Shown in pieces: positions 1 through 59,301 of a stretch of 59,301 nt of DNA. A program made the translations under genes and the position numbers. The stretch lies in contig VGBL01000010.1 in assembly GCA_016870515.1 (NCBI GenBank), positions 1 to 59,301 of the forward strand, written 5' to 3'. This stretch comes from Actinomycetota bacterium. Its GTDB lineage: Bacteria; Actinomycetota; Actinomycetes; S36-B12. Positions within the stretch are counted from its first letter, which is position 1, and each line of letters starts with the position of its first letter. The notes under the pieces were generated by a model that had not been told where the DNA came from, made no database searches, and saw only the letters and a program-made list of their open reading frames with translations.

Positions 1-476
1 ACGTGAGCGGTGACGGGCAGCACGATGTTGGGCATCCGCACGCCGCAGCGCTCCCTGGCCTCTTCGCGATAGGCGTAGAGGGCGTGCACGAGGCTGTCGC
101 TGCCCCCCGATGTCACGACGCCGACAGGCTGGGGATCGTGGAAGAGGTCGGCGGCCATCGCGATGATCTCGCCCTCGAACTTCGTGGCCGAGGGATACAT
201 GTCGCGCTGCAGCACATTGGCGTGCGCAAAGTGCTCGAAGACCTGTGCGAGAAAGTGATAGTGCTCGTGGTCGCCGCTGTAGAGGCTTCCCGATACGCGC
301 CCCGCATCGCCCACAGCGTCTTCGGCCTTGGACATGGCGGCGATCTCGGTCAGGACCTCCTCACGGGAAGCGCCGGACTCGGGGATACGGCGGTAGGTCT
401 CGGTGATGCGTCGATAGGGGAAGAGGTCATCGAGCATCCGCTCGAGGTCGCTCGCCGACCCGAAGTCCTCTCCCAT
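1..476 (-). CDS. PLP-dependent decarboxylase, sphingosine-1-phosphate-lyase-like (3' end outside window)
   Basis: The minus-strand frame opens with ATG at 476 and runs off the window edge, so only about 158 N-terminal residues are visible. Its text (YSGDHEHYHFLAQVFEHFA, then YPSATKFEGEIIAMAADLF, then SGGSDSLVHALYAYREEAR and PNIVLPVTAH) follows the N-terminal half of group II PLP decarboxylases closest to sphingosine-1-phosphate lyase. The TSGG(S/T)(D/E)S segment is part of the cofactor-binding region of that family. The PLP lysine lies beyond the edge and cannot be checked. The smpB stop and this start overlap as TAATG, so translation is probably coupled to smpB. Glutamate or aromatic-amino-acid decarboxylase relatives are possible, but the early motifs fit the S1P-lyase branch better. 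The substrate cannot be inferred. Confidence 0.7.
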   Translation of the reverse strand, partial: MGEDFGSASDLERMLDDLFPYRRITETYRRIPESGASREEVLTEIAAMSKAEDAVGDAGRVSGSLYSGDHEHYHFLAQVFEHFAHANVLQRDMYPSATKFEGEIIAMAADLFHDPQPVGVVTSGGSDSLVHALYAYREEARERCGVRMPNIVLPVTAH

Positions 477-952
477 TACTCGATGCCCTTCGACCTGCGC
501 CCGGTTGCCCGCTCAGTCTCGCGCTTGGCCTCGCGTTCGGCAATGGCCTGGCGCTTGTCCTGTCGCTTGCGGCCGGTTGCCAGCGCGATCTCGACCTTGG
601 CGAAGCCGTCCTTGAAGTACAGCGCCAATGGGATGAGCGTGAAGCCCTTGGCCTGCGTCTTGGCCGTGATCTTGCGGATCTCATCACGCTTTAGCAGCAG
701 CTTGCGTGGCCGACGTGGCTCGTGGTTGGTCCACGTGCCGAGGTCGTATTCGGGAATGTGGACTCCACGAAGCCACACTTCGCCGTCATCGATGGTTGCG
801 AATCCGTCCGTGAGCGTGGCGCGACCGGCGCGAAGCGACTTGACCTCAGTGCCGGTCAGGACGATGCCGGCCTCGACCGTGCTGTCGACGGCATAGTCGT
901 GGCGCGCTTTCCTGTTTTGGGCGACCACCTTGCGACCCTGCTCCCTGGGCAT
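476..952 (-). CDS. smpB: SsrA-binding protein SmpB
   Basis: SmpB binds tmRNA and brings it to stalled ribosomes for trans-translation. The 158-residue product has the usual length. It shows the conserved N-terminal [20 protein letters not shown], the GTEVKSLR strand, the [11 protein letters not shown] segment and a basic C-terminal tail rich in K and R ([18 protein letters not shown]) that enters the ribosomal decoding centre. I chose the ATG at 952 because it gives the canonical N-terminus and has GAGG upstream; the open frame extends further into ftsX but without similarity. It follows ftsX by 7 bases, the classic ftsE-ftsX-smpB order. No ssrA gene was recognised beside it. Confidence 0.95.
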
Positions 953-959
953 GGTCGCC

Positions 960-1868
960 TCACACGCGAAGGTACTTGCGGAGGGTGAGGAACGCCGCGA
1001 TGCAGGCGAGCAGGATGCCGGTGATGAAAAGAATCGGCACGATGCTCGCAACGGCATCCCAGTCGACGAATGCCGTGAACTGGAACGCCGGCGCTAGGAC
1101 CCGGTCCACGACAAGGGCCTTCACGAGGATGAGACCGCCCGTGGCGAGAGTGGCACCGATGGCGGCCGCAATGGCGGCCTCCAGGAGAAATGGCAACTGG
1201 ATGTAGAAGTTGGATGCACCGACCAGTCGCATGATGCCTGTCTCACGTCGGCGACTAAATGCCGCGACTCGCATGGTGTTAACGATGAGTAGAACAGTGA
1301 CCACGAGCATGGCGATCGCAATGACGAGAGCGATCGCCTGCAGGCCGCCGAGGAGCTGGAAGAACTTTTCAAGGAATTGCCGCTGGTCATTGACCTGCTC
1401 GACGCCGGGTCGACCCTCGAATGCCGAAGCCACGATGTCGTACTTGGTCGGATCGGCGAGTTTGACCCGGAAGGACTCAGGCAGTGCATCGACGGTGACA
1501 CTGTCGATGATCGGTGAGGCGCGGTATTGCACGATGAAGCGGTCGTAGGCCTCTTGCTGCGACTCGAAGTAGATCTCCTGTACCAGCGGCTTAAGGGATT
1601 CCAGATCAGTCTCGATCTGGTCCTTCTGGGCGTCGGTGACCTTGCCACCCGAACAGGACGGCGTCTCCGAATTGTCATTGCACAGGAAGATCGAGACTTC
1701 GACCTTGTCGTACCAGAAGTCCTTCATGGTGTCGACCTGAGAACGCACCAGCAGCGAGACGCCGAAGAGCGCGAGGGAGACACCGACGGTAATGATGACG
1801 GCGAGGGTCATTGTGAGATTGCGGCGCAGTCCGTTCCAGACCTCGCTCATCACGAAGCGGGCTCTCAT
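960..1868 (-). CDS. ftsX: Cell division protein FtsX (ABC-type permease)
   Basis: FtsX is the membrane partner of FtsE. The complex couples ATP hydrolysis to activation of septal peptidoglycan hydrolases. The 302-residue product has one N-terminal transmembrane helix (about residues 20-43), an extracellular domain of about 125 residues that includes a cysteine pair ([11 protein letters not shown]), and three C-terminal helices separated by [16 protein letters not shown], the cytoplasmic loop typical of FtsX that contacts FtsE. It starts with ATG 6 bases after the ftsE stop and is followed by smpB, so ftsE-ftsX-smpB reads as one transcript. Confidence 0.95.
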
Positions 1869-1874
1869 GGGTGC

Positions 1875-2564
<690 letters not shown>

Positions 2565-2570
2565 CCGAGG

Positions 2571-2576
2571 AGTTTA
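2571..2576 (-). promoter_or_regulatory. Putative -10 element of leaderless ftsE promoter
   Basis: TAAACT on the minus strand ends exactly 6 bases before the ftsE GTG. No ribosome-binding site lies between, so transcription probably starts at the start codon. The same layout recurs at other genes in this window. Confidence 0.55.
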
Positions 2577-2600
2577 CGGGCTGTTCGGGCAAGCCCGACA

Positions 2601-2619
2601 GGGGCGGCTTGGCCGCCCC
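2601..2619. terminator. Perfect 8-bp hairpin between the small membrane gene and ftsE
   Basis: GGGGCGGC pairs perfectly with GCCGCCCC across the loop TTG. It lies 66 bases past the stop of the small membrane gene and upstream of the ftsE promoter, so it probably ends that short transcript. It has no U tract, which is common for GC-rich actinobacterial terminators. A second short hairpin (CGGGC-AA-GCCCG) lies at 2586-2597. Confidence 0.5.
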
Positions 2620-2684
2620 GCTGGGCCGGACCGGACCATCATGGGCTCCCCCAGGGGCGCCTATGGGGGGAAATCCACGTAGCC

Positions 2685-2921
2685 CTAGGGGCGAACGGTG
2701 AGCCGCTGGGCCCGGAGCGCCATGACGAGAGCCACGATCCAGCCGATGATCGTCCAGCCGAGCAGCAGGTTGATCCAGAAGACCAGCCAATGCGGGACGT
2801 CGCGGACGCACGCGATGCACCACGGCAGCATGTAGGCAGCGGTGAGAATGGCCACGATGACCGACACGACCTTGGTGACGGTCCACGAGCGATCCTCGGG
2901 TTCAACGGAGTAGGTCGACAT
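2685..2921 (-). CDS. Small membrane protein of the superinfection immunity family
   Basis: A 78-residue protein with two predicted transmembrane helices (about residues 17-35 and 46-67). The second carries FWINLLLGWTIIGWIVALV, the hallmark of the 'superinfection immunity protein' family (Pfam PF14373, related to phage T4 Imm); the first ends in LPWCIACVR, also typical. Members in phage block DNA entry of a second phage; many chromosomal members have no known role. I chose ATG at 2921 because the -10-like TAGTCT lies exactly 6 bases upstream; an in-frame GTG at 2927 touches that hexamer. With its own promoter and a hairpin after it, the gene appears to be a separate cistron between prfB and ftsE. 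Confidence 0.75.
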   Translation of the reverse strand: MSTYSVEPEDRSWTVTKVVSVIVAILTAAYMLPWCIACVRDVPHWLVFWINLLLGWTIIGWIVALVMALRAQRLTVRP

Positions 2922-2927
2922 AGTCAC

Positions 2928-2933
2928 AGACTA
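2928..2933 (-). promoter_or_regulatory. Putative -10 element of leaderless small membrane gene
   Basis: TAGTCT on the minus strand, followed by 6 bases and then ATG at 2921. It lies in the 17-base gap after the prfB stop. No ribosome-binding site is present. Confidence 0.5.
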
Positions 2934-2938
2934 GTCGC

Positions 2939-4051
2939 TCAGACCGGGGTTTCCTGGCGCTTTCGCCAGCGGATTCCCTCTTCGATGAAGTCGTCGATCT
3001 CGCCGTCGAGCACGGCCGCGGTGTTGCCCGTCTCGTAGTCGGTGCGCAGGTCCTTCACCATTTGGTAGGGGTGCAGCACATAAGAGCGCATCTGGGTGCC
3101 CCAGGAGCCGGCCGAGTCGCCCTTGAGGGCATCGATCTTGGCCCGCTCCTCCTCGCGCTGCTTCTGCAGGAGCTTGGCCTGCAGCACCGCCATCGCGGTC
3201 GCGCGGTTTTGCAGCTGAGACCGCTCGTTCTGGCACGAGACGACGATGCCGGTCGGAAGGTGGGTGATGCGCACGGCCGAGTCGGTGGTGTTGACGCCCT
3301 GGCCTCCCGGCCCGCTGGAGCGATACACGTCTACTCGAATCTCGTCTTCGGGAATCTCGATGTGGTCGGTCTGCTCGATCACCGGGGTCACCTCTACGGC
3401 GGCGAACGACGTCTGGCGCCTGCCCTGGTTGTCGAAGGGAGAGATGCGCACGAGCCGGTGCGTGCCCTGCTCGATCGAGAGCGTGCCGTAGGCATAGGGA
3501 GCCTTCACCGCGAAAGTCACCGACTTGATGCCCGCTTCCTCGGCGTACGACGTGTCGTAGATCTCGAAGGGCCAGCCGTGCCGCTCGCAGTAGCGCGTGT
3601 AGAGGCGCAGGAGCATCTCGGCCCAGTCAGCGGCGTCGACGCCGCCGGCCTCGGAGCGGATGGTGACCAGCGCCTCGCGGGCGTCGTACTCACCGGAGAG
3701 CAGGGTGCGCACCTCCATCTCGGAGATGTCGCGGCGCAGGCCGTCGAGTTCGCACTCCGCCTCGGCCCAGGAATCGGCGTCGTCCTCACTCTCCGCGAGT
3801 TCGACCAGGACGACGAGGTCGTCAAGCCTGCGGCGCAGCCCCTCGATGCGGCGTACGTCGCCCTGCACGAGGGAGAGCTGCGACGTGATGCGCTGCGCGT
3901 TGGCCTGGTCGTCCCACAGGTCGGGAGCCGATGCCTGGACCTCGAGGTCAGCCGCCTTGGCCCTCAGCGCTGGGACGTCGAGGACCTGCTCGATGCCGGC
4001 GAGCGTCTGCTCGAGGCTGGCGAGGGTGTCGTTGACGTCAGGGATAGCCAC
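2939..4051 (-). CDS. prfB: Peptide chain release factor 2
   Basis: RF2 recognises UGA and UAA and triggers peptide release. The 370-residue product has the SPF anticodon-like tripeptide ([17 protein letters not shown]) and the catalytic GGQ loop ([17 protein letters not shown]). The reading frame is continuous, so the programmed +1 frameshift found in many bacterial prfB genes is absent. The frame extends three codons further to a TTG, but I chose GTG at 4051, giving [15 protein letters not shown], because actinobacterial RF2 proteins begin in the same way and a -10-like TAGGCT (4060-4065) lies 8 bases upstream, suggesting a leaderless mRNA. Confidence 0.95.
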
Positions 4052-4059
4052 GGCCGGCA

Positions 4060-4065
4060 AGCCTA
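4060..4065 (-). promoter_or_regulatory. Putative -10 element of leaderless prfB promoter
   Basis: TAGGCT on the minus strand, 8 bases before the GTG start of prfB. It overlaps an upstream in-frame TTG, which argues against that codon being the start. Confidence 0.45.
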
Positions 4066-4088
4066 CGTGTGGCCCTCCGAACCACCTG

Positions 4089-4781
4089 TCAGTAGGTGTC
4101 CATCCAGCGCTCGGCCAGGCGCCACGCCAACTGGTCGATCTGGGCTCGTGCAGCGAAGGGCAGCCCCTTGGCGTCGGGGTAGTCGTACTCCACGCTCTGG
4201 ATGGTGTCCTTCACGAGGTAGAGGACGTAGTAGCCGCCGTCCTCGTTGTCGCTATTGGTGGCGCGCTTTCGGCTGTCGATCCAGATCCAGATACCCGTGC
4301 GACCGTCGACCGTGAGGCTGGTGCGGCCGTTCTGCAGGTACTGGATGTTGCCGCCGCCGGACTCCCCGCGCCAGTTGGTCCGGCCGGTGCACACCTTGAC
4401 CTGCTGCTCGATGTATTGCCACTCGCGCAGGGCCTGCTGGGCGGAGGCGTACGGCCAGACCTTCTGCTCGATGGCGACCGGGTCCGTCTCGACATTGGTC
4501 TCGCCGAGCTCGACCTGGTAGAGCAGGTCCGTCTCGCGCCCCTGGATGTCCTTGCCGTTCTTGTCGCACAGCGACTGGTGCTGGCCGCCGTGCGCCTTCA
4601 TCGTGTATTCGATCCCCGGGGAGACCATGAGCGACTTCGGGATGTCAGCACGGGTGATCATGCGGGCAAAGACCTTGGCCTGCTTCTCCGGCGTGGGGGT
4701 GGGGCGCGCGGCGGCCGCAGCGACACCGCCCCCCAGCAGCAGGCTCGCTGCGGCCGCTACGGCAATCCACCGTCGCATCAT
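4089..4781 (-). CDS. Secreted protein of unknown function
   Basis: A 230-residue protein that I do not recognise. It begins with a clear signal peptide (two or three basic residues, then a hydrophobic [19 protein letters not shown]) followed by a proline/threonine linker (RPTPTPEK). The mature part is soluble and mixed alpha/beta in character, with cysteines in SLCDKNG and VKVCTGR that could form a disulfide. Its ATG overlaps the stop of the upstream fibronectin-III gene (ATGA), so the two are probably co-translated. A decayed partial copy of its N-terminal third lies about 600 bases upstream (5281-5445). It stands downstream of the tad pilus operon but no functional link is shown. Confidence 0.7.
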
Positions 4782-5301
4782 GACGGCGTACCACCCTGGA
4801 TCGGGTTGGTGTTGACGATGATCTGGGACGTGGAGAACTCATCGCCGCCGAACACCTCGTTGATGGCCATGACCTTCACCTCGTAGTCCTGGCTCGGGGT
4901 CAGCCCCACGATCGTGCAGGACGTCGTCGCGATGTCGCGGCAGACCGGCGCGCCGTCCACGGTCACGGTGTAGGTGACGGCCCCGACGTCCGGGCCGCCT
5001 GACGTGACCGATGGCAGCCACGTGACGACAACGCTCGTGGGCGACGTGATGGCCACGCTGTCGACGAGCGGCGGCGGCGGGGGGCCTTCCGGGGTCGCAA
5101 AGGCCGGGTAGTTCGAGGTTGGCCCCCATCCGAACTTGTTCTTGGCCGCGACCGTGAAGGAATACGTCGCTCCGTTGACCAGGCGCATTGCGTGGGCGCC
5201 TGCGGAGCCTTCGCCTGGGCAGCACCCTGGAGTCCGGGTACGGCGAGCAGGGCGAGCGCGACGGTGGGCACTCTCCGCACGACCTTGAATATCTTCGCCA
5301 T
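4778..5301 (-). pseudogene. Fibronectin type III secreted protein, frame-broken at its N-terminus
   Basis: The frame 4778-5188 encodes one complete fibronectin-III domain (VDSVAITSPTSVVVTWLPS through TYTVTVDG, TSCTIVGLTPSQDYEVKV) preceded by only the last strands of another (LVNGATYSFTVAAKNKFGW) and a proline linker. A separate frame starting with ATG at 5301 encodes a good signal peptide (MAKIFKVVRRVPTVALALLA...QGAAQAKAP) that ends where the fn3 frame begins, one frame over. The likely history is a secreted multi-fn3 protein that lost most of its first domain and its reading frame. The 136-residue fn3 part may still be translated, since its stop overlaps the next start (ATGA). A sequencing error could explain the frameshift but not the missing half domain. 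Confidence 0.5.
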
Positions 5302-5445
5302 TCTTGTAACAGAGCGACTGATGCTGATCATCGTGCGCCTTCGTGGTGTATTCGACACCACGAAGATGATAAGGATCCTCGGAGCATCATCAGCCGTCAG
5401 CATGCGCTCGAAGGCCTTCGCCTGCTCGGGTCGGGGCTTCCTCGT
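5281..5445 (-). pseudogene. Decayed partial copy of the neighbouring secreted-protein gene
   Basis: Read on the minus strand this stretch contains EQAKAFERMLTADDAPR and, after a frame change, GVEYTTKAHDDQHQSLCYKN. These align with [18 protein letters not shown] and [20 protein letters not shown] in the secreted protein at 4089-4781. The match covers roughly its residues 25-75, and the DNA is clearly similar too. A frameshift and a TGA (5387-5389) interrupt it, so it is a remnant of a tandem duplication. The rest of the gap up to the tad operon (5446-5627) shows nothing recognisable. Confidence 0.75.
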
Positions 5446-5627
5446 CGGACTCGATTGGGTGTGGCGCATCGGCGTGATAGTGACGTTCGCCGAAGCCATC
5501 TGGTACATCGTGCGCATCGTGCAGGCACTGCTGAGCCCCACCTCGCCCGCCGCGCCTCCTTCATCACCGACATCGCCCATTTCGGGAGATCCAGGGCGCA
5601 ATTCGCCCTGGATCTCTCTAAGTACGG

Positions 5628-6059
5628 TCAGGTGGCGGGGCGGTAGCTCAGCGTGGCACCGGCTTCCACCTGAAGGTCGTAGCTTCCTGAAGGGGTCAGC
5701 CATCCCGCGAAGGGGAGTCGGACGACTGCCTCGAGCCGGACCAGCACGACGTCGCGGTCGAGTACGACGTGGACGAGGCGCGGATCACCCGCGGAACGCC
5801 TCACGAAGTGCTCTACGGCTGCACGCACGAGTCGTGGCTCGAGACGGATGCCAGACGCGGCACCCTGGTCGTAGTAGGCATCGACATCGATCGCCTGGGC
5901 TCCCGCCAGTGCTGCCGAGTCGGCCTGAGCCTGGAGGGCTCGACGGGCGAGAAAGACCGTGGACGCGTCGACAACGATGCCGACCGCCAGCACGCAGACA
6001 ACCAGGAGACCCAGAGTCAGGATCAAGACGCTTCCCCTGTCTTCCTTGCCCCGCTTCAT
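5628..6059 (-). CDS. TadG/TadE-like membrane-anchored pilus-assembly protein
   Basis: A 143-residue protein with a short charged N-terminus (MKRGKEDRGS), a transmembrane helix (VLILTLGLLVVCVLAVGIVV) and the RALQAQADSAALAGAQA stretch typical of the TadG N-terminal (Flp pilus-assembly) domain. The rest is a small extracytoplasmic domain. It is the last gene of the tad operon and its ATG overlaps the previous stop by four bases. In the tad systems of other bacteria TadE, TadF and TadG are minor pilins or assembly factors. Confidence 0.8.
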   Translation of the reverse strand: MKRGKEDRGSVLILTLGLLVVCVLAVGIVVDASTVFLARRALQAQADSAALAGAQAIDVDAYYDQGAASGIRLEPRLVRAAVEHFVRRSAGDPRLVHVVLDRDVVLVRLEAVVRLPFAGWLTPSGSYDLQVEAGATLSYRPAT

Positions 6060-6493
6060 TGAGCACCTCGGTATTCATCGACAGGAACGACGTGGTCAGC
6101 CGAGACCCGGACCGAGCCCACACTGGAGTCAGCCAGCGAATCCGGCAGGAAAGGCAGCCTCACCTTGAGATTGACCTGCACGCTCACCTGACCTCCGGGT
6201 GCCAGGCATCGGCCATCGCAGTCCACCACCACAGAATCGGGCCGTGACTCGAACCCCTGATCGGCCAACGCGAGGTTGGTCGCCATGCGCGCCGCACGAG
6301 CGCCATCCGCAGGATTTTCGGCCTGCGCATAGGCGCGACCCGCCTCGCGAGCGGCTTGCGTGACGGCGTAGGCGCCGGCCTGCACGCGCATGGCACCAAG
6401 CACCAGGTAGACGACCGGCACGAGCACGAGGACGACGAGCACGACAAATTCGACGACGGCCGTGCCCCCATCGTCGTGAGATAGGCGCTTCAC
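6056..6493 (-). CDS. TadE-like pseudopilin
   Basis: A 145-residue protein starting with GTG. After the polar leader KRLSHDDGGTAVVEF comes a hydrophobic helix (VVLVVLVLVPVVYLVLGAM) and VQAGAYAVTQAAREAGRAYA, the classic TadE-like layout with a conserved glutamate near the start of the helix (VVEF). The remainder is extracytoplasmic and has a cysteine pair (DCDGRC). The start overlaps the previous stop by one base (TAGTG). It probably acts as a minor pilin in the Flp/Tad fibre. Confidence 0.8.
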   Translation of the reverse strand: MKRLSHDDGGTAVVEFVVLVVLVLVPVVYLVLGAMRVQAGAYAVTQAAREAGRAYAQAENPADGARAARMATNLALADQGFESRPDSVVVDCDGRCLAPGGQVSVQVNLKVRLPFLPDSLADSSVGSVRVSADHVVPVDEYRGAQ

Positions 6494-6870
6494 TACGGGA
6501 TCTCCTGCATCGCATGGCCATCAACAGTCAAGGTCGATGGGCCGAGCAATCCGATGAGCGGGAGCCGCCCACTGACGGAGACTCTGACGACAGGCACTCC
6601 ATCGAGGCGAATGCGCTGAACCTTGACGCTCTCGGCGGCGTCGCCCCCCAGCGCATCCGACAAGACCTCCCGTGTGCGGCGCTCCGCCACCAGCGTGCTG
6701 GAGCCGGCAAGAGCGCCCGCTCGAGCACCCTCGGCGGCGGCCGCCGTAAGGGTAGATCGCACGTGCAGAGCCAGCACGACCTGCAGGACCCCTACGGCGA
6801 TCACAAGGATGAGTGGCGCGACCAGGGCGAACTCGATCACCGAGCTCCCACGGTCTTCTCGCCAGTTCAC
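6493..6870 (-). CDS. TadE-like pseudopilin
   Basis: A 125-residue protein starting with GTG in a GTGA overlap with the DUF4244 gene. The leader WREDRGSSVIEF carries the conserved glutamate; the helix LVAPLILVIAVGVLQVVLAL is followed by LTAAAAEGARAGALAG, the TadE signature. The short extracytoplasmic part has no recognisable domain. It probably forms minor pilins together with the neighbouring TadE/TadG-like proteins. Confidence 0.82.
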   Translation of the reverse strand: MNWREDRGSSVIEFALVAPLILVIAVGVLQVVLALHVRSTLTAAAAEGARAGALAGSSTLVAERRTREVLSDALGGDAAESVKVQRIRLDGVPVVRVSVSGRLPLIGLLGPSTLTVDGHAMQEIP

Positions 6871-7061
6871 GGGCCTGAGACGCTGTTGATCGCTCGATCC
6901 AGCACGCTGGTGAGCGCATCATCAGCGACGAGCCACAGCGCAGTCACCAGTCCGGCGGTCATCACGGCGACCAGGACCCAACCGGGGACGTCGCCGCGGT
7001 CGGACTTCAGGACGGCTGCTCGCGCGAGCAGGCGATGGACGAGGTTGTGTGCGTACTTCAT
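6867..7061 (-). CDS. Flp-type major pilin candidate, DUF4244 family
   Basis: A 64-residue protein with one hydrophobic helix (WVLVAVMTAGLVTALWLVADD) and a short tail (TSVLDRAINSVSGP). DUF4244 proteins occupy this place in actinobacterial tad loci, between tadC and the TadE-like genes, and are probably the small pilin subunit. I chose the ATG at 7061 because AAGGAG lies 6 bases before it; the frame extends upstream to 7109 without similarity. The motif DRGDVPGW before the helix may hold the prepilin cleavage site, but I cannot identify the exact bond. Confidence 0.8.
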   Translation of the reverse strand: MKYAHNLVHRLLARAAVLKSDRGDVPGWVLVAVMTAGLVTALWLVADDALTSVLDRAINSVSGP

Positions 7062-7083
7062 TGCATCTCCTTGAGTGTTATCG

Positions 7084-7995
7084 CTACGAAACGGTGAGTT
7101 TGAGGCCATGGATGCCCGGGAAGAGGGCGATTATCACGACGATGGGAAGGATGAAGAAGACAACGGGGACGAGCATCAGGATTTCCTTGCGCCCGGCACT
7201 CTCGAGGAGTTGCCGGCGCGCGGCCGCCCGAGCATCGGCCGCCTGAGCTCGAAGCACCTCCGCCATGGGGGTCCCCCGCTCAGTTGCGATCGCGATCCCA
7301 TCGACGAAGCGCGTGACGTCGAGGCTCGGGCTCGAGTCGGCCAGGCCGCGTAGGGCCCCCACGAGGGGTTGCCCTCCGCGAACATCACGGACGACGTCAG
7401 CAAGTGCGTCGGCGAGTTCTCCCCGCAAGTGCGTGGACACCCGGTCCAGTGCGGCGACCGGCGACTCACCGGCCGACACAGCAAAGGCGAGCAGCTCGGC
7501 GGCTGTCGGCAGTTGCTCCGACATGTGGCGGCCGCGTCGGCGGATGTCGGAGGCGAGCCGGCGTCCATGCAGGAGCGCTCCGAGGAAGCCGAAGACGGCC
7601 AGCAGCACAAGGGAGAGGACGGGCGCTGGGGCCTGCCCCCGCGTCGCGACGACAACGAGCAGGACAACTCCCGCGATGACACCGCCGACGGCCCAGATCA
7701 CCTGCTCAATGCGGTACCGCGTCACATCCACGGGACGGCCAGCGCGACTCAATTGCCGGGCAAGACTGGCGTCGCCATCACGCTCCCTGCCGGCAAAGCG
7801 CGCGACCACATCGAGAATCGGTTGGGTGACATCGATGAGGGCACCAACGGGTCCACGCATGGCCGTTGTCGGCGCGGACCCTCCGCGCACCAGCCGGTCG
7901 GCGAGTCGTGCCGGCCGACGCGCTAGATAGCCGGCGACCGCGATCGCGATGCCCGCGCCCACGATGAGACCCCACAAGGCTCCGGCGCCGCTCAT
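7084..7995 (-). CDS. tadC: Type II secretion/tad membrane protein TadC
   Basis: TadC is an inner-membrane platform protein of the tad pilus (T2SF/GspF family). The 303-residue product has an N-terminal helix, a pair of helices near residues 110-155, the cytoplasmic region with LPTAAELLAFAVSAGESPVAALDRVS (a GspF-domain hallmark), and a C-terminal helix (ILMLVPVVFFILPIVVIIAL). The ATG at 7995 makes an ATGA overlap with tadB; the open frame continues upstream inside tadB without similarity. TadB and TadC are thought to work as a pair with the TadA ATPase. Confidence 0.85.
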   Translation of the reverse strand: MSGAGALWGLIVGAGIAIAVAGYLARRPARLADRLVRGGSAPTTAMRGPVGALIDVTQPILDVVARFAGRERDGDASLARQLSRAGRPVDVTRYRIEQVIWAVGGVIAGVVLLVVVATRGQAPAPVLSLVLLAVFGFLGALLHGRRLASDIRRRGRHMSEQLPTAAELLAFAVSAGESPVAALDRVSTHLRGELADALADVVRDVRGGQPLVGALRGLADSSPSLDVTRFVDGIAIATERGTPMAEVLRAQAADARAAARRQLLESAGRKEILMLVPVVFFILPIVVIIALFPGIHGLKLTVS

Positions 7996-8843
7996 CGCAA
8001 CACCCGTGGTTCGTCGGGGAGCCGACCGAACGCGATCATGACGCGATAGGCGACCACGGACATGACGGCCGCACCCACGAGGATGAGCGTGCCCGTAGGC
8101 GTGCGATAGGCCGCCACCGCTTCGGGTCGAGTGCACAGCAGGAGCAGGGTGATCCACGGGGCAGCGACCGCAACCCTCGCGGCGTTCACGGTCCAGCTCT
8201 GCCTTGCCTCGACGTCACCTCGAGACCGGGCATCTTGACGAACGAAGTCGCTCAGCGTGGCGAGCACGCGGCCAAGATCGGTGCCGCCAACCTCTCGCGC
8301 CGTGGCCAGGGCCAGGATCACCCGGTCAGCGACAGGGTCACGGAGCACGGCGGTGAGCACGGACAGGGCCCGATCGAATGATCCGGTCGCGCGATACTCC
8401 GAGGCGAAGCGCACGAAGGCGGGGCGCAGTGGCTCGGGTCCGCGCACGGACAGGTCGACGACCGCTTCGGGCAGTGACAGTCCGGCCTTGACCGCCGAGG
8501 AGAGCAGGTCGACTGCGTCCGGCCAGCAGGAGCGCAGGGCCTTTCCGCGCTGGCGAGCCCGCCGACGCAGGACCAGGATCGGAGCGCTGCCCAGGATGAT
8601 CGCTGCGATGAGACCCGCAGAAGGCACGCTCGTCACGACCAGGACAACGATTCCCCCAACGAGTCCCAGCCCAACGCACGCCCCGATCAGCGCGCCCGGC
8701 GTTACGCGCTCTAGGCCGGATCGGTCGATCAATCGGGACAGGCGGGATGGCAGCCGCTTCTTCTGCGAAGGAGCAGAGGTGAGTCCGAGGAGCATGAGAA
8801 GCAGGCCCAGTCCGGCTGCCAGTCCGATGATCAGGCCCATCAC
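7992..8843 (-). CDS. tadB: Type II secretion/tad membrane protein TadB
   Basis: A 283-residue inner-membrane platform protein with N-terminal helices (GLIIGLAAGLGLLLMLLGL and two more) and the GspF-type cytoplasmic segment WPDAVDLLSSAVKAGLSLPEA followed by FDRALSVLTAVLRDPVADR, then C-terminal helices. It overlaps tadA (ATGA, 8840-8843) and tadC (ATGA, 7992-7995), so the three are probably translated as a coupled unit. Confidence 0.87.
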   Translation of the reverse strand: MMGLIIGLAAGLGLLLMLLGLTSAPSQKKRLPSRLSRLIDRSGLERVTPGALIGACVGLGLVGGIVVLVVTSVPSAGLIAAIILGSAPILVLRRRARQRGKALRSCWPDAVDLLSSAVKAGLSLPEAVVDLSVRGPEPLRPAFVRFASEYRATGSFDRALSVLTAVLRDPVADRVILALATAREVGGTDLGRVLATLSDFVRQDARSRGDVEARQSWTVNAARVAVAAPWITLLLLCTRPEAVAAYRTPTGTLILVGAAVMSVVAYRVMIAFGRLPDEPRVLR

Positions 8844-10072
8844 GCGGCCCTCGGAATTGTCGTCAACAGTGCGGCCATGTCGAAGCCGGCGGCTTCGAAC
8901 CGCTCAGCATGGGGCGGGAATCCTGTGCCCCGTGTGAGCCGGCCGTGACGGAGCGTGAACAGGTCCGCTATCTCGACGGTGCCCTCCTCGACACGACCAG
9001 GGAGGGCGGCGATCTCCTGGACTCGACGACGCCCGTCGCGACCCGTGGCCGTGTGAATGACGATGTCGACGCAGCCCGCGACCGTGGGGACGACAAAGTC
9101 GGCTGCGATGTTTTGACCCGCGAGCAGTGGAAGGGTGCACAGCTTGGTGACAGCCTCGCGGGCTGAGTTGGCGTGGAGGGTGGCGGCAGCGGGCATGCCG
9201 CTGTTCATGGCCACGAGGAGATCCAGCGCCTCCGCCTGACGCACCTCACCGACGACGAGCCGTGACGGCCTCATGCGCAGGGCCTCGCGCACCAGGCGGC
9301 GAAGTGGAATCTCGCCGGTGCCTTCCAGGCTTGCATCGCGGGTCTGCATCGCCACCCAGTCGGGGTGGTGCGGCAGGTTGATCTCGAAGACCTCCTCGCA
9401 GCTCACCACCCGTTCGCTCGCGGGGAGGCATCCGAGCAGCGCATTGAGAATCGTGGTCTTCCCGGCCTGGGTGCCCCCGGCGACCACGATGTTGAGCCCG
9501 CTCACGACAGCGGCCTCCAGGAAGGTGGCCGCTTCGGCGGTCAGGGTTCCCGCGGGGACGAGGTCATGGATCTGCGTGGGGCGCACGACGAAGCGACGCA
9601 CGTTGACCGCCCAGTGCGCCCTCGTGATGTCCGGGATGACGACGTGCAGGCGTGATCCGTCGGGAAGCATGGCATCGACGAAGGGGGTGCTGAGATCGAT
9701 GCGCCGCCCCGACCACTGGAGCATGCGCTCGACCAGGCTGCGTACCTCTGCGTCGCTGAGGACAGTCGTCGTGAGCTCGCTACGTCCGTTGCGTGCGATG
9801 AAGACGCGACCCGGCTCGTTGATCCACACTTCTTCGACCTCGGGATCGTCGAAAAAGGGCTGCAGCGGCCCGAATCCGGCCACCCGATCGTGCACCTGCT
9901 GGGCGACATCCTGCGCGTCGATGCCCAAGGACGCTCCCTCGAGGGTCTCGGCAACGACTGCCTCGTCGACGGCCCGACGAATGGCATCGCGGTCGCGAAT
10001 CGGATCGATGCCGGTGCGGCGCACTGCATCGCGTACGCGGTCTTCGACGCGTTCGGCCAGTGCCCTGTCCAT
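8840..10072 (-). CDS. tadA: Tad pilus assembly ATPase TadA/CpaF
   Basis: The cytoplasmic secretion ATPase that powers pilus assembly. The 410-residue product has an N-terminal helical domain, FVDAMLPDGSRLHVVIPD, Walker A GGTQAGKTT, an Asp-box-like EEVFEINLPHHPDWVAMQTR, Walker B region SRLVVGEVRQAEALD and the His-box ATLHANSAREAV. I chose ATG at 10072 because GGGGGA lies just upstream; the longer frame runs into the repeat-rich leader. It is the first gene of the operon; no TadZ/CpaE-like localisation protein precedes it. Confidence 0.93.
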   Translation of the reverse strand: MDRALAERVEDRVRDAVRRTGIDPIRDRDAIRRAVDEAVVAETLEGASLGIDAQDVAQQVHDRVAGFGPLQPFFDDPEVEEVWINEPGRVFIARNGRSELTTTVLSDAEVRSLVERMLQWSGRRIDLSTPFVDAMLPDGSRLHVVIPDITRAHWAVNVRRFVVRPTQIHDLVPAGTLTAEAATFLEAAVVSGLNIVVAGGTQAGKTTILNALLGCLPASERVVSCEEVFEINLPHHPDWVAMQTRDASLEGTGEIPLRRLVREALRMRPSRLVVGEVRQAEALDLLVAMNSGMPAAATLHANSAREAVTKLCTLPLLAGQNIAADFVVPTVAGCVDIVIHTATGRDGRRRVQEIAALPGRVEEGTVEIADLFTLRHGRLTRGTGFPPHAERFEAAGFDMAALLTTIPRAA

Positions 10073-10134
10073 GATTCCCCCTGTCGTAATTGCGGCGATG
10101 CCATGACGGTAGGAATCAGGCTTGGTGCAAACAA

Positions 10135-10235
10135 TGCGAGATCGCACACTGTGGATGCGCGATATCGCACTTCCGCACGAAGTGCGTGGATTTCAGCTTT
10201 CGACGTCGCCAATCGCGCACTCAGGGTGTGCGATT
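10135..10235. promoter_or_regulatory. Cluster of inverted repeats upstream of the tad operon
   Basis: The leader of tadA holds several copies of an (A/T)ATCGC(A/G)CAC-like word. I see TGCGA-GA-TCGCA (10135-10146), the perfect 10-base palindrome GCGATATCGC (10159-10168), CGCAC-GAA-GTGCG (10174-10186) and a larger inverted repeat AATCGCGCAC with GTGTGCGATT across 5 bases (10211-10235, one mismatch). They are 63-163 bases upstream of the tadA start. This looks like a multi-site operator for a dimeric regulator; the regulator is not identified. Confidence 0.55.
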
Positions 10236-10243
10236 CCTCAGGA

Positions 10244-11773
10244 CTACGCGTCCTTCGAGCCCCCCGCCATGAGGCGGCCGACACGCGCACGATCGGCTAC
10301 GGCTATGTCGAGCACGTCGACGAGGCGGCCGTCGTACATCACGGCGACGCGATCGGACAGGCCGAGGATCTCGTCGAGCTCAGCGGAGACGAGGAGGACG
10401 GCTGCTCCACGATCACGGGCGCCGACGATCTGCGAGTGAATGAACTCGATCGAGCCGACGTCAACCCCGCGCGTGGGCTGGGCCGCAATGAGCGCCACTG
10501 GGTTGGCCGCGAGCTCTCGTGCGATGACGATCTTCTGCTTGTTGCCGCCGGATAGCGACTGCACGGTCGTGGTGATGCCCGGGGTACGGATATCGAATTG
10601 CTGGACGAGGTTGGTCGACAGGGCGTCGATGGCCTTGCGGTCGCGCACGCCCCGGCTGGCGAATTCCGGCTCGGCAAAGCGGTCCAGCACGAGATTGTCA
10701 GCGACGGAGTAGGGGCCGACCAGGCCGTCCTTCTCGCGATCCTCGGGCACGTGCCCAACGCCCAAGGCGTGGATGTCGTGGGGGCTCTTGTTGAGGATGT
10801 CCTGGCCGTTGACGGTCACGGTCGTCGCCGAGCAGCGACGAAGCCCGGTCAGGGCCTGAACGAGTTCGCGCTGGCCGTTGCCCTCCACTCCTGCGATGCC
10901 CAGGATCTCGCCCGCGCGCACCTGCAGCGAAACGTCGCGCACGGCCGGCAGCCCGAGGTCGTCGGTCACCGTCAGGCCCTGGACGTCGAGGATGACCTCT
11001 TGGGGCTGCGCCGCCCGCTTGTCGACCTGCAGGAGCACCCCGCGGCCAACCATCATCTGGGCGAGGCCTTCCTGGCTGGTCTCTGCGGGGACCGTCGTGC
11101 CGACCCACTTGCCACCGCGGAGCACCTCGATGGTGTCGGCCACGGCGAGCACCTCGCGGAGCTTGTGCGTGATGAAGATGACCCCCACACCACTGTCGGC
11201 GAATCCACGCATGACCCGCAGCAGATCGTCGGTCTCCTGCGGGGTAAGCACGGCCGTGGGCTCGTCGAGGATGAGGATATCGGCGCGACGGTAGAGCGCC
11301 TTCAGGATCTCGACACGCTGCTGGGTGCCGACGGGCAGATCCTCGACGTGAGCATCGACGTCGACCTTGAGGCCGTATTCCTCCGACAGTCGGGCCACTT
11401 CGGCACGCGCACTCTTCATGTTGACGAAGGGCCAGCGCAGCGGCTCATCGCCGAGGACGATGTTTTCGGCGACAGTGAAGACGGGAACGAGTTGGAAGTG
11501 CTGGTGGACCATGCCGATCCCGCGCTTGATCGCGTCGCGCGGTCCGGCGAGGCGCACCGCCTCGCCCTTGATGCGAATCTCGCCCTCGTCCGGGGCGTAG
11601 AGGCCGTAGATCATCTTGACGAGGGTCGACTTGCCCGCACCGTTTTCGCCGAGCAGCGCGAGGATCTCGCCCTTGCGCAGGGTCAGCGAGACATCCTCAT
11701 TGGCGACAACGCCCGGGAATCTCTTGGTGAGGCCGGTGGCCTGCAGCAGCACCTCGCGCTCATCGGCAGCCAT
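10244..11773 (-). CDS. Nucleoside ABC transporter, ATP-binding protein (two cassettes)
   Basis: A 509-residue protein with two fused ABC cassettes. The first has intact Walker A (LGENGAGKST), LPVGTQQRVEILKALYR as the family-specific signature and ILILDEPTAVLTPQE. The second has a degenerate Walker A (GVEGNGQREL) but a good signature (LSGGNKQKIVIARELAANP). This layout is typical of YufO-type ATPases of BMP nucleoside importers. The ATG at 11773 is 2 bases after the permease stop; the open frame continues far upstream but only as an antisense-like shadow of the permease. It is the last gene of the four-gene importer operon. Confidence 0.92.
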   Translation of the reverse strand: MAADEREVLLQATGLTKRFPGVVANEDVSLTLRKGEILALLGENGAGKSTLVKMIYGLYAPDEGEIRIKGEAVRLAGPRDAIKRGIGMVHQHFQLVPVFTVAENIVLGDEPLRWPFVNMKSARAEVARLSEEYGLKVDVDAHVEDLPVGTQQRVEILKALYRRADILILDEPTAVLTPQETDDLLRVMRGFADSGVGVIFITHKLREVLAVADTIEVLRGGKWVGTTVPAETSQEGLAQMMVGRGVLLQVDKRAAQPQEVILDVQGLTVTDDLGLPAVRDVSLQVRAGEILGIAGVEGNGQRELVQALTGLRRCSATTVTVNGQDILNKSPHDIHALGVGHVPEDREKDGLVGPYSVADNLVLDRFAEPEFASRGVRDRKAIDALSTNLVQQFDIRTPGITTTVQSLSGGNKQKIVIARELAANPVALIAAQPTRGVDVGSIEFIHSQIVGARDRGAAVLLVSAELDEILGLSDRVAVMYDGRLVDVLDIAVADRARVGRLMAGGSKDA

Positions 11774-11775
11774 CG

Positions 11776-12750
11776 TCAGTCCTTCTCGTACGGTCGGCCG
11801 ACGGCAGATGGCGGCTTGATGCGTCCGGAGACGACGGCCAGGAGCACGATGGTGAGGACGTAGGGCAGCATGTTGATGAACTGCTGCGGGATGGCAATGA
11901 CCTCGTCGGCCTGCAACTGGCTGGCAAGGCCCTGGGTGAGTCCGAAGAAGAACGCCGCGGCCAGGGCACCGATCGGGTTCCAGGCCCCGAAGATCATGAT
12001 GGCCAGGGCAGTGAAGCCGCGACCGGCAGTGAATCCACGCTCGAAGGTGCCGGCCGCCTCGATGGCGAGGTAGGCGCCCGCCATGCCGGCGAGTGCGCCC
12101 GCGATGGTGACGTTCCAAAAGCGCATGGGGTCCACGCCGACGCCTGACGTGTCGGCGGCGCTGGGCTTCTCGCCGACCGCCCGGGTGCGCAAGCCCCAGC
12201 GAGTCTTGAACAGCAGCACCCAAAGGATCAGGGGAATCGCCACGGCCGCATAGGTGAAGAGCCCGTTGTTGAACAAGACCGGCCCGGCCAGCGGGATATC
12301 CGAGAGCAGCGGGATGGCGACGATGGGAGTGTTGCCCGGCAGCACCTGGCCCTGCACGTAGAAGAAGCTCGTCAGGCCCACGGCGAGAATGTTGATGACC
12401 GTGCCGGCGATGATCTGGTCCATCTTCCACGTGACGGCGCCTGTCGCCAGGAAGGCGCCCATGATCATGCCGGTGCCGATGCCGATGAGGGTGCCGAGAA
12501 TGAGGTTGCCCGTCACCGCGGCGCCGAAGAACCCGGCGAACGCGCTCATCAGCATCTGGCCCTCGATACCGATGTTGATGACGCCACTGCGCTCGCAGAC
12601 GATGCCGACCATCGCGGCCAGGATAAGGGGGACGGCGTAGCGCAGGGAGAAGGAGAGCACCGAGACAGTGCGGATCTCGTCGAGGAAGAAGCAGACGACG
12701 ATGGCGATCCCGATGATGATTGCCAAGGCATAGGCGTAGCGGGCCCTCAT
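11776..12750 (-). CDS. Nucleoside ABC transporter, permease (YufQ-like)
   Basis: A 324-residue protein with about 8-9 hydrophobic helices and the segment RYAVPLILAAMVGIVCERSG then VINIGIEGQMLMSAFAGFF, the hallmark of BPD_transp_2 permeases of the BMP/YufPQ nucleoside importer family. I chose ATG at 12750 because it makes an ATGA overlap with the previous permease; an ATG nine bases upstream is also possible. It pairs with the other permease to form the heterodimeric membrane channel. Confidence 0.9.
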   Translation of the reverse strand: MRARYAYALAIIIGIAIVVCFFLDEIRTVSVLSFSLRYAVPLILAAMVGIVCERSGVINIGIEGQMLMSAFAGFFGAAVTGNLILGTLIGIGTGMIMGAFLATGAVTWKMDQIIAGTVINILAVGLTSFFYVQGQVLPGNTPIVAIPLLSDIPLAGPVLFNNGLFTYAAVAIPLILWVLLFKTRWGLRTRAVGEKPSAADTSGVGVDPMRFWNVTIAGALAGMAGAYLAIEAAGTFERGFTAGRGFTALAIMIFGAWNPIGALAAAFFFGLTQGLASQLQADEVIAIPQQFINMLPYVLTIVLLAVVSGRIKPPSAVGRPYEKD

Positions 12751-13862
12751 GACCCCCACCCCTGCGTGACCTGGGTCTGCTTGATGTTGCGCTTCCGGAA
12801 GAGCAGGCGGGCCACGATCGGCGCGGACACCAGCAGCAGGGTGATCGCCAGAATGACGTCGACCACCTCGGGCTCGATCCCCGTCTGGAACTGCAGAGCC
12901 GCGGCACCGGACCGGAGGGTGCCAATGAGGATGGCGGCCGGAATCGTCGCGATCGGGTTGGCCCGGGCAAGAAGCGCAATGGTTATGCCGTCAAAGCCGA
13001 GCCCGGCATTGAAGGCCGGCTCGAAGCGACCGGTGACTCCCAACGTCTCGATGGCACCACCCATGCCGGCGAGCGCTCCACTCACCGCCATCGCGAGTAG
13101 GATCGTGCCCTTGACCGAGATGCCGGCGTAGCGGGCGGCACTGGGGTTGAGGCCGACCGTGTTGAAGCGGAATCCCTGCGTGGTGCGCGACAGGAGCCAA
13201 CCGAACACGATCGCCACCACGATGGCAATGAGGAACCCGGACGGGACGATGCCGAAGGTGGGCAGCATCGCCGTGGGCGCTATCTCGGGTGTGCGGGTAA
13301 GCGGCTGATCGGGCTCCTTGAAGGGCTCGCTGGCCAGGTAGTCGACCAGCGCGATGGCGATACTGTTGAGCATGATGGTCGTGATGACCTCGGAGACGCT
13401 CCGGTAGGCGCGCAGGGCACCGGCGATCGATGCCCACGCGGCTCCGCAGAGCATGCCGAAGACCAGCGCCACAGGGATATGCAGGACCATCGGCATCTGG
13501 AAGTTGTAGCCGGCCCAGGCCGTGCCCAGTGCGGCCACGAGCAACTGGCCCTGGGCGCCGATGTTGAACAACCCGGCGCGCAGGCCGACGGTGACCGCAA
13601 GGCCGGTCAGGATCAGGGGAGTCGACTTCTGCATGACTCGCAGGAGCCCCTCGGTCGTGCCTAGCGCGTTGCTGAAGAGGACGTAGTAGGCCTGGAACGG
13701 ATTGACCCCCTGCAACCAGATCAGGATCCCGCCGATGGCAAAGGCGAGCAGGACCGATACGACCGGAATGACAATGGCGGGCAGCCGATCGAGCGGGCCG
13801 CCACGCCGAGGATCGGGATCGGTAAATCCCAGGTCGGTGCGGGCCGGATCAGTTGTCGACAT
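12747..13862 (-). CDS. Nucleoside ABC transporter, permease (YufP-like)
   Basis: A 371-residue permease with an N-terminal cytoplasmic tail, then helices including AIVIPVVSVLLAFAIGGILI. The GLRAGLFNIGAQGQLLVAALG segment and the later GFDGITIALLARANP are typical of the larger permease of BMP-type importers. It lies 88 bases after the binding-protein gene, with a strong hairpin between them, so it is probably transcribed at a lower level than the binding protein. Confidence 0.9.
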   Translation of the reverse strand: MSTTDPARTDLGFTDPDPRRGGPLDRLPAIVIPVVSVLLAFAIGGILIWLQGVNPFQAYYVLFSNALGTTEGLLRVMQKSTPLILTGLAVTVGLRAGLFNIGAQGQLLVAALGTAWAGYNFQMPMVLHIPVALVFGMLCGAAWASIAGALRAYRSVSEVITTIMLNSIAIALVDYLASEPFKEPDQPLTRTPEIAPTAMLPTFGIVPSGFLIAIVVAIVFGWLLSRTTQGFRFNTVGLNPSAARYAGISVKGTILLAMAVSGALAGMGGAIETLGVTGRFEPAFNAGLGFDGITIALLARANPIATIPAAILIGTLRSGAAALQFQTGIEPEVVDVILAITLLLVSAPIVARLLFRKRNIKQTQVTQGWGS

Positions 13863-13890
13863 GGTCTTGGCATCCTCGCATGGAAATCAA

Positions 13891-13920
13891 GGAGGGGGTG
13901 GCGGGTACGCCACCCCCTCC
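13891..13920. terminator. Perfect 13-bp hairpin between binding-protein and permease genes
   Basis: GGAGGGGGTGGCG pairs without mismatch with CGCCACCCCCTCC across the loop GGTA. It sits 30 bases after the lipoprotein stop and 28 bases before the permease start, inside the operon. It probably acts as an attenuator or an mRNA-end stabiliser that gives more binding protein than transporter. Confidence 0.65.
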
Positions 13921-13950
13921 TCTACGCGATTGCGCGTGAGTTGTTGCGAA

Positions 13951-15006
13951 CTAGAGCGTCACGTTGGTCATGATCGTGCCGGCGTCCAGCCCGGCGATGA
14001 CCTCGGCGACCTTGGCCTTGACGTCGTCCGGCACGGCAGCCTCGGTGTCATGGTACGGAGCGAGGCCGGTGAGACCGAAGTAGTTGCCGCCCTTGCGCGT
14101 GCCCGCCTGAGCCTGCTCGATCAGCGTCCTGGTGCCGAGCGTCAGCTTCTTCTCCGCGGAGGTCAGCAGGCACGTGGCGGCCTGTGGCACGGTGAAGAAC
14201 TGGTCGGTGTCGACGCCGATGCAGAAGATGGACTCGCCGGCTCCGGGTGCCTTGGCAATCTCGATCAGTGCGCCATTGCCGGTGTTGCCACCCGCACCGA
14301 AGATGATGTCAGCGCCCTGTGCGAGCTGCTTCTTGGCCTCAGCAGCACCCCACTCCGGATCATTGAACGCGTTATCGGGAGCGTGGTAGACGAGGGTTAC
14401 TTCAACGCTCGGATTGGCTGCCAGCGCACCGGCCTTGTAGCCCTCGCCGAACAGCTTCACCGGGGGAACGGTGTCGGTGCCCAGGACCGCGCCAATCTTG
14501 CCGGTCTTGGTCATCAGGCCCGCGAGATAGCCGGCTGCGTAGCCCGCCTTGTCCTCGGGGAAGACCAGGCCGGTGAGGTTGGGGATCTCCTCGCCCTGGA
14601 ACTGGTCGACACCGATGAACTGGACGTTGGGGTTGGCCTTTGCGGCCGCGATCGACGCCTCGCCCATGAGGAAGCCGACCGTCACGATGACGTCGTACTG
14701 CGCCTGGATGAACTGATTGATGTTGTTCTCGTAGTCCTTGGGGTCGACCGTCTCGACGTACTTGGCGTAACCACCGGTGGCAGAGGCGGCTTCGAGAGCG
14801 CCCTCCCATGCGGACTGGTTGAAGGACTTGTCGTCGACCTTGCCGGTGTCAGTGACGAGACCGATGCAGAAGGCATCGGCACCGGGGCAGTCACCCTGAC
14901 CGCCGGCAGCGGAAGACGAGGAACTGCCGCCGCCGCTACCGCCACAGGCGGCCAAGACAACGGCAGAAGCGGCGGCAACGGCCGCCAAAGCGATCTTGCG
15001 ATGCAT
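13951..15006 (-). CDS. BMP-family nucleoside-binding lipoprotein
   Basis: The extracellular substrate-binding component of the importer. The 351-residue product has a lipoprotein signal ending in the lipobox LAAC (Cys near residue 21), a serine/glycine linker (GGSGGGSSSSS) and a BMP domain with IGLVTDTGKVDDKSFNQSAWEG at its start and GKIGAVLGTDTVPPVKLFGEGY mid-way. A GAAGGG ribosome site precedes the ATG. Characterised relatives (Treponema PnrA, Bacillus BmpA) bind purine or pyrimidine nucleosides. It leads the operon and is followed by an attenuator-like hairpin. Confidence 0.92.
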   Translation of the reverse strand: MHRKIALAAVAAASAVVLAACGGSGGGSSSSSAAGGQGDCPGADAFCIGLVTDTGKVDDKSFNQSAWEGALEAASATGGYAKYVETVDPKDYENNINQFIQAQYDVIVTVGFLMGEASIAAAKANPNVQFIGVDQFQGEEIPNLTGLVFPEDKAGYAAGYLAGLMTKTGKIGAVLGTDTVPPVKLFGEGYKAGALAANPSVEVTLVYHAPDNAFNDPEWGAAEAKKQLAQGADIIFGAGGNTGNGALIEIAKAPGAGESIFCIGVDTDQFFTVPQAATCLLTSAEKKLTLGTRTLIEQAQAGTRKGGNYFGLTGLAPYHDTEAAVPDDVKAKVAEVIAGLDAGTIMTNVTL

Positions 15007-15195
15007 GCATGCGCCCTTCTATGAATGTGGGCGGGGGCTGAGGCCGCCGCGTTACCTCTGGGTGGTACTTCCATCACCCTATTGCCCGACGCATCGCAGC
15101 CGCCAGGGCACACCATGTCGTGATCGTCCCGTGATCCGCGTGCGCACGTGCCAGGATCTCAAGTGGTGAATGTGACGATTGTGAACAGCGAAAGG

Positions 15196-15897
15196 TTAGG
15201 GAAGTCGTGCGCTTGCCGACCAGCCGGCGTCGACCACGAGCACCACGCCGGAGACTCCGGAAGCCTCGGGGCTTGCCAGGAATCGCGCAGCGCAGGCCAC
15301 CTCCTCCGCGCTCACGATGCTCCCGCGCGGCGTGCTGGCCGTCCACGACGCATGGCCCTCGGGCCAGGCGGCCGCGAGGCCGTCTCGCTCGATGAGTCCG
15401 GGCGCCACGGCATTCGCGCGCACACCCCGCGGGCCGAGATCCAGCGATAACGAACGGGTGAAAGCTTCGAGGGCCGCCTTCGAAGCGGCATAGGGAGCGG
15501 CAACCGCAAATGCCTGGGTCGCGGCGACGGACGACACATTGACCACCGACGACCCCGGTGGCATGTGCGGCACCATCAAGGTCGTCAGCCGCACGGCGCT
15601 CAGCAATGTGGCGTCGAGCATCTGCATCCACCGATGGGCATCGAAGGGCCCGGCCTCGCCGATCATCTGGTCAGCCGAGTTATTGACGAGTACGTCGACC
15701 CGTCCATGGATGGCCACCAAGGAGTCGACGAGCACCTCGACATCCGCATCCGAGGTCAGGTCACCGGTCACATCGCCTCTGTCGGCCGATCGAGACTGGC
15801 GGACCACGGTGTCCCCCTGCGAGGCGAACGCCGCCACCAATGCCTGGCCGAGACCGCCGGACGCGCCGGTGATCACCACGATGCGCCCACTAGCCAC
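15196..15897 (-). CDS. Short-chain dehydrogenase/reductase
   Basis: A 233-residue SDR with the cofactor motif TGASGGLGQAL near residue 10, NNSAD (in place of the usual NNAG), a catalytic serine in VVNVSSVAA and the YAASK active-site motif, then PGLIERDG. The Asn-Asn-Ser variant is unusual but the Ser-Tyr-Lys triad is intact. It is the last gene of the run amidohydrolase-cupin-SDR; its start overlaps the cupin gene by 8 bases. The substrate is unknown; the neighbours suggest nucleoside- or sugar-derived compounds. Confidence 0.8.
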   Translation of the reverse strand: MASGRIVVITGASGGLGQALVAAFASQGDTVVRQSRSADRGDVTGDLTSDADVEVLVDSLVAIHGRVDVLVNNSADQMIGEAGPFDAHRWMQMLDATLLSAVRLTTLMVPHMPPGSSVVNVSSVAATQAFAVAAPYAASKAALEAFTRSLSLDLGPRGVRANAVAPGLIERDGLAAAWPEGHASWTASTPRGSIVSAEEVACAARFLASPEASGVSGVVLVVDAGWSASARLP

Positions 15898-16348
15898 GGA
15901 TCAGGCCTCCGATGGCATCGCGTGCCTGTGGCCACGCGGAGAAGTCGGTGCTGGCATCGGCGAGAGTGAAACCACTGAAGGGCGGAGCGAGCGAGCACAC
16001 GACGAGACTCCAATCCCCCACCGTCCGCGAACCCTGCCATGTGCCGGCTGGCACGAGGACCGCGGGCGAGTGGCCGGCAAGGGTGTCGCTGCCGAGCACG
16101 CGAACTTCGTGCCCACCGGATAGGTGCAGCATGAGCATCTCGATGGGTGCCCCCGCCACATGCACCCAGAGTTCGTCCTCGCGAAGCACGTGCATAGCAC
16201 TGAAGTCCTTCGGCGTGAGGAAGCCGTAGATGGCGCTGCCATGCTCGGTACGGAAGATGAGCTTGAACCACACTCCCTCGCCCTCGAGGTAGTCGAGGCC
16301 GATCGATTCGATGACCTGATCGGCGGTCAGCGCACCGAGGTCGGTCAC
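15890..16348 (-). CDS. Cupin protein of the DUF985 family
   Basis: A 152-residue single-domain cupin. It reads GVWFKLIFRTEHGSAIYGFL, then SAMHVLREDELWVHVAGAPIEMLML and PAGTWQGSRTVGDWSLVVCSLAPPF, which match the DUF985 (PF06172) family. Family members bind small sugar-like ligands in structures, but their role is poorly known. It overlaps the amidohydrolase stop (16345-16348) and the SDR start, so it belongs to the salvage transcript. Confidence 0.8.
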   Translation of the reverse strand: MTDLGALTADQVIESIGLDYLEGEGVWFKLIFRTEHGSAIYGFLTPKDFSAMHVLREDELWVHVAGAPIEMLMLHLSGGHEVRVLGSDTLAGHSPAVLVPAGTWQGSRTVGDWSLVVCSLAPPFSGFTLADASTDFSAWPQARDAIGGLIRG

Positions 16349-17688
16349 GATGCCTTCACCACGTCGTAGGCATCGCGCAGGATCTGATCGGTGTCGACCC
16401 GGGTCGGCTGACGATCGATGACCACCGGCTCACCGGCCACCAGCACATGGCGCACGTCGGATCGGCCCGCCGAGAAGACGATCGCCGTGTACGGGTCATG
16501 AAGGGGCACCAGGTGAGGGGCGCGAAGGTCTATGGCGACGAGATCAGCCTCCTTGCCTACCTCGACCGTGCCGATGCGGTCACCGAGGCGAACAGCACGT
16601 GCACCCTCGAGCGTTGCGGCCGCCACGATGTCGCGCGCGGAGATGGCCGCAGGGTCATCACGCACGAGGCGTGCCAGGTTGGCCGCTAGGCGCATCACGG
16701 AGAACATGTCAAGATCATTGCTGGACGAGCAACCATCGGTGCCCAGGCCCACGCGAATGCCATCGGCGCGATAGCCCACGATGTCGGCCGCGCCACTGGC
16801 TAGCTTGAGGTTGGAACCCGGGCAGTGAGCAACCGACGTGTCGGTCTGCGCGACCGTCCGGCGTTCGGACTCGTCGAGTCGAACGCCATGGCCGAGGACG
16901 GGTGCCAGGGTCAGAACCCCAGAAGACTCCAGTGCCGGGATCGGTCGCATGCCGGTGGCCTTGACCGTGTCGGCGTTCTCCTGGTCGTTCTCCGACGCAT
17001 GCGTGTGGATGATCGAGCCCTGAGCGCGTGCGAGGTCGGCGATCTCCCGCAGGTGATCGACACCGACGGTGAACGCCGCGTGCGGCATGAGCGCGGATGG
17101 CACGTGCGGGCCGCCGAGCGAGGCAAGCGTCTGCGGCCACGCGCGAGCGAGATCCATGCGCTCATCCCAGGACAGGCCATCGGGCCCGGGGAAGGAGAAG
17201 AAGACGGGCCCGGTCACATGCCGCAGGCCGACGTCCACCGCGGCGCGATGGGCATCGGCCGGGTGGAAGTACATGTCGAGCGCTGTCGTCGTGCCGCCGA
17301 GCAGGGACTCGAGGGCACCGAGGCGAGTGCCGACGTAGACGCCGCGTAGATCCATGACCCGGGCCTCCTCGGCCCACACCCTCTGGAGGAATCCCTGGAG
17401 GTCGACGTCCTCGGCAATGCCACGGAGAAGCGTCATGGCGAGGTGGGTGTGCAGGTTGACGAGCCCGGGCATCACCAGGAGGTCACGTCCATCGATGACC
17501 GTGTCAGCGTCGGGTACATCGGAGCCCATGCTCACGATGCGACCGTCGTCCACGGCGATCGTGACGCCGTCGAGCGCGGCACCGGACTCATCGGCCATGA
17601 CGACATGGCGCGCATCGCGAATGACGAGGTCGACGCTCATGTCGATGCGGCCAGGGTTTGCGCCGCGCGATCGAGGACCTTCGCTCAC
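16345..17688 (-). CDS. Amidohydrolase, methylthioadenosine/S-adenosylhomocysteine deaminase-like
   Basis: A 447-residue metal-dependent hydrolase of the TRZ/ATZ/MtaD subfamily. The metal ligands are visible as LVNLHTHLAMT (HxH), HTHASEN and GLGTDGCSSSND, with a substrate-side histidine in SVAHCPGSNLKLASG. Characterised relatives deaminate 5'-methylthioadenosine, SAH, adenosine-like nucleosides or guanine derivatives. The start is GTG at 17688 in a GTGA overlap with cdd, with GGAG 8 bases upstream; ATG at 17640 is an alternative. Position between a nucleoside importer, cdd and mtn genes supports a nucleoside substrate, possibly methylthioadenosine. The exact substrate cannot be read from sequence. 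Confidence 0.82.
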   Translation of the reverse strand: MSEGPRSRGANPGRIDMSVDLVIRDARHVVMADESGAALDGVTIAVDDGRIVSMGSDVPDADTVIDGRDLLVMPGLVNLHTHLAMTLLRGIAEDVDLQGFLQRVWAEEARVMDLRGVYVGTRLGALESLLGGTTTALDMYFHPADAHRAAVDVGLRHVTGPVFFSFPGPDGLSWDERMDLARAWPQTLASLGGPHVPSALMPHAAFTVGVDHLREIADLARAQGSIIHTHASENDQENADTVKATGMRPIPALESSGVLTLAPVLGHGVRLDESERRTVAQTDTSVAHCPGSNLKLASGAADIVGYRADGIRVGLGTDGCSSSNDLDMFSVMRLAANLARLVRDDPAAISARDIVAAATLEGARAVRLGDRIGTVEVGKEADLVAIDLRAPHLVPLHDPYTAIVFSAGRSDVRHVLVAGEPVVIDRQPTRVDTDQILRDAYDVVKAS

Positions 17689-18086
17689 GGGATGGACTCC
17701 GGGCCGAAGGCGTCGGGGATGAGTTCGCCCAGACGCATGGGACCCCCGGCCCGGTCGATGAGGATCTTGGCGCCCCCGTGCTCATTGAGCAGTTGGCGGC
17801 AGCGACCGCAGGGCAGGAGGGGTCCGGGCTTGGGACCGACGCATGCGAAGGCAACGATAGATTCGCGCGCGCTCGGTGGGCTCGTGCGCACGAGGTCGCT
17901 CACCAGGCCGCACTCCGCGCAGAGCGTGACGCCGAGGGAAGCGTTTTCGACATTGCACCCAGTGACGATGCGCCCTGACGACGTCAGCGCGGCGGCGCCG
18001 ACGGGATGGCGACTGTAGGGCGCGTAGGCGTGATCGCGCGCCTCCTCGGCAGCCGCACGCAGGGCGGGCCAGTCGATGTCGGTCAT
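17685..18086 (-). CDS. cdd: Cytidine deaminase
   Basis: Converts cytidine and deoxycytidine to uridine and deoxyuridine. The 133-residue product has the normal length of the homotetrameric form. The zinc site is complete: CAE in NVENASLGVTLCAECGLV and PCGRCRQLL. ATG at 18086 overlaps the mtnD stop as ATGA, so it is coupled to the mtn genes. Together with the BMP importer it forms a nucleoside uptake and salvage unit common in actinobacteria, here merged with methionine salvage. Confidence 0.92.
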   Translation of the reverse strand: MTDIDWPALRAAAEEARDHAYAPYSRHPVGAAALTSSGRIVTGCNVENASLGVTLCAECGLVSDLVRTSPPSARESIVAFACVGPKPGPLLPCGRCRQLLNEHGGAKILIDRAGGPMRLGELIPDAFGPESIP

Positions 18087-18661
18087 GCCGGTGCGAGCGC
18101 GAGCTCGTCGAACGTGGGGAACTTCGACGAGATATCGCTGCCCGTGAACGTGCCCACCCATCCGTCGTCGTCGTGGAAGAAGCGGATGGCGGTGAAGTCG
18201 GGAGCCGTGCCCATGTCGAACCAGTGCGTCGTGAGCTCCGGCACGCTGAGGAGGTCGCCCGGGGTGCACAGCATGGCGTGAACCTTGCCGCCAATGTGGA
18301 GATAGAAGACGCCGGAGCCCGCCACAAAGTAGCGGATCTCCTCCTCGTCGTGGGTGTGCTCGTTGAGGAACTTGGTGCGGGCAGCCGCGGCCGTCACTCG
18401 CCATTCATCCGAGTCGACCGGGTGCAGCTGGGCGACGTCCACCAAGCGGTAGCCATGCTCCGCGATGAGCCGGTCGACGAGGGGGCGGTGGGCCGCGAGG
18501 ACGTCGTCCTGGCTCGCGCCGTCAGGCAGTCGGTCGCCCGCGGGGACGTGCTCGTAGACCACGCCGAGCGGCGCGAGCTGCTCGGCGATGACGGTGCGGT
18601 CGTCGGTGCGCAGGATCGCAGAGTCGGGCTGGTCGTCGTGCCAGACTGTGAGCAGTGTCAT
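18083..18661 (-). CDS. mtnD: Acireductone dioxygenase
   Basis: A cupin-fold metalloenzyme of the methionine salvage pathway. With iron it turns the acireductone plus O2 into the keto acid precursor of methionine and formate. The 192-residue product has the metal ligands EHTHDEEEIRYF (HxHx3E) and a later histidine in PELTTHWFDMG, and ends with the usual FTGSDIS segment. It overlaps mtnB and cdd by four bases each (ATGA), so mtnB-mtnD-cdd are translationally coupled. Confidence 0.93.
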   Translation of the reverse strand: MTLLTVWHDDQPDSAILRTDDRTVIAEQLAPLGVVYEHVPAGDRLPDGASQDDVLAAHRPLVDRLIAEHGYRLVDVAQLHPVDSDEWRVTAAAARTKFLNEHTHDEEEIRYFVAGSGVFYLHIGGKVHAMLCTPGDLLSVPELTTHWFDMGTAPDFTAIRFFHDDDGWVGTFTGSDISSKFPTFDELALAPA

Positions 18662-19284
18662 CGGTCCTCCTCGTGGTGCGTGCCGACATTGTGGCCCAGG
18701 GCCGCCAGGGCGTCGAGGCGCAGGGCGTGATCGAAGAGCCAGTCGAGGCTCTCAGTGCGGGCCACGGCCTCCTCGAGGGACGCTCCCCACGTGTAGATGC
18801 CGTGCTGGGCGACGATCACGCACGGCACGCCGGTGTCCATCGCCTGGACGACGCGTGCGGACAGGTCGGCCATGTCCTGCGAGTTGGCCACCACCGGCAC
18901 CGTAATCAGGTCGCCCTCGGCTCCGCGACCGATGCCCTTGAGTTGCTCGACATCGGCCAACGGAACGCCGTGCGGCCAGCGGGCGGCTGCCACCACACCC
19001 GACATGGCGTGCACGTGAACGGCAGCATCGGCACGTGCCGCATTGAGGATTGCGGCGTGGACCCGCGCTTCGGCGCTGGGGCTCAGTGCCTGGCCAGGGA
19101 TCGCCTCACCGAGGGCGTCGACCTCCACGACGTGGTCTTCGCCCAACGTCGCCTTGTCGACGCCACTGGCCGTGACCAGCACGCGGGAGTCGGTGCGCAG
19201 CGAGGCATTGCCAGATGTGCCGCGCATCCAGCCGAGGTCGTAGAGACGCCGCGACGTGAGCGCAAGTTGCTGCTCCGCAGACAT
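18658..19284 (-). CDS. mtnB: Methylthioribulose-1-phosphate dehydratase
   Basis: A class II aldolase-fold dehydratase acting on methylthioribulose-1-phosphate. The 208-residue product has LGWMRGTSGNASLR at the N-terminus, zinc-binding VHVHAMSG and a later AQHGIYTWG. The class II aldolase fold alone could be a sugar-phosphate aldolase, but adjacency to mtnD and mtnC settles the assignment. It starts with ATG at 19284, preceded by GGGGAGG. Its start is only 14 bases from that of divergent mtnC; its own promoter must lie inside mtnC, where TACTGT (19302-19307, minus strand) is a -10 candidate. Confidence 0.92.
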   Translation of the reverse strand: MSAEQQLALTSRRLYDLGWMRGTSGNASLRTDSRVLVTASGVDKATLGEDHVVEVDALGEAIPGQALSPSAEARVHAAILNAARADAAVHVHAMSGVVAAARWPHGVPLADVEQLKGIGRGAEGDLITVPVVANSQDMADLSARVVQAMDTGVPCVIVAQHGIYTWGASLEEAVARTESLDWLFDHALRLDALAALGHNVGTHHEEDR

Positions 19285-19298
19285 GTAGCCTCCCCGTC
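19285..19298. promoter_or_regulatory. 14-bp divergent spacer serving as mtnC -10 and mtnB ribosome site
   Basis: On the plus strand the spacer holds TAGCCT (19286-19291), a -10-like hexamer 7 bases before the mtnC ATG, consistent with a leaderless mRNA. Read on the minus strand the same bases give GGGGAGG, a strong Shine-Dalgarno sequence 5 bases before the mtnB ATG. The same few bases therefore appear to serve both genes. Confidence 0.6.
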
Positions 19299-20015
19299 AT
19301 GACAGTAGCGGAGGCATCCTTCGCCGATGTCGCTCACATCGTGGTCGACATCGAGGGGACGACGAGCCGCTCCACCTACATCTACGAGGTTCTGTTTCCC
19401 TATGCGACGCAGCGCTTCGACTCCTGGCTGACCGCACACGCCGACGACCCCGCGGTGCGCGAGATCCTCACGCAAGTGGGCCAGGAAATGGCGGCCGTCG
19501 ACCCAACCCACGATCAGGTCGTGCAGGCACTGACCGACTGGGTCGCGGAGGACCGCAAGGTCACACCTCTCAAGACGCTGCAGGGACTCATCTGGCAGGA
19601 GGGCTTCGACAGCGGCGAACTCGTCTCCGACTTCTATTCCGACGCGCTCGATGCGCTTCGCGCCTGGCACGACGCCGGAATGCCGATCTCGGTGTATTCC
19701 TCGGGGTCGGTGCTCGCGCAGCGCAACTGGTACGCCCACTCGCCGATCGGCGATCTCACGTCGTGGGTCAGCGGCTACTACGACACCGCCAACGCCGGGC
19801 CCAAGCGCGATGCATCGTCGTACCGGGCCATCGCCGAGGCTATCGGAGCCGAACCCGCCACGCTTCTCTTCTGCTCCGACGTGGTCGACGAGCTCGATGC
19901 CGCCCATGTCGCCGGCTGGCGGGTCGTGCGAGTGCGGCGCCCCGGCGAATCCCATGCGGCCGACAACTCGGGGTGGCCCGAGGTGGCCGAGATGACCGCC
20001 ATCCGCGTGAACTGA
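19299..20015 (+). CDS. mtnC: Enolase-phosphatase E1
   Basis: A HAD-superfamily enzyme that enolises and dephosphorylates diketomethylthiopentyl-1-phosphate to the acireductone. The 238-residue product has HAD motif I as DIEGTTSRS (residues 17-25), motif II as YSSGSVLAQRN, the lysine of motif III in AGPKRDASSY and motif IV in LFCSDVVDELDAA. It lacks a ribosome-binding site; a -10-like TAGCCT lies 7 bases upstream, so it is probably leaderless. It is the only plus-strand gene in the salvage region and is divergent from mtnB-mtnD-cdd. Confidence 0.93.
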   Translation: MTVAEASFADVAHIVVDIEGTTSRSTYIYEVLFPYATQRFDSWLTAHADDPAVREILTQVGQEMAAVDPTHDQVVQALTDWVAEDRKVTPLKTLQGLIWQEGFDSGELVSDFYSDALDALRAWHDAGMPISVYSSGSVLAQRNWYAHSPIGDLTSWVSGYYDTANAGPKRDASSYRAIAEAIGAEPATLLFCSDVVDELDAAHVAGWRVVRVRRPGESHAADNSGWPEVAEMTAIRVN

Positions 20016-20061
20016 CCCCTTCTTCGCCGAATTCGAGGGCCCATTTCTGCCCATTTCTCCC

Positions 20062-20100
20062 GAAGAACGCCGGTGAGCGTGGGGTGAAGAACTCCGGTGA
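20062..20100 (+). repeat. Short direct repeat in the convergent gap after mtnC
   Basis: GAAGAACGCCGGTGA (20062-20076) recurs as GAAGAACTCCGGTGA (20086-20100), two differences in 15 bases, 24 bases apart start to start. CCATTTCT also occurs twice just before (20041-20048 and 20051-20058). The gap separates the mtnC stop from the stop of the aldolase/dehydrogenase. Purpose unknown. Confidence 0.4.
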
Positions 20101-20101
20101 C

Positions 20102-22060
20102 TCAGCGGGGGAAGGCGCCGGCCACACCGCCGTCGACGGGAATCACCGCGCCCGTGGTGCGCGACGACGCGTCAGAGAGCAGGAACGCGACCGAGGCGGC
20201 GACGTCCGTGGTCGTCACGCGGCGCTTGAGGATATTGCGGGCGGCGTAGAAGTCCTCGAGTTCATCGGGCCGGATACCATGCGCCGCAGCCCGCTCCTCG
20301 CGCAGTCCATCGTCCCACAGTCGCGAGTTGTCGAAGACAGCGTCGGGGTTGACCGCGTTGGCGCGGATGCCGGTCGGGCCGCCCTCCAGCGCTGCAATGC
20401 GCATGAGCTGCACCATGCCGGCCTTCGACACGGAGTAGGCACCGAAGCCGGCACCCGGGCTAAAGGCATTCTTGCTCGCGACGTAGACCAGCGAGCCACC
20501 ATTGCCCTGCTCGCGCATGAGGCGCATCGACTCCCGGGTCAGCAGGAAGCCCGACGTGAGGTTGATCCGCTGCGCTCGCTCCCACTGATCGAGCGAGAGC
20601 TCCTCGAGGGTGCCGGTCACGCCGATCCCCGCGTTGACGACGATGCCGTCGAGGCCGCCGTAGGCGCGAACCGCCGCGCGTACGGTCGCGCGGACGATTG
20701 CCTCGTCCGACTGGTCGCCAACGACCACCTGGGGCTGCGGCCCCCGCCTGGCAACATCGGCGGCGGAGGCCTCGACCCCAGCGCCGTCCAGGTCGGCCAG
20801 CACGAGCGAGGCACCGAGGCGCCCGAGTTCAAGGGCGATACCCCGACCGATACCCGACGCTGCCCCGGTGACAACCGCAACGAATCCCGCGAACGGCGGT
20901 GGCGGCGGCTTCAGCGTCAGTTTGTACAACTCCATCGGCCAGTAGTCGAACTCGAATGTGTCGACCTCGCTCAACGGCTCGGGCGTCCCGAAGGCATCGA
21001 CGACATTGGCGGCGACCGTGTGAGTGTGCAGGGCGATATCGGCAAGAACGCCGGCGTCGACGGCGGAGGCGCCAGCCGTGATCGCGCCGACACCGGGGAC
21101 GAGCATGACGCGCGGCAGTGGGTCATGGCCACCGGACCCCTCGGGTATGAGGGCGGCATTGCGCGCGACATAGGCCTCGTAGTTGGCGGCGTAGGCGTCG
21201 ACACGCGCGACCGCCTCGTCAGCTGATCGCACGACTAGGGATCGGGGCTTGATGCGCAGCATGTGGTCGGCGCTGGAGACACCGCCCGCCACGATGTCGT
21301 CCACGCGTGCATGGTCGGCCATCGGCCTCAGGCGCTCGTCGATGCGCAGGACCCGGCGGCCGAGGCGTCCGCGCAGGCGCAGGAGCAGCCGCTCGACTTC
21401 GTCGTCGGCAAGCTCGGCGTGCACGGGCGGCGGGCCGGGGGTGATGCGATGGGCGGAGACATAGGCCACGGCGGTGTCGACCGTGCGCCGCGTTGCCGCC
21501 CAGCACTCGTCCGTCGTGGCACCCCACGTCACCAGGCCGTGGTGGGCGAGCACCACGCCGTCGCAGTCCGCTAGGTCGCCGATGATGCGGCTGAGCTCGA
21601 ATCCGGGCCGGATCCAGTCGACGTAGGCGAACCGATCGCCGAGTGCCTCGGCCGTCACCCGCCTGCCCTCGGCGTGGTTGGTCAGCGCACAGATGGCGTC
21701 GGCATGGACGTGATCGATGTGCGTGAAGGGCAGGAAGGCATGCAGGAGCGTCTCGATCGACGGTCGCAAAGATCCTGGATGGAGCAGCGCACGCGCCACG
21801 AGGTCGGTCATCTCCTCGTCGGACATCGCATCGAATCCACGGAGGGCCTCCAACTCCTCCAGGCGCAGTCCGGGGTAGTCGGCGGCAACCGAACCGCGCA
21901 TGTCGGCACCGGAGCCCTTGACCCACATGACGCGCTGCTCGCGACCGAGATGATCGCAGATGATGCCCTTGGCCGAGGTGTTGCCGCCGCCAAAGACGAC
22001 GAGCGTGGAATCGTCGCCGATGCGATTGGACCGTGCGACGAGGTCTTCAAGAGGCGTCAT
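20102..22060 (-). CDS. Bifunctional class II aldolase / short-chain dehydrogenase
   Basis: A 652-residue fusion. The N-terminal half is a class II aldolase domain (FGGGNTSAKG near 29, KGSGADMR, HPGSLRPSIETLLHAF, zinc site HIDHVHADA and HHGLVTWG). The C-terminal quarter to third is an SDR (VVTGAASGIGRGIALELGR, VVNAGIG, VASKNAFSPG, YSVSK). The closest known architecture is the rhamnulose-1-phosphate aldolase/lactaldehyde dehydrogenase fusion (RhaEW/YuxG type). No rhamnose genes are present; instead it follows mtnA by 1 base on the same transcript, so the substrate may be 5-deoxyribulose- or methylthioribulose-1-phosphate. I chose ATG at 22060 with GGGGGAG upstream; a start at 22081 would overlap mtnA. 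Confidence 0.85.
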   Translation of the reverse strand: MTPLEDLVARSNRIGDDSTLVVFGGGNTSAKGIICDHLGREQRVMWVKGSGADMRGSVAADYPGLRLEELEALRGFDAMSDEEMTDLVARALLHPGSLRPSIETLLHAFLPFTHIDHVHADAICALTNHAEGRRVTAEALGDRFAYVDWIRPGFELSRIIGDLADCDGVVLAHHGLVTWGATTDECWAATRRTVDTAVAYVSAHRITPGPPPVHAELADDEVERLLLRLRGRLGRRVLRIDERLRPMADHARVDDIVAGGVSSADHMLRIKPRSLVVRSADEAVARVDAYAANYEAYVARNAALIPEGSGGHDPLPRVMLVPGVGAITAGASAVDAGVLADIALHTHTVAANVVDAFGTPEPLSEVDTFEFDYWPMELYKLTLKPPPPPFAGFVAVVTGAASGIGRGIALELGRLGASLVLADLDGAGVEASAADVARRGPQPQVVVGDQSDEAIVRATVRAAVRAYGGLDGIVVNAGIGVTGTLEELSLDQWERAQRINLTSGFLLTRESMRLMREQGNGGSLVYVASKNAFSPGAGFGAYSVSKAGMVQLMRIAALEGGPTGIRANAVNPDAVFDNSRLWDDGLREERAAAHGIRPDELEDFYAARNILKRRVTTTDVAASVAFLLSDASSRTTGAVIPVDGGVAGAFPR

Positions 22061-22061
22061 G

Positions 22062-23096
22062 TCACTCCCCCACCAGGGCACCGACCGAAGTCACGCCGTC
22101 GGGCTCCACCGCCGCGCGCTCAGAGACGACGGCACTGATGTAGCGAGCAGGCGTGACATCGAAGGCGGGGTTGAGGCCCTCGCTGCCGATCGGAGCCACC
22201 GATACGCCCGCGTAGGTGGTCACCTCGCTGCCGTCACGAAGCTCGATCTCGATGTACGACCCGTCAGGCGTCGACATGTCGACCGTCGACGACGGTGCCG
22301 CGACAACGAACGGGATCCCTGCGGCGTCGCACGCGAGCGCGACGCCGACTGAGCCGATTTTGTTGGCCGTGTCGCCGTTGCGGGCGATGCGATCGGCACC
22401 GACGATCGCGACATCGACGAGTCCGCGCAGGATGGTCGACGCGGCGGCACCATCGGCTTGGACCAGGCACGGGATGCCCTGGCGTTTGCACTCCCACGCG
22501 GTGAGCCGAGCGCCCTGCAGAAGCGGCCGCGTTTCGTCGGCGTAGACCATCTCGACCTCGCCCCGCTCGTGCAGCTCGCGGATGACCCCGAACGCCGTTC
22601 CCCACCCCGTAGTGGCCAGGTCGCCGGTGTTGCAGTGGGTCAGCACGCGAACGGGCCGCCGCTCGACGCGAGCCAGGATCCAGTCAGCGCCGATGCGCGA
22701 CAGTTCGCGATTGGCCGCCTGGTCTTCGCGGACGATGGCGTGTGCCTCGCTGAGCACGGCAGCCACGCCACCGGACGTGAGGGGTCGCACACGATCGACG
22801 CCCCAGGCCAGGTTGACCGCCGTCGGTCGCGCCTCACGTATGCGCAGGATATCGGCCTGGAGTCGCGCGTCGTCCCATCCCTCGCGCGAGGCCTGGTTCA
22901 TCGCGACAGCGACGCCGTAGGCACCTACTGCGCCCAATGCGGGTGCACCGCGGACGACCAGTCGCCGCACCGAATCGACGACGGCATCGACATCGGCGCA
23001 CGCTCGGTAGTCCTCATGGGCCGGGAGCTTGGTCTGATCAAGCAAGACCAGGACATTGCGGACGTCGTCCCAGTGGACCGCGCGTACGTCGTGCAT
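22062..23096 (-). CDS. mtnA: Methylthioribose-1-phosphate isomerase
   Basis: Converts methylthioribose-1-phosphate to the ribulose form; some homologues also accept 5-deoxyribose-1-phosphate. The 344-residue product has RRLVVRGAPALGAVGAYG, the catalytic cysteine in LTHCNTGDLATTGWGTA, and the catalytic aspartate in VGADRIARNGDTANKIG. ATG at 23096 is 2 bases after the mutase stop and gives the usual N-terminus (VRAVHWDD); the frame extends upstream without similarity. It is in the minus-strand run sdhCAB-mutase-mtnA-aldolase, away from the other mtn genes on the opposite side of mtnC. Confidence 0.93.
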   Translation of the reverse strand: MHDVRAVHWDDVRNVLVLLDQTKLPAHEDYRACADVDAVVDSVRRLVVRGAPALGAVGAYGVAVAMNQASREGWDDARLQADILRIREARPTAVNLAWGVDRVRPLTSGGVAAVLSEAHAIVREDQAANRELSRIGADWILARVERRPVRVLTHCNTGDLATTGWGTAFGVIRELHERGEVEMVYADETRPLLQGARLTAWECKRQGIPCLVQADGAAASTILRGLVDVAIVGADRIARNGDTANKIGSVGVALACDAAGIPFVVAAPSSTVDMSTPDGSYIEIELRDGSEVTTYAGVSVAPIGSEGLNPAFDVTPARYISAVVSERAAVEPDGVTSVGALVGE

Positions 23097-23098
23097 GC

Positions 23099-24784
<1,686 letters not shown>

Positions 24785-25480
24785 CGACGACGCGCTCCTT
24801 CAGCGGGATCAAGGCGTTGTCGGTGATCTTGATGTGCTCTGGGCACACTTCGGTGCAGCACTTGGTGATGTTGCAGTAGCTGAGACCCAGGACGTCCTGC
24901 GCCTGCTTGCGTCGATCGACAGTGTCGAGCGGATGCATGTCGAGCTCGGCCACTCGCATGAGCACGCGCGGTCCGGCGAAATTGGCCATGTTGTCTTCGT
25001 GGTCGCGGATCGCATGGCAGGTGTTTTGGCACAGGAAGCACTCGATGCACTTGCGGAACTCCTGGCTTCGAGCGACATCCTCCTGCTGCATGCGGTATTC
25101 GCCCGGCTTGAGCCCCTCCGGCGGCTGGAAGGCTGGCACCTCTCGGGCCTTGTCATAGTTGAAGTGCACGTCGGTGACCAGGTCACGAATGACCGGGAAG
25201 GTACGCAGCGGCGTGACTGTGATCGGCTCGCCCTCTGGAAAGATATTCATGCGCGTGAGGCACATGAGCCGTGGCTTGCCGTTGACCTCAGCGCTGCACG
25301 AGCCGCACTTGCCCGCCTTGCAGTTCCAACGGATCGCCAGGTCGTTCTCCTGCTCAGCTTGGATGCGGTGGAGCACATCGAGGATGACCTCACCGTCGTT
25401 GACCTCGACGGTGTAGTCCTTGAGCGAGCCGTCGCCCTTGTCGCCGCGCCAGATGCGGAAGGATGCCTGGTATCCCACGG

Positions 25481-27394
25481 CTATGCGCTCCTTTGCGATA
25501 GGGCATCGACTTCAGCCTGGGTCATGTATTTGCTGAGTTCCTTGGCATCGAACAACGCAGCAAGCTCCGCGGTCAGCTCAGGCAACGGCTTGCGCTGCAC
25601 CGACAGGCTCCCATCAATGAGCGAGCATTGGAGATTGACCTTGCGCCACTCCGGATCCATCTGAGGGAAATCGTCGCGCGTGTGACCACCGCGGGACTCC
25701 TCGCGCATGAGCGCTGACTCGGCGATGCACTGCGACACGAGCAACTGCTTGGGCAGGTCAAGCGCCAGGTGCCACCCCGGATTGTATGACCGGCCTCCAC
25801 CGGTCTTCATGGTGCGCGTGCGCTCCTTCAGCTCCTCGATGCGCTTGAGGGCCAAGCGCATCTCATCGGCATTGCGAACGATGCCGACCAGGTCGTTCAT
25901 CACGTCCTGGAGTTCATTCTGGATCGCATAAGGATTCTCGCCCCGCTCGGCCGTGAAGGGAGCCAGCGCCCAGGCCATGGCAGCGTCAACGGACGCCTGG
26001 TCGACCGAGGAGGTCCAGCCGGTCTTGTTCAGAGCGTCGGCGTATTCGGCTGCGTAGAGGCCGGCGCGCCGTCCGAAGACGAGGAGATCGGACAGCGAGT
26101 TGCCACCCAGGCGATTGGAGCCGTGCAGGCCGCCGGCTGCCTCACCGGCGCAGAACAGGCCGCGGACGCCCACGGCGGCCTGGGTGTCCTGGTCTACCTC
26201 GATTCCGCCCATGACGTAGTGGCAGGTGGGACCCACCTCCATGGGCTCCTCGGTGATGTCAACGTCGGCGAGTTCGGTGAACTGGTGCCACATCGAGGGG
26301 AGCTTGGCGCGGATGACGTCAGCTGGAAGGCGCTTCGAGACGTCGAGGAAGACGCCGCCGTGCGGTGAACCGCGCCCCGCCTTGACCTCAGTGTTGATGG
26401 AGCGGGAAACCTCATCTCGTGGCAGCAACTCGGGGGGGCGCCGGTTGTTGTCGGGATCGGTGTACCAGCGATCGGCTTCTTCCTCGGTGGTGGCGTACTT
26501 GTCCTTGAACACGTCGGGGATGTAGTCGAACATGAAGCGCCGGCCGTCGGAGTTCGTCAACACACCACCATCTCCACGCACAGACTCGGTGACGAGCAGC
26601 CCGCGGACGCTCGGGGGCCACACCATGCCCGTGGGGTGGAACTGAACGAACTCCATGTTGATGAGCGAACCGCCGCACTCAAGAGCCAGGGCGTGGCCGT
26701 CTCCGGTGTATTCCCAGGAGTTGCTAGTGACCTTGAATGACTTGCCGATGCCACCGCTGGCGATGATCACCGCAGAGGTCTCAATGAGGACGAATTCGCC
26801 GCTCGGGCGCCAGTAGGCTAGGACGCCGCACACGCGATGATCGTCGCCCTCACCCGTCATGAAGATCTTGGTGACGGTGCACTCCGCGAAGACGCGGATA
26901 CGCGACTCGTAGTCGCCAGACAGTCGCTTGTCCTCCTGCTGGAGGGCGACGATCTTCTGCTGGAGGGTGCGGATCATCTCCAGGCCGGTGCGGTCGCCTA
27001 CGTGCGCGAGTCGGGGATACTCGTGGCCGCCGAAGTTGCGCTGGCTGATACGGCCATCCTTGGTGCGGTCGAACAGCGCACCCCACGACTCAAGCTCCCA
27101 GACACGCTCCGGCGCCTCCTTGGCATGCAACTCGGCCATGCGGTAGTGATTGAGGAACTTGCCACCCCGCATGGTGTCGCAGAAGTGGACCTTCCAGTTG
27201 TCATTGCTGTTGACGTTGGCCATGGATGCCGCGATGCCGCCCTCGGCCATGACGGTGTGAGCCTTGCCGAACAGCGACTTGCTCATCACGGCGGTGGACA
27301 TTCCGCTTTCGCGTGCGGCGATGGCGGCTCGGAGTCCGGCGCCGCCAGCGCCGATGACGACGACATCGAACTTGTAGCGCTGAATATCACTCAT
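25481..27394 (-). CDS. sdhA: Succinate dehydrogenase flavoprotein subunit
   Basis: Oxidises succinate to fumarate in the TCA cycle. The 637-residue product has the FAD-binding motif VIGAGGAGLRAAIAA near residue 14, the histidine expected to carry covalent FAD in FGKAHTVMAEGGIAA (about residue 46), RGDGGVLTNSDGRRF, the substrate-side CHYVMGGIEVD and an FAD-domain end GEAAGGLHGSNRLGGNSL. It lies between sdhC and sdhB on one transcript. Confidence 0.95.
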   Translation of the reverse strand: MSDIQRYKFDVVVIGAGGAGLRAAIAARESGMSTAVMSKSLFGKAHTVMAEGGIAASMANVNSNDNWKVHFCDTMRGGKFLNHYRMAELHAKEAPERVWELESWGALFDRTKDGRISQRNFGGHEYPRLAHVGDRTGLEMIRTLQQKIVALQQEDKRLSGDYESRIRVFAECTVTKIFMTGEGDDHRVCGVLAYWRPSGEFVLIETSAVIIASGGIGKSFKVTSNSWEYTGDGHALALECGGSLINMEFVQFHPTGMVWPPSVRGLLVTESVRGDGGVLTNSDGRRFMFDYIPDVFKDKYATTEEEADRWYTDPDNNRRPPELLPRDEVSRSINTEVKAGRGSPHGGVFLDVSKRLPADVIRAKLPSMWHQFTELADVDITEEPMEVGPTCHYVMGGIEVDQDTQAAVGVRGLFCAGEAAGGLHGSNRLGGNSLSDLLVFGRRAGLYAAEYADALNKTGWTSSVDQASVDAAMAWALAPFTAERGENPYAIQNELQDVMNDLVGIVRNADEMRLALKRIEELKERTRTMKTGGGRSYNPGWHLALDLPKQLLVSQCIAESALMREESRGGHTRDDFPQMDPEWRKVNLQCSLIDGSLSVQRKPLPELTAELAALFDAKELSKYMTQAEVDALSQRSA

Positions 27395-27409
27395 GGTGTC
27401 CTCATCACC

Positions 27410-28222
27410 TCAGAACAGGTACCAATTGGGGATCGCGCCCGAGGCGACCTGCCGGACGTAGAGATCGGTGAGGGCTACGCCCACAAGGGAGATCCAGGCG
27501 TAGCGCATGTGGTGCCCATTGAGCTTGGATACGAGGGTCCAAGCCTTGTAGCGAACGGGATGTTTGGAGAAGTGCTTGAGTCGGCCTCCTACAGCATTGC
27601 GGCAGGAGTGGCAGGAGAGTGAGTAGAGCCAGAGAAGTGTCGCGTTGACGATCAGCACGAGGGTGCCGATGCTGACGTGTCCCCAGGCGCCGTCGGCATT
27701 GCGGAAGGCCAGGATGGCGTCCCAGGTGAGGATGGCGTTGAAAATTAGACCAAAGTAGAAGAAGTAGCGGTGCGAGTTTTGGATGATGAGGGGGAACTTG
27801 GACTCGCCGGTGTACTTCTTGTGCGGCTCCGACACAGCGCAGGCAGGTGGAGACATCCAGAACGCCCGGTAATATGCCTTGCGGTAGTAGTAGCACGTCA
27901 GGCGGAATCCCAGCGGGAAGATGAGGATCAGCAGCGCCGGGGAGAGGACCCACCAGGCGCCCACCGGGGTCCACTCACTCGAGCCGGGAACGCAGTCCAC
28001 GGCGAGGCAGGGCGAGTAGAACGGTGAGATGAGCGGCGCTGAGTAGTAGTTGGCGTTTTCGAAGGCTCGCCAGGTCGAGTAGATGACGAAGGCGATGAGA
28101 GCGGCGGCCGTGAGCGCAGGGGCGAGCCACCACCGATCGACACGCAGAGTGCGCGCCTTGATATCGGCTCGGTGCTCGCCAGGAACTCCGCTGCTGGGCG
28201 GGGTGTCGAGAACGCTGCTCAT
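27410..28222 (-). CDS. sdhC: Succinate dehydrogenase membrane anchor/cytochrome b subunit
   Basis: A 270-residue membrane protein with about five hydrophobic helices (WLAPALTAAALIAFVIYST, VLSPALLILIFPLGFRLTCYY, YFFYFGLIFNAILTWDAILA and others). Histidines in QNSHRYFF, LSCHSC and NGHHMRY are plausible haem ligands. It represents the large fused anchor of actinobacterial sdhCAB. I chose ATG at 28222 (MSSVLDTPPSSG); the frame continues upstream to 28414 but the extra text is unlike the family. The ribosome site is weak. The segment upstream holds repeated TTCGGGCC-like words that may be regulatory. Confidence 0.88.
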   Translation of the reverse strand: MSSVLDTPPSSGVPGEHRADIKARTLRVDRWWLAPALTAAALIAFVIYSTWRAFENANYYSAPLISPFYSPCLAVDCVPGSSEWTPVGAWWVLSPALLILIFPLGFRLTCYYYRKAYYRAFWMSPPACAVSEPHKKYTGESKFPLIIQNSHRYFFYFGLIFNAILTWDAILAFRNADGAWGHVSIGTLVLIVNATLLWLYSLSCHSCRNAVGGRLKHFSKHPVRYKAWTLVSKLNGHHMRYAWISLVGVALTDLYVRQVASGAIPNWYLF

Positions 28223-28647
28223 CTCAGCCGGGGCAACCTTTCTCGGGCCGAACGACCCGAATAACGCGATGGTATCCCTGTTCGGGCCAACCCACATGTG
28301 CAGCAGGGGCGATGCGAGGTGGGTCACATTGACCGGTCCAAAGACCCGGGATGATCGGGGTTGGCACCGGTGACTCCAGGGCTCGGTGGGTGGCTCCGAC
28401 ACCGTTCCGGCCATGGGGGTGGGCGTCTCACTCCTCCCATGGCGGCAGGCTGGAGATCCTCAACGACCGCGAAGGCGTCTGGCGATGCCACATGACGTTC
28501 CACCGCAGTTCGGCGTGCCCGCGCGGTATCGAGGTGACCATGGACATCCAGCAGGTCAAGGGGGCCCTGATCTTCAGGCGCTTCTGGTCGCCCAGACACG
28601 CCCCCGCTCAACGGGCCTTGGCGGCCTCTTCGCGACTAGCCTAAATC
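28223..28647. other. 425-bp divergent intergenic region between sdhC and dacC
   Basis: It should hold the promoters of sdhCAB (minus) and dacC (plus). Near sdhC there are related words TCGGGCCGAAC (28243-28253) and TTCGGGCCAAC (28281-28291) and the inverted pair TCGGG...CCCGA (28243-28260). Open frames of about 95 codons exist on both strands but show no family similarity, no good ribosome site and no conserved look, so I did not call a gene. Confidence 0.5.
28637..28642 (+). promoter_or_regulatory. Putative -10 element of leaderless dacC promoter
   Basis: TAGCCT followed by 5 bases and the ATG at 28648. There is no ribosome-binding site. The hexamer is identical to that in front of mtnC. 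Confidence 0.55.
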
Positions 28648-29871
28648 ATGCGTCGTGCCCGCCCCCTCCGTCTCGCCCTCGCGGCGACAGCGGCCGTGGC
28701 CCTCGTCATGGCAGCCGCACCGATCGCCAGCGCCGAACCCATCGGGGGTCCGCTGCTCACCGGCAACGACGTCATCGTCGACCCGCGCCCGGGTGCAGCC
28801 GACCTGCCCGACGTGCCGGTCTCGGCCTGGGTCCTTGCCGACCTTGATACCGGCGCAATCCTGGCGGCCAAGCGCCCCCACGCGCAGCGCCCGCCAGCCA
28901 GCGTCCTGAAGATGCTCACCCTCCTCACGTTGTCACAACGGCTCGACCCTGGCCTGGTCTACACGACGACCCACGATGACGTGGCCGTGGAAGGAAGCCG
29001 CGTAGGACTCGTGGAAAAAGCCACATATACCGTGCGGGATCTGATGTTCGGCCTCATGATGCAAAGCGGCAACGACTGCGCATCGGCCCTTGCCAATGCC
29101 AATGGAGGCATGGAGCTCACGGTCTCGCAGATGAACGCCGAGGCCCAGCGCCTTCAGGCCCACGACACGGTGGCGATGAATGCGAGCGGGTTACCCGCGG
29201 AAGGACAGGTCACCTCGGCCTACGATCTCGCCCTCATTGCGCGCGAGGCACTGCCGAGACCAGACATCTACGCATACGTCAACACCCGTGTCATCGAGGA
29301 CTTCCCCGGATACATGCCCGACAAGCCCGGCGACCCACGGCCCACGATGGCCATCGCGACTCAGAACCCCCTCTTCATCCAGGGCTATAAGGGCGCCATC
29401 GGCATGAAGACGGGCTGGACTACCGAGGCCGGGCGCACGTTCGTCGGAGCGGCTGAGCGCGGCAACACCTCCCTCGTCGTCGTCCTGCTCAACGTCGAGG
29501 GAGAGATCTACGACTCGGCGGCCTCGCTACTGGACTGGGGATTCGACAATGTCGCGGAGGTCACTCCGGTCGGCTACCTCGTCGATCCGGTGGAGCCCAT
29601 CACAGATTCCTCCCAGCAGAGCATCGGACTTCCCGGCGACGTCGATGACCCTTTGGCGCAGGCAGCGGCCGCCTTGGCAGGCGAGGCCGAGACTGACAAT
29701 CCCTCGACGAATGTGTTAGCGCTGATGGCATGCGTCCTTGGCATCATCCTTGGCCTCATCATCATGGGGCTCGGCGTGCGTAGCATCCGCGGCCCGGCAC
29801 GCCGCACACCCCCGCGCCGAGCAGATGCACGCCGGGTGGACGATGACGTCCGCGAGCCGATCGGCAGCTAA
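28648..29871 (+). CDS. D-alanyl-D-alanine carboxypeptidase (penicillin-binding protein, S11)
   Basis: Trims the terminal D-alanine of peptidoglycan stem peptides. The 407-residue product has a signal peptide (RPLRLALAATAAVALVMAAA...ASA), the catalytic SxxK as ASVLKM, SxN as QSGNDCASA and KTG as IGMKTGWTTEAG. A C-terminal transmembrane helix (NVLALMACVLGIILGLIIMGLG) followed by an arginine-rich tail anchors it in the membrane. The mRNA looks leaderless. Its stop touches a convergent 2'-5' RNA ligase pseudogene. Confidence 0.93.
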   Translation: MRRARPLRLALAATAAVALVMAAAPIASAEPIGGPLLTGNDVIVDPRPGAADLPDVPVSAWVLADLDTGAILAAKRPHAQRPPASVLKMLTLLTLSQRLDPGLVYTTTHDDVAVEGSRVGLVEKATYTVRDLMFGLMMQSGNDCASALANANGGMELTVSQMNAEAQRLQAHDTVAMNASGLPAEGQVTSAYDLALIAREALPRPDIYAYVNTRVIEDFPGYMPDKPGDPRPTMAIATQNPLFIQGYKGAIGMKTGWTTEAGRTFVGAAERGNTSLVVVLLNVEGEIYDSAASLLDWGFDNVAEVTPVGYLVDPVEPITDSSQQSIGLPGDVDDPLAQAAAALAGEAETDNPSTNVLALMACVLGIILGLIIMGLGVRSIRGPARRTPPRRADARRVDDDVREPIGS

Positions 29872-32699
<2,828 letters not shown>

Positions 32700-32705
32700 T
32701 CCACG

Positions 32706-32711
32706 AGGATA
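32706..32711 (-). promoter_or_regulatory. Putative -10 element of leaderless CNNM gene
   Basis: TATCCT on the minus strand, 6 bases before the GTG at 32699. No ribosome site is present. Confidence 0.5.
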
Positions 32712-32722
32712 CTGGTAGCGCT

Positions 32723-33553
32723 CTAGGAGAACGTCACCACGAGCGGGGCGTGATCGCTCCAGCGCTCCGCATAGGCCGCCGCCTTGCCGACCCAGGCGCC
32801 GGTCGAACGTCCCGCCAACCCGGGTGTGGCGACCTGGTAGTCGATGCGCCACCCCCCGTCGGTGTCGAACCCGCGGCCGCGCCAGGACCACCAGGTGTAG
32901 GGGCCGGGACCGTCACCGCCCCAGATCCGCCCGAGGTCATGCCAAGGGCCCGGCTTGTCCCTGCCGAGCCACAGGTCCAGGTAGGCACGCTCCTCGGGCA
33001 GGAAACCGGCCTTGTCACGATTCGCTCGCCAGTTCTTGATGTCGATCTCGCGTTGCGCGACGTTGAAGTCGCCGGTGATGAGAACGTGCCCCTTGGCGCG
33101 GCTCGCTCGCCGTCGTAGGGCCTCCATGCGACGCCCCATCGCGTTCAGAAAGCGAAACTTCTCCTCCTGCTTCGAAGTGCCGGCCTCGCCGGTGTGGACA
33201 TAGGCGGAGACGACGGTCATGGGTCCGAACGGGGTATCGATGTCGGTCTCGATCCAGCGTCCTTGATGCTCGAACTCCGGCTCGCCAAGACCCTCGCGCA
33301 CTGCCCGGGGCTGCGCCTTGGTCAAGACAGCGACACCGTTGCGTCCGAGGCTCTCGGACTCGCTGTGCGACACGTGGACATGGGCGAGGCGGCTCTCCGC
33401 CAACTGCTCGCGCACCTGTTCGTGCGTCGCACGGACCTCCTGCAGGCATATGACGTCAGCATCGAGATCGGCGAGCCACGAAAGACCTCCGCGTCGCGCG
33501 GCCGCGCGTATGCCATTGACATTGGCGGTGACCGTGGTGAACGGTCGGGACAT
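32723..33553 (-). CDS. xth: Exodeoxyribonuclease III / AP endonuclease
   Basis: Cuts DNA at abasic sites and degrades 3' ends during repair. The 276-residue product has TANVNGIRAAARRGGLSWL, the catalytic glutamate in VICLQEVRAT, GDFNVAQREIDIKN (catalytic Asp and Asn) and the final WSDHAPLVV with the catalytic His. Start chosen at ATG 33553 (MSRPFTTVTANVNG); ATG at 33562 is also possible. It follows icd by 17 bases. Confidence 0.92.
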   Translation of the reverse strand: MSRPFTTVTANVNGIRAAARRGGLSWLADLDADVICLQEVRATHEQVREQLAESRLAHVHVSHSESESLGRNGVAVLTKAQPRAVREGLGEPEFEHQGRWIETDIDTPFGPMTVVSAYVHTGEAGTSKQEEKFRFLNAMGRRMEALRRRASRAKGHVLITGDFNVAQREIDIKNWRANRDKAGFLPEERAYLDLWLGRDKPGPWHDLGRIWGGDGPGPYTWWSWRGRGFDTDGGWRIDYQVATPGLAGRSTGAWVGKAAAYAERWSDHAPLVVTFS

Positions 33554-33570
33554 GCCGGCCATGTGCGGGC

Positions 33571-34785
33571 TCAGGCCATCGCCTTCTGCAGGTTTTCGTC
33601 GATGGCGCTCAGGAAGCCCTGCGTGGTGAGGTGGGGCTGGTCGGGGCCGACCAGGACGGCGAGGTCCTTTGTCATCTTGCCCTGCTCCACCGTCGCGATG
33701 CATATGTGCTCGAGGGTTTGCGCGAAGGCCGAGACGTCGGGCGTGCCATCGAGTTTCCCACGGTGCTCAAGGCCTCGGGTCCAGGCGAAGATCGAGGCCA
33801 CGGGATTGGTGGAGGTTGCCTCCCCGCGCCGGTGCCGGCGGTAGTGACGGGTCACGGTGCCGTGTGCCGCCTCCGCCTCGACCGTCCGGCCGTCAGGAGA
33901 CATGAGAACGCTCGTCATGAGGCCCAGCGAGCCGAAGCCCTGGGCAACGGTGTCGGACTGAACGTCGCCGTCGTAGTTCTTGCACGCCCAGACGTAACCG
34001 CCCTCCCACTTCAAGGCACTGGCCACCATGTCGTCGATCAGGCGGTGCTCGTAGGTGAGGCCGGCCACCTCGAACTCGGCCTTGAACTCCGCGTCGAAGA
34101 CCTCGGCGAAGATGTCCTTAAAGCGCCCGTCGTACGCCTTGAGAACGGTGTTCTTGGTCGACATGTAGACGGGGAAGGTGCGGGCGAGGCCGTAGCGGAA
34201 CGACGCGCGGGCGAAGTCGCGAATCGAGTCATCGAGGTTGTACATCCCCATCGCCACGCCGGACCCCGTGAAGTCGAAGACGTCAAACTCCATGGGAGCG
34301 CTGCCGTCGGCGGGCGTGAAGGTCATGGTCAAGGTGCCGGCACCGGGCACCTTGAAGTCGGTTGCGCGGTATTGATCGCCGAAGGCGTGACGCCCGACGA
34401 TGATGGGCTTGGTCCATGTCGGCACCAGCCGGGGAATATTGCCGATGATGATGGGCTCGCGAAAGATGATCCCGCCGAGGATGTTGCGAATCGTGCCGTT
34501 GGGTGACTTCCACATCCTCTTGAGGCCGAACTCCTCGACTCTGGCCTCGTCCGGCGTGATGGTCGCGCACTTGACGCCCACGCCGTACTGCAAGATCGCA
34601 TTGGCCGCATCGATGGTGACCTGGTCGTCGGTCGCGTCGCGGTATTCGATGCCCAGGTCGTAGTACTTCAGGTCGATGTCGAGGTAGGGCAGGATCAGCT
34701 GGTCCTTGATGAACTGCCAGATGATGCGCGTCATCTCGTCGCCATCGAGTTCGACAACCGGATTCACAACCTTGATCTTGGCCAC
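33571..34785 (-). CDS. icd: NADP-dependent isocitrate dehydrogenase (homodimeric type)
   Basis: Oxidative decarboxylation of isocitrate to 2-oxoglutarate. The 404-residue product belongs to the eukaryote-like dimeric class (type II), with [19 protein letters not shown] at the N-terminus, [12 protein letters not shown], the NADP-binding [11 protein letters not shown] and ENLQKAM at the end. The start is taken as GTG at 34785 (VAKIKVVNP); an upstream extension lacks similarity. It lies 49 bases after mdh in the same direction, so the two TCA genes are probably co-transcribed with xth downstream. Confidence 0.94.
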
Positions 34786-34834
34786 CGCTCGGCTCGCTTT
34801 CGTTTCGGGAAGTGCTGCTTGGCGTTTGAGTGGA

Positions 34835-35863
<1,029 letters not shown>

Positions 35864-35922
35864 CATCTTCGGAAGGAGGCTAGTCGGCTGTCGTGACGGC
35901 AGCGCGCCCGGGGTGGCGTCGC

Positions 35923-36234
35923 TCAGGCGGGCGGCGGCACCCACGAGGCGAACACGGTGAGGGTCACGCCCAGCAGCCCGAGGACGACGAGGTCGACGGT
36001 GCGCGAGCGGACAGCCAGCAGGCCGATGTGGTCGGCCGGGAGCAGCAGCCGGAGGGCGAAGGCGAGTAGCACGCTCGCCGCAAGCACGAGCGAGCCGAAC
36101 CGGAAGCGATCGAGCGCGACGATGACGAGGGCGGAGACGACGCCCAAGAGGACCAACGCCAGCGGCCACTGGCGCCACCACCGACGCCTACGCGTGCGCA
36201 GGCGGTGGACGGAAGCCAGCCCCTCACTGCTCAC
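35923..36234 (-). CDS. DUF3017 membrane protein
   Basis: A 103-residue protein with a basic N-terminal segment ([13 protein letters not shown]) and three hydrophobic helices ([35 protein letters not shown] and [18 protein letters not shown]). The family is known only from actinobacteria, usually between folD and mdh as here. Its GTG start overlaps the folD stop (GTGA). Function unknown. Confidence 0.82.
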
Positions 36235-37073
36235 CGCTCGGCCGCCTCCACGACATTGGCCAGCAGCATCGCGCGTGTCATCGGCCCGGTGCCGCCAGGC
36301 ATGGGAGCAAGCCACCCAGCCACCTCAGCGCAGGCGGGATCGATGTCGCCGAGCAGGCCCGCCTCCGTGCGGGTGATGCCCACGTCAACGAGCGCGGCTC
36401 CAGGCTTGACCATGTCGGGCGTGATGAAGTGCGGCACACCAGCTGCTGCGACCACGATGTCGGCGCGCCGTAAGTGTGCGGCCACGTCACGTGTCGCGGT
36501 ATGGCACAGGGTGACCGTGGCGTTTTCGGATTTGCGCGTGAGCAGGAGTCCCAGGGGGCGCCCGACTGTCACGCCTCGACCCACGACGCAGACTTCCGCC
36601 CCGGCGATGGGCACGTCGTAGGCCCGCAGCAGTTCGACGATGCCGCGCGGCGTGCATGGCAGTGGGGCGTCCACGCCCAGCACGAGACGGCCAAGACTCA
36701 TAGGGTGGAGACCATCGGCATCCTTGTCGGGGTCCATCAGCTCGAGCACGTGGTTGCTATCGAGGCCCTTGGGAAGAGGCAACTGGACGATGTAACCCGT
36801 GACGGCCGGATCTTCGTTGAGGCGGTGAACCGCCCTCTCGACATCGTCCTGCGAGGAGGATTCCGGCATGTCTACGCGGATCGAGGCGATACCCACCTCC
36901 GCGCAGTCGCGGTGCTTGCCCGCAACGTAGGCATGGCTTCCGGGATCGTCGCCGACCAAGACGGTTGCAAGCCCCGGATGGATCCCTCGATCCCTGAGCG
37001 CGGCCACCCGAACGGCGAGTCGATCCTTGACCGCCTGTGCGGTCGCCTTGCCATCGAGAATGGTGGCGGTCAT
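36231..37073 (-). CDS. folD: Methylenetetrahydrofolate dehydrogenase/cyclohydrolase
   Basis: Bifunctional folate enzyme that supplies 10-formyl-THF for purine synthesis, used by PurN and PurH nearby. The 280-residue product has the catalytic lysine region [36 protein letters not shown], the NADP-binding [16 protein letters not shown] and the end motif [17 protein letters not shown] at 37073 follows a -10-like TAGGTT by 6 bases. Confidence 0.95.
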
Positions 37074-37079
37074 GAGACC

Positions 37080-37085
37080 AACCTA
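37080..37085 (-). promoter_or_regulatory. Putative -10 element of leaderless folD promoter
   Basis: TAGGTT on the minus strand, 6 bases before the folD ATG. The TAG of the preceding permease stop is part of the hexamer. Confidence 0.5.
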
Positions 37086-38117
37086 GTGACTCCTGGATCG
37101 TCGGCCGCGCAGGGCAGGGAGCGCGCCGATCGCCACGGCACTGGCGGCCAGCAGCACGCCGAGCACCAGGGTGAGGTGGAAGGCTGCCCCCTGCGTGGGA
37201 GCCACCCAGTCCAGCAGGAGCGCTCCGGCGAGCTGTCCGGTGATGGACAGTAGGGCGAAGACCAGCACGCCCAGTCGCTGCACGACCCAGGCCGCTGTTG
37301 CGATGAAGAGCACGCCGATCGCGCCGCCGGCGTAGATCCACCATGGTCCATCGGGAAGGGGCACCGGGTCGTAGTCCGTCAATCCCCAGGCCACGCCGAG
37401 GGCAGCTCCGAGTATCGCGCACCCGAAGGTGAAGTTGACCCATGCGGCTGAGAAGTTGTTTCCTGCGGCGGCCCCGACGCGTCCGTTGATTGCCTGCTGC
37501 ACGGCTATGGCGAGGCCGGCAATGCCCGCTGCTGCGATGGCGGGTACGGACGCGACCCCTGGTTCGGTCAGCCGGCCGGAGACGGCCACCAGCACGGCCA
37601 AGACCGCGAGCACCGCAGAGACGACCCGAGCACCGGTGATCGCCTGCTTGCCCGCGGGGCCGAGGCCCACTCGATCGACCACCAGGCTGTTGGCGCTCTG
37701 CCCCGCGACTACTGCCACCGTGAAGATCGCCACCCCCACGATGGGTACCGTCACGCTCTGCACGCACACGAAGAAGGCACCCAGGAACCCGCCCATCACC
37801 TGCCACGGTCGAAGTGCGCCGGTACGCACGGCCGCGATGACCTGGGCGACGCCATTTCGTACGGGCCTGGAAGCGATCAGCAGGAGCGTGAGCAGGATCC
37901 AGCCGCTGCTGAAACTGACGACGGCCGCCTCGATGCCATTGCCCGTGACGGCCGAGAGCTCGCCATTGAGCCTCGACTGAAGTGCTGTCAGCGCACCGAC
38001 GACGAGTGCAGCGACTCCCGCGATCGTTGCGGCGTCGCGTCGCCGATCGGCGCTGGTGCCGAGGGAGGGCGGCGGGGATGGCTCTGCGGACCCACCGCCT
38101 CGATGCTCGTCAGCCAT
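37083..38117 (-). CDS. DMT-family transporter (YdcZ/DUF606 type, duplicated)
   Basis: A 344-residue protein with about ten helices arranged as two similar halves: AALVVGALTALQSRLNGELS matches AGLAIAVQQAINGRVGAAAG, and VFVCVQSVTVPIVGVAIFT-like text matches the second-half segment IATAAWVVQRLGVLVFALLS. This internal repeat is the mark of fused DUF606/YdcZ transporters. I chose ATG at 38117 (MADEHRGGG), 4 bases after purH; the frame extends further upstream inside purH only as a shadow. The substrate is unknown. Confidence 0.82.
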   Translation of the reverse strand: MADEHRGGGSAEPSPPPSLGTSADRRRDAATIAGVAALVVGALTALQSRLNGELSAVTGNGIEAAVVSFSSGWILLTLLLIASRPVRNGVAQVIAAVRTGALRPWQVMGGFLGAFFVCVQSVTVPIVGVAIFTVAVVAGQSANSLVVDRVGLGPAGKQAITGARVVSAVLAVLAVLVAVSGRLTEPGVASVPAIAAAGIAGLAIAVQQAINGRVGAAAGNNFSAAWVNFTFGCAILGAALGVAWGLTDYDPVPLPDGPWWIYAGGAIGVLFIATAAWVVQRLGVLVFALLSITGQLAGALLLDWVAPTQGAAFHLTLVLGVLLAASAVAIGALPALRGRRSRSH

Positions 38118-38121
38118 GTGT

Positions 38122-39696
38122 TCAGTGGAAGAAGTGACGTGTGCCGGTGAAGTACATCGTGGCGCCGGCTTCCTCGGCGGCCGCGATGACCTCGTCATCA
38201 CGCACGGAGCCCCCCGGTTGGACGATCGCTCGAATGCCAGCATCGAGGAGGACCTGGAGTCCGTCAGGGAAGGGGAAGAAAGCATCCGATGCCGCCACCG
38301 CCCCCTGCACGCGATCCTCACCCGCGCGAGAGACGGCTAGCCGGGCGGCATCGACCCGATTGACCTGGCCCATTCCGATGCCAACGGCCGCGCCGTCCCT
38401 GGCGAGAAGGATGGCGTTGGACTTCGGCGCGCGCACGGCACGCCAGGCGAAGGCCAGATCGCGCATGGTTCCAGCGTCGACGGCCTCACCGCAGACCAGG
38501 CGCCACGTCGCGGGATCGTCGCCAGCGGCTCCGAGGTCATCCGCCGACTGCAGGAGGACTCCCCCGGCAATGGCACGCAATTCGACCCAACCCGACGCGG
38601 GCCGAGGCTCCGCCCGGAGGACGCGCAGGTTCTTGCGCTCGCGCAGCATGTCGAGCGCATCATCGTCGTAGTCGGGCGCGACGACGACCTCAGTGAAGAC
38701 GTCGGCCATGTCACGGGCCATCTCCGCGGTGACGGTGGCGTTGGCGGCGACCACCCCGCCGAAGGCAGAGACCGGATCGGTGGCAAAGGCCTTGCGATAG
38801 GCAGCGGCGATGTCTGCCCCGATCGCGATGCCGCAGGGATTAGCGTGCTTGATGATGGCGACGGCGGGCTCGGCGTAGTCGTAAGCAGCACGTCGGGCCG
38901 CATCCGCATCCACGTAGTTGTTGTAGGACATCTCCTTGCCGTGGAGCTGCTCCGCGCGAGCAAGGGCCGGGCGAGAGAAGTCAGCGGCGTAGACCGCAGC
39001 GCGCTGATGGGGGTTCTCGCCGTATCGAAGCACCGCCTGGCGCTCCCAGGCCTGGCCCAGCCACGAAGGGAGGCCCTCCCCATCGGGGTCGGGCGCCACG
39101 ACAGTGCCCATCCAGGAGGCGACCGCTATGTCGTAGGAGGCAGTGTGCGCGAAGGCCTCGGCCGCCAGGCGTTGCCGCTGCTCGAGCGTGAACCCGCCAT
39201 CGTCGAGCGCCGCGAGGACGTCGCCATAGCGATCAGGGGAGACAACCACGGCGACATTGGCATGATTCTTCGCCGATGCCCGCACCATGGCAGGCCCGCC
39301 AATGTCGATCTGCTCGATGCAGTCGTCGGACGACGCACCTGACGCCACCGTGCTCGTAAACGGATAGAGGTTGACCACGACGAGTTCGAAGGGCGCAATG
39401 CCGAGCTCCTCGAGTTGCTCTCGATGCTCGGGGAGCCGCAAGTCGGCGAGCAGTCCGGCGTGTACGCGCGGATGCAGTGTCTTGACGCGCCCGTCGAGGC
39501 ATTCGGCGAAGCCGGTCACCTCAGACACCGGCGTGACCGGCACCCCGGCCTCCTCGATACGCGCAGCGGTCGATCCCGTGGAGACGATCTCGACTCCGGC
39601 TTGGTTCAGCGACACGACGAGATCGGCGAGGCCGGACTTGTCATAGACGGAGACCAGCGCACGCTTGATCCGCCGACGGTCGATGTCCTCGCTCAC
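38122..39696 (-). CDS. purH: AICAR transformylase / IMP cyclohydrolase
   Basis: Catalyses the last two steps to IMP. The 524-residue product has the N-terminal MGS-like cyclohydrolase domain ([38 protein letters not shown]-like [14 protein letters not shown]) and the C-terminal transformylase with the catalytic KH pair in [14 protein letters not shown] and the end [16 protein letters not shown]. The start is GTG at 39696 in a GTGA overlap with purN. Confidence 0.95.
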
Positions 39697-40289
39697 GGGA
39701 TCGTCACCCTCCTGCCATCGACGGTGCACCCCTCGGAGCACAAGCGGGTCACGATATCCACCAGGAGGCGCCGTTCGACGACCTTGATGCGCTCATGCAC
39801 CGCTTCGACGTCGTCGTCGGTGCCGACGTCGACCGCCGCCTGGCCGAGGATCGGCCCGGTGTCGACGCCGGCGTCGATCAGGTGCACCGTGCAGCCCGTG
39901 ACCCGCACGCCGTAGTCGAGGGCGTCACGGACGCCGTGGGCGCCGGGGAAGGCCGGGAGCAGTGCCGGATGCGTATTGACGATGCGCTGCGAAAAGGCCG
40001 ACAGGACCGCGCCTCCCAGGATGCGCATGAAACCCGCGCACACGACCCAGTCGGGCGACCAGTCAGCGATTCCGTGGGCTAGGGCGGCATCCCAGGCCGA
40101 ACGGTCCGGGAAGTCGCGGGGATCGACCACGAGCGTGGGGATGTCACGAGACCGCGCTCGCACGAGACCCTGCGCCTCTGGACGGTCGGCAACGACGCCC
40201 ACGATCTGGAAGGCGTGCTGGTCGGCATCGAGGAGTGCCTGCAGATTGCTACCGGCGCCGGAGACAAGGACGACGATGCGAGCAGGCAC
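39693..40289 (-). CDS. purN: Phosphoribosylglycinamide formyltransferase
   Basis: Transfers the formyl group from 10-formyl-THF to GAR. The 198-residue product has [14 protein letters not shown] at the N-terminus, the active site [17 protein letters not shown] (catalytic Asn and His) and [19 protein letters not shown] (catalytic Asp). GTG at 40289 follows the -10-like TAGGCT by 6 bases, so purN-purH is probably a leaderless transcript. Confidence 0.95.
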
Positions 40290-40295
40290 GGGGTG

Positions 40296-40301
40296 AGCCT
40301 A
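40296..40301 (-). promoter_or_regulatory. Putative -10 element of leaderless purN-purH promoter
   Basis: TAGGCT on the minus strand, 6 bases before the purN GTG, in the 40-base gap after the RDD gene. Confidence 0.55.
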
Positions 40302-40329
40302 GCGGCGCGGAAGGTGGATGCGTCGTGCG

Positions 40330-40911
40330 CTAGCGGACAGCGCGCGTGCGAACGACGATGTCGCCCGCGAATCGATCGGCGTATCCGCGCAGTCGACCCG
40401 ATATGTCCCAGAGGGGGGAGAGGCCGACCACCAGCGTCACCAGCCACGCGAAGCCGCCGACGTAGGGTGCGAAACCCAGGGCGCCCGCGATGCCGTAGAG
40501 CAGCAGCCAGCGGCGCAGCGAGACACCCCACCCGGGGGCCTTGCCGGTGTCCGCGCGCACGCACTTGATACCCACGAGCGCCCCTCCGATCGTGCGTCCG
40601 AAGAGCGCCATCAGGGGTACGACGTAAAGGGCGGTGAGGATGACTAAGACGAGCAGGGGCAGCCACGTCATCTGCTGGGTGCCAGCGATGATCGTGCGGG
40701 CCCCTTCTGCGTCGATGCGCACCTGCGCGGTGCTGGGCGTGATGGTGGTGATCAGCGAGCTCAACGCCCCCGCCGCGAACAGCAGGATGAGCAGGTCGAT
40801 CACCGCCCCGGTGACGCGTCGCGACATCGGGGCGGTAACGAACCGGGGCCTCGACGCCGAGGCTGCTCGCCTCGAGCGAGTGCGCGGGGCTGGTGCTCGG
40901 GTACTAGCCAC
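40330..40911 (-). CDS. RDD-domain membrane protein
   Basis: A 193-residue protein with a basic proline/arginine-rich N-terminus and an RDD domain: SRRVTGAVIDLLILLFAAGA, WLPLLVLVILTALYVVPLMALFG with GRTIGGALVGIKCVR, and a final helix. The end RGYADRFAGDIVVRTRAV is typical of the family. The GTG at 40911 overlaps the DUF6350 stop by a few bases. Function unknown; RDD proteins are thought to be transport-related. Confidence 0.82.
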   Translation of the reverse strand: MASTRAPAPRTRSRRAASASRPRFVTAPMSRRVTGAVIDLLILLFAAGALSSLITTITPSTAQVRIDAEGARTIIAGTQQMTWLPLLVLVILTALYVVPLMALFGRTIGGALVGIKCVRADTGKAPGWGVSLRRWLLLYGIAGALGFAPYVGGFAWLVTLVVGLSPLWDISGRLRGYADRFAGDIVVRTRAVR

Positions 40912-42181
40912 CGGCCACGTCCGGGACGGGCTCGAGAACGGGGGCGCGCGTGCGCGACGGCCAAACGACCACGGCCAGCGAGCCGACGAGCAACAGCACG
41001 GTGGTGGCCAGCCCCAAGACCAGGGGCGACGGTCCGAGGTCGGCGAGGCGTGAGGATCCGAGGCTGCCCGAGGCGAGCAAGCCCAGTAGGGCCATCGCGG
41101 CTCCGGCGACAACGGCCGACAGGGCGGCCAGGCCGGCGCCGGCGCCGCCCACCCGATCGCGGCGGCGCAGGAGCCAACCGCACGCCGCACCTGCCAAGAG
41201 CCCGACGGCGGGCAGAGCGATGCCGAAGGCGGGCGCCTCGGACGGCAACGCGGCGAGGAGCGGAAGCCCGGGGACGGTCGTGGCCGGGACGTCGGACAGT
41301 GGAGCGATGACGTGACCCTCGCCGATGGCGAATCCGGGGCCGAGGAGGTAGGCCGTCGCCCACACGCAGACGACCGGGAGGTAGGCCAGGGAGAGGACGG
41401 TGAGGAGAACGGCCCCGGCCACATCGGGTTGGAGGCGGCCAAGCAGCAGGCCCACGTCGGGCATGTGCAGCAGGATAGACACGGCGACCGCGATCGCTCC
41501 CGCCGATAGCAGCAGGAGCGTGCCGACCATGGCGGCAGCCACCACGTCGTGGAGAACAGGGACAGTGCGCAGAGCCCCCGGCACCGACGTACGAAGCGAG
41601 ACGAACGCCGCGATGACGAAGCCCAGCATCATGCACACGAGCAGGGCGCGCAGTGGTGCGACATCGAGATTGCGGCATACGAGCGCAACGAGTGCTGCGA
41701 TGAAGCCGTAGGTGACCGCCGTGGCTCCCGCGACAGCCAGCGCCTCGCCTCGACGACCGGCGGATGATGCGTTGGCGGCCCACCGGGATGCGGCGACGAG
41801 GAGCGCCATGCTGATGAGTCCGAAACCCCAGGGCAGCAGCGTGATGCTGACTCCCTGGATGACCGGCGACAGCCCCTGCCCGGCAAGCCACGCCCCGCCC
41901 GCCGTCTCGATCATGGTGGCGGCATGGAGGTCTGCGGCGGGGGCGAGCATCCACGCGATGAGGGTGACGAAACCCAGGGCCATCAGCGGAACGCCGGCAG
42001 CCACGGCTCCGGCAATGCCCCCCGCGACGATCAATGGCAGGGGCGCATCAGCCTCTCGGCGACCTCGCTTGGGAGCGGCCCGGCGGGGCGACGAGGCCGC
42101 CGCCATCGAGCCCTGACGCGCACCGTCGGGCGTCCGCGCCCGTCGCGCGGCAGACGGGGGCCGACCGGTGTCCAGACTCAC
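40904..42181 (-). CDS. DUF6350 multi-helix membrane protein
   Basis: A protein of about 425 residues with some ten hydrophobic helices and a basic N-terminal tail (RRAAPKRGRREA). It corresponds to the DUF6350 family found in actinobacteria between sucD and purN, with a possible link to the cell envelope. The N-terminus is uncertain; I chose GTG at 42181 (VSLDTGRPPSAARR) with AGG upstream, but the frame runs to another GTG at 42241. The family function is unknown. Confidence 0.72.
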   Translation of the reverse strand: MSLDTGRPPSAARRARTPDGARQGSMAAASSPRRAAPKRGRREADAPLPLIVAGGIAGAVAAGVPLMALGFVTLIAWMLAPAADLHAATMIETAGGAWLAGQGLSPVIQGVSITLLPWGFGLISMALLVAASRWAANASSAGRRGEALAVAGATAVTYGFIAALVALVCRNLDVAPLRALLVCMMLGFVIAAFVSLRTSVPGALRTVPVLHDVVAAAMVGTLLLLSAGAIAVAVSILLHMPDVGLLLGRLQPDVAGAVLLTVLSLAYLPVVCVWATAYLLGPGFAIGEGHVIAPLSDVPATTVPGLPLLAALPSEAPAFGIALPAVGLLAGAACGWLLRRRDRVGGAGAGLAALSAVVAGAAMALLGLLASGSLGSSRLADLGPSPLVLGLATTVLLLVGSLAVVVWPSRTRAPVLEPVPDVAGG

Positions 42182-42288
42182 CGAACTAGCCTCGCAGTCA
42201 CCACCGCGCGATTCGGGGAACGGCACGCCCATGCGTCCCACCCATCACACAGGTGAGGGAGGCGGTGAGGACGCGAACCGAGGCGCGG

Positions 42289-43154
<866 letters not shown>

Positions 43155-43158
<4 letters not shown>

Positions 43159-44336
43159 GCTGCACCTGCCGCGGCGAGCTGGGCGACACGTCGCGCCGCA
43201 TCGTCCATCGTCTCGACCATCTCGACGAGCGGATGGTTGAACTCCGTCAGGATGCGTCGGCCTTCCACCGCGTTGTTGCCATCGATGCGGCAGACGATCG
43301 GCTTCGTCACCGGAGCTCCGCGCTGGGCGAGAGCACCCACGGCCTGGATGATTCCATTTGCCACCGCGTCACATGAAGTGATGCCGCCGAAGACATTGAC
43401 GAACACTGCGCGTACGCCGGGGTCGTCGAGAACGATGTCGAGCCCATTGGACATGACCTCGGCACTGGCACCCCCGCCGATGTCGAGGAAATTCGCGGGA
43501 CGAATGCCCCCGAACTCCTCACCGGCGTAGGCCACGACGTCGAGGGTGCTCATGACCAGGCCGGCACCATTGCCGACGATGCCAACTTGACCGTCGAGCT
43601 TGACGTAGTTGAGGTCGAATTCCTTCGCGCGCAACTCGATGGGGTCGATCTCGTCGCGATCGACGAGATCGGCGTGGGCCGCATGACGGTAGTGGGCGTT
43701 GTCGTCGAGGGTGACTTTGCCGTCGAGGGCCAGCACCCGGCCGTCCCCGCTGAGGACGAGCGGGTTCACCTCGACGAGAGTGGCATCCTCCTGAACCAGG
43801 ACCCGCCACAGCTTCACGAGTACGTCGGCCACCTGATCGCGGATGGTGGGCGGGAAGCCAGCCGCCTCGGCGATGGCGAGTGCCTTCGCTCCATCCACGC
43901 CGGCGAGCGCATCGATGCGAATCAACGCGAGTGCATCGGGCCGGGTAGCCGCCACCTCCTCGATATCGACACCGCCTTCGACGCTCGCCATGGCGAGGAA
44001 GGCGCGGTTAGCACGGTCCAGGAGAAAGGAGACGTAGTACTCCTCGGCGATGTCGGTGGCCTCGGTGACCAAGACCTTGCGTACGACGTGACCCTTGATG
44101 TCCAGGCCGAGGATGTCCTGTGCGCGTGCCTGAGCCTCATCAGGCGTGGCTGCCAGCTTGACGCCGCCCGCCTTGCCACGTCCGCCCGTCTTGACCTGGG
44201 CCTTGACGACGACGGCTGAACCGATCTTGCGGGCGGCCTCGTGCGCGGCATCCGGTGTCGAGCACACCTCGCCGGGCGTCACGGGTATGCCATGGGCGCC
44301 AAAGAGATTCTTTGCCTGGTATTCGTAGAGGTCCAC
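43155..44336 (-). CDS. sucC: Succinyl-CoA synthetase beta subunit
   Basis: The nucleotide-binding ATP-grasp subunit. The 393-residue product starts [22 protein letters not shown], has [41 protein letters not shown] and [22 protein letters not shown] at 44336 has AAGGA 6 bases upstream. The leader carries two copies of a 15-base direct repeat and a possible promoter. Confidence 0.96.
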
Positions 44337-44346
44337 CGTGCATCCT

Positions 44347-44401
44347 TCGCATCAAGACGAGCGACGGGAGCCTACTGAGGCGGGGGTCGCATCAAGACGA
44401 G
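44347..44401. promoter_or_regulatory. Two 15-bp direct repeats upstream of sucC, with a candidate promoter
   Basis: CTCGTCTTGATGCGA (minus strand) occurs exactly at 44347-44361 and 44387-44401, 40 bases apart start to start, about four helical turns. The distal copy contains TTGATG (44390-44395), and TAGGCT (44369-44374) follows after 15 bases, so the distal copy may be the -35 region. The proximal copy ends just before the ribosome site. A dimeric regulator binding both copies is plausible. Confidence 0.55.
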
Positions 44402-44441
44402 GGGACGGCGTCGAGGCTGTCAGCGACCGTCCGAGTGCCAG

Positions 44442-44849
44442 CTACGAGCCGACCGCCGCCGACACGTCGACGTGCACCCAGTCGACGATCTCCTGCATGG
44501 GCGTGCCCGGCCCGAAGACCTTCGCGACGCCCATCCGGGTCAGAGCCGGAATGTCAGCAGCGGGGATGATCCCGCCGCCGAACACCACGATGTCGGCGGC
44601 ATCACGGGCCCGGAGCTCATCCATGAGTTCCTCGAAGAGCACCAGGTGCGCGCCTGAGAGAACGGACACCCCGATGGCGTCGGCATCCTCCTGGAGCGCC
44701 GTCTCGACGATCTGCTTCGGAGTCTGGTGCAGGCCGGTGTAGATGACCTCGAATCCGGCATCGCGAAGGGCACGCGCCACGACCTTGGCGCCACGATCAT
44801 GGCCATCAAGACCGGGCTTGGCCACGACGACACGCAGGGGGGCGGCCAT
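44442..44849 (-). CDS. B12-binding small subunit of acyl-CoA mutase
   Basis: A 135-residue stand-alone B12-binding domain: VVVAKPGLDGHDRGAKVVA holds the DxHxxG cobalamin-ligand motif, followed by GVSVLSGAHLVLF (SxL) and VVFGGGIIPAADI (GG). ATG at 44849 has GGGAG 5 bases upstream. It should partner the large subunit at 23099-24784 that lacks this domain. Proteins of this length also form the small subunit of isobutyryl-CoA mutase, so the acyl-CoA is set by the large subunit. It lies 105 bases upstream of sucC. Confidence 0.88.
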   Translation of the reverse strand: MAAPLRVVVAKPGLDGHDRGAKVVARALRDAGFEVIYTGLHQTPKQIVETALQEDADAIGVSVLSGAHLVLFEELMDELRARDAADIVVFGGGIIPAADIPALTRMGVAKVFGPGTPMQEIVDWVHVDVSAAVGS

Positions 44850-45145
44850 GGTGCTCCCTTCGGTTGAACGACCCCAGGGTACGAGGTGACATCCGACCGG
44901 CGACATTCCCTTTGCCAGGGGGGCTATTCGCGCGGCGCGGGGTTAGCCTCTGCACCTGTCATCGGGCACCTGCCGCTACCTGTCGACGGCCGAGTCATTC
45001 GCGAGATCGGCACGGCGTTGGCCACGCTGGACCCGCAGCCGCCTGACTATGAACACATTCGGACTTAATGGTCATAGATTGATTTCAGCCTCACAAGCCC
45101 CAGACAAGTTCGTCTGAGATGCCCCTGGGCTGATAGGTACATCTT

Positions 45146-45898
45146 GTGCGTCGTTTCGCCCTGCCGCTCTTGGCCGCCGCCGCACTGGTCCTGGCCCAGG
45201 GGGCCCTCGTGCTCTCCTGGGGCGCCGCCTCCCTGGCGAGCACCCCGGCGGGTGCCCAGCCGCGGGGCCAGACCGGCGCCGGCGGCGCTGGTGCTCCGCT
45301 GACCGCCGCCCTCGTCGACCCCGGTGATCCAGCCCTCGACGGATCGGCCGGCACGGCACTGATCGCGTCGATCGCTGCGGTACGCGCCCTTGCCGATGCG
45401 TCATCGACGACGTCGACCCGGGCGAAGGATGTGCCCGAACCCGAACTCCCCGACTACAGCTATCCCGTGACGTGGGGAACTCCCGTGACCGGCAAATTCG
45501 GCGCCCAAGGACCCGAGTGGCCCGGAGGGCACGCGGGCATGGACTTCAATGGCGAGACGGGCGACCCCATCTTTGCGGCCACCGACGGACGCGTCACCTA
45601 CGCGGAGTTCAACTACGGGGGTTACGGCAACCTCATCATGATCATGCGCAAGGACGGCACTCAGACGCGATACGCGCATCTGTCCAAGATCCTCGTCGAT
45701 GTGGGCGACCGCGTCGAGGCTGGCGAGACCATCGGGCGCATGGGCAACACCGGCAACTCCTTCGGTTCGCACCTGCACTTCGAGGTGCGCGTAGGTCCGG
45801 TGCCCACTCCGGTCGACCCCAACAGCCTCTGGACAGGCTCCAAGCCCGGGATTCCCGGCAAGCCGCCCAAGTGGGCGTGCCAGAAGTACGGCTGCTGA
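45146..45898 (+). CDS. Secreted M23-family peptidase
   Basis: A 250-residue protein with a signal peptide (RRFALPLLAAAALVLAQGALV) and a C-terminal lysostaphin-type domain. The zinc motifs are GGHAGMDFNGETGDPIFAA (H-x3-D) and GSHLHFEVRVG (HxH). It likely cuts peptidoglycan cross-bridges or activates another hydrolase. The start is GTG at 45146; TAGGTA lies 6 bases upstream, a weak variant of the leaderless pattern. Its stop is one base from that of convergent pcrA. The 296-base gap before it shows no gene or known riboswitch, only a small hairpin at 45101-45116. Confidence 0.9.
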   Translation: MRRFALPLLAAAALVLAQGALVLSWGAASLASTPAGAQPRGQTGAGGAGAPLTAALVDPGDPALDGSAGTALIASIAAVRALADASSTTSTRAKDVPEPELPDYSYPVTWGTPVTGKFGAQGPEWPGGHAGMDFNGETGDPIFAATDGRVTYAEFNYGGYGNLIMIMRKDGTQTRYAHLSKILVDVGDRVEAGETIGRMGNTGNSFGSHLHFEVRVGPVPTPVDPNSLWTGSKPGIPGKPPKWACQKYGC

Positions 45899-45899
45899 C

Positions 45900-48098
45900 C
45901 TAGAGTTTTTCGACCGGCGCGTAGCGCAGCAGCAGCCTCTTGGTGCCGGCCGTGCCGAAGTCGATGGTCGCCTCCGCCTTGTCGCCCACCCCGGCGGTTT
46001 GCACCACCGAGCCCATGCCAAACGTTTTGTGGACAACTCGGTCTCCCACGGCAAGTGCTACGACCGGACGCGTGCCTCCGGTGGGCTGGGGTCGCGCAGA
46101 GACCGAACCGGCGGGGCGCGTCGGTGATGCACCCGACCATGCTGTGGCCACCGGCTCCTCCCTGCGTGACTCGATGAGCTCGGGCGGGATCTCGTCGAGG
46201 AAGCGTGACGCGGGGTTGTAAGAGGGCGCACCCCAGGCCGAACGCACGACAGAGCGAGTGAGGTAGAGGCGCTCGCGCGCACGCGTGACGCCGACATAGG
46301 CCAGTCGCCGTTCCTCTTCGAGCTCGCTCTCCGAACCCAGCGACCTGATGTGAGGAAAGACGCCGTCTTCCATGCCGGTCAGGAAGACGACCGGGAATTC
46401 CAAACCCTTGGCGGTGTGCAACGTCATGAGCGTGACGACTCCATCGTCGTCGTCGGGGATTTCATCGGCATCGGCGACCAGCGACACCCGCTCGAGGAAA
46501 CCGGCAAGGGTCGCTTCTTCGTTGTCGCGCTCGAACTCGACCGCTACCGACTCAAGCTCGGCGAGGTTCTCAAGACGTGTCTCGTCTTGGGGATCATGAG
46601 AGGCCTGCAACTCAGCGATGTAGCCCGTCTGCTCCAGGGCTGCCTGAAGGACGGTGGCAGGGCCCGCTCCTGACTCGACAAGCGTGCGCAGGTCGGTGAG
46701 CAGTCGCGCGAATGACTCCACCTGGGTGAGGGACCTTGTCGCAAGCCCGGGCACGTCAGCCGCTCGATCGAGGGCGGCGCCGAAGGAGATGCGGTCGCGT
46801 CGAGCGAACGACTCGATCGCCTCCTCCGCTCGATCGCCGATACCGCGCTTGGGGACATTGAGAATGCGCCGTACGGAGACGTCGTCGTCGGGATTGGCGA
46901 TCGCTCGGAGGTAGGCGATGGCATCGCGGACCTCTCGACGCTCGTAGAAGCGCACGCCTCCCACCACGGTGTAGGGCAGGCCGACCCGGATCAGGATCTC
47001 CTCGACCGCCCGGGACTGGGCATTGGTGCGATAGAAGATGGCGATATCTGCCGGCCGAAGGCCGGCCTCGTCACTGAGAGCGTCGATCTCGTCGGCGATG
47101 AAGCGCGCCTCATCATGCTCATCGTCGGCGACATAGACCACGATGGGCTGGCCGGCGCCCTCCTCGGTCCACAGGCGCTTCGGGCGGCGGCCGGTGTTGC
47201 GCGAGATCACGCGATTGGCCGCATCCAGGATCGTCTGAGTCGATCGATAGTTCTGCTCGAGCACCACGGTGCGAGCGTCGGGGAAGTCGCGCTCGAACTC
47301 CTCGATGTTGCGAATGGTCGCTCCCCGGAAGGCGTAGATCGACTGGTCGGCATCGCCGACGACGCACAACTCGGCCGCCGGGATGCCGTCGCTGCCATCG
47401 CCGACGAGTTCGCGGACCAAGACGTATTGCGCGTGGTTGGTGTCTTGGTATTCGTCGACGAGCACGTGCCGGAAACGGCGGTGGTAGTGCTCGGCCACGT
47501 CTGGATACAGCCGAAAGAGTGCGACCGTGGAACTGATCAGGTCGTCGAAGTCGAAGGCGTTGGCCCTGCGCAGCCTCCGCTGGTATTCGGCATAGGCCTC
47601 GGCAAGGACCTGGTCGGCCGGTGATTCGGCCGTGCGCACGAAGGTCTCCTCGTCGATGAGCTCGTTCTTCAGGTGCGAGACGCGGGCCGACATGGCTCGC
47701 GGAGGGAATCTCTTGGGGTCGACCTCGAGGTCGCGCAAGACCATCGACATGAGTCGCTGGGAGTCGGCGGCGTCGTAGATCGAAAAGGACGTGGATACGC
47801 CCAGGCGTCCGGCCTCGCGTCGCAGGATGCGCACGCAGGCCGAGTGAAAGGTCATCACCCACATGGCTCGCGATGGAGGACCGACCAGGGCCGTGACTCG
47901 GTCAGCCATCTCTCGGGCTGCCTTGTTGGTGAACGTGATCGCGAGGATCTCGCTCGGGCTAACGTCGTCTTCGCGGATCAGGTGAGAGATGCGCTGCGTG
48001 AGGACCCTGGTCTTGCCAGACCCGGCACCGGCAACGATGAGCAGGGGGGTGCCCCGATGTGTGACCGCGTCGCGCTGAGCAGGATTGAGATCGGACAC
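45900..48098 (-). CDS. pcrA: ATP-dependent DNA helicase PcrA (UvrD family)
   Basis: A superfamily 1A 3'-5' helicase for repair and conflict resolution. The 732-residue product has Walker A VAGAGSGKTRVLTQRI, EILAITFTNKAAREM, VDEYQDTNHAQY (Walker B), GDADQSIYAFRGATI, VVLEQNYRST and MTLHTAKGLEFPVVF, followed by a variable region and the C-terminal Tudor-like end (GDRVVHKTFGMGSVV). GTG at 48098 follows TACCAT by 6 bases, fixing the start; the frame continues upstream without similarity. Confidence 0.95.
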   Translation of the reverse strand: MSDLNPAQRDAVTHRGTPLLIVAGAGSGKTRVLTQRISHLIREDDVSPSEILAITFTNKAAREMADRVTALVGPPSRAMWVMTFHSACVRILRREAGRLGVSTSFSIYDAADSQRLMSMVLRDLEVDPKRFPPRAMSARVSHLKNELIDEETFVRTAESPADQVLAEAYAEYQRRLRRANAFDFDDLISSTVALFRLYPDVAEHYHRRFRHVLVDEYQDTNHAQYVLVRELVGDGSDGIPAAELCVVGDADQSIYAFRGATIRNIEEFERDFPDARTVVLEQNYRSTQTILDAANRVISRNTGRRPKRLWTEEGAGQPIVVYVADDEHDEARFIADEIDALSDEAGLRPADIAIFYRTNAQSRAVEEILIRVGLPYTVVGGVRFYERREVRDAIAYLRAIANPDDDVSVRRILNVPKRGIGDRAEEAIESFARRDRISFGAALDRAADVPGLATRSLTQVESFARLLTDLRTLVESGAGPATVLQAALEQTGYIAELQASHDPQDETRLENLAELESVAVEFERDNEEATLAGFLERVSLVADADEIPDDDDGVVTLMTLHTAKGLEFPVVFLTGMEDGVFPHIRSLGSESELEEERRLAYVGVTRARERLYLTRSVVRSAWGAPSYNPASRFLDEIPPELIESRREEPVATAWSGASPTRPAGSVSARPQPTGGTRPVVALAVGDRVVHKTFGMGSVVQTAGVGDKAEATIDFGTAGTKRLLLRYAPVEKL

Positions 48099-48104
48099 CG
48101 GCTG

Positions 48105-48110
48105 ATGGTA
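48105..48110 (-). promoter_or_regulatory. Putative -10 element of leaderless pcrA promoter
   Basis: TACCAT on the minus strand, 6 bases before the pcrA GTG, with no ribosome site. Confidence 0.5.
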
Positions 48111-48136
48111 CGGCCGGACTGCGACAACGCCGGAGG

Positions 48137-48796
48137 TCAGGGGACGACGATCCGGACGTTGCCATTCATGTGGACGGCAAGGATCTGCTCGAGCCCCGGC
48201 GCCGACTGGTAGGTCACGAACCACCGCAGCACCCCGAAGTCCGGCGGGGCCGAGGTGGCTCGCATGAGTTGCAGGCCCACCAGGGGGTTCTCGAGAGGGA
48301 ATTGGTCGCTGTGGCCCCGGCGGTAGTCCTGCGCCAGGCGCAGGGCCTTCTCGGCGCTGATGCGCGGTGACTGCACGCCCAGGCTGCCGATCTGGGTGAT
48401 CGGAGCGAAGTCGACCGATCGGTAGCACAGGCCGCGATAGGCCAATTGCAAGCGTGCCGACGTCTTGTCGCGCCCGGGCGTGCTCACGATGACGCGGTAG
48501 CTGACGATGTTGTCAATCAGGCCGCTCGCGTCGGTCGGCGGGACACTGGCCGAGGACGGTGCCAGGAGCTCTACCTCCAGTGGGCTGACTCGCGTGACCG
48601 TGGCCTTAGCGCCGTACTCCTTGCGCACAAATCGATCCAGGTTGATTGATGACACCTGCCGATCAGCCTTCGACATGAGGACGTCCACGTCGCCGGTCCA
48701 TCCGCAGACGTGGACAGTGGCGGCAGCGGGAGCGGCGGCTGCGACAGATGCCGCGAGAGCCGCGGCGGCGGCCCCGGCAATGGTCCCCCTGATCAC
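48137..48796 (-). CDS. Secreted protein of unknown function
   Basis: A 219-residue protein with a signal peptide (IAGAAAAALAASVAAAAPAAA). I do not recognise the mature domain. It has cysteines in VHVCGWTGD and YRGLCYRS. The GTG start has GGAG 5 bases upstream. It follows the large LAS-peptidase gene by 18 bases, so the two are probably co-transcribed, and ends 38 bases before pcrA. Confidence 0.65.
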   Translation of the reverse strand: MIRGTIAGAAAAALAASVAAAAPAAATVHVCGWTGDVDVLMSKADRQVSSINLDRFVRKEYGAKATVTRVSPLEVELLAPSSASVPPTDASGLIDNIVSYRVIVSTPGRDKTSARLQLAYRGLCYRSVDFAPITQIGSLGVQSPRISAEKALRLAQDYRRGHSDQFPLENPLVGLQLMRATSAPPDFGVLRWFVTYQSAPGLEQILAVHMNGNVRIVVP

Positions 48797-48814
48797 CGAC
48801 GCTCCACGAATGCC

Positions 48815-50932
48815 CTAGCGCAGGTAGGCGACGACGCGCGCGTCGACACCGAGGTCACCCGTGACGGTGCGCCGCAGCGTGCCCTTGGCATCGAGCGGCA
48901 CGATGACCAGGCCGGAGATCGATGATTGGCGCGGAACGACCATGGACGGAGTGGCCGGCGCAGCCAGCGACCAGAAGACGACCGAACCGCCCTTCCTCGC
49001 CGCCGTCACACGCACCTGCAGGACAGCGGCGATAGCGCCCTCGACGGCCGACGAGAACTTCGGCTCCGACAGTCCGACCGAACGAACCTTGGCGCCCCGC
49101 TCGTGCTCGCCCAGGACAGTGCCCAGGGTGGTGCGCTTGGCGCGCACAGTGGTCGGCGTGACAGGGATCAGCAGCGATCCGAGTTCAGGCGTGCGCACGG
49201 CAGAGGCCTGGACGGCAAGGATGACGTCGACTGGGCCACGTCCGGTGTTGACGACCGTGACCCGGCCTTCGGAGTCGAGTGCGGCGAGGAACGTCGTGGT
49301 GACGGTGTCCTTGCGGCGATAGGGCAGCACGGGCGTTGCCTCGGTGCGCTTGTCGCCGGTGCGGCGGAGCACGATCTGGCCCATCTGACTGGCGCCAGTC
49401 GCCGTCACGGTGATCAGGGCTCCTGCCGGGGGCCCACCGCTGGTCGACGCCTTGCCGACATCGATGACCCGCTTTTCACCCGGCTGGACGGGCTGCTTCA
49501 GGACCGTCGTGTCGTAGACGACGTCGTTGGCGTGGGTAAGGAGTCGGCCGCCCACACCGGCAGCCGCTTCCGGCGTGACGAAGTAGCCGACTAGATCGGC
49601 AACGACGTGGGTCGCACCCGAATCTGTCGTGAAGGCGACGGTGCCATCGGCACCGACCGGCAGGATCGTCACCACGTCGCGTCGCACGTTGACATCCACC
49701 GAGTCCAAGGACCCGTTGACCGCGGTGCGCAGCGTCGCGGGTGAGTTGGAGCCGACAGTTGCGACGCGCAGTGCCACCGCGCGTACGCCCCCTGGCGGCA
49801 CGCCCTTGCGGTTGGCAAGGTCGAGCACGATAGGGGATCCAGGACCGCCACTGGACCGCGCCGCGAGTCGGCAGGCTTGGCCGCTGACACCGCGGCCGGT
49901 GCGGGTGTCGAGGATGCGCTCGGGGGCCACGGGCAGGTAGTCGAGACCGTCTCCAGGATCGATCGGCGTGGACGACGGGGTGCGCGAGCTGGAGCAGAAA
50001 GGGGCCGGGCTGGGGGTGCCGCCCCAGAAGCTGGTCTGGCCCGCTGCACCGTCCCAGGACAGCGACAGGTGGATGTGATCGCGGTGGCAGTAGGTGTCGT
50101 AGGCCGAACCGGGCGTGCTGTAGCAGCCCTTCAGCTCGGTCCAACGCCGGGTGTAGGACTCCCAGATCTCGTCTCCCCAGCCGATGTACATGACACCGAG
50201 TCGACGCGCCATCGCGAATTCATTTCCGTTGGCATCGGTGGCAAGCAGCCAGTTGAGGAAAGACTTGGCCTGGGCATTCTGCTCGGGAATCCTCTGGGAG
50301 ATCATCCAGTCAACCGCGCGGCCTTCCTTGTGCTCGCTGCGCCCACCCTGGTTGCAGTCGCGGGGGATCCAGATACTGGAGGCATCGACGTAGGTCGCAC
50401 GGATCAGCGCGGCCAGCTTCTCCGAACCTGGCTTGGGGTCAGGAGAGCAGATGTATTGGCCCTGGTAGCTGGGGAGCGGGTCGATCTCGACCGGGAGGTT
50501 GGCGGGCAGGGCAGGAGCGGGCGGGATGGGGACGTCCTTGGCGGGGTCCTTCTTCTTAGAGTCGTCCTTGTGGGGGGTGCGGTCCTTGCCAATGCCCGAC
50601 GGATTGTCCTTTGAGGGAGGCGCATGGCCGTGGTGGTGGCCGTGGTCGTCGAGGGGCCCGGCCGAGGTGACGTCGCTCGGTGTGTGATCGGCCTCGCCTA
50701 TGGGTGATGCCTGGGCCGGCGGGGCCACGAGCAGTGCTCCGGCGAGCCCGACCGCTCCCAGCGCCGCAACGGTGGCCGGTAGCGCCCGTTTGACTGCTCC
50801 ACGACTCCTGCTTGCGAGCGTCGCGTGCGGGCGGCCGAAGCGCCCCGGGTGGGCAAACACGCCCTCCACGATAGCCTCTAAGACCCGGGGAGCCCCTCGT
50901 GGAACGCGTGTTTCCCCAGGGAACTCCGACAC
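48815..50932 (-). CDS. Large secreted protein with LAS-type metallopeptidase domain and LDTR-type repeats
   Basis: A 705-residue protein. After a long basic N-region comes a signal helix (LPATVAALGAVGLAGALLVA), then a histidine/lysine-rich linker (DDHGHHHGHAPPSKDNPSG). Residues about 150-310 form a domain with SEHKEGRAVDW (H-x6-D) and RDHIHLSL (HxH), the two zinc motifs of the LAS superfamily (lysostaphin, D-Ala-D-Ala peptidases, hedgehog). The C-terminal part has VAPERILDTRTGRG...VVADLVGYF, a beta-rich unit seen in actinobacterial surface proteins, followed by related but weaker repeats. The start codon is uncertain; GTG at 50932 is the longest. It may act on peptidoglycan. Confidence 0.72.
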   Translation of the reverse strand: MSEFPGETRVPRGAPRVLEAIVEGVFAHPGRFGRPHATLASRSRGAVKRALPATVAALGAVGLAGALLVAPPAQASPIGEADHTPSDVTSAGPLDDHGHHHGHAPPSKDNPSGIGKDRTPHKDDSKKKDPAKDVPIPPAPALPANLPVEIDPLPSYQGQYICSPDPKPGSEKLAALIRATYVDASSIWIPRDCNQGGRSEHKEGRAVDWMISQRIPEQNAQAKSFLNWLLATDANGNEFAMARRLGVMYIGWGDEIWESYTRRWTELKGCYSTPGSAYDTYCHRDHIHLSLSWDGAAGQTSFWGGTPSPAPFCSSSRTPSSTPIDPGDGLDYLPVAPERILDTRTGRGVSGQACRLAARSSGGPGSPIVLDLANRKGVPPGGVRAVALRVATVGSNSPATLRTAVNGSLDSVDVNVRRDVVTILPVGADGTVAFTTDSGATHVVADLVGYFVTPEAAAGVGGRLLTHANDVVYDTTVLKQPVQPGEKRVIDVGKASTSGGPPAGALITVTATGASQMGQIVLRRTGDKRTEATPVLPYRRKDTVTTTFLAALDSEGRVTVVNTGRGPVDVILAVQASAVRTPELGSLLIPVTPTTVRAKRTTLGTVLGEHERGAKVRSVGLSEPKFSSAVEGAIAAVLQVRVTAARKGGSVVFWSLAAPATPSMVVPRQSSISGLVIVPLDAKGTLRRTVTGDLGVDARVVAYLR

Positions 50933-50970
50933 GAAGCCCTTCTACATCACGACCTAGCCCTGGAGACCGC

Positions 50971-51699
50971 GTGCTCGACACGACCCCGGCCGACCCCGTG
51001 GAGCGGGCCCTGGTGGTCACGGCCCACCCCGACGACGTCGACTTCGGCGCCGCGGGCACCGTGGCCCAGTGGGTGCAGGGGGGCACCCAGGTCGCCTATT
51101 GCATCGTTACCGACGGTGACGCGGGTGGTTTCGACCCCGCCGAAGCCAGGTCCGAGATCCCGCGCATTCGCCGAGCCGAGCAGGTGGCCGCGGCCGCTGC
51201 CCTGGGCGTTACCGATGTTTGCTTCCTGGGGTATCGGGACGGCGAACTCGAGGTGTCGCACGGGCTAAGACGCGACATCAGTCGAGTGATCCGTCAGGTG
51301 CGTCCCCAGCGCATGCTCATTCAGTCCCCCGAACGCAATTGGGCCCGCATCCCCGCGTCTCATCCCGATCACATGGCTGCGGGCGAAGCGGCGATCTTCG
51401 CCATCTATCCCGATGCGCGCAATCCCTTCGCCCACCCGTCCTTGCTCAACGACGAAGGCCTCGAGGCCTGGACGGTGCACGACGTATGGGTCATGGCCGC
51501 ACCCGATCCTGACCGTGCTGTCGACATCACCGATCAGCTTCCACTCAAGGTTGCCGCCCTACGAGCGCACGCTAGCCAGACTGCGCACATGGATGACCTC
51601 GAGGAGAGGATCACGCAGTGGATGACGTCAGCGGCTCAGGCAGCAGGACTGCCCGACGGTCGCCTCGCCGAGGCGTTCAAGGTCGTGTCCATCCCCTGA
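50971..51699 (+). CDS. PIG-L (LmbE-like) deacetylase
   Basis: A zinc-dependent N-acetylglucosamine-type deacetylase. The 242-residue product has the metal motif VVTAHPDDVDFGAAGT near the N-terminus and ASHPDHMAAGEAA later. The GTG at 50971 has GGAG 5 bases upstream; an ORF extension upstream has no similarity. Mycothiol enzymes MshB and Mca are relatives, but the sequence does not decide between them and other LmbE proteins. It is divergent from the LAS-peptidase gene. Confidence 0.85.
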   Translation: MLDTTPADPVERALVVTAHPDDVDFGAAGTVAQWVQGGTQVAYCIVTDGDAGGFDPAEARSEIPRIRRAEQVAAAAALGVTDVCFLGYRDGELEVSHGLRRDISRVIRQVRPQRMLIQSPERNWARIPASHPDHMAAGEAAIFAIYPDARNPFAHPSLLNDEGLEAWTVHDVWVMAAPDPDRAVDITDQLPLKVAALRAHASQTAHMDDLEERITQWMTSAAQAAGLPDGRLAEAFKVVSIP

Positions 51700-51708
51700 G
51701 TCGCCGGA

Positions 51709-51714
51709 TAGTCT
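51709..51714 (+). promoter_or_regulatory. Putative -10 element of leaderless membrane-protein gene
   Basis: TAGTCT, 6 bases before the GTG at 51721, in the 21-base gap after the PIG-L gene. Confidence 0.5.
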
Positions 51715-51720
51715 GACGAC

Positions 51721-52074
51721 GTGGCATTCGTCTACAACGCCCTGCTCGTCCTGCACTTCATCGGCTTGGCCAGCCTCCTCGGCGGCTTCCTCGTGCAGAT
51801 GAGGACACCCGACAAGGGCGTAAATCCCGCCATGCTCCACGGCGCGCTCGTCCAGCTGGTCACCGGCGTGCTCATGATGGGCATTCTCGAGGCGGGGCTC
51901 CTGCCCGACGAGACGGCCAACGTCACCAAGCTCTCGGTGAAGCTCGGGGTGGTCGTGGTCATCACGATCCTCGCCTTCATCGGCCGCCGGCGTACGCCCC
52001 CTCAGGTGGCGCTCTGGGGTGCGATCGGCGCGCTGACCCTCGTCAACGTCGTCATCTCCGTCTTCTGGAACTAG
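51721..52074 (+). CDS. Small integral membrane protein
   Basis: A 117-residue protein with four hydrophobic helices (YNALLVLHFIGLASLLGGFLV, LVQLVTGVLMMGILEAGLL, KLGVVVVITILAFIGR and ALWGAIGALTLVNVVISVFW). I do not recognise a named family. The histidine in the first helix (LHF) and the layout resemble small haem- or quinone-related membrane proteins, but this is weak. Its mRNA looks leaderless. Confidence 0.7.
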   Translation: MAFVYNALLVLHFIGLASLLGGFLVQMRTPDKGVNPAMLHGALVQLVTGVLMMGILEAGLLPDETANVTKLSVKLGVVVVITILAFIGRRRTPPQVALWGAIGALTLVNVVISVFWN

Positions 52075-52135
52075 CCGGGCTCTGCCCGTCTCACTCCCAC
52101 TCCCCCTCCTCCCTACAACCGCCTCCCGCCATTTG

Positions 52136-52150
52136 TCCCACAATGTGGGA
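52136..52150. repeat. 15-bp palindrome between convergent genes
   Basis: TCCCACA-A-TGTGGGA is a perfect palindrome with a one-base centre, in the gap between the small membrane gene and the guaA stop. It may be part of a bidirectional terminator or an operator. Confidence 0.4.
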
Positions 52151-52163
52151 GAAACGAGGAGCG

Positions 52164-53735
52164 CTACTCCCACTCGATGGTGCCGGGGGGTTTGCTCGTC
52201 ACATCCAGCACCACCCGGTTGACATCCCGCACCTCATTGGTAATCCGGGTCGATATGCGTGCGATGAGGTCACAGGGCAGCCGCGACCAGTCGGCGGTCA
52301 TCGCGTCTTCGCTTGACACCGGGCGAAGCACGATCGGGTGCCCGTAGGTGCGTCCATCTCCTTGCACGCCCACCGAGCGCACGTCGGCCAGCAGCACCAC
52401 GGGGAACTGCCACACGTCTCGATCGAGGCCAGCCGCGGTCAGTTCCTCACGGGCGATCGCGTCGGCAGCTCGGAGGATGCGCAGGCGATCGGGATCGACC
52501 GCGCCGACGATGCGGATGGCGAGACCGGGTCCGGGGAAGGGATGCCGCCACACGATCTCGGGAGGGAGGCCCAACTCCAGGCCAACCTGTCGAACCTCGT
52601 CCTTGAAGAGCGTGCGCAGAGGCTCGACCAGCGTGAAGGCGAGGTCGTCAGGGAGTCCGCCGACGTTGTGATGGCTCTTGATATTGGCGGTGCCGGTGCC
52701 GCCGCCGGACTCGACGACGTCGGGGTAGAGCGTGCCCTGCACGAGGAAGTCAATCGACTTTCCGTGCTGGCCCGCCTCCGCTACGACGGCTCTCGCGGCG
52801 TCCTCGAACACCCTGATGAATTCATGGCCGATGATCTTGCGTTTCTGCTCTGGGTCTTCCACGCCGGCCAGTGCGGTGAGGAAGCGCTCTTGCGCATCCA
52901 CTACGACCAGTCTCACTCCGGTCGCCGCGACGAAATCGCGCTCGACCTGCTCCGCCTCGCCGGCTCGCAGCAGGCCGTGATCGACGAAGACGCAGGTCAA
53001 TTGATCGCCAACGGCACGCTGCACCAGTGCTGCCGCCACCGCGGAGTCGACGCCTCCCGACAGTGCGCAGATGACAAGTCCGTCGCCCACCTGGTCCTTG
53101 ATCGCAGAGACCTGCTCGTCGATCACCCCGGACGTCGTCCAGGAGGGTGCGCAATCGGCAATGTCGTGCAGGAAGCGCTCAAGGATTCGCTGGCCGTGCT
53201 CCGAATGGATGACCTCCGGATGGAACTGCACCCCGACCAGGCGCCGGGCTGGGTCCTCGAAGGCGGCCACGGGTGCGCCCGCCGAGCGCGCGGTGACGAC
53301 AAACCCATCGGGGGCCACGGTGACGCTGTCGCCATGTGACATCCACACTGATTGCTCACGGGGCAGTCCCCCAAACAGTCGAGCGTCGCTGTCGACGACG
53401 GTCAGAGGTGTGCCCCCGAATTCGCTGAGGCCAGTGCGCTCGACCGTCCCACCGAGGGCCTGGGCCATGGCCTGGAACCCGTAGCAGATGCCGAAGACCG
53501 GCAAGCCCGCAGAGAAGAGCCCCGGGTCGACGCGCGGTGCACCGTCCGCATAAACGCTCGAGGGTCCGCCGGACAGGACGATGGCGACTGGATCTCGAGC
53601 CAGCATCTGCGCCACGGAGGCCGTGTGGGGGACGATCTCGGAGTAGACGTTGGCCTCGCGGACTCTCCGCGCGATGAGTTGCGCGTATTGCGCCCCGAAG
53701 TCCACGACCAGGACGGGGCGAGGCGCCTGTGTCAT
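52164..53735 (-). CDS. guaA: GMP synthase (glutamine-hydrolysing)
   Basis: Converts XMP to GMP. The 523-residue product has the class I amidotransferase domain with the nucleophile in [12 protein letters not shown] (Cys84) and [15 protein letters not shown] (His-Glu), the ATP pyrophosphatase P-loop [14 protein letters not shown], and the C-terminal dimer domain ending in [12 protein letters not shown] at 53735 follows the -10-like TACGCT by 6 bases. Confidence 0.96.
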
Positions 53736-53741
53736 ACGCCG

Positions 53742-53747
53742 AGCGTA
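53742..53747 (-). promoter_or_regulatory. Putative -10 element of leaderless guaA promoter
   Basis: TACGCT on the minus strand, 6 bases before the guaA ATG. It lies just past the stop of the upstream DUF4190 gene. Confidence 0.55.
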
Positions 53748-53748
53748 G

Positions 53749-54039
53749 TCACGACGGGCCGAAGGCAAGGGCGAGGGCGTAAGTCGCAGCGACCACCGTG
53801 ATGACCACCAGCGTCGCTAGGCTGAGCACGAAGGCGGCGAGAGCCAGCCCGCGTCCCCCGCGTAGGGGCCGCGTCACGGCCTGGTGCAGGGCCACGCGAC
53901 CCAGCACGAGACCGAGCACACTGCCGACGACGGGAAGGATGCCGACGAGCCCGAGCACCGCGAGGCCGAATCCGCACACGCCCAGCCACGAGGCCCTGGC
54001 CTCGGACGTCGCTGCTGAGGCGTCGCCAGGCTGCTCCAC
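53749..54039 (-). CDS. DUF4190-type small membrane protein
   Basis: A 96-residue protein with two helices ([25 protein letters not shown] in the first half, [18 protein letters not shown] in the second) joined by [19 protein letters not shown], the loop typical of DUF4190 proteins. GTG at 54039 follows TACCCT by 6 bases. Function unknown. Confidence 0.72.
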
Positions 54040-54045
54040 GCGATC

Positions 54046-54051
54046 AGGGTA
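54046..54051 (-). promoter_or_regulatory. Putative -10 element of leaderless DUF4190 gene
   Basis: TACCCT on the minus strand, 6 bases before the GTG at 54039. Confidence 0.5.
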
Positions 54052-54060
54052 GACCCGTGC

Positions 54061-54100
54061 AATGTGAAGGACCGGCGCATCAGCGCCGGCCCCTCACATT
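54061..54100. terminator. Long hairpin after the second DUF4190 gene
   Basis: AATGTGA pairs with TCACATT at the outside and CCGGCGC with GCGCCGG inside, around the loop ATCA. It lies 15 bases past the stop of the gene at 54115-54432, upstream of the next gene's promoter. A likely terminator. Confidence 0.65.
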
Positions 54101-54114
54101 CAGTGCGAGGAGCG

Positions 54115-54432
54115 TCAGTTCATGCTGCCGGAATTGGAAAGCAAGGCTGCGCCGAGGATGACGTAGAGGATCACTGCCACAACGCTCAGGATGATGCTGA
54201 TGATGCCCATAAGGTAGCCAGCCTTGGCCTGACCACCGTTGTCAGCACGGCCAGCGGCGGCGGATGCCATGCCCTTCTTGCCGTAGATGATCGCCACGAT
54301 CGACAGGATTATCGGGCAGACGAAGAAACTGAGAATCCCGCAGACGAGAGCCACCGTGCCATTTGAGTTCTCGCTTGTGTTGCCTCCGCCGGAGGCTGGC
54401 ATGGCCGGCGGGGGAGGAGGAGTGGTCGACAT
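54115..54432 (-). CDS. DUF4190-family membrane protein
   Basis: A 105-residue protein with a proline-rich cytoplasmic N-terminus (TTPPPPPAMPASGGG) and two helices (TVALVCGILSFFVCPIILSIV and LMGIISIILSVVAVILYVIL) linked by IIYGKKGMASA, the DUF4190 hallmark. ATG at 54432 has GGAGG 6 bases upstream. Divergent from coxS. Function unknown. Confidence 0.8.
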   Translation of the reverse strand: MSTTPPPPPAMPASGGGNTSENSNGTVALVCGILSFFVCPIILSIVAIIYGKKGMASAAAGRADNGGQAKAGYLMGIISIILSVVAVILYVILGAALLSNSGSMN

Positions 54433-54448
54433 CGGACCTCCAGGTCTC

Positions 54449-54547
54449 GGGCCGCCGGCCCTCGGCGGCCCATGGGCTACAACCTAGACCCGGGTTGCCG
54501 GGCAACTCACCCTTTGGCCTGCGGGAATGCCAATCCTCCCCTAGCGT
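54449..54547. promoter_or_regulatory. Palindrome-rich promoter region of the coxSLM operon
   Basis: From left to right: a 9-bp hairpin GGGCCGCCG...CGGCGGCCC (54449-54471) close to the divergent DUF4190 gene, the 13-base palindrome GTTGCC-G-GGCAAC (54494-54506), the inverted repeat TTGGC-N10-GCCAA (54514-54533) and a -10-like TAGCGT (54542-54547). The palindromes just before the hexamer are candidate operators for a regulator of the cox genes. Confidence 0.5.
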
Positions 54548-54608
54548 CTGCCCTACCTGCCGAGGGGTGGGTCGGCGCCTTGGGTGCCGGGAGTTCCCCG
54601 GGAGAGTT

Positions 54609-55088
54609 ATGACCCACGTTCCCATCAGCGTCACCGTCGACGGTGCGCTGTACGAAGCCGAGGTAGAGCCCCGCAGCCTACTCGTCCACTTCCTGCGCGA
54701 GGACATCGGGCGAGTCGGCACGGTCGTGGGCTGCGATACCTCGAACTGCGGCACCTGCACGGTGCTGCTCAACGGTCGCAGCGTCAAGTCTTGCAGCGTT
54801 CTCGCCGTCCAGGCCAACGGCGCAAATGTCCTCACTATTCAGGGCCTAGCCGAGGGCGATGGCAATTGGCATCCCGTGCAGCAGGCGTTCAAGGAGTGCC
54901 ACGGCCTCCAATGCGGCTACTGCACTCCTGGCATGGTCATGTCGGCTGTCGACCTCCTGCAGGAAAACCCCAGCCCCTCGGAGGAGGAGATCCGCGAGGG
55001 ACTCGAGGGCTGCCTATGTCGCTGCACCGGTTACCACAACATCGTGAAGTCTGTGCAATTCGCTGCCGAGATGATGGGAGGCAAGTAA
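54609..55088 (+). CDS. coxS: CO-dehydrogenase-like small subunit (2x[2Fe-2S])
   Basis: The iron-sulfur subunit of a xanthine-oxidase-family molybdenum hydroxylase. The 159-residue product has a plant-type ferredoxin cluster ([21 protein letters not shown]) and a second cluster ([13 protein letters not shown] and [13 protein letters not shown]). ATG at 54609 has GGAGAG 2 bases upstream and gives the usual N-terminus; the frame extends far upstream without similarity. Stop overlaps the coxL start as TAATG. Confidence 0.92.
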
Positions 55089-57493
55089 TGACCGAGACCA
55101 TGGACGTCACCGGGTCTGCCATCGGGCGGCCGCTACGCCGCAAGGAGGACGCTCGACTCCTCCACGGCCAAACGAACTGGACCGACAACATCCAGCTGGC
55201 CGGCACCCTCCACATGGCGGTCCTGCGCAGCCCGATGGCCCACGCCAAGATCGCACACATCGACGTCTCCCCCGCCCTCGAGCGCCCCCACGTCGTGGCG
55301 GCCTTCAGCGCGAAGGAACTCGGCGAGCTCAATGGCGCCGTGCCCTGCGTGTGGCCCGTCACCGACGACATCCAGATGCCGCCCTTCCATGCTCTGGCGG
55401 TCGACAAGGTCCGCCACGTGGGCGACTGCGTCGCAGTCGTAATCGCCAATACCAAGTACGCCGCTGCCGATGCCCTCGATGCCATCGACGTCGACTACGA
55501 GCCGCTGCCCGCGGTCATTGACATGGAGGCCGCGCTCAAGCAGGGCTCAGTCGCCGTACACGACGCAGCCGATGGCAGCCTCGGCACCAACCGCTGCTAT
55601 GACTTCCCGCTCAAGCCCACCGGCGACGGCTCGTTCGAGGCAGCAGTCAAGGCGGCCGGAGACGATGCCGTCGTCGTCAAGCGTCGCTTCATCAACCAGC
55701 GGATCATCGCTGGCTTCATGGAGCCGCGCGCCGTCGTGGCCTCGCCCATGGGCATGAGCAACGAAATGACCGTGTGGTCGGCCACGCAGATCCCGCACGT
55801 GCTGCGGGTTCTCCTGGCTCTAGTCACGGGACTCCCCGAGAACACACTGCGCATCGTCGCCCCTGACGTCGGAGGGGGCTTCGGCGGCAAACTCCAGCTC
55901 TACCGCGAGGAAGTGCTGGCAGTGCAGATCGCGCGCCATCTGGGTCGCACGGTCAAGTGGGTCGAGACCCGCAGCGAGGACATGGTGTCCTCGCACCACG
56001 GCCGCGACCAGATCCAGGACATCCAGATCGCCGCGACCAAGGACGGCAAGCTGATCGGGATGAAGGTCGACCTCCTGGCCAACATGGGGGCCTACCTGCA
56101 GATCATCACCCCGGGCATTCCGCTCCTCGGCATGTTCATGTTCCCGGCCATCTACAAGATGGACGCCTACGAGTTCTCCTGCACGGGTGTCTTCACCAAC
56201 ACCACGCCCACCGACGCCATCCGCGGCGCCGGTCGACCGGAGGCGACGTACGCTATCGAGCGCATCATGGATGAGCTCGCCGCCGAACTGGGCATGGATC
56301 CGCTGAAGCTGCGCGAGATGAACTGGATCAAGAACACCGAGTTCCCCTACACCACCGTGGCGGGGCTCGCCTACGACAGCGGCAACTACGAGGCAGCGAC
56401 TGAGCGCGCGCTCGAGCTGTTCGGATACGACGAGCTGCGCGCCGAGCAGGAGCAGCGCCGTGCGTCGGGCGATCCGGTCCAGCTCGGCCTAGGCATCTCG
56501 ACCTTTACCGAGATGTGCGGCCTGGCGCCGTCGCGCACGCTGGGCGCCCTGAAGTACGTAGCGGGCGGCTGGGAACACTGCACGATCCGGGCCCTTCCCA
56601 CGGGCAAGATCGAGCTCATCACTGGCACCTCGCCGCACGGCCAGGGGCACGAGACGGCATGGAGCCAGATCGCCTCGAGCATCCTTGGCGTGCCCGTCGA
56701 TGACATCGAGGTCGTGCACGGCGACACCGGTCGCGCGCCCTACGGCATGGACACCTACGGCTCGCGGTCGCTTGCCGTGGGCGGACAGGCCATCAAGAAG
56801 GCCGCGGAGCGACTGGTCGAGAAGGCGCGCATCATCGCCGCGCACCAGCTCGAGTGCTCGCCCGACGACCTCGACTTCATCCAGGGCGAGTTCCGTGTCA
56901 AGGGCGACCCGGCCAAGGCACAGCCGCTCGCGGCCGTCGCCTTCGAGGCGTTCACCGCGCACAACCTGCCCGACGGGGTCGAGCCCACACTGCAGGCCGA
57001 GGCCACGGTCGATCCCAACGACTTCTCCTACCCGCACGGCACCCACCTTGCGGCCATGGAGGTCGACGTGGAGACCGGCAAGGTCAAGATCCGCAAGTAC
57101 GTCGCGGTCGATGACTGCGGCGTCCAGGTCAACCCGCTTATCGTCGAGGGCCAGGTGCACGGCGGTCTCGTCTGCGGCATCGCTCAAGCCCTTTACGAGG
57201 GTGTGGAGTACGACTCCGACGGCAACCTGCTCACCGCCAGCCTGGCCGACTACCTCATTCCGAGCGCGGCCGACCTGCCCAGCTTCATCACCGATCGCAC
57301 GGAGACCCCGTCGACGACCAACCCGCTGGGCACGAAGGGCATCGGCGAGGCCGGTGCGATCGCATCCACTCCGGCGATCATCAACGGCATCGTCGACGCG
57401 CTGCGCCCGATGGGCGTGACCGACGTCAAGATGCCCGCGACACCCGAAAACGTGTGGCGGGCTATCCAAGCCGCCCAGGGAGGTGCCCAGTGA
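55088..57493 (+). CDS. coxL: CO-dehydrogenase-like large (molybdopterin) subunit, form II
   Basis: The 801-residue catalytic subunit. It starts with IGRPLRRKEDARLLHGQTNW and has the Moco-binding APDVGGGFGGK, SPHGQGHETAWSQ and GTKGIGEAGAI. The active-site loop reads DAIRGAGRPEATY near residue 376, close to the AYRGAGR signature of form II enzymes. Form I CO dehydrogenases have AYxCSFR with the copper-bearing cysteine, which is absent here. CO oxidation by form II is uncertain, and the real substrate may be another small aldehyde or heterocycle. The S-L-M order also fits form II. Confidence 0.92.
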   Translation: MTETMDVTGSAIGRPLRRKEDARLLHGQTNWTDNIQLAGTLHMAVLRSPMAHAKIAHIDVSPALERPHVVAAFSAKELGELNGAVPCVWPVTDDIQMPPFHALAVDKVRHVGDCVAVVIANTKYAAADALDAIDVDYEPLPAVIDMEAALKQGSVAVHDAADGSLGTNRCYDFPLKPTGDGSFEAAVKAAGDDAVVVKRRFINQRIIAGFMEPRAVVASPMGMSNEMTVWSATQIPHVLRVLLALVTGLPENTLRIVAPDVGGGFGGKLQLYREEVLAVQIARHLGRTVKWVETRSEDMVSSHHGRDQIQDIQIAATKDGKLIGMKVDLLANMGAYLQIITPGIPLLGMFMFPAIYKMDAYEFSCTGVFTNTTPTDAIRGAGRPEATYAIERIMDELAAELGMDPLKLREMNWIKNTEFPYTTVAGLAYDSGNYEAATERALELFGYDELRAEQEQRRASGDPVQLGLGISTFTEMCGLAPSRTLGALKYVAGGWEHCTIRALPTGKIELITGTSPHGQGHETAWSQIASSILGVPVDDIEVVHGDTGRAPYGMDTYGSRSLAVGGQAIKKAAERLVEKARIIAAHQLECSPDDLDFIQGEFRVKGDPAKAQPLAAVAFEAFTAHNLPDGVEPTLQAEATVDPNDFSYPHGTHLAAMEVDVETGKVKIRKYVAVDDCGVQVNPLIVEGQVHGGLVCGIAQALYEGVEYDSDGNLLTASLADYLIPSAADLPSFITDRTETPSTTNPLGTKGIGEAGAIASTPAIINGIVDALRPMGVTDVKMPATPENVWRAIQAAQGGAQ

Positions 57494-58347
57494 TTCCCGT
57501 TGCCTTCGACTACACCAAGCCGAGCACCGTCGACGAGGCCGTGCAGGCGCTCATCGCCGGAGGCGAGGATGCCAAGGTGATCTCCGGCGGCCAGTCGCTC
57601 ATGCCGGTGCTCCGGCTGCGCATGGCCGCACCGTCGGTGCTCGTCGATGTCGGCGGTATTGCCGAGATGAACGGCGTATCCGACGACGGTGACCACCTGC
57701 TCATCGGATCCAACACGACGCATCATGACGTCATGAACAACGCGCTCGTGAAGCAGCACGCGGGCCTGCTGGCCATGACGGCGGCGACGGTGGCCGATCC
57801 GCAGATCCGGCACCGCGGCACCCTAGGTGGCTCGCTGGCTCACGCCGATCCGGCAGGCGATCTGCCGACGGCAGCGCTGGCGCTCGAGTGCGTGATGGTG
57901 GCGCAGGGGCCGAAGGGCCGTCGCGAGATCGCCGCGAAGGACTTCTTCGTGGACTACTTCACCAGCGCCCTGGAGTCCGACGAGGTCCTCGTGGCCATCA
58001 AAGTGCCCAAGATGGGCGATGGCTGGGGCTACCACTACGAGAAGTTCAACCGCACCGCCCAGGCCTGGGCGACGGTCGGTGTCGCAGCTGCCGTGAAGCG
58101 GCAGAACGGCACCATCACCGAGGCGCGCGTTGCGCTCACCAACATGGGACCCTCCCCGATCCGGGCGAGTTCCGTGGAGTCGGCGCTCGCCGGGGCGTCG
58201 GCATCGGCTGATGCCATTGCTGCAGCGTCGACGAGCGCTGCTGACGGCACGCGTCCGACAAGCGACCTGCACGCCACGGCGGAGTTCCGCGAGCACCTCG
58301 CTCGCGTACTCACCAAGAGGGCGGTCGCGCAGGCTGCGGGAGTCTAG
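57490..58347 (+). CDS. coxM: CO-dehydrogenase-like medium (FAD) subunit
   Basis: The flavoprotein subunit that passes electrons to the acceptor. The 285-residue product has the FAD motifs ISGGQSLMPVLRLRM and ADPQIRHRGTLGGSLAHADPA. GTG at 57490 overlaps the coxL stop (GTGA); the N-terminus VIPVAFDYTKPSTVDEAV is canonical. No coxD/E/F/G maturation genes follow in the window. Confidence 0.92.
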   Translation: MIPVAFDYTKPSTVDEAVQALIAGGEDAKVISGGQSLMPVLRLRMAAPSVLVDVGGIAEMNGVSDDGDHLLIGSNTTHHDVMNNALVKQHAGLLAMTAATVADPQIRHRGTLGGSLAHADPAGDLPTAALALECVMVAQGPKGRREIAAKDFFVDYFTSALESDEVLVAIKVPKMGDGWGYHYEKFNRTAQAWATVGVAAAVKRQNGTITEARVALTNMGPSPIRASSVESALAGASASADAIAAASTSAADGTRPTSDLHATAEFREHLARVLTKRAVAQAAGV

Positions 58348-58356
58348 TACGTCGAC

Positions 58357-58390
58357 AGTGGGGGCCGGTCCTTCAGGACCGGCCCTCACT
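58357..58390. terminator. 15-bp hairpin between coxM and the MFS gene
   Basis: AGTGGGGGCCGGTCC pairs with GGACCGGCCCTCACT (one G-U) across the loop TTCA, 10 bases past the coxM stop and between convergent genes. It is a strong bidirectional terminator candidate. Confidence 0.75.
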
Positions 58391-58453
58391 GCTCGGTTGA
58401 TGGGTGGCGAGATGCGTGAACATCTCAGGCCATGGAGCGGCACAGTGCGCCAA

Positions 58454-59301
58454 TCACGAAGAAACCGCGGCCACGCCGCGGAAGCCTCGCAGCAGGAGGA
58501 GCGAGCCCACGGTAAGCACGCTGAGCACCATGAGGACGGCCATCGCGGAGAAGGGCAGGACGATGAGCGTGATGACCGAGGCCGCCAGCGCGATGAGCAG
58601 GCTGCGCGCAGCCGCCATCAGGCCGGACAGAGCACCACGCACCTGATCGGGCACGGTCTGCTGGACGAGCGCGGCGAGCAGGCCCAGGCAGTAGGACGAC
58701 GTGGCGCTCCCCAGGAGCACGAAGCCGCCCGCGACGAGACCCGAAGCGAGTAGCCAACCCGCTGCCACCACGAGGACCGACGCGACGCACACGACCGCGT
58801 AGGCGGTGAAGACGCCGAGGAGCTGGCGCCGGACCGGACCCAGCGACCCCGTCACGACCAGGGAGAGACGCCCGACCATGACGCCGACCACGCCACCGAG
58901 CAGCACCAAGAGCACCAGGCTCTCGTTGCCCTCATCGACGAGGACGACATTGGACAACTGCGTCGGCACCACGAAGGTGATGACCAGGTCGGCGATGACG
59001 ATGTAGCGCAGCACAGGCATCTCGCGCAGCACACGGCGTAGTCCCGCGAACCCAGCACCCGACTGACCCGCTGCGGGTGAGGCGGACACCGCCGGACGCA
59101 CGGAGCGGGTGAGGACAGCCACCCCGACGCCGACAACGGCCAAGGTAGCGGCGCACGCCGCGAGGGTCACCTCGGGCGACGGGCTGATCCGAGCGAGGAA
59201 GACCCCGATGATGCCGCCCACGCTCAGGCGCAGGATGTTGATGATCTCGGCCGAGCCACGGGCATCCAGCGGCACCAACGCGGCCTGGAGCTTCAGCAGC
59301 G
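58454..59301 (-). CDS. MFS transporter (N-terminus outside window)
   Basis: The frame stays open to the right edge, so the first part is missing. About 282 residues remain, with some eight hydrophobic helices (for example LRLSVGGIIGVFLARISPSP, YIVIADLVITFVVPTQL, LVLLVLLGGVVGVMVGRLSLVV). The PDQVRGALSGLMAAARSLLIA segment is like the conserved PxxxRGR region of the MFS_3/EntS-like exporter branch. The substrate is unknown. Confidence 0.72.
   Translation of the reverse strand, partial: LLKLQAALVPLDARGSAEIINILRLSVGGIIGVFLARISPSPEVTLAACAATLAVVGVGVAVLTRSVRPAVSASPAAGQSGAGFAGLRRVLREMPVLRYIVIADLVITFVVPTQLSNVVLVDEGNESLVLLVLLGGVVGVMVGRLSLVVTGSLGPVRRQLLGVFTAYAVVCVASVLVVAAGWLLASGLVAGGFVLLGSATSSYCLGLLAALVQQTVPDQVRGALSGLMAAARSLLIALAASVITLIVLPFSAMAVLMVLSVLTVGSLLLLRGFRGVAAVSS

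Follow-up and report, generated by a model that had tools for sequence, protein, structure and literature searches.

The DHAP shunt of North and co-workers reportedly runs through MtnK/MtnP, MtnA and Ald2 in R. rubrum, R. palustris and ExPEC E. coli. Bacillus thuringiensis carries a drdK-drdI-drdA cluster. DrdA and E. coli Ald2 act on 5-deoxyribulose-1-phosphate (PMC6079011, PMC10986504), and in the R. rubrum pathway methylthioacetaldehyde is reduced by an alcohol dehydrogenase (PMC6302742). A fusion of aldolase and dehydrogenase has been described as RhaEW (rhamnulose-1-phosphate aldolase/lactaldehyde dehydrogenase), which joins the aldolase to an NAD+-dependent oxidation of the aldehyde, shows no activity with NADH, and whose orthologues always lie inside rha loci (Rodionova et al. 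2013, PMC3870299).

The window, i.e. the whole stretch of 59,301 nucleotides analysed here, originates from Actinomycetota bacterium S36-B12 (assembly GCA_016870515.1, VGBL01000010.1, forward strand 1-59,301). It encodes an aldolase/short-chain dehydrogenase (SDR) fusion in a cluster that comprises all four proteins MtnA, MtnB, MtnC and MtnD of the universal methionine salvage. Based on the sequence and its genomic context, we assign a probability of about 80% to the reading that a DHAP shunt downstream of MtnA ends with this fusion. The features of the locus are as follows:

20102..22060, minus strand: aldolase/SDR fusion, 652 aa (ATG at 22060, TGA at 20104-20102); predicted product 5-methylthioribulose-1-P / 5-deoxyribulose-1-P aldolase + aldehyde dehydrogenase
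21446..22060, minus strand: class II aldolase catalytic domain of the fusion, residues 1-205 (metal ligands H117, H119, H174; catalytic E103)
20105..20890, minus strand: SDR domain of the fusion, residues 391-652 (TGxxxGxG at 398-405; D423, NAD-type; S529-Y542-K546)
22062..23096, minus strand: mtnA, 5-methylthioribose-1-P isomerase, 344 aa (TIGR00512 386 bits, cutoff 279)
23099-24784, minus strand: mutase, with its stop 2 bases ahead of the mtnA ATG
19299..20015, plus strand: mtnC, acireductone synthase, convergent with the fusion (TIGR01691 222 bits, cutoff 128)
18658..19284, minus strand: mtnB, methylthioribulose-1-P dehydratase (TIGR03328 150.5 bits, cutoff 137)
18083..18661, minus strand: mtnD, acireductone dioxygenase (ARD; PF03079 match above cutoff at 18155-18379)
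17685..18083, minus strand: cytidine deaminase (PRK05578 153.8 bits, cutoff 74)
16345..17640, minus strand: amidohydrolase, kin of MTA/SAH and 5'-deoxyadenosine deaminases (PRK09045 359, PRK07228 312 bits)
15890..16348, minus strand: Cupin_5 (DUF985) protein, a cluster neighbour kept in relatives
15196..15897, minus strand: stand-alone SDR, a cluster neighbour kept in relatives
10244..15006, minus strand: nucleoside-type ABC importer, whole
13951-15006, minus strand: PnrA/Bmp binding protein of the importer
12747-13862, minus strand: permease of the importer
10244-12979, minus strand: ATPase of the importer, in an open frame

The spacings given in the preliminary description, with the fusion starting 1 base past the mtnA stop and mtnA starting 2 bases past the mutase stop, are exact, the single base 22061 separating mtnA from the fusion. 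The neighbours MtnB, MtnC and MtnD that it implied were recovered as well, MtnC and MtnB above their TIGR cutoffs and MtnD by PF03079. For the amidohydrolase, PRK09045 and PRK07228 were the best models, and a curated cutoff was reached by none.

In the family search, Aldolase_II covered residues 8-193 and adh_short_C2 residues 399-646 of the fusion, and the top NCBIfam match was 'bifunctional aldolase/short-chain dehydrogenase' with 574.7 bits. The alignment showed H117, H119, H174 and E103 of the aldolase domain to be invariant in all 35 members of the fusion clade, and the same holds true for the catalytic residues of the whole fusion. Asp423 after strand beta-2 is likewise conserved (35/35), which suggests that the SDR half uses NAD rather than NADP. 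The AF2 model of the aldolase domain was nearest to 3m4r (Z 31), followed by FucA and DrdA (6btg, Z 21). Since FucA, DrdA and RhaD all match this domain at Z 19-21, the fold comparison is uninformative on the substrate. The full-length model returned SDRs only, among the matches listed.

RhaEW and the fusion are homologous along their full length, and the fusion shares with RhaEW/YuxG an identical domain order and the same catalytic residues; its identity to rhaI-linked RhaEW is 36-44%. On these grounds it could be a RhaEW which is merely placed beside mtnA. In contrast, the tree places the fusion group in a separate clade with 100/100 support and a long stem, and its TIGR02632 (RhaD-ADH) score of 524 bits lies under the equivalog cutoff of 567.75, as do those of five further clade members (434-564 bits), whereas rhaI-linked copies reach 960-1023 bits. 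Furthermore, the fusion is linked to mtnA/mtnK rather than to rhaI, and the link to mtnA is kept across families. Family-by-family searches of the fusion's own genome found no rhamnose isomerase, neither RhaI nor RhaA, so that the fusion does occur in genomes without this enzyme, as the preliminary description had suggested checking. Three genomes (G080, G081, G146) encode both types, and there rhaI adjoins a paralogue of about 37% identity on another contig. A rhamnose function by orthology, which had been named as one of the observations that would refute the DHAP-shunt reading, is thus rejected on account of the separate clade, the sub-cutoff score and the gene linkage, and a displaced RhaEW is hardly credible. 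A phylum-wide search of 396 genomes at a strict E-value added relatives of 41-44% identity, rhaI-linked in four of the five with flanks fetched, and one basal clade member (G427); it yielded no further mtnA-linked members.

Wherever a contig of the fusion clade carried both genes, mtnA was located directly upstream of the fusion and often overlapped it; most gaps measured -1 to 25 nt, the largest 64 nt. Since this adjacency recurs in all of these loci, it is not due to chance. The fusion was thus observed next to mtnA in dozens of genomes and lineages, the outcome for which the preliminary description had proposed to look. MtnA was present in 31 of the 32 order-mates with the fusion compared to 2 of the 26 without it, although the co-occurrence tests count related genomes as independent, and their p-values therefore overstate the strength of this association. 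The context label 'other' within the clade applies to L059, at a contig end, and to G137, a fragmented assembly with no mtnA beside the fusion and no MtnA found. In G427, the most basal member, the fusion adjoins a uridine/purine phosphorylase-like gene and not mtnA. G137 and G427, as clade members with no mtnA beside the fusion, count against the DHAP-shunt reading. Altogether, the fusion is linked to mtnA and not to rhamnose genes, and it therefore very probably combines sugar cleavage and aldehyde processing in one protein.

In both MtnA-positive order-mates without the fusion (G133 and G054), the gene directly downstream of mtnA encodes a stand-alone class II aldolase of the FucA/Ald2 type; in G133 it lies between mtnA and the convergent mtnC and hence in the exact position of the fusion. 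Identity to Ald2, the aldolase that E. coli S88 encodes beside mtnA, is 41% for the G133 protein and 35% for that of G054. BLAST detected no similarity between the fusion and Ald2, and the fusion aldolase lies outside the Ald2/DrdA (FucA-like) subfamily while sharing its fold. Given the Ald2-like genes in this slot, the claim that the fusion works like Ald2 is unaffected by the difference in subfamily.

The proposed pathway would proceed from 5-methylthioribose-1-phosphate, and probably also 5-deoxyribose-1-phosphate, which MtnA would convert to the ribulose form. The N-terminal aldolase, with Glu103 as acid/base and His117, His119 and His174 as metal ligands, would cleave this to DHAP and 2-(methylthio)acetaldehyde or acetaldehyde, and the C-terminal SDR would carry out an NAD(H)-linked conversion of the aldehyde; by analogy with RhaEW this is most likely an oxidation with NAD+ that yields (methylthio)acetate or acetate. 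As in the DHAP shunt, MtnA is followed by a metal-dependent class II aldolase in the fusion loci; unlike there, where the steps are separate in the known versions, the aldolase belongs to the RhaE branch and is joined to an NAD-type dehydrogenase. The known RhaE-family substrate has the other configuration at C4, and the RhaE-family descent of the aldolase half would therefore demand a change in stereochemistry so that a 3R,4R ketose is accepted, which counts against the proposed pathway. Residue 173 is His or Asn in the fusion clade and Lys, Gly or Arg in the RhaEW copies compared. Within the same pathway, the SDR half might reduce the aldehyde to methylthioethanol or ethanol, like the alcohol dehydrogenase acting after Ald2. 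Carbonyl reduction is common among SDRs and is the fate of methylthioacetaldehyde in R. rubrum (PMC6302742), but the conserved Asp423 points to NAD, and among characterised fusions the closest one uses NAD+ for oxidation and is inactive with NADH (PMC3870299), which makes reduction rather unlikely.

The supply of the 1-phosphate, which in a DHAP shunt is made by MtnK, by MtnP or by a nucleosidase plus a kinase, differs among the lineages. MTR kinase (MTRK) was found above the equivalog cutoff in several fusion lineages, often beside the fusion and together with a sugar ABC importer, while other fusion relatives encode a phosphorylase of the MTAP/MTIP family, of which most sister genomes keep one. 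In the source genome neither an MTR kinase nor an MTAP/MTIP phosphorylase was found, only a generic PNP-like match; most of its relatives contain MtnK or an MTAP/MTIP-like phosphorylase. The Aquiluna/Pontimonas fusion loci additionally encode a regulator of the SorC type with 28% identity to MtnR/YjhU of E. coli, so that kinase, sugar transporter and regulator type all resemble the DHAP shunt.

The nucleoside importer and the cytidine deaminase in the same cluster could also indicate that MtnA and the fusion act on nucleoside ribose, converting ribose-1-phosphate via ribulose-1-phosphate to DHAP and glycolaldehyde and then to glycolate. The phosphorylase-like neighbour in G427 is in line with this, as is the slot aldolase of G054, whose best model is ribulose-1-phosphate aldolase (184 bits, under the cutoff of 300). 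However, the MtnA proteins score above the cutoff for methylthioribose-1-phosphate isomerase, on the model for ribose-1,5-bisphosphate isomerase the MtnA studied here reaches only 133 bits out of 314, and the linked MTR kinases as well as MtnB, MtnC and MtnD in the cluster of the source genus speak against a ribose pathway, which we regard as improbable.

A restriction to 5'-deoxyadenosine from radical SAM/B12 enzymes instead of MTA, yielding DHAP and acetaldehyde and then acetate, would agree with the second-best model of the deaminase at 16345..17640 (5'-deoxyadenosine deaminase), with a B12-dependent mutase linked in one family and with the substrate of DrdA and Ald2 (PMC6079011, PMC10986504). 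The mutase link is confined to that family, though, the kinase model is that of an MTR kinase, and MtnBCD in the cluster points to MTA. Since known DHAP-shunt enzymes take both substrates, an exclusive use of 5-deoxy sugars is unlikely.

The DHAP-shunt reading gained support from these genomic comparisons, and it is strengthened by MTR-kinase genomes devoid of MtnC and MtnD and by the Ald2-type aldolases in the slot. Both MtnC and MtnD, the two proteins searched for, were absent from 19 of the 32 fusion genomes, nine of these assemblies being listed at 90% completeness or more; the fusion is therefore no add-on to classical methionine salvage. The fork with MtnBCD at MtnA, as initially envisaged, accordingly holds for the source genus and a few others, and elsewhere the fusion occurs without MtnC/D. 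In the source genus, which shares MtnA and the cluster with universal methionine salvage, the fusion would compete with MtnB-MtnC-MtnD at MtnA, i.e. carbon recovery with methionine recovery; in contrast to that pathway, it would discard the methylthio group as aldehyde or acid and no methionine would be rebuilt. In many relatives an MTR kinase together with a sugar importer, or else an MTA/MTI phosphorylase, would feed the fusion.

More tentatively, and as a possibility rather than an expectation, these loci may constitute a DHAP shunt of a separate, actinobacterial kind, with a single fusion in place of Ald2 and an aldehyde dehydrogenase. In several aquatic lineages it would be coupled to a second MtnA exit, formed by a two-subunit transketolase together with a RuBisCO-like protein and perhaps passing through 1-methylthio- or 1-deoxyxylulose-5-phosphate. 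Methylthioribose and 5-deoxyribose would then serve streamlined aquatic actinobacteria as carbon and not for methionine recycling.

No description of such an mtnA-linked fusion was found in the DHAP-shunt literature searched, subscription papers lying largely outside this search. If the DHAP-shunt reading is true, the one-protein end would be a variant of a known pathway previously undescribed in that literature, and it would provide a function for a whole protein clade that automatic pipelines name after rhamnose. The DHAP shunt would then have been built repeatedly, the same operon slot being filled from different aldolase subfamilies. The reading suggests that it is advantageous to hand (methylthio)acetaldehyde, a reactive compound, from the aldolase to the dehydrogenase without leaving the protein. 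It would also suggest that many aquatic actinobacteria put the methylthioribose unit into carbon, or choose between carbon and methionine at MtnA.

The coordinates bear out the close spacing reported in the preliminary description, with mtnA beginning 2 bases past the mutase gene and the gene of the 652-residue class II aldolase/SDR fusion 1 base past mtnA.

23099-24784, minus strand, mutase
22062-23096, minus strand, mtnA
20102-22060, minus strand, aldolase/SDR fusion, 652 residues
19299-20015, plus strand, mtnC, convergent
15890-16348, Cupin_5 (DUF985) protein
15196-15897, stand-alone SDR

Downstream, to about 10244, the cluster comprises mtnB, mtnD, a cytidine deaminase, an MTA/SAH/5'-deoxyadenosine-deaminase-like amidohydrolase, the Cupin_5 protein, the second SDR and a PnrA/Bmp-type nucleoside ABC importer. 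The Cupin_5 protein and the stand-alone SDR travel with the fusion cluster, and their substrates may be nucleosides or 1-phospho sugars. The mutase is the large subunit of a B12-type acyl-CoA mutase without the cobalamin domain; its closest solved relative is 2-hydroxyisobutyryl-CoA mutase (556.6 bits), methylmalonyl-CoA mutases come next (538 bits), and its linkage to mtnA is confined to one family.

By domain make-up, the fusion is a relative of RhaEW, the rhamnulose-1-phosphate aldolase/lactaldehyde dehydrogenase (Rodionova et al. 2013, PMC3870299). Orthology to rhamnose-linked RhaEW, the possibility that the preliminary description held against its own proposal, is rejected on the TIGR02632 score, a separate clade and the rhaI context. 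The window fusion scored 524 bits, below the cutoff of 567.75, and five other clade members 434-564, compared to 960-1023 for rhaI-linked copies. The mtnA-linked proteins formed one clade (support 100/100) in two trees, one of them built with a site-mixture model, and the stem of this clade is 0.78-0.84 changes per site long. The true RhaI of the order (>600 bits) adjoins a paralogue of about 37% identity, and three genomes (G080, G081, G146) carry both fusion and RhaEW paralogue on separate contigs. For the relatives of 41-44% identity from other actinobacterial families, flanks were checked at five loci, and at four of these rhaI adjoins the gene. In the window genome (2.4 Mb, 61 contigs, 96.7% complete) the fusion is single-copy, the remaining matches being SDR domains only, and neither family of rhamnose isomerase gave a match.

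In seven genomes of the order (G117, G115, G034, G138, G133, G043, G101; loci L080, L083-L088) RhaEW-type paralogues have no adjoining RhaI, and the one at L083 still reaches 977 bits on TIGR02632; these copies may serve a different sugar or work with a different isomerase. The records at L050, L053 and L045, assembled from metagenomes under the titles 'Bifidobacterium breve' and 'Rubrivirga', hold a Nanopelagicales-type cluster whose fusion is 64-71% identical, and they appear to be mis-named or mis-binned.

The neighbourhood with mtnA recurs in other genomes: at every clade locus holding both genes on one contig, mtnA lies immediately upstream of the fusion, mostly overlapping it or separated by <26 nt. 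MtnA was present in 31 of 32 fusion genomes versus 2 of 26 fusion-free ones, although the mutual relatedness of these 58 genomes of the order makes the co-occurrence p-value only indicative. Both fusion-free genomes with MtnA (G133, G054) encode a 212-residue stand-alone class II aldolase directly downstream of mtnA, which in G133 sits between mtnA and convergent mtnC, the fusion's place in the window. The G133 protein is a FucA-family member (175 bits against FucA, 122 against DrdA), and the two are 41% (G133) and 35% (G054) identical to the mtnA-following aldolase of E. coli S88, which is Ald2 of the DHAP shunt. Accordingly, a characterised type of MtnA-product aldolase and the fusion share one slot in sister genomes. 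Two clade members (G137, G427) have no linked mtnA; in G427, which has the most basal fusion protein (locus L122), the fusion adjoins a gene resembling uridine/purine nucleoside phosphorylases plus Cupin_5 and SDR neighbours as in the window.

L122:3710-4153, Cupin_5 protein
L122:1-771, stand-alone SDR

In all 35 members the aldolase domain retains the metal triad H117, H119 and H174 as well as Glu103 as acid/base, and its predicted model is nearest to 3m4r (Z 31), followed by FucA and DrdA (Z ~21). The SDR domain keeps Ser529, Tyr542 and Lys546, plus Asp423 after strand beta-2, an Asp at this place being a mark of NAD use. The enzyme probably combines cleavage with NAD+-dependent oxidation: the aldolase half would split 5-methylthioribulose-1-phosphate into DHAP plus (methylthio)acetaldehyde, or 5-deoxyribulose-1-phosphate into DHAP plus acetaldehyde, and the SDR half would oxidise the aldehyde released. 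A point against this reading is that the ketose used by RhaE-type aldolases has the opposite configuration at C4. At position 173, which directly precedes the third metal ligand, the fusion clade has His or Asn, whereas the RhaEW set has Lys, Gly or Arg; His is also found there in FucA and Ald2, and Asn in the G133 and G054 slot aldolases, a pointer rather than proof. RhaEW runs an analogous pair of steps, requires NAD+ and is inactive with NADH (PMC3870299). The fusion would resemble the DHAP shunt in its working but not in its aldolase subfamily, its aldolase having no BLAST similarity to Ald2; it joins the aldolase to the next enzyme, whereas the known shunt handles the aldehyde with separate enzymes. 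No description of a DHAP shunt with such a fusion was found in the literature searched. Known DHAP-shunt enzymes take substrates derived from both MTA and 5'-deoxyadenosine, and sequence alone does not separate these two sources here.

Neither MtnC nor MtnD was found in 19 of the 32 fusion genomes, nine of them listed as at least 90% complete. The fusion is INDEPENDENCE from MtnBCD in this respect, and is therefore not merely an accessory of O2-dependent methionine salvage. Several of the MtnC/D-less clusters additionally encode an S-methyl-5-thioribose kinase (384.6 bits against a cutoff of 275), together with a ribose-type ABC importer and a regulator of GntR or SorC type. In the Aquiluna/Pontimonas loci the regulator is of SorC type and shares 28% identity with MtnR (YjhU) of E. 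coli, the repressor of the DHAP shunt. Most fusion genomes of the window's family have an MTAP/MTIP-like phosphorylase instead of the kinase (in a sister genome at L042:13954-14697), and both enzymes would feed the 1-phosphate used by MtnA. In the window cluster this phosphorylase is absent at 17640-17685, between amidohydrolase and cytidine deaminase, and the sole remaining candidate in the genome is an 80-bit PNP-like match, so that the supply of methylthioribose-1-phosphate there is uncertain.

Close relatives of a single RuBisCO-like protein are encoded by 16 of the 19 fusion genomes lacking MtnC/D, against 0 of the 13 that have MtnC/D; a few other genomes give only weak and distant matches. 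Where the flank suffices, the gene lies within ~10 kb of the fusion, alongside a two-subunit transketolase.

L100:9948-11051, minus strand, RuBisCO-like protein, best NCBIfam match MtnW-like PRK09549 (209 bits, below cutoff)
L048:5589-6629 and L045:8828-9763, two-subunit transketolase, examples

The protein is also encoded at L044, L045, L048, L055-L057, L061, L062, L096, L097, L099, L101, L102 and L106-L108. Among the genomes of the order without the fusion, the sole close match (G101, contig C69:108-1160) ends 108 bases from the contig edge, where its sisters have the fusion and mtnA; the lack of both in G101 may therefore be an assembly gap. In the MTA-isoprenoid route of R. rubrum, a RuBisCO-like protein acts after MtnA, and in the fusion genomes it may open a second route from the MtnA product.
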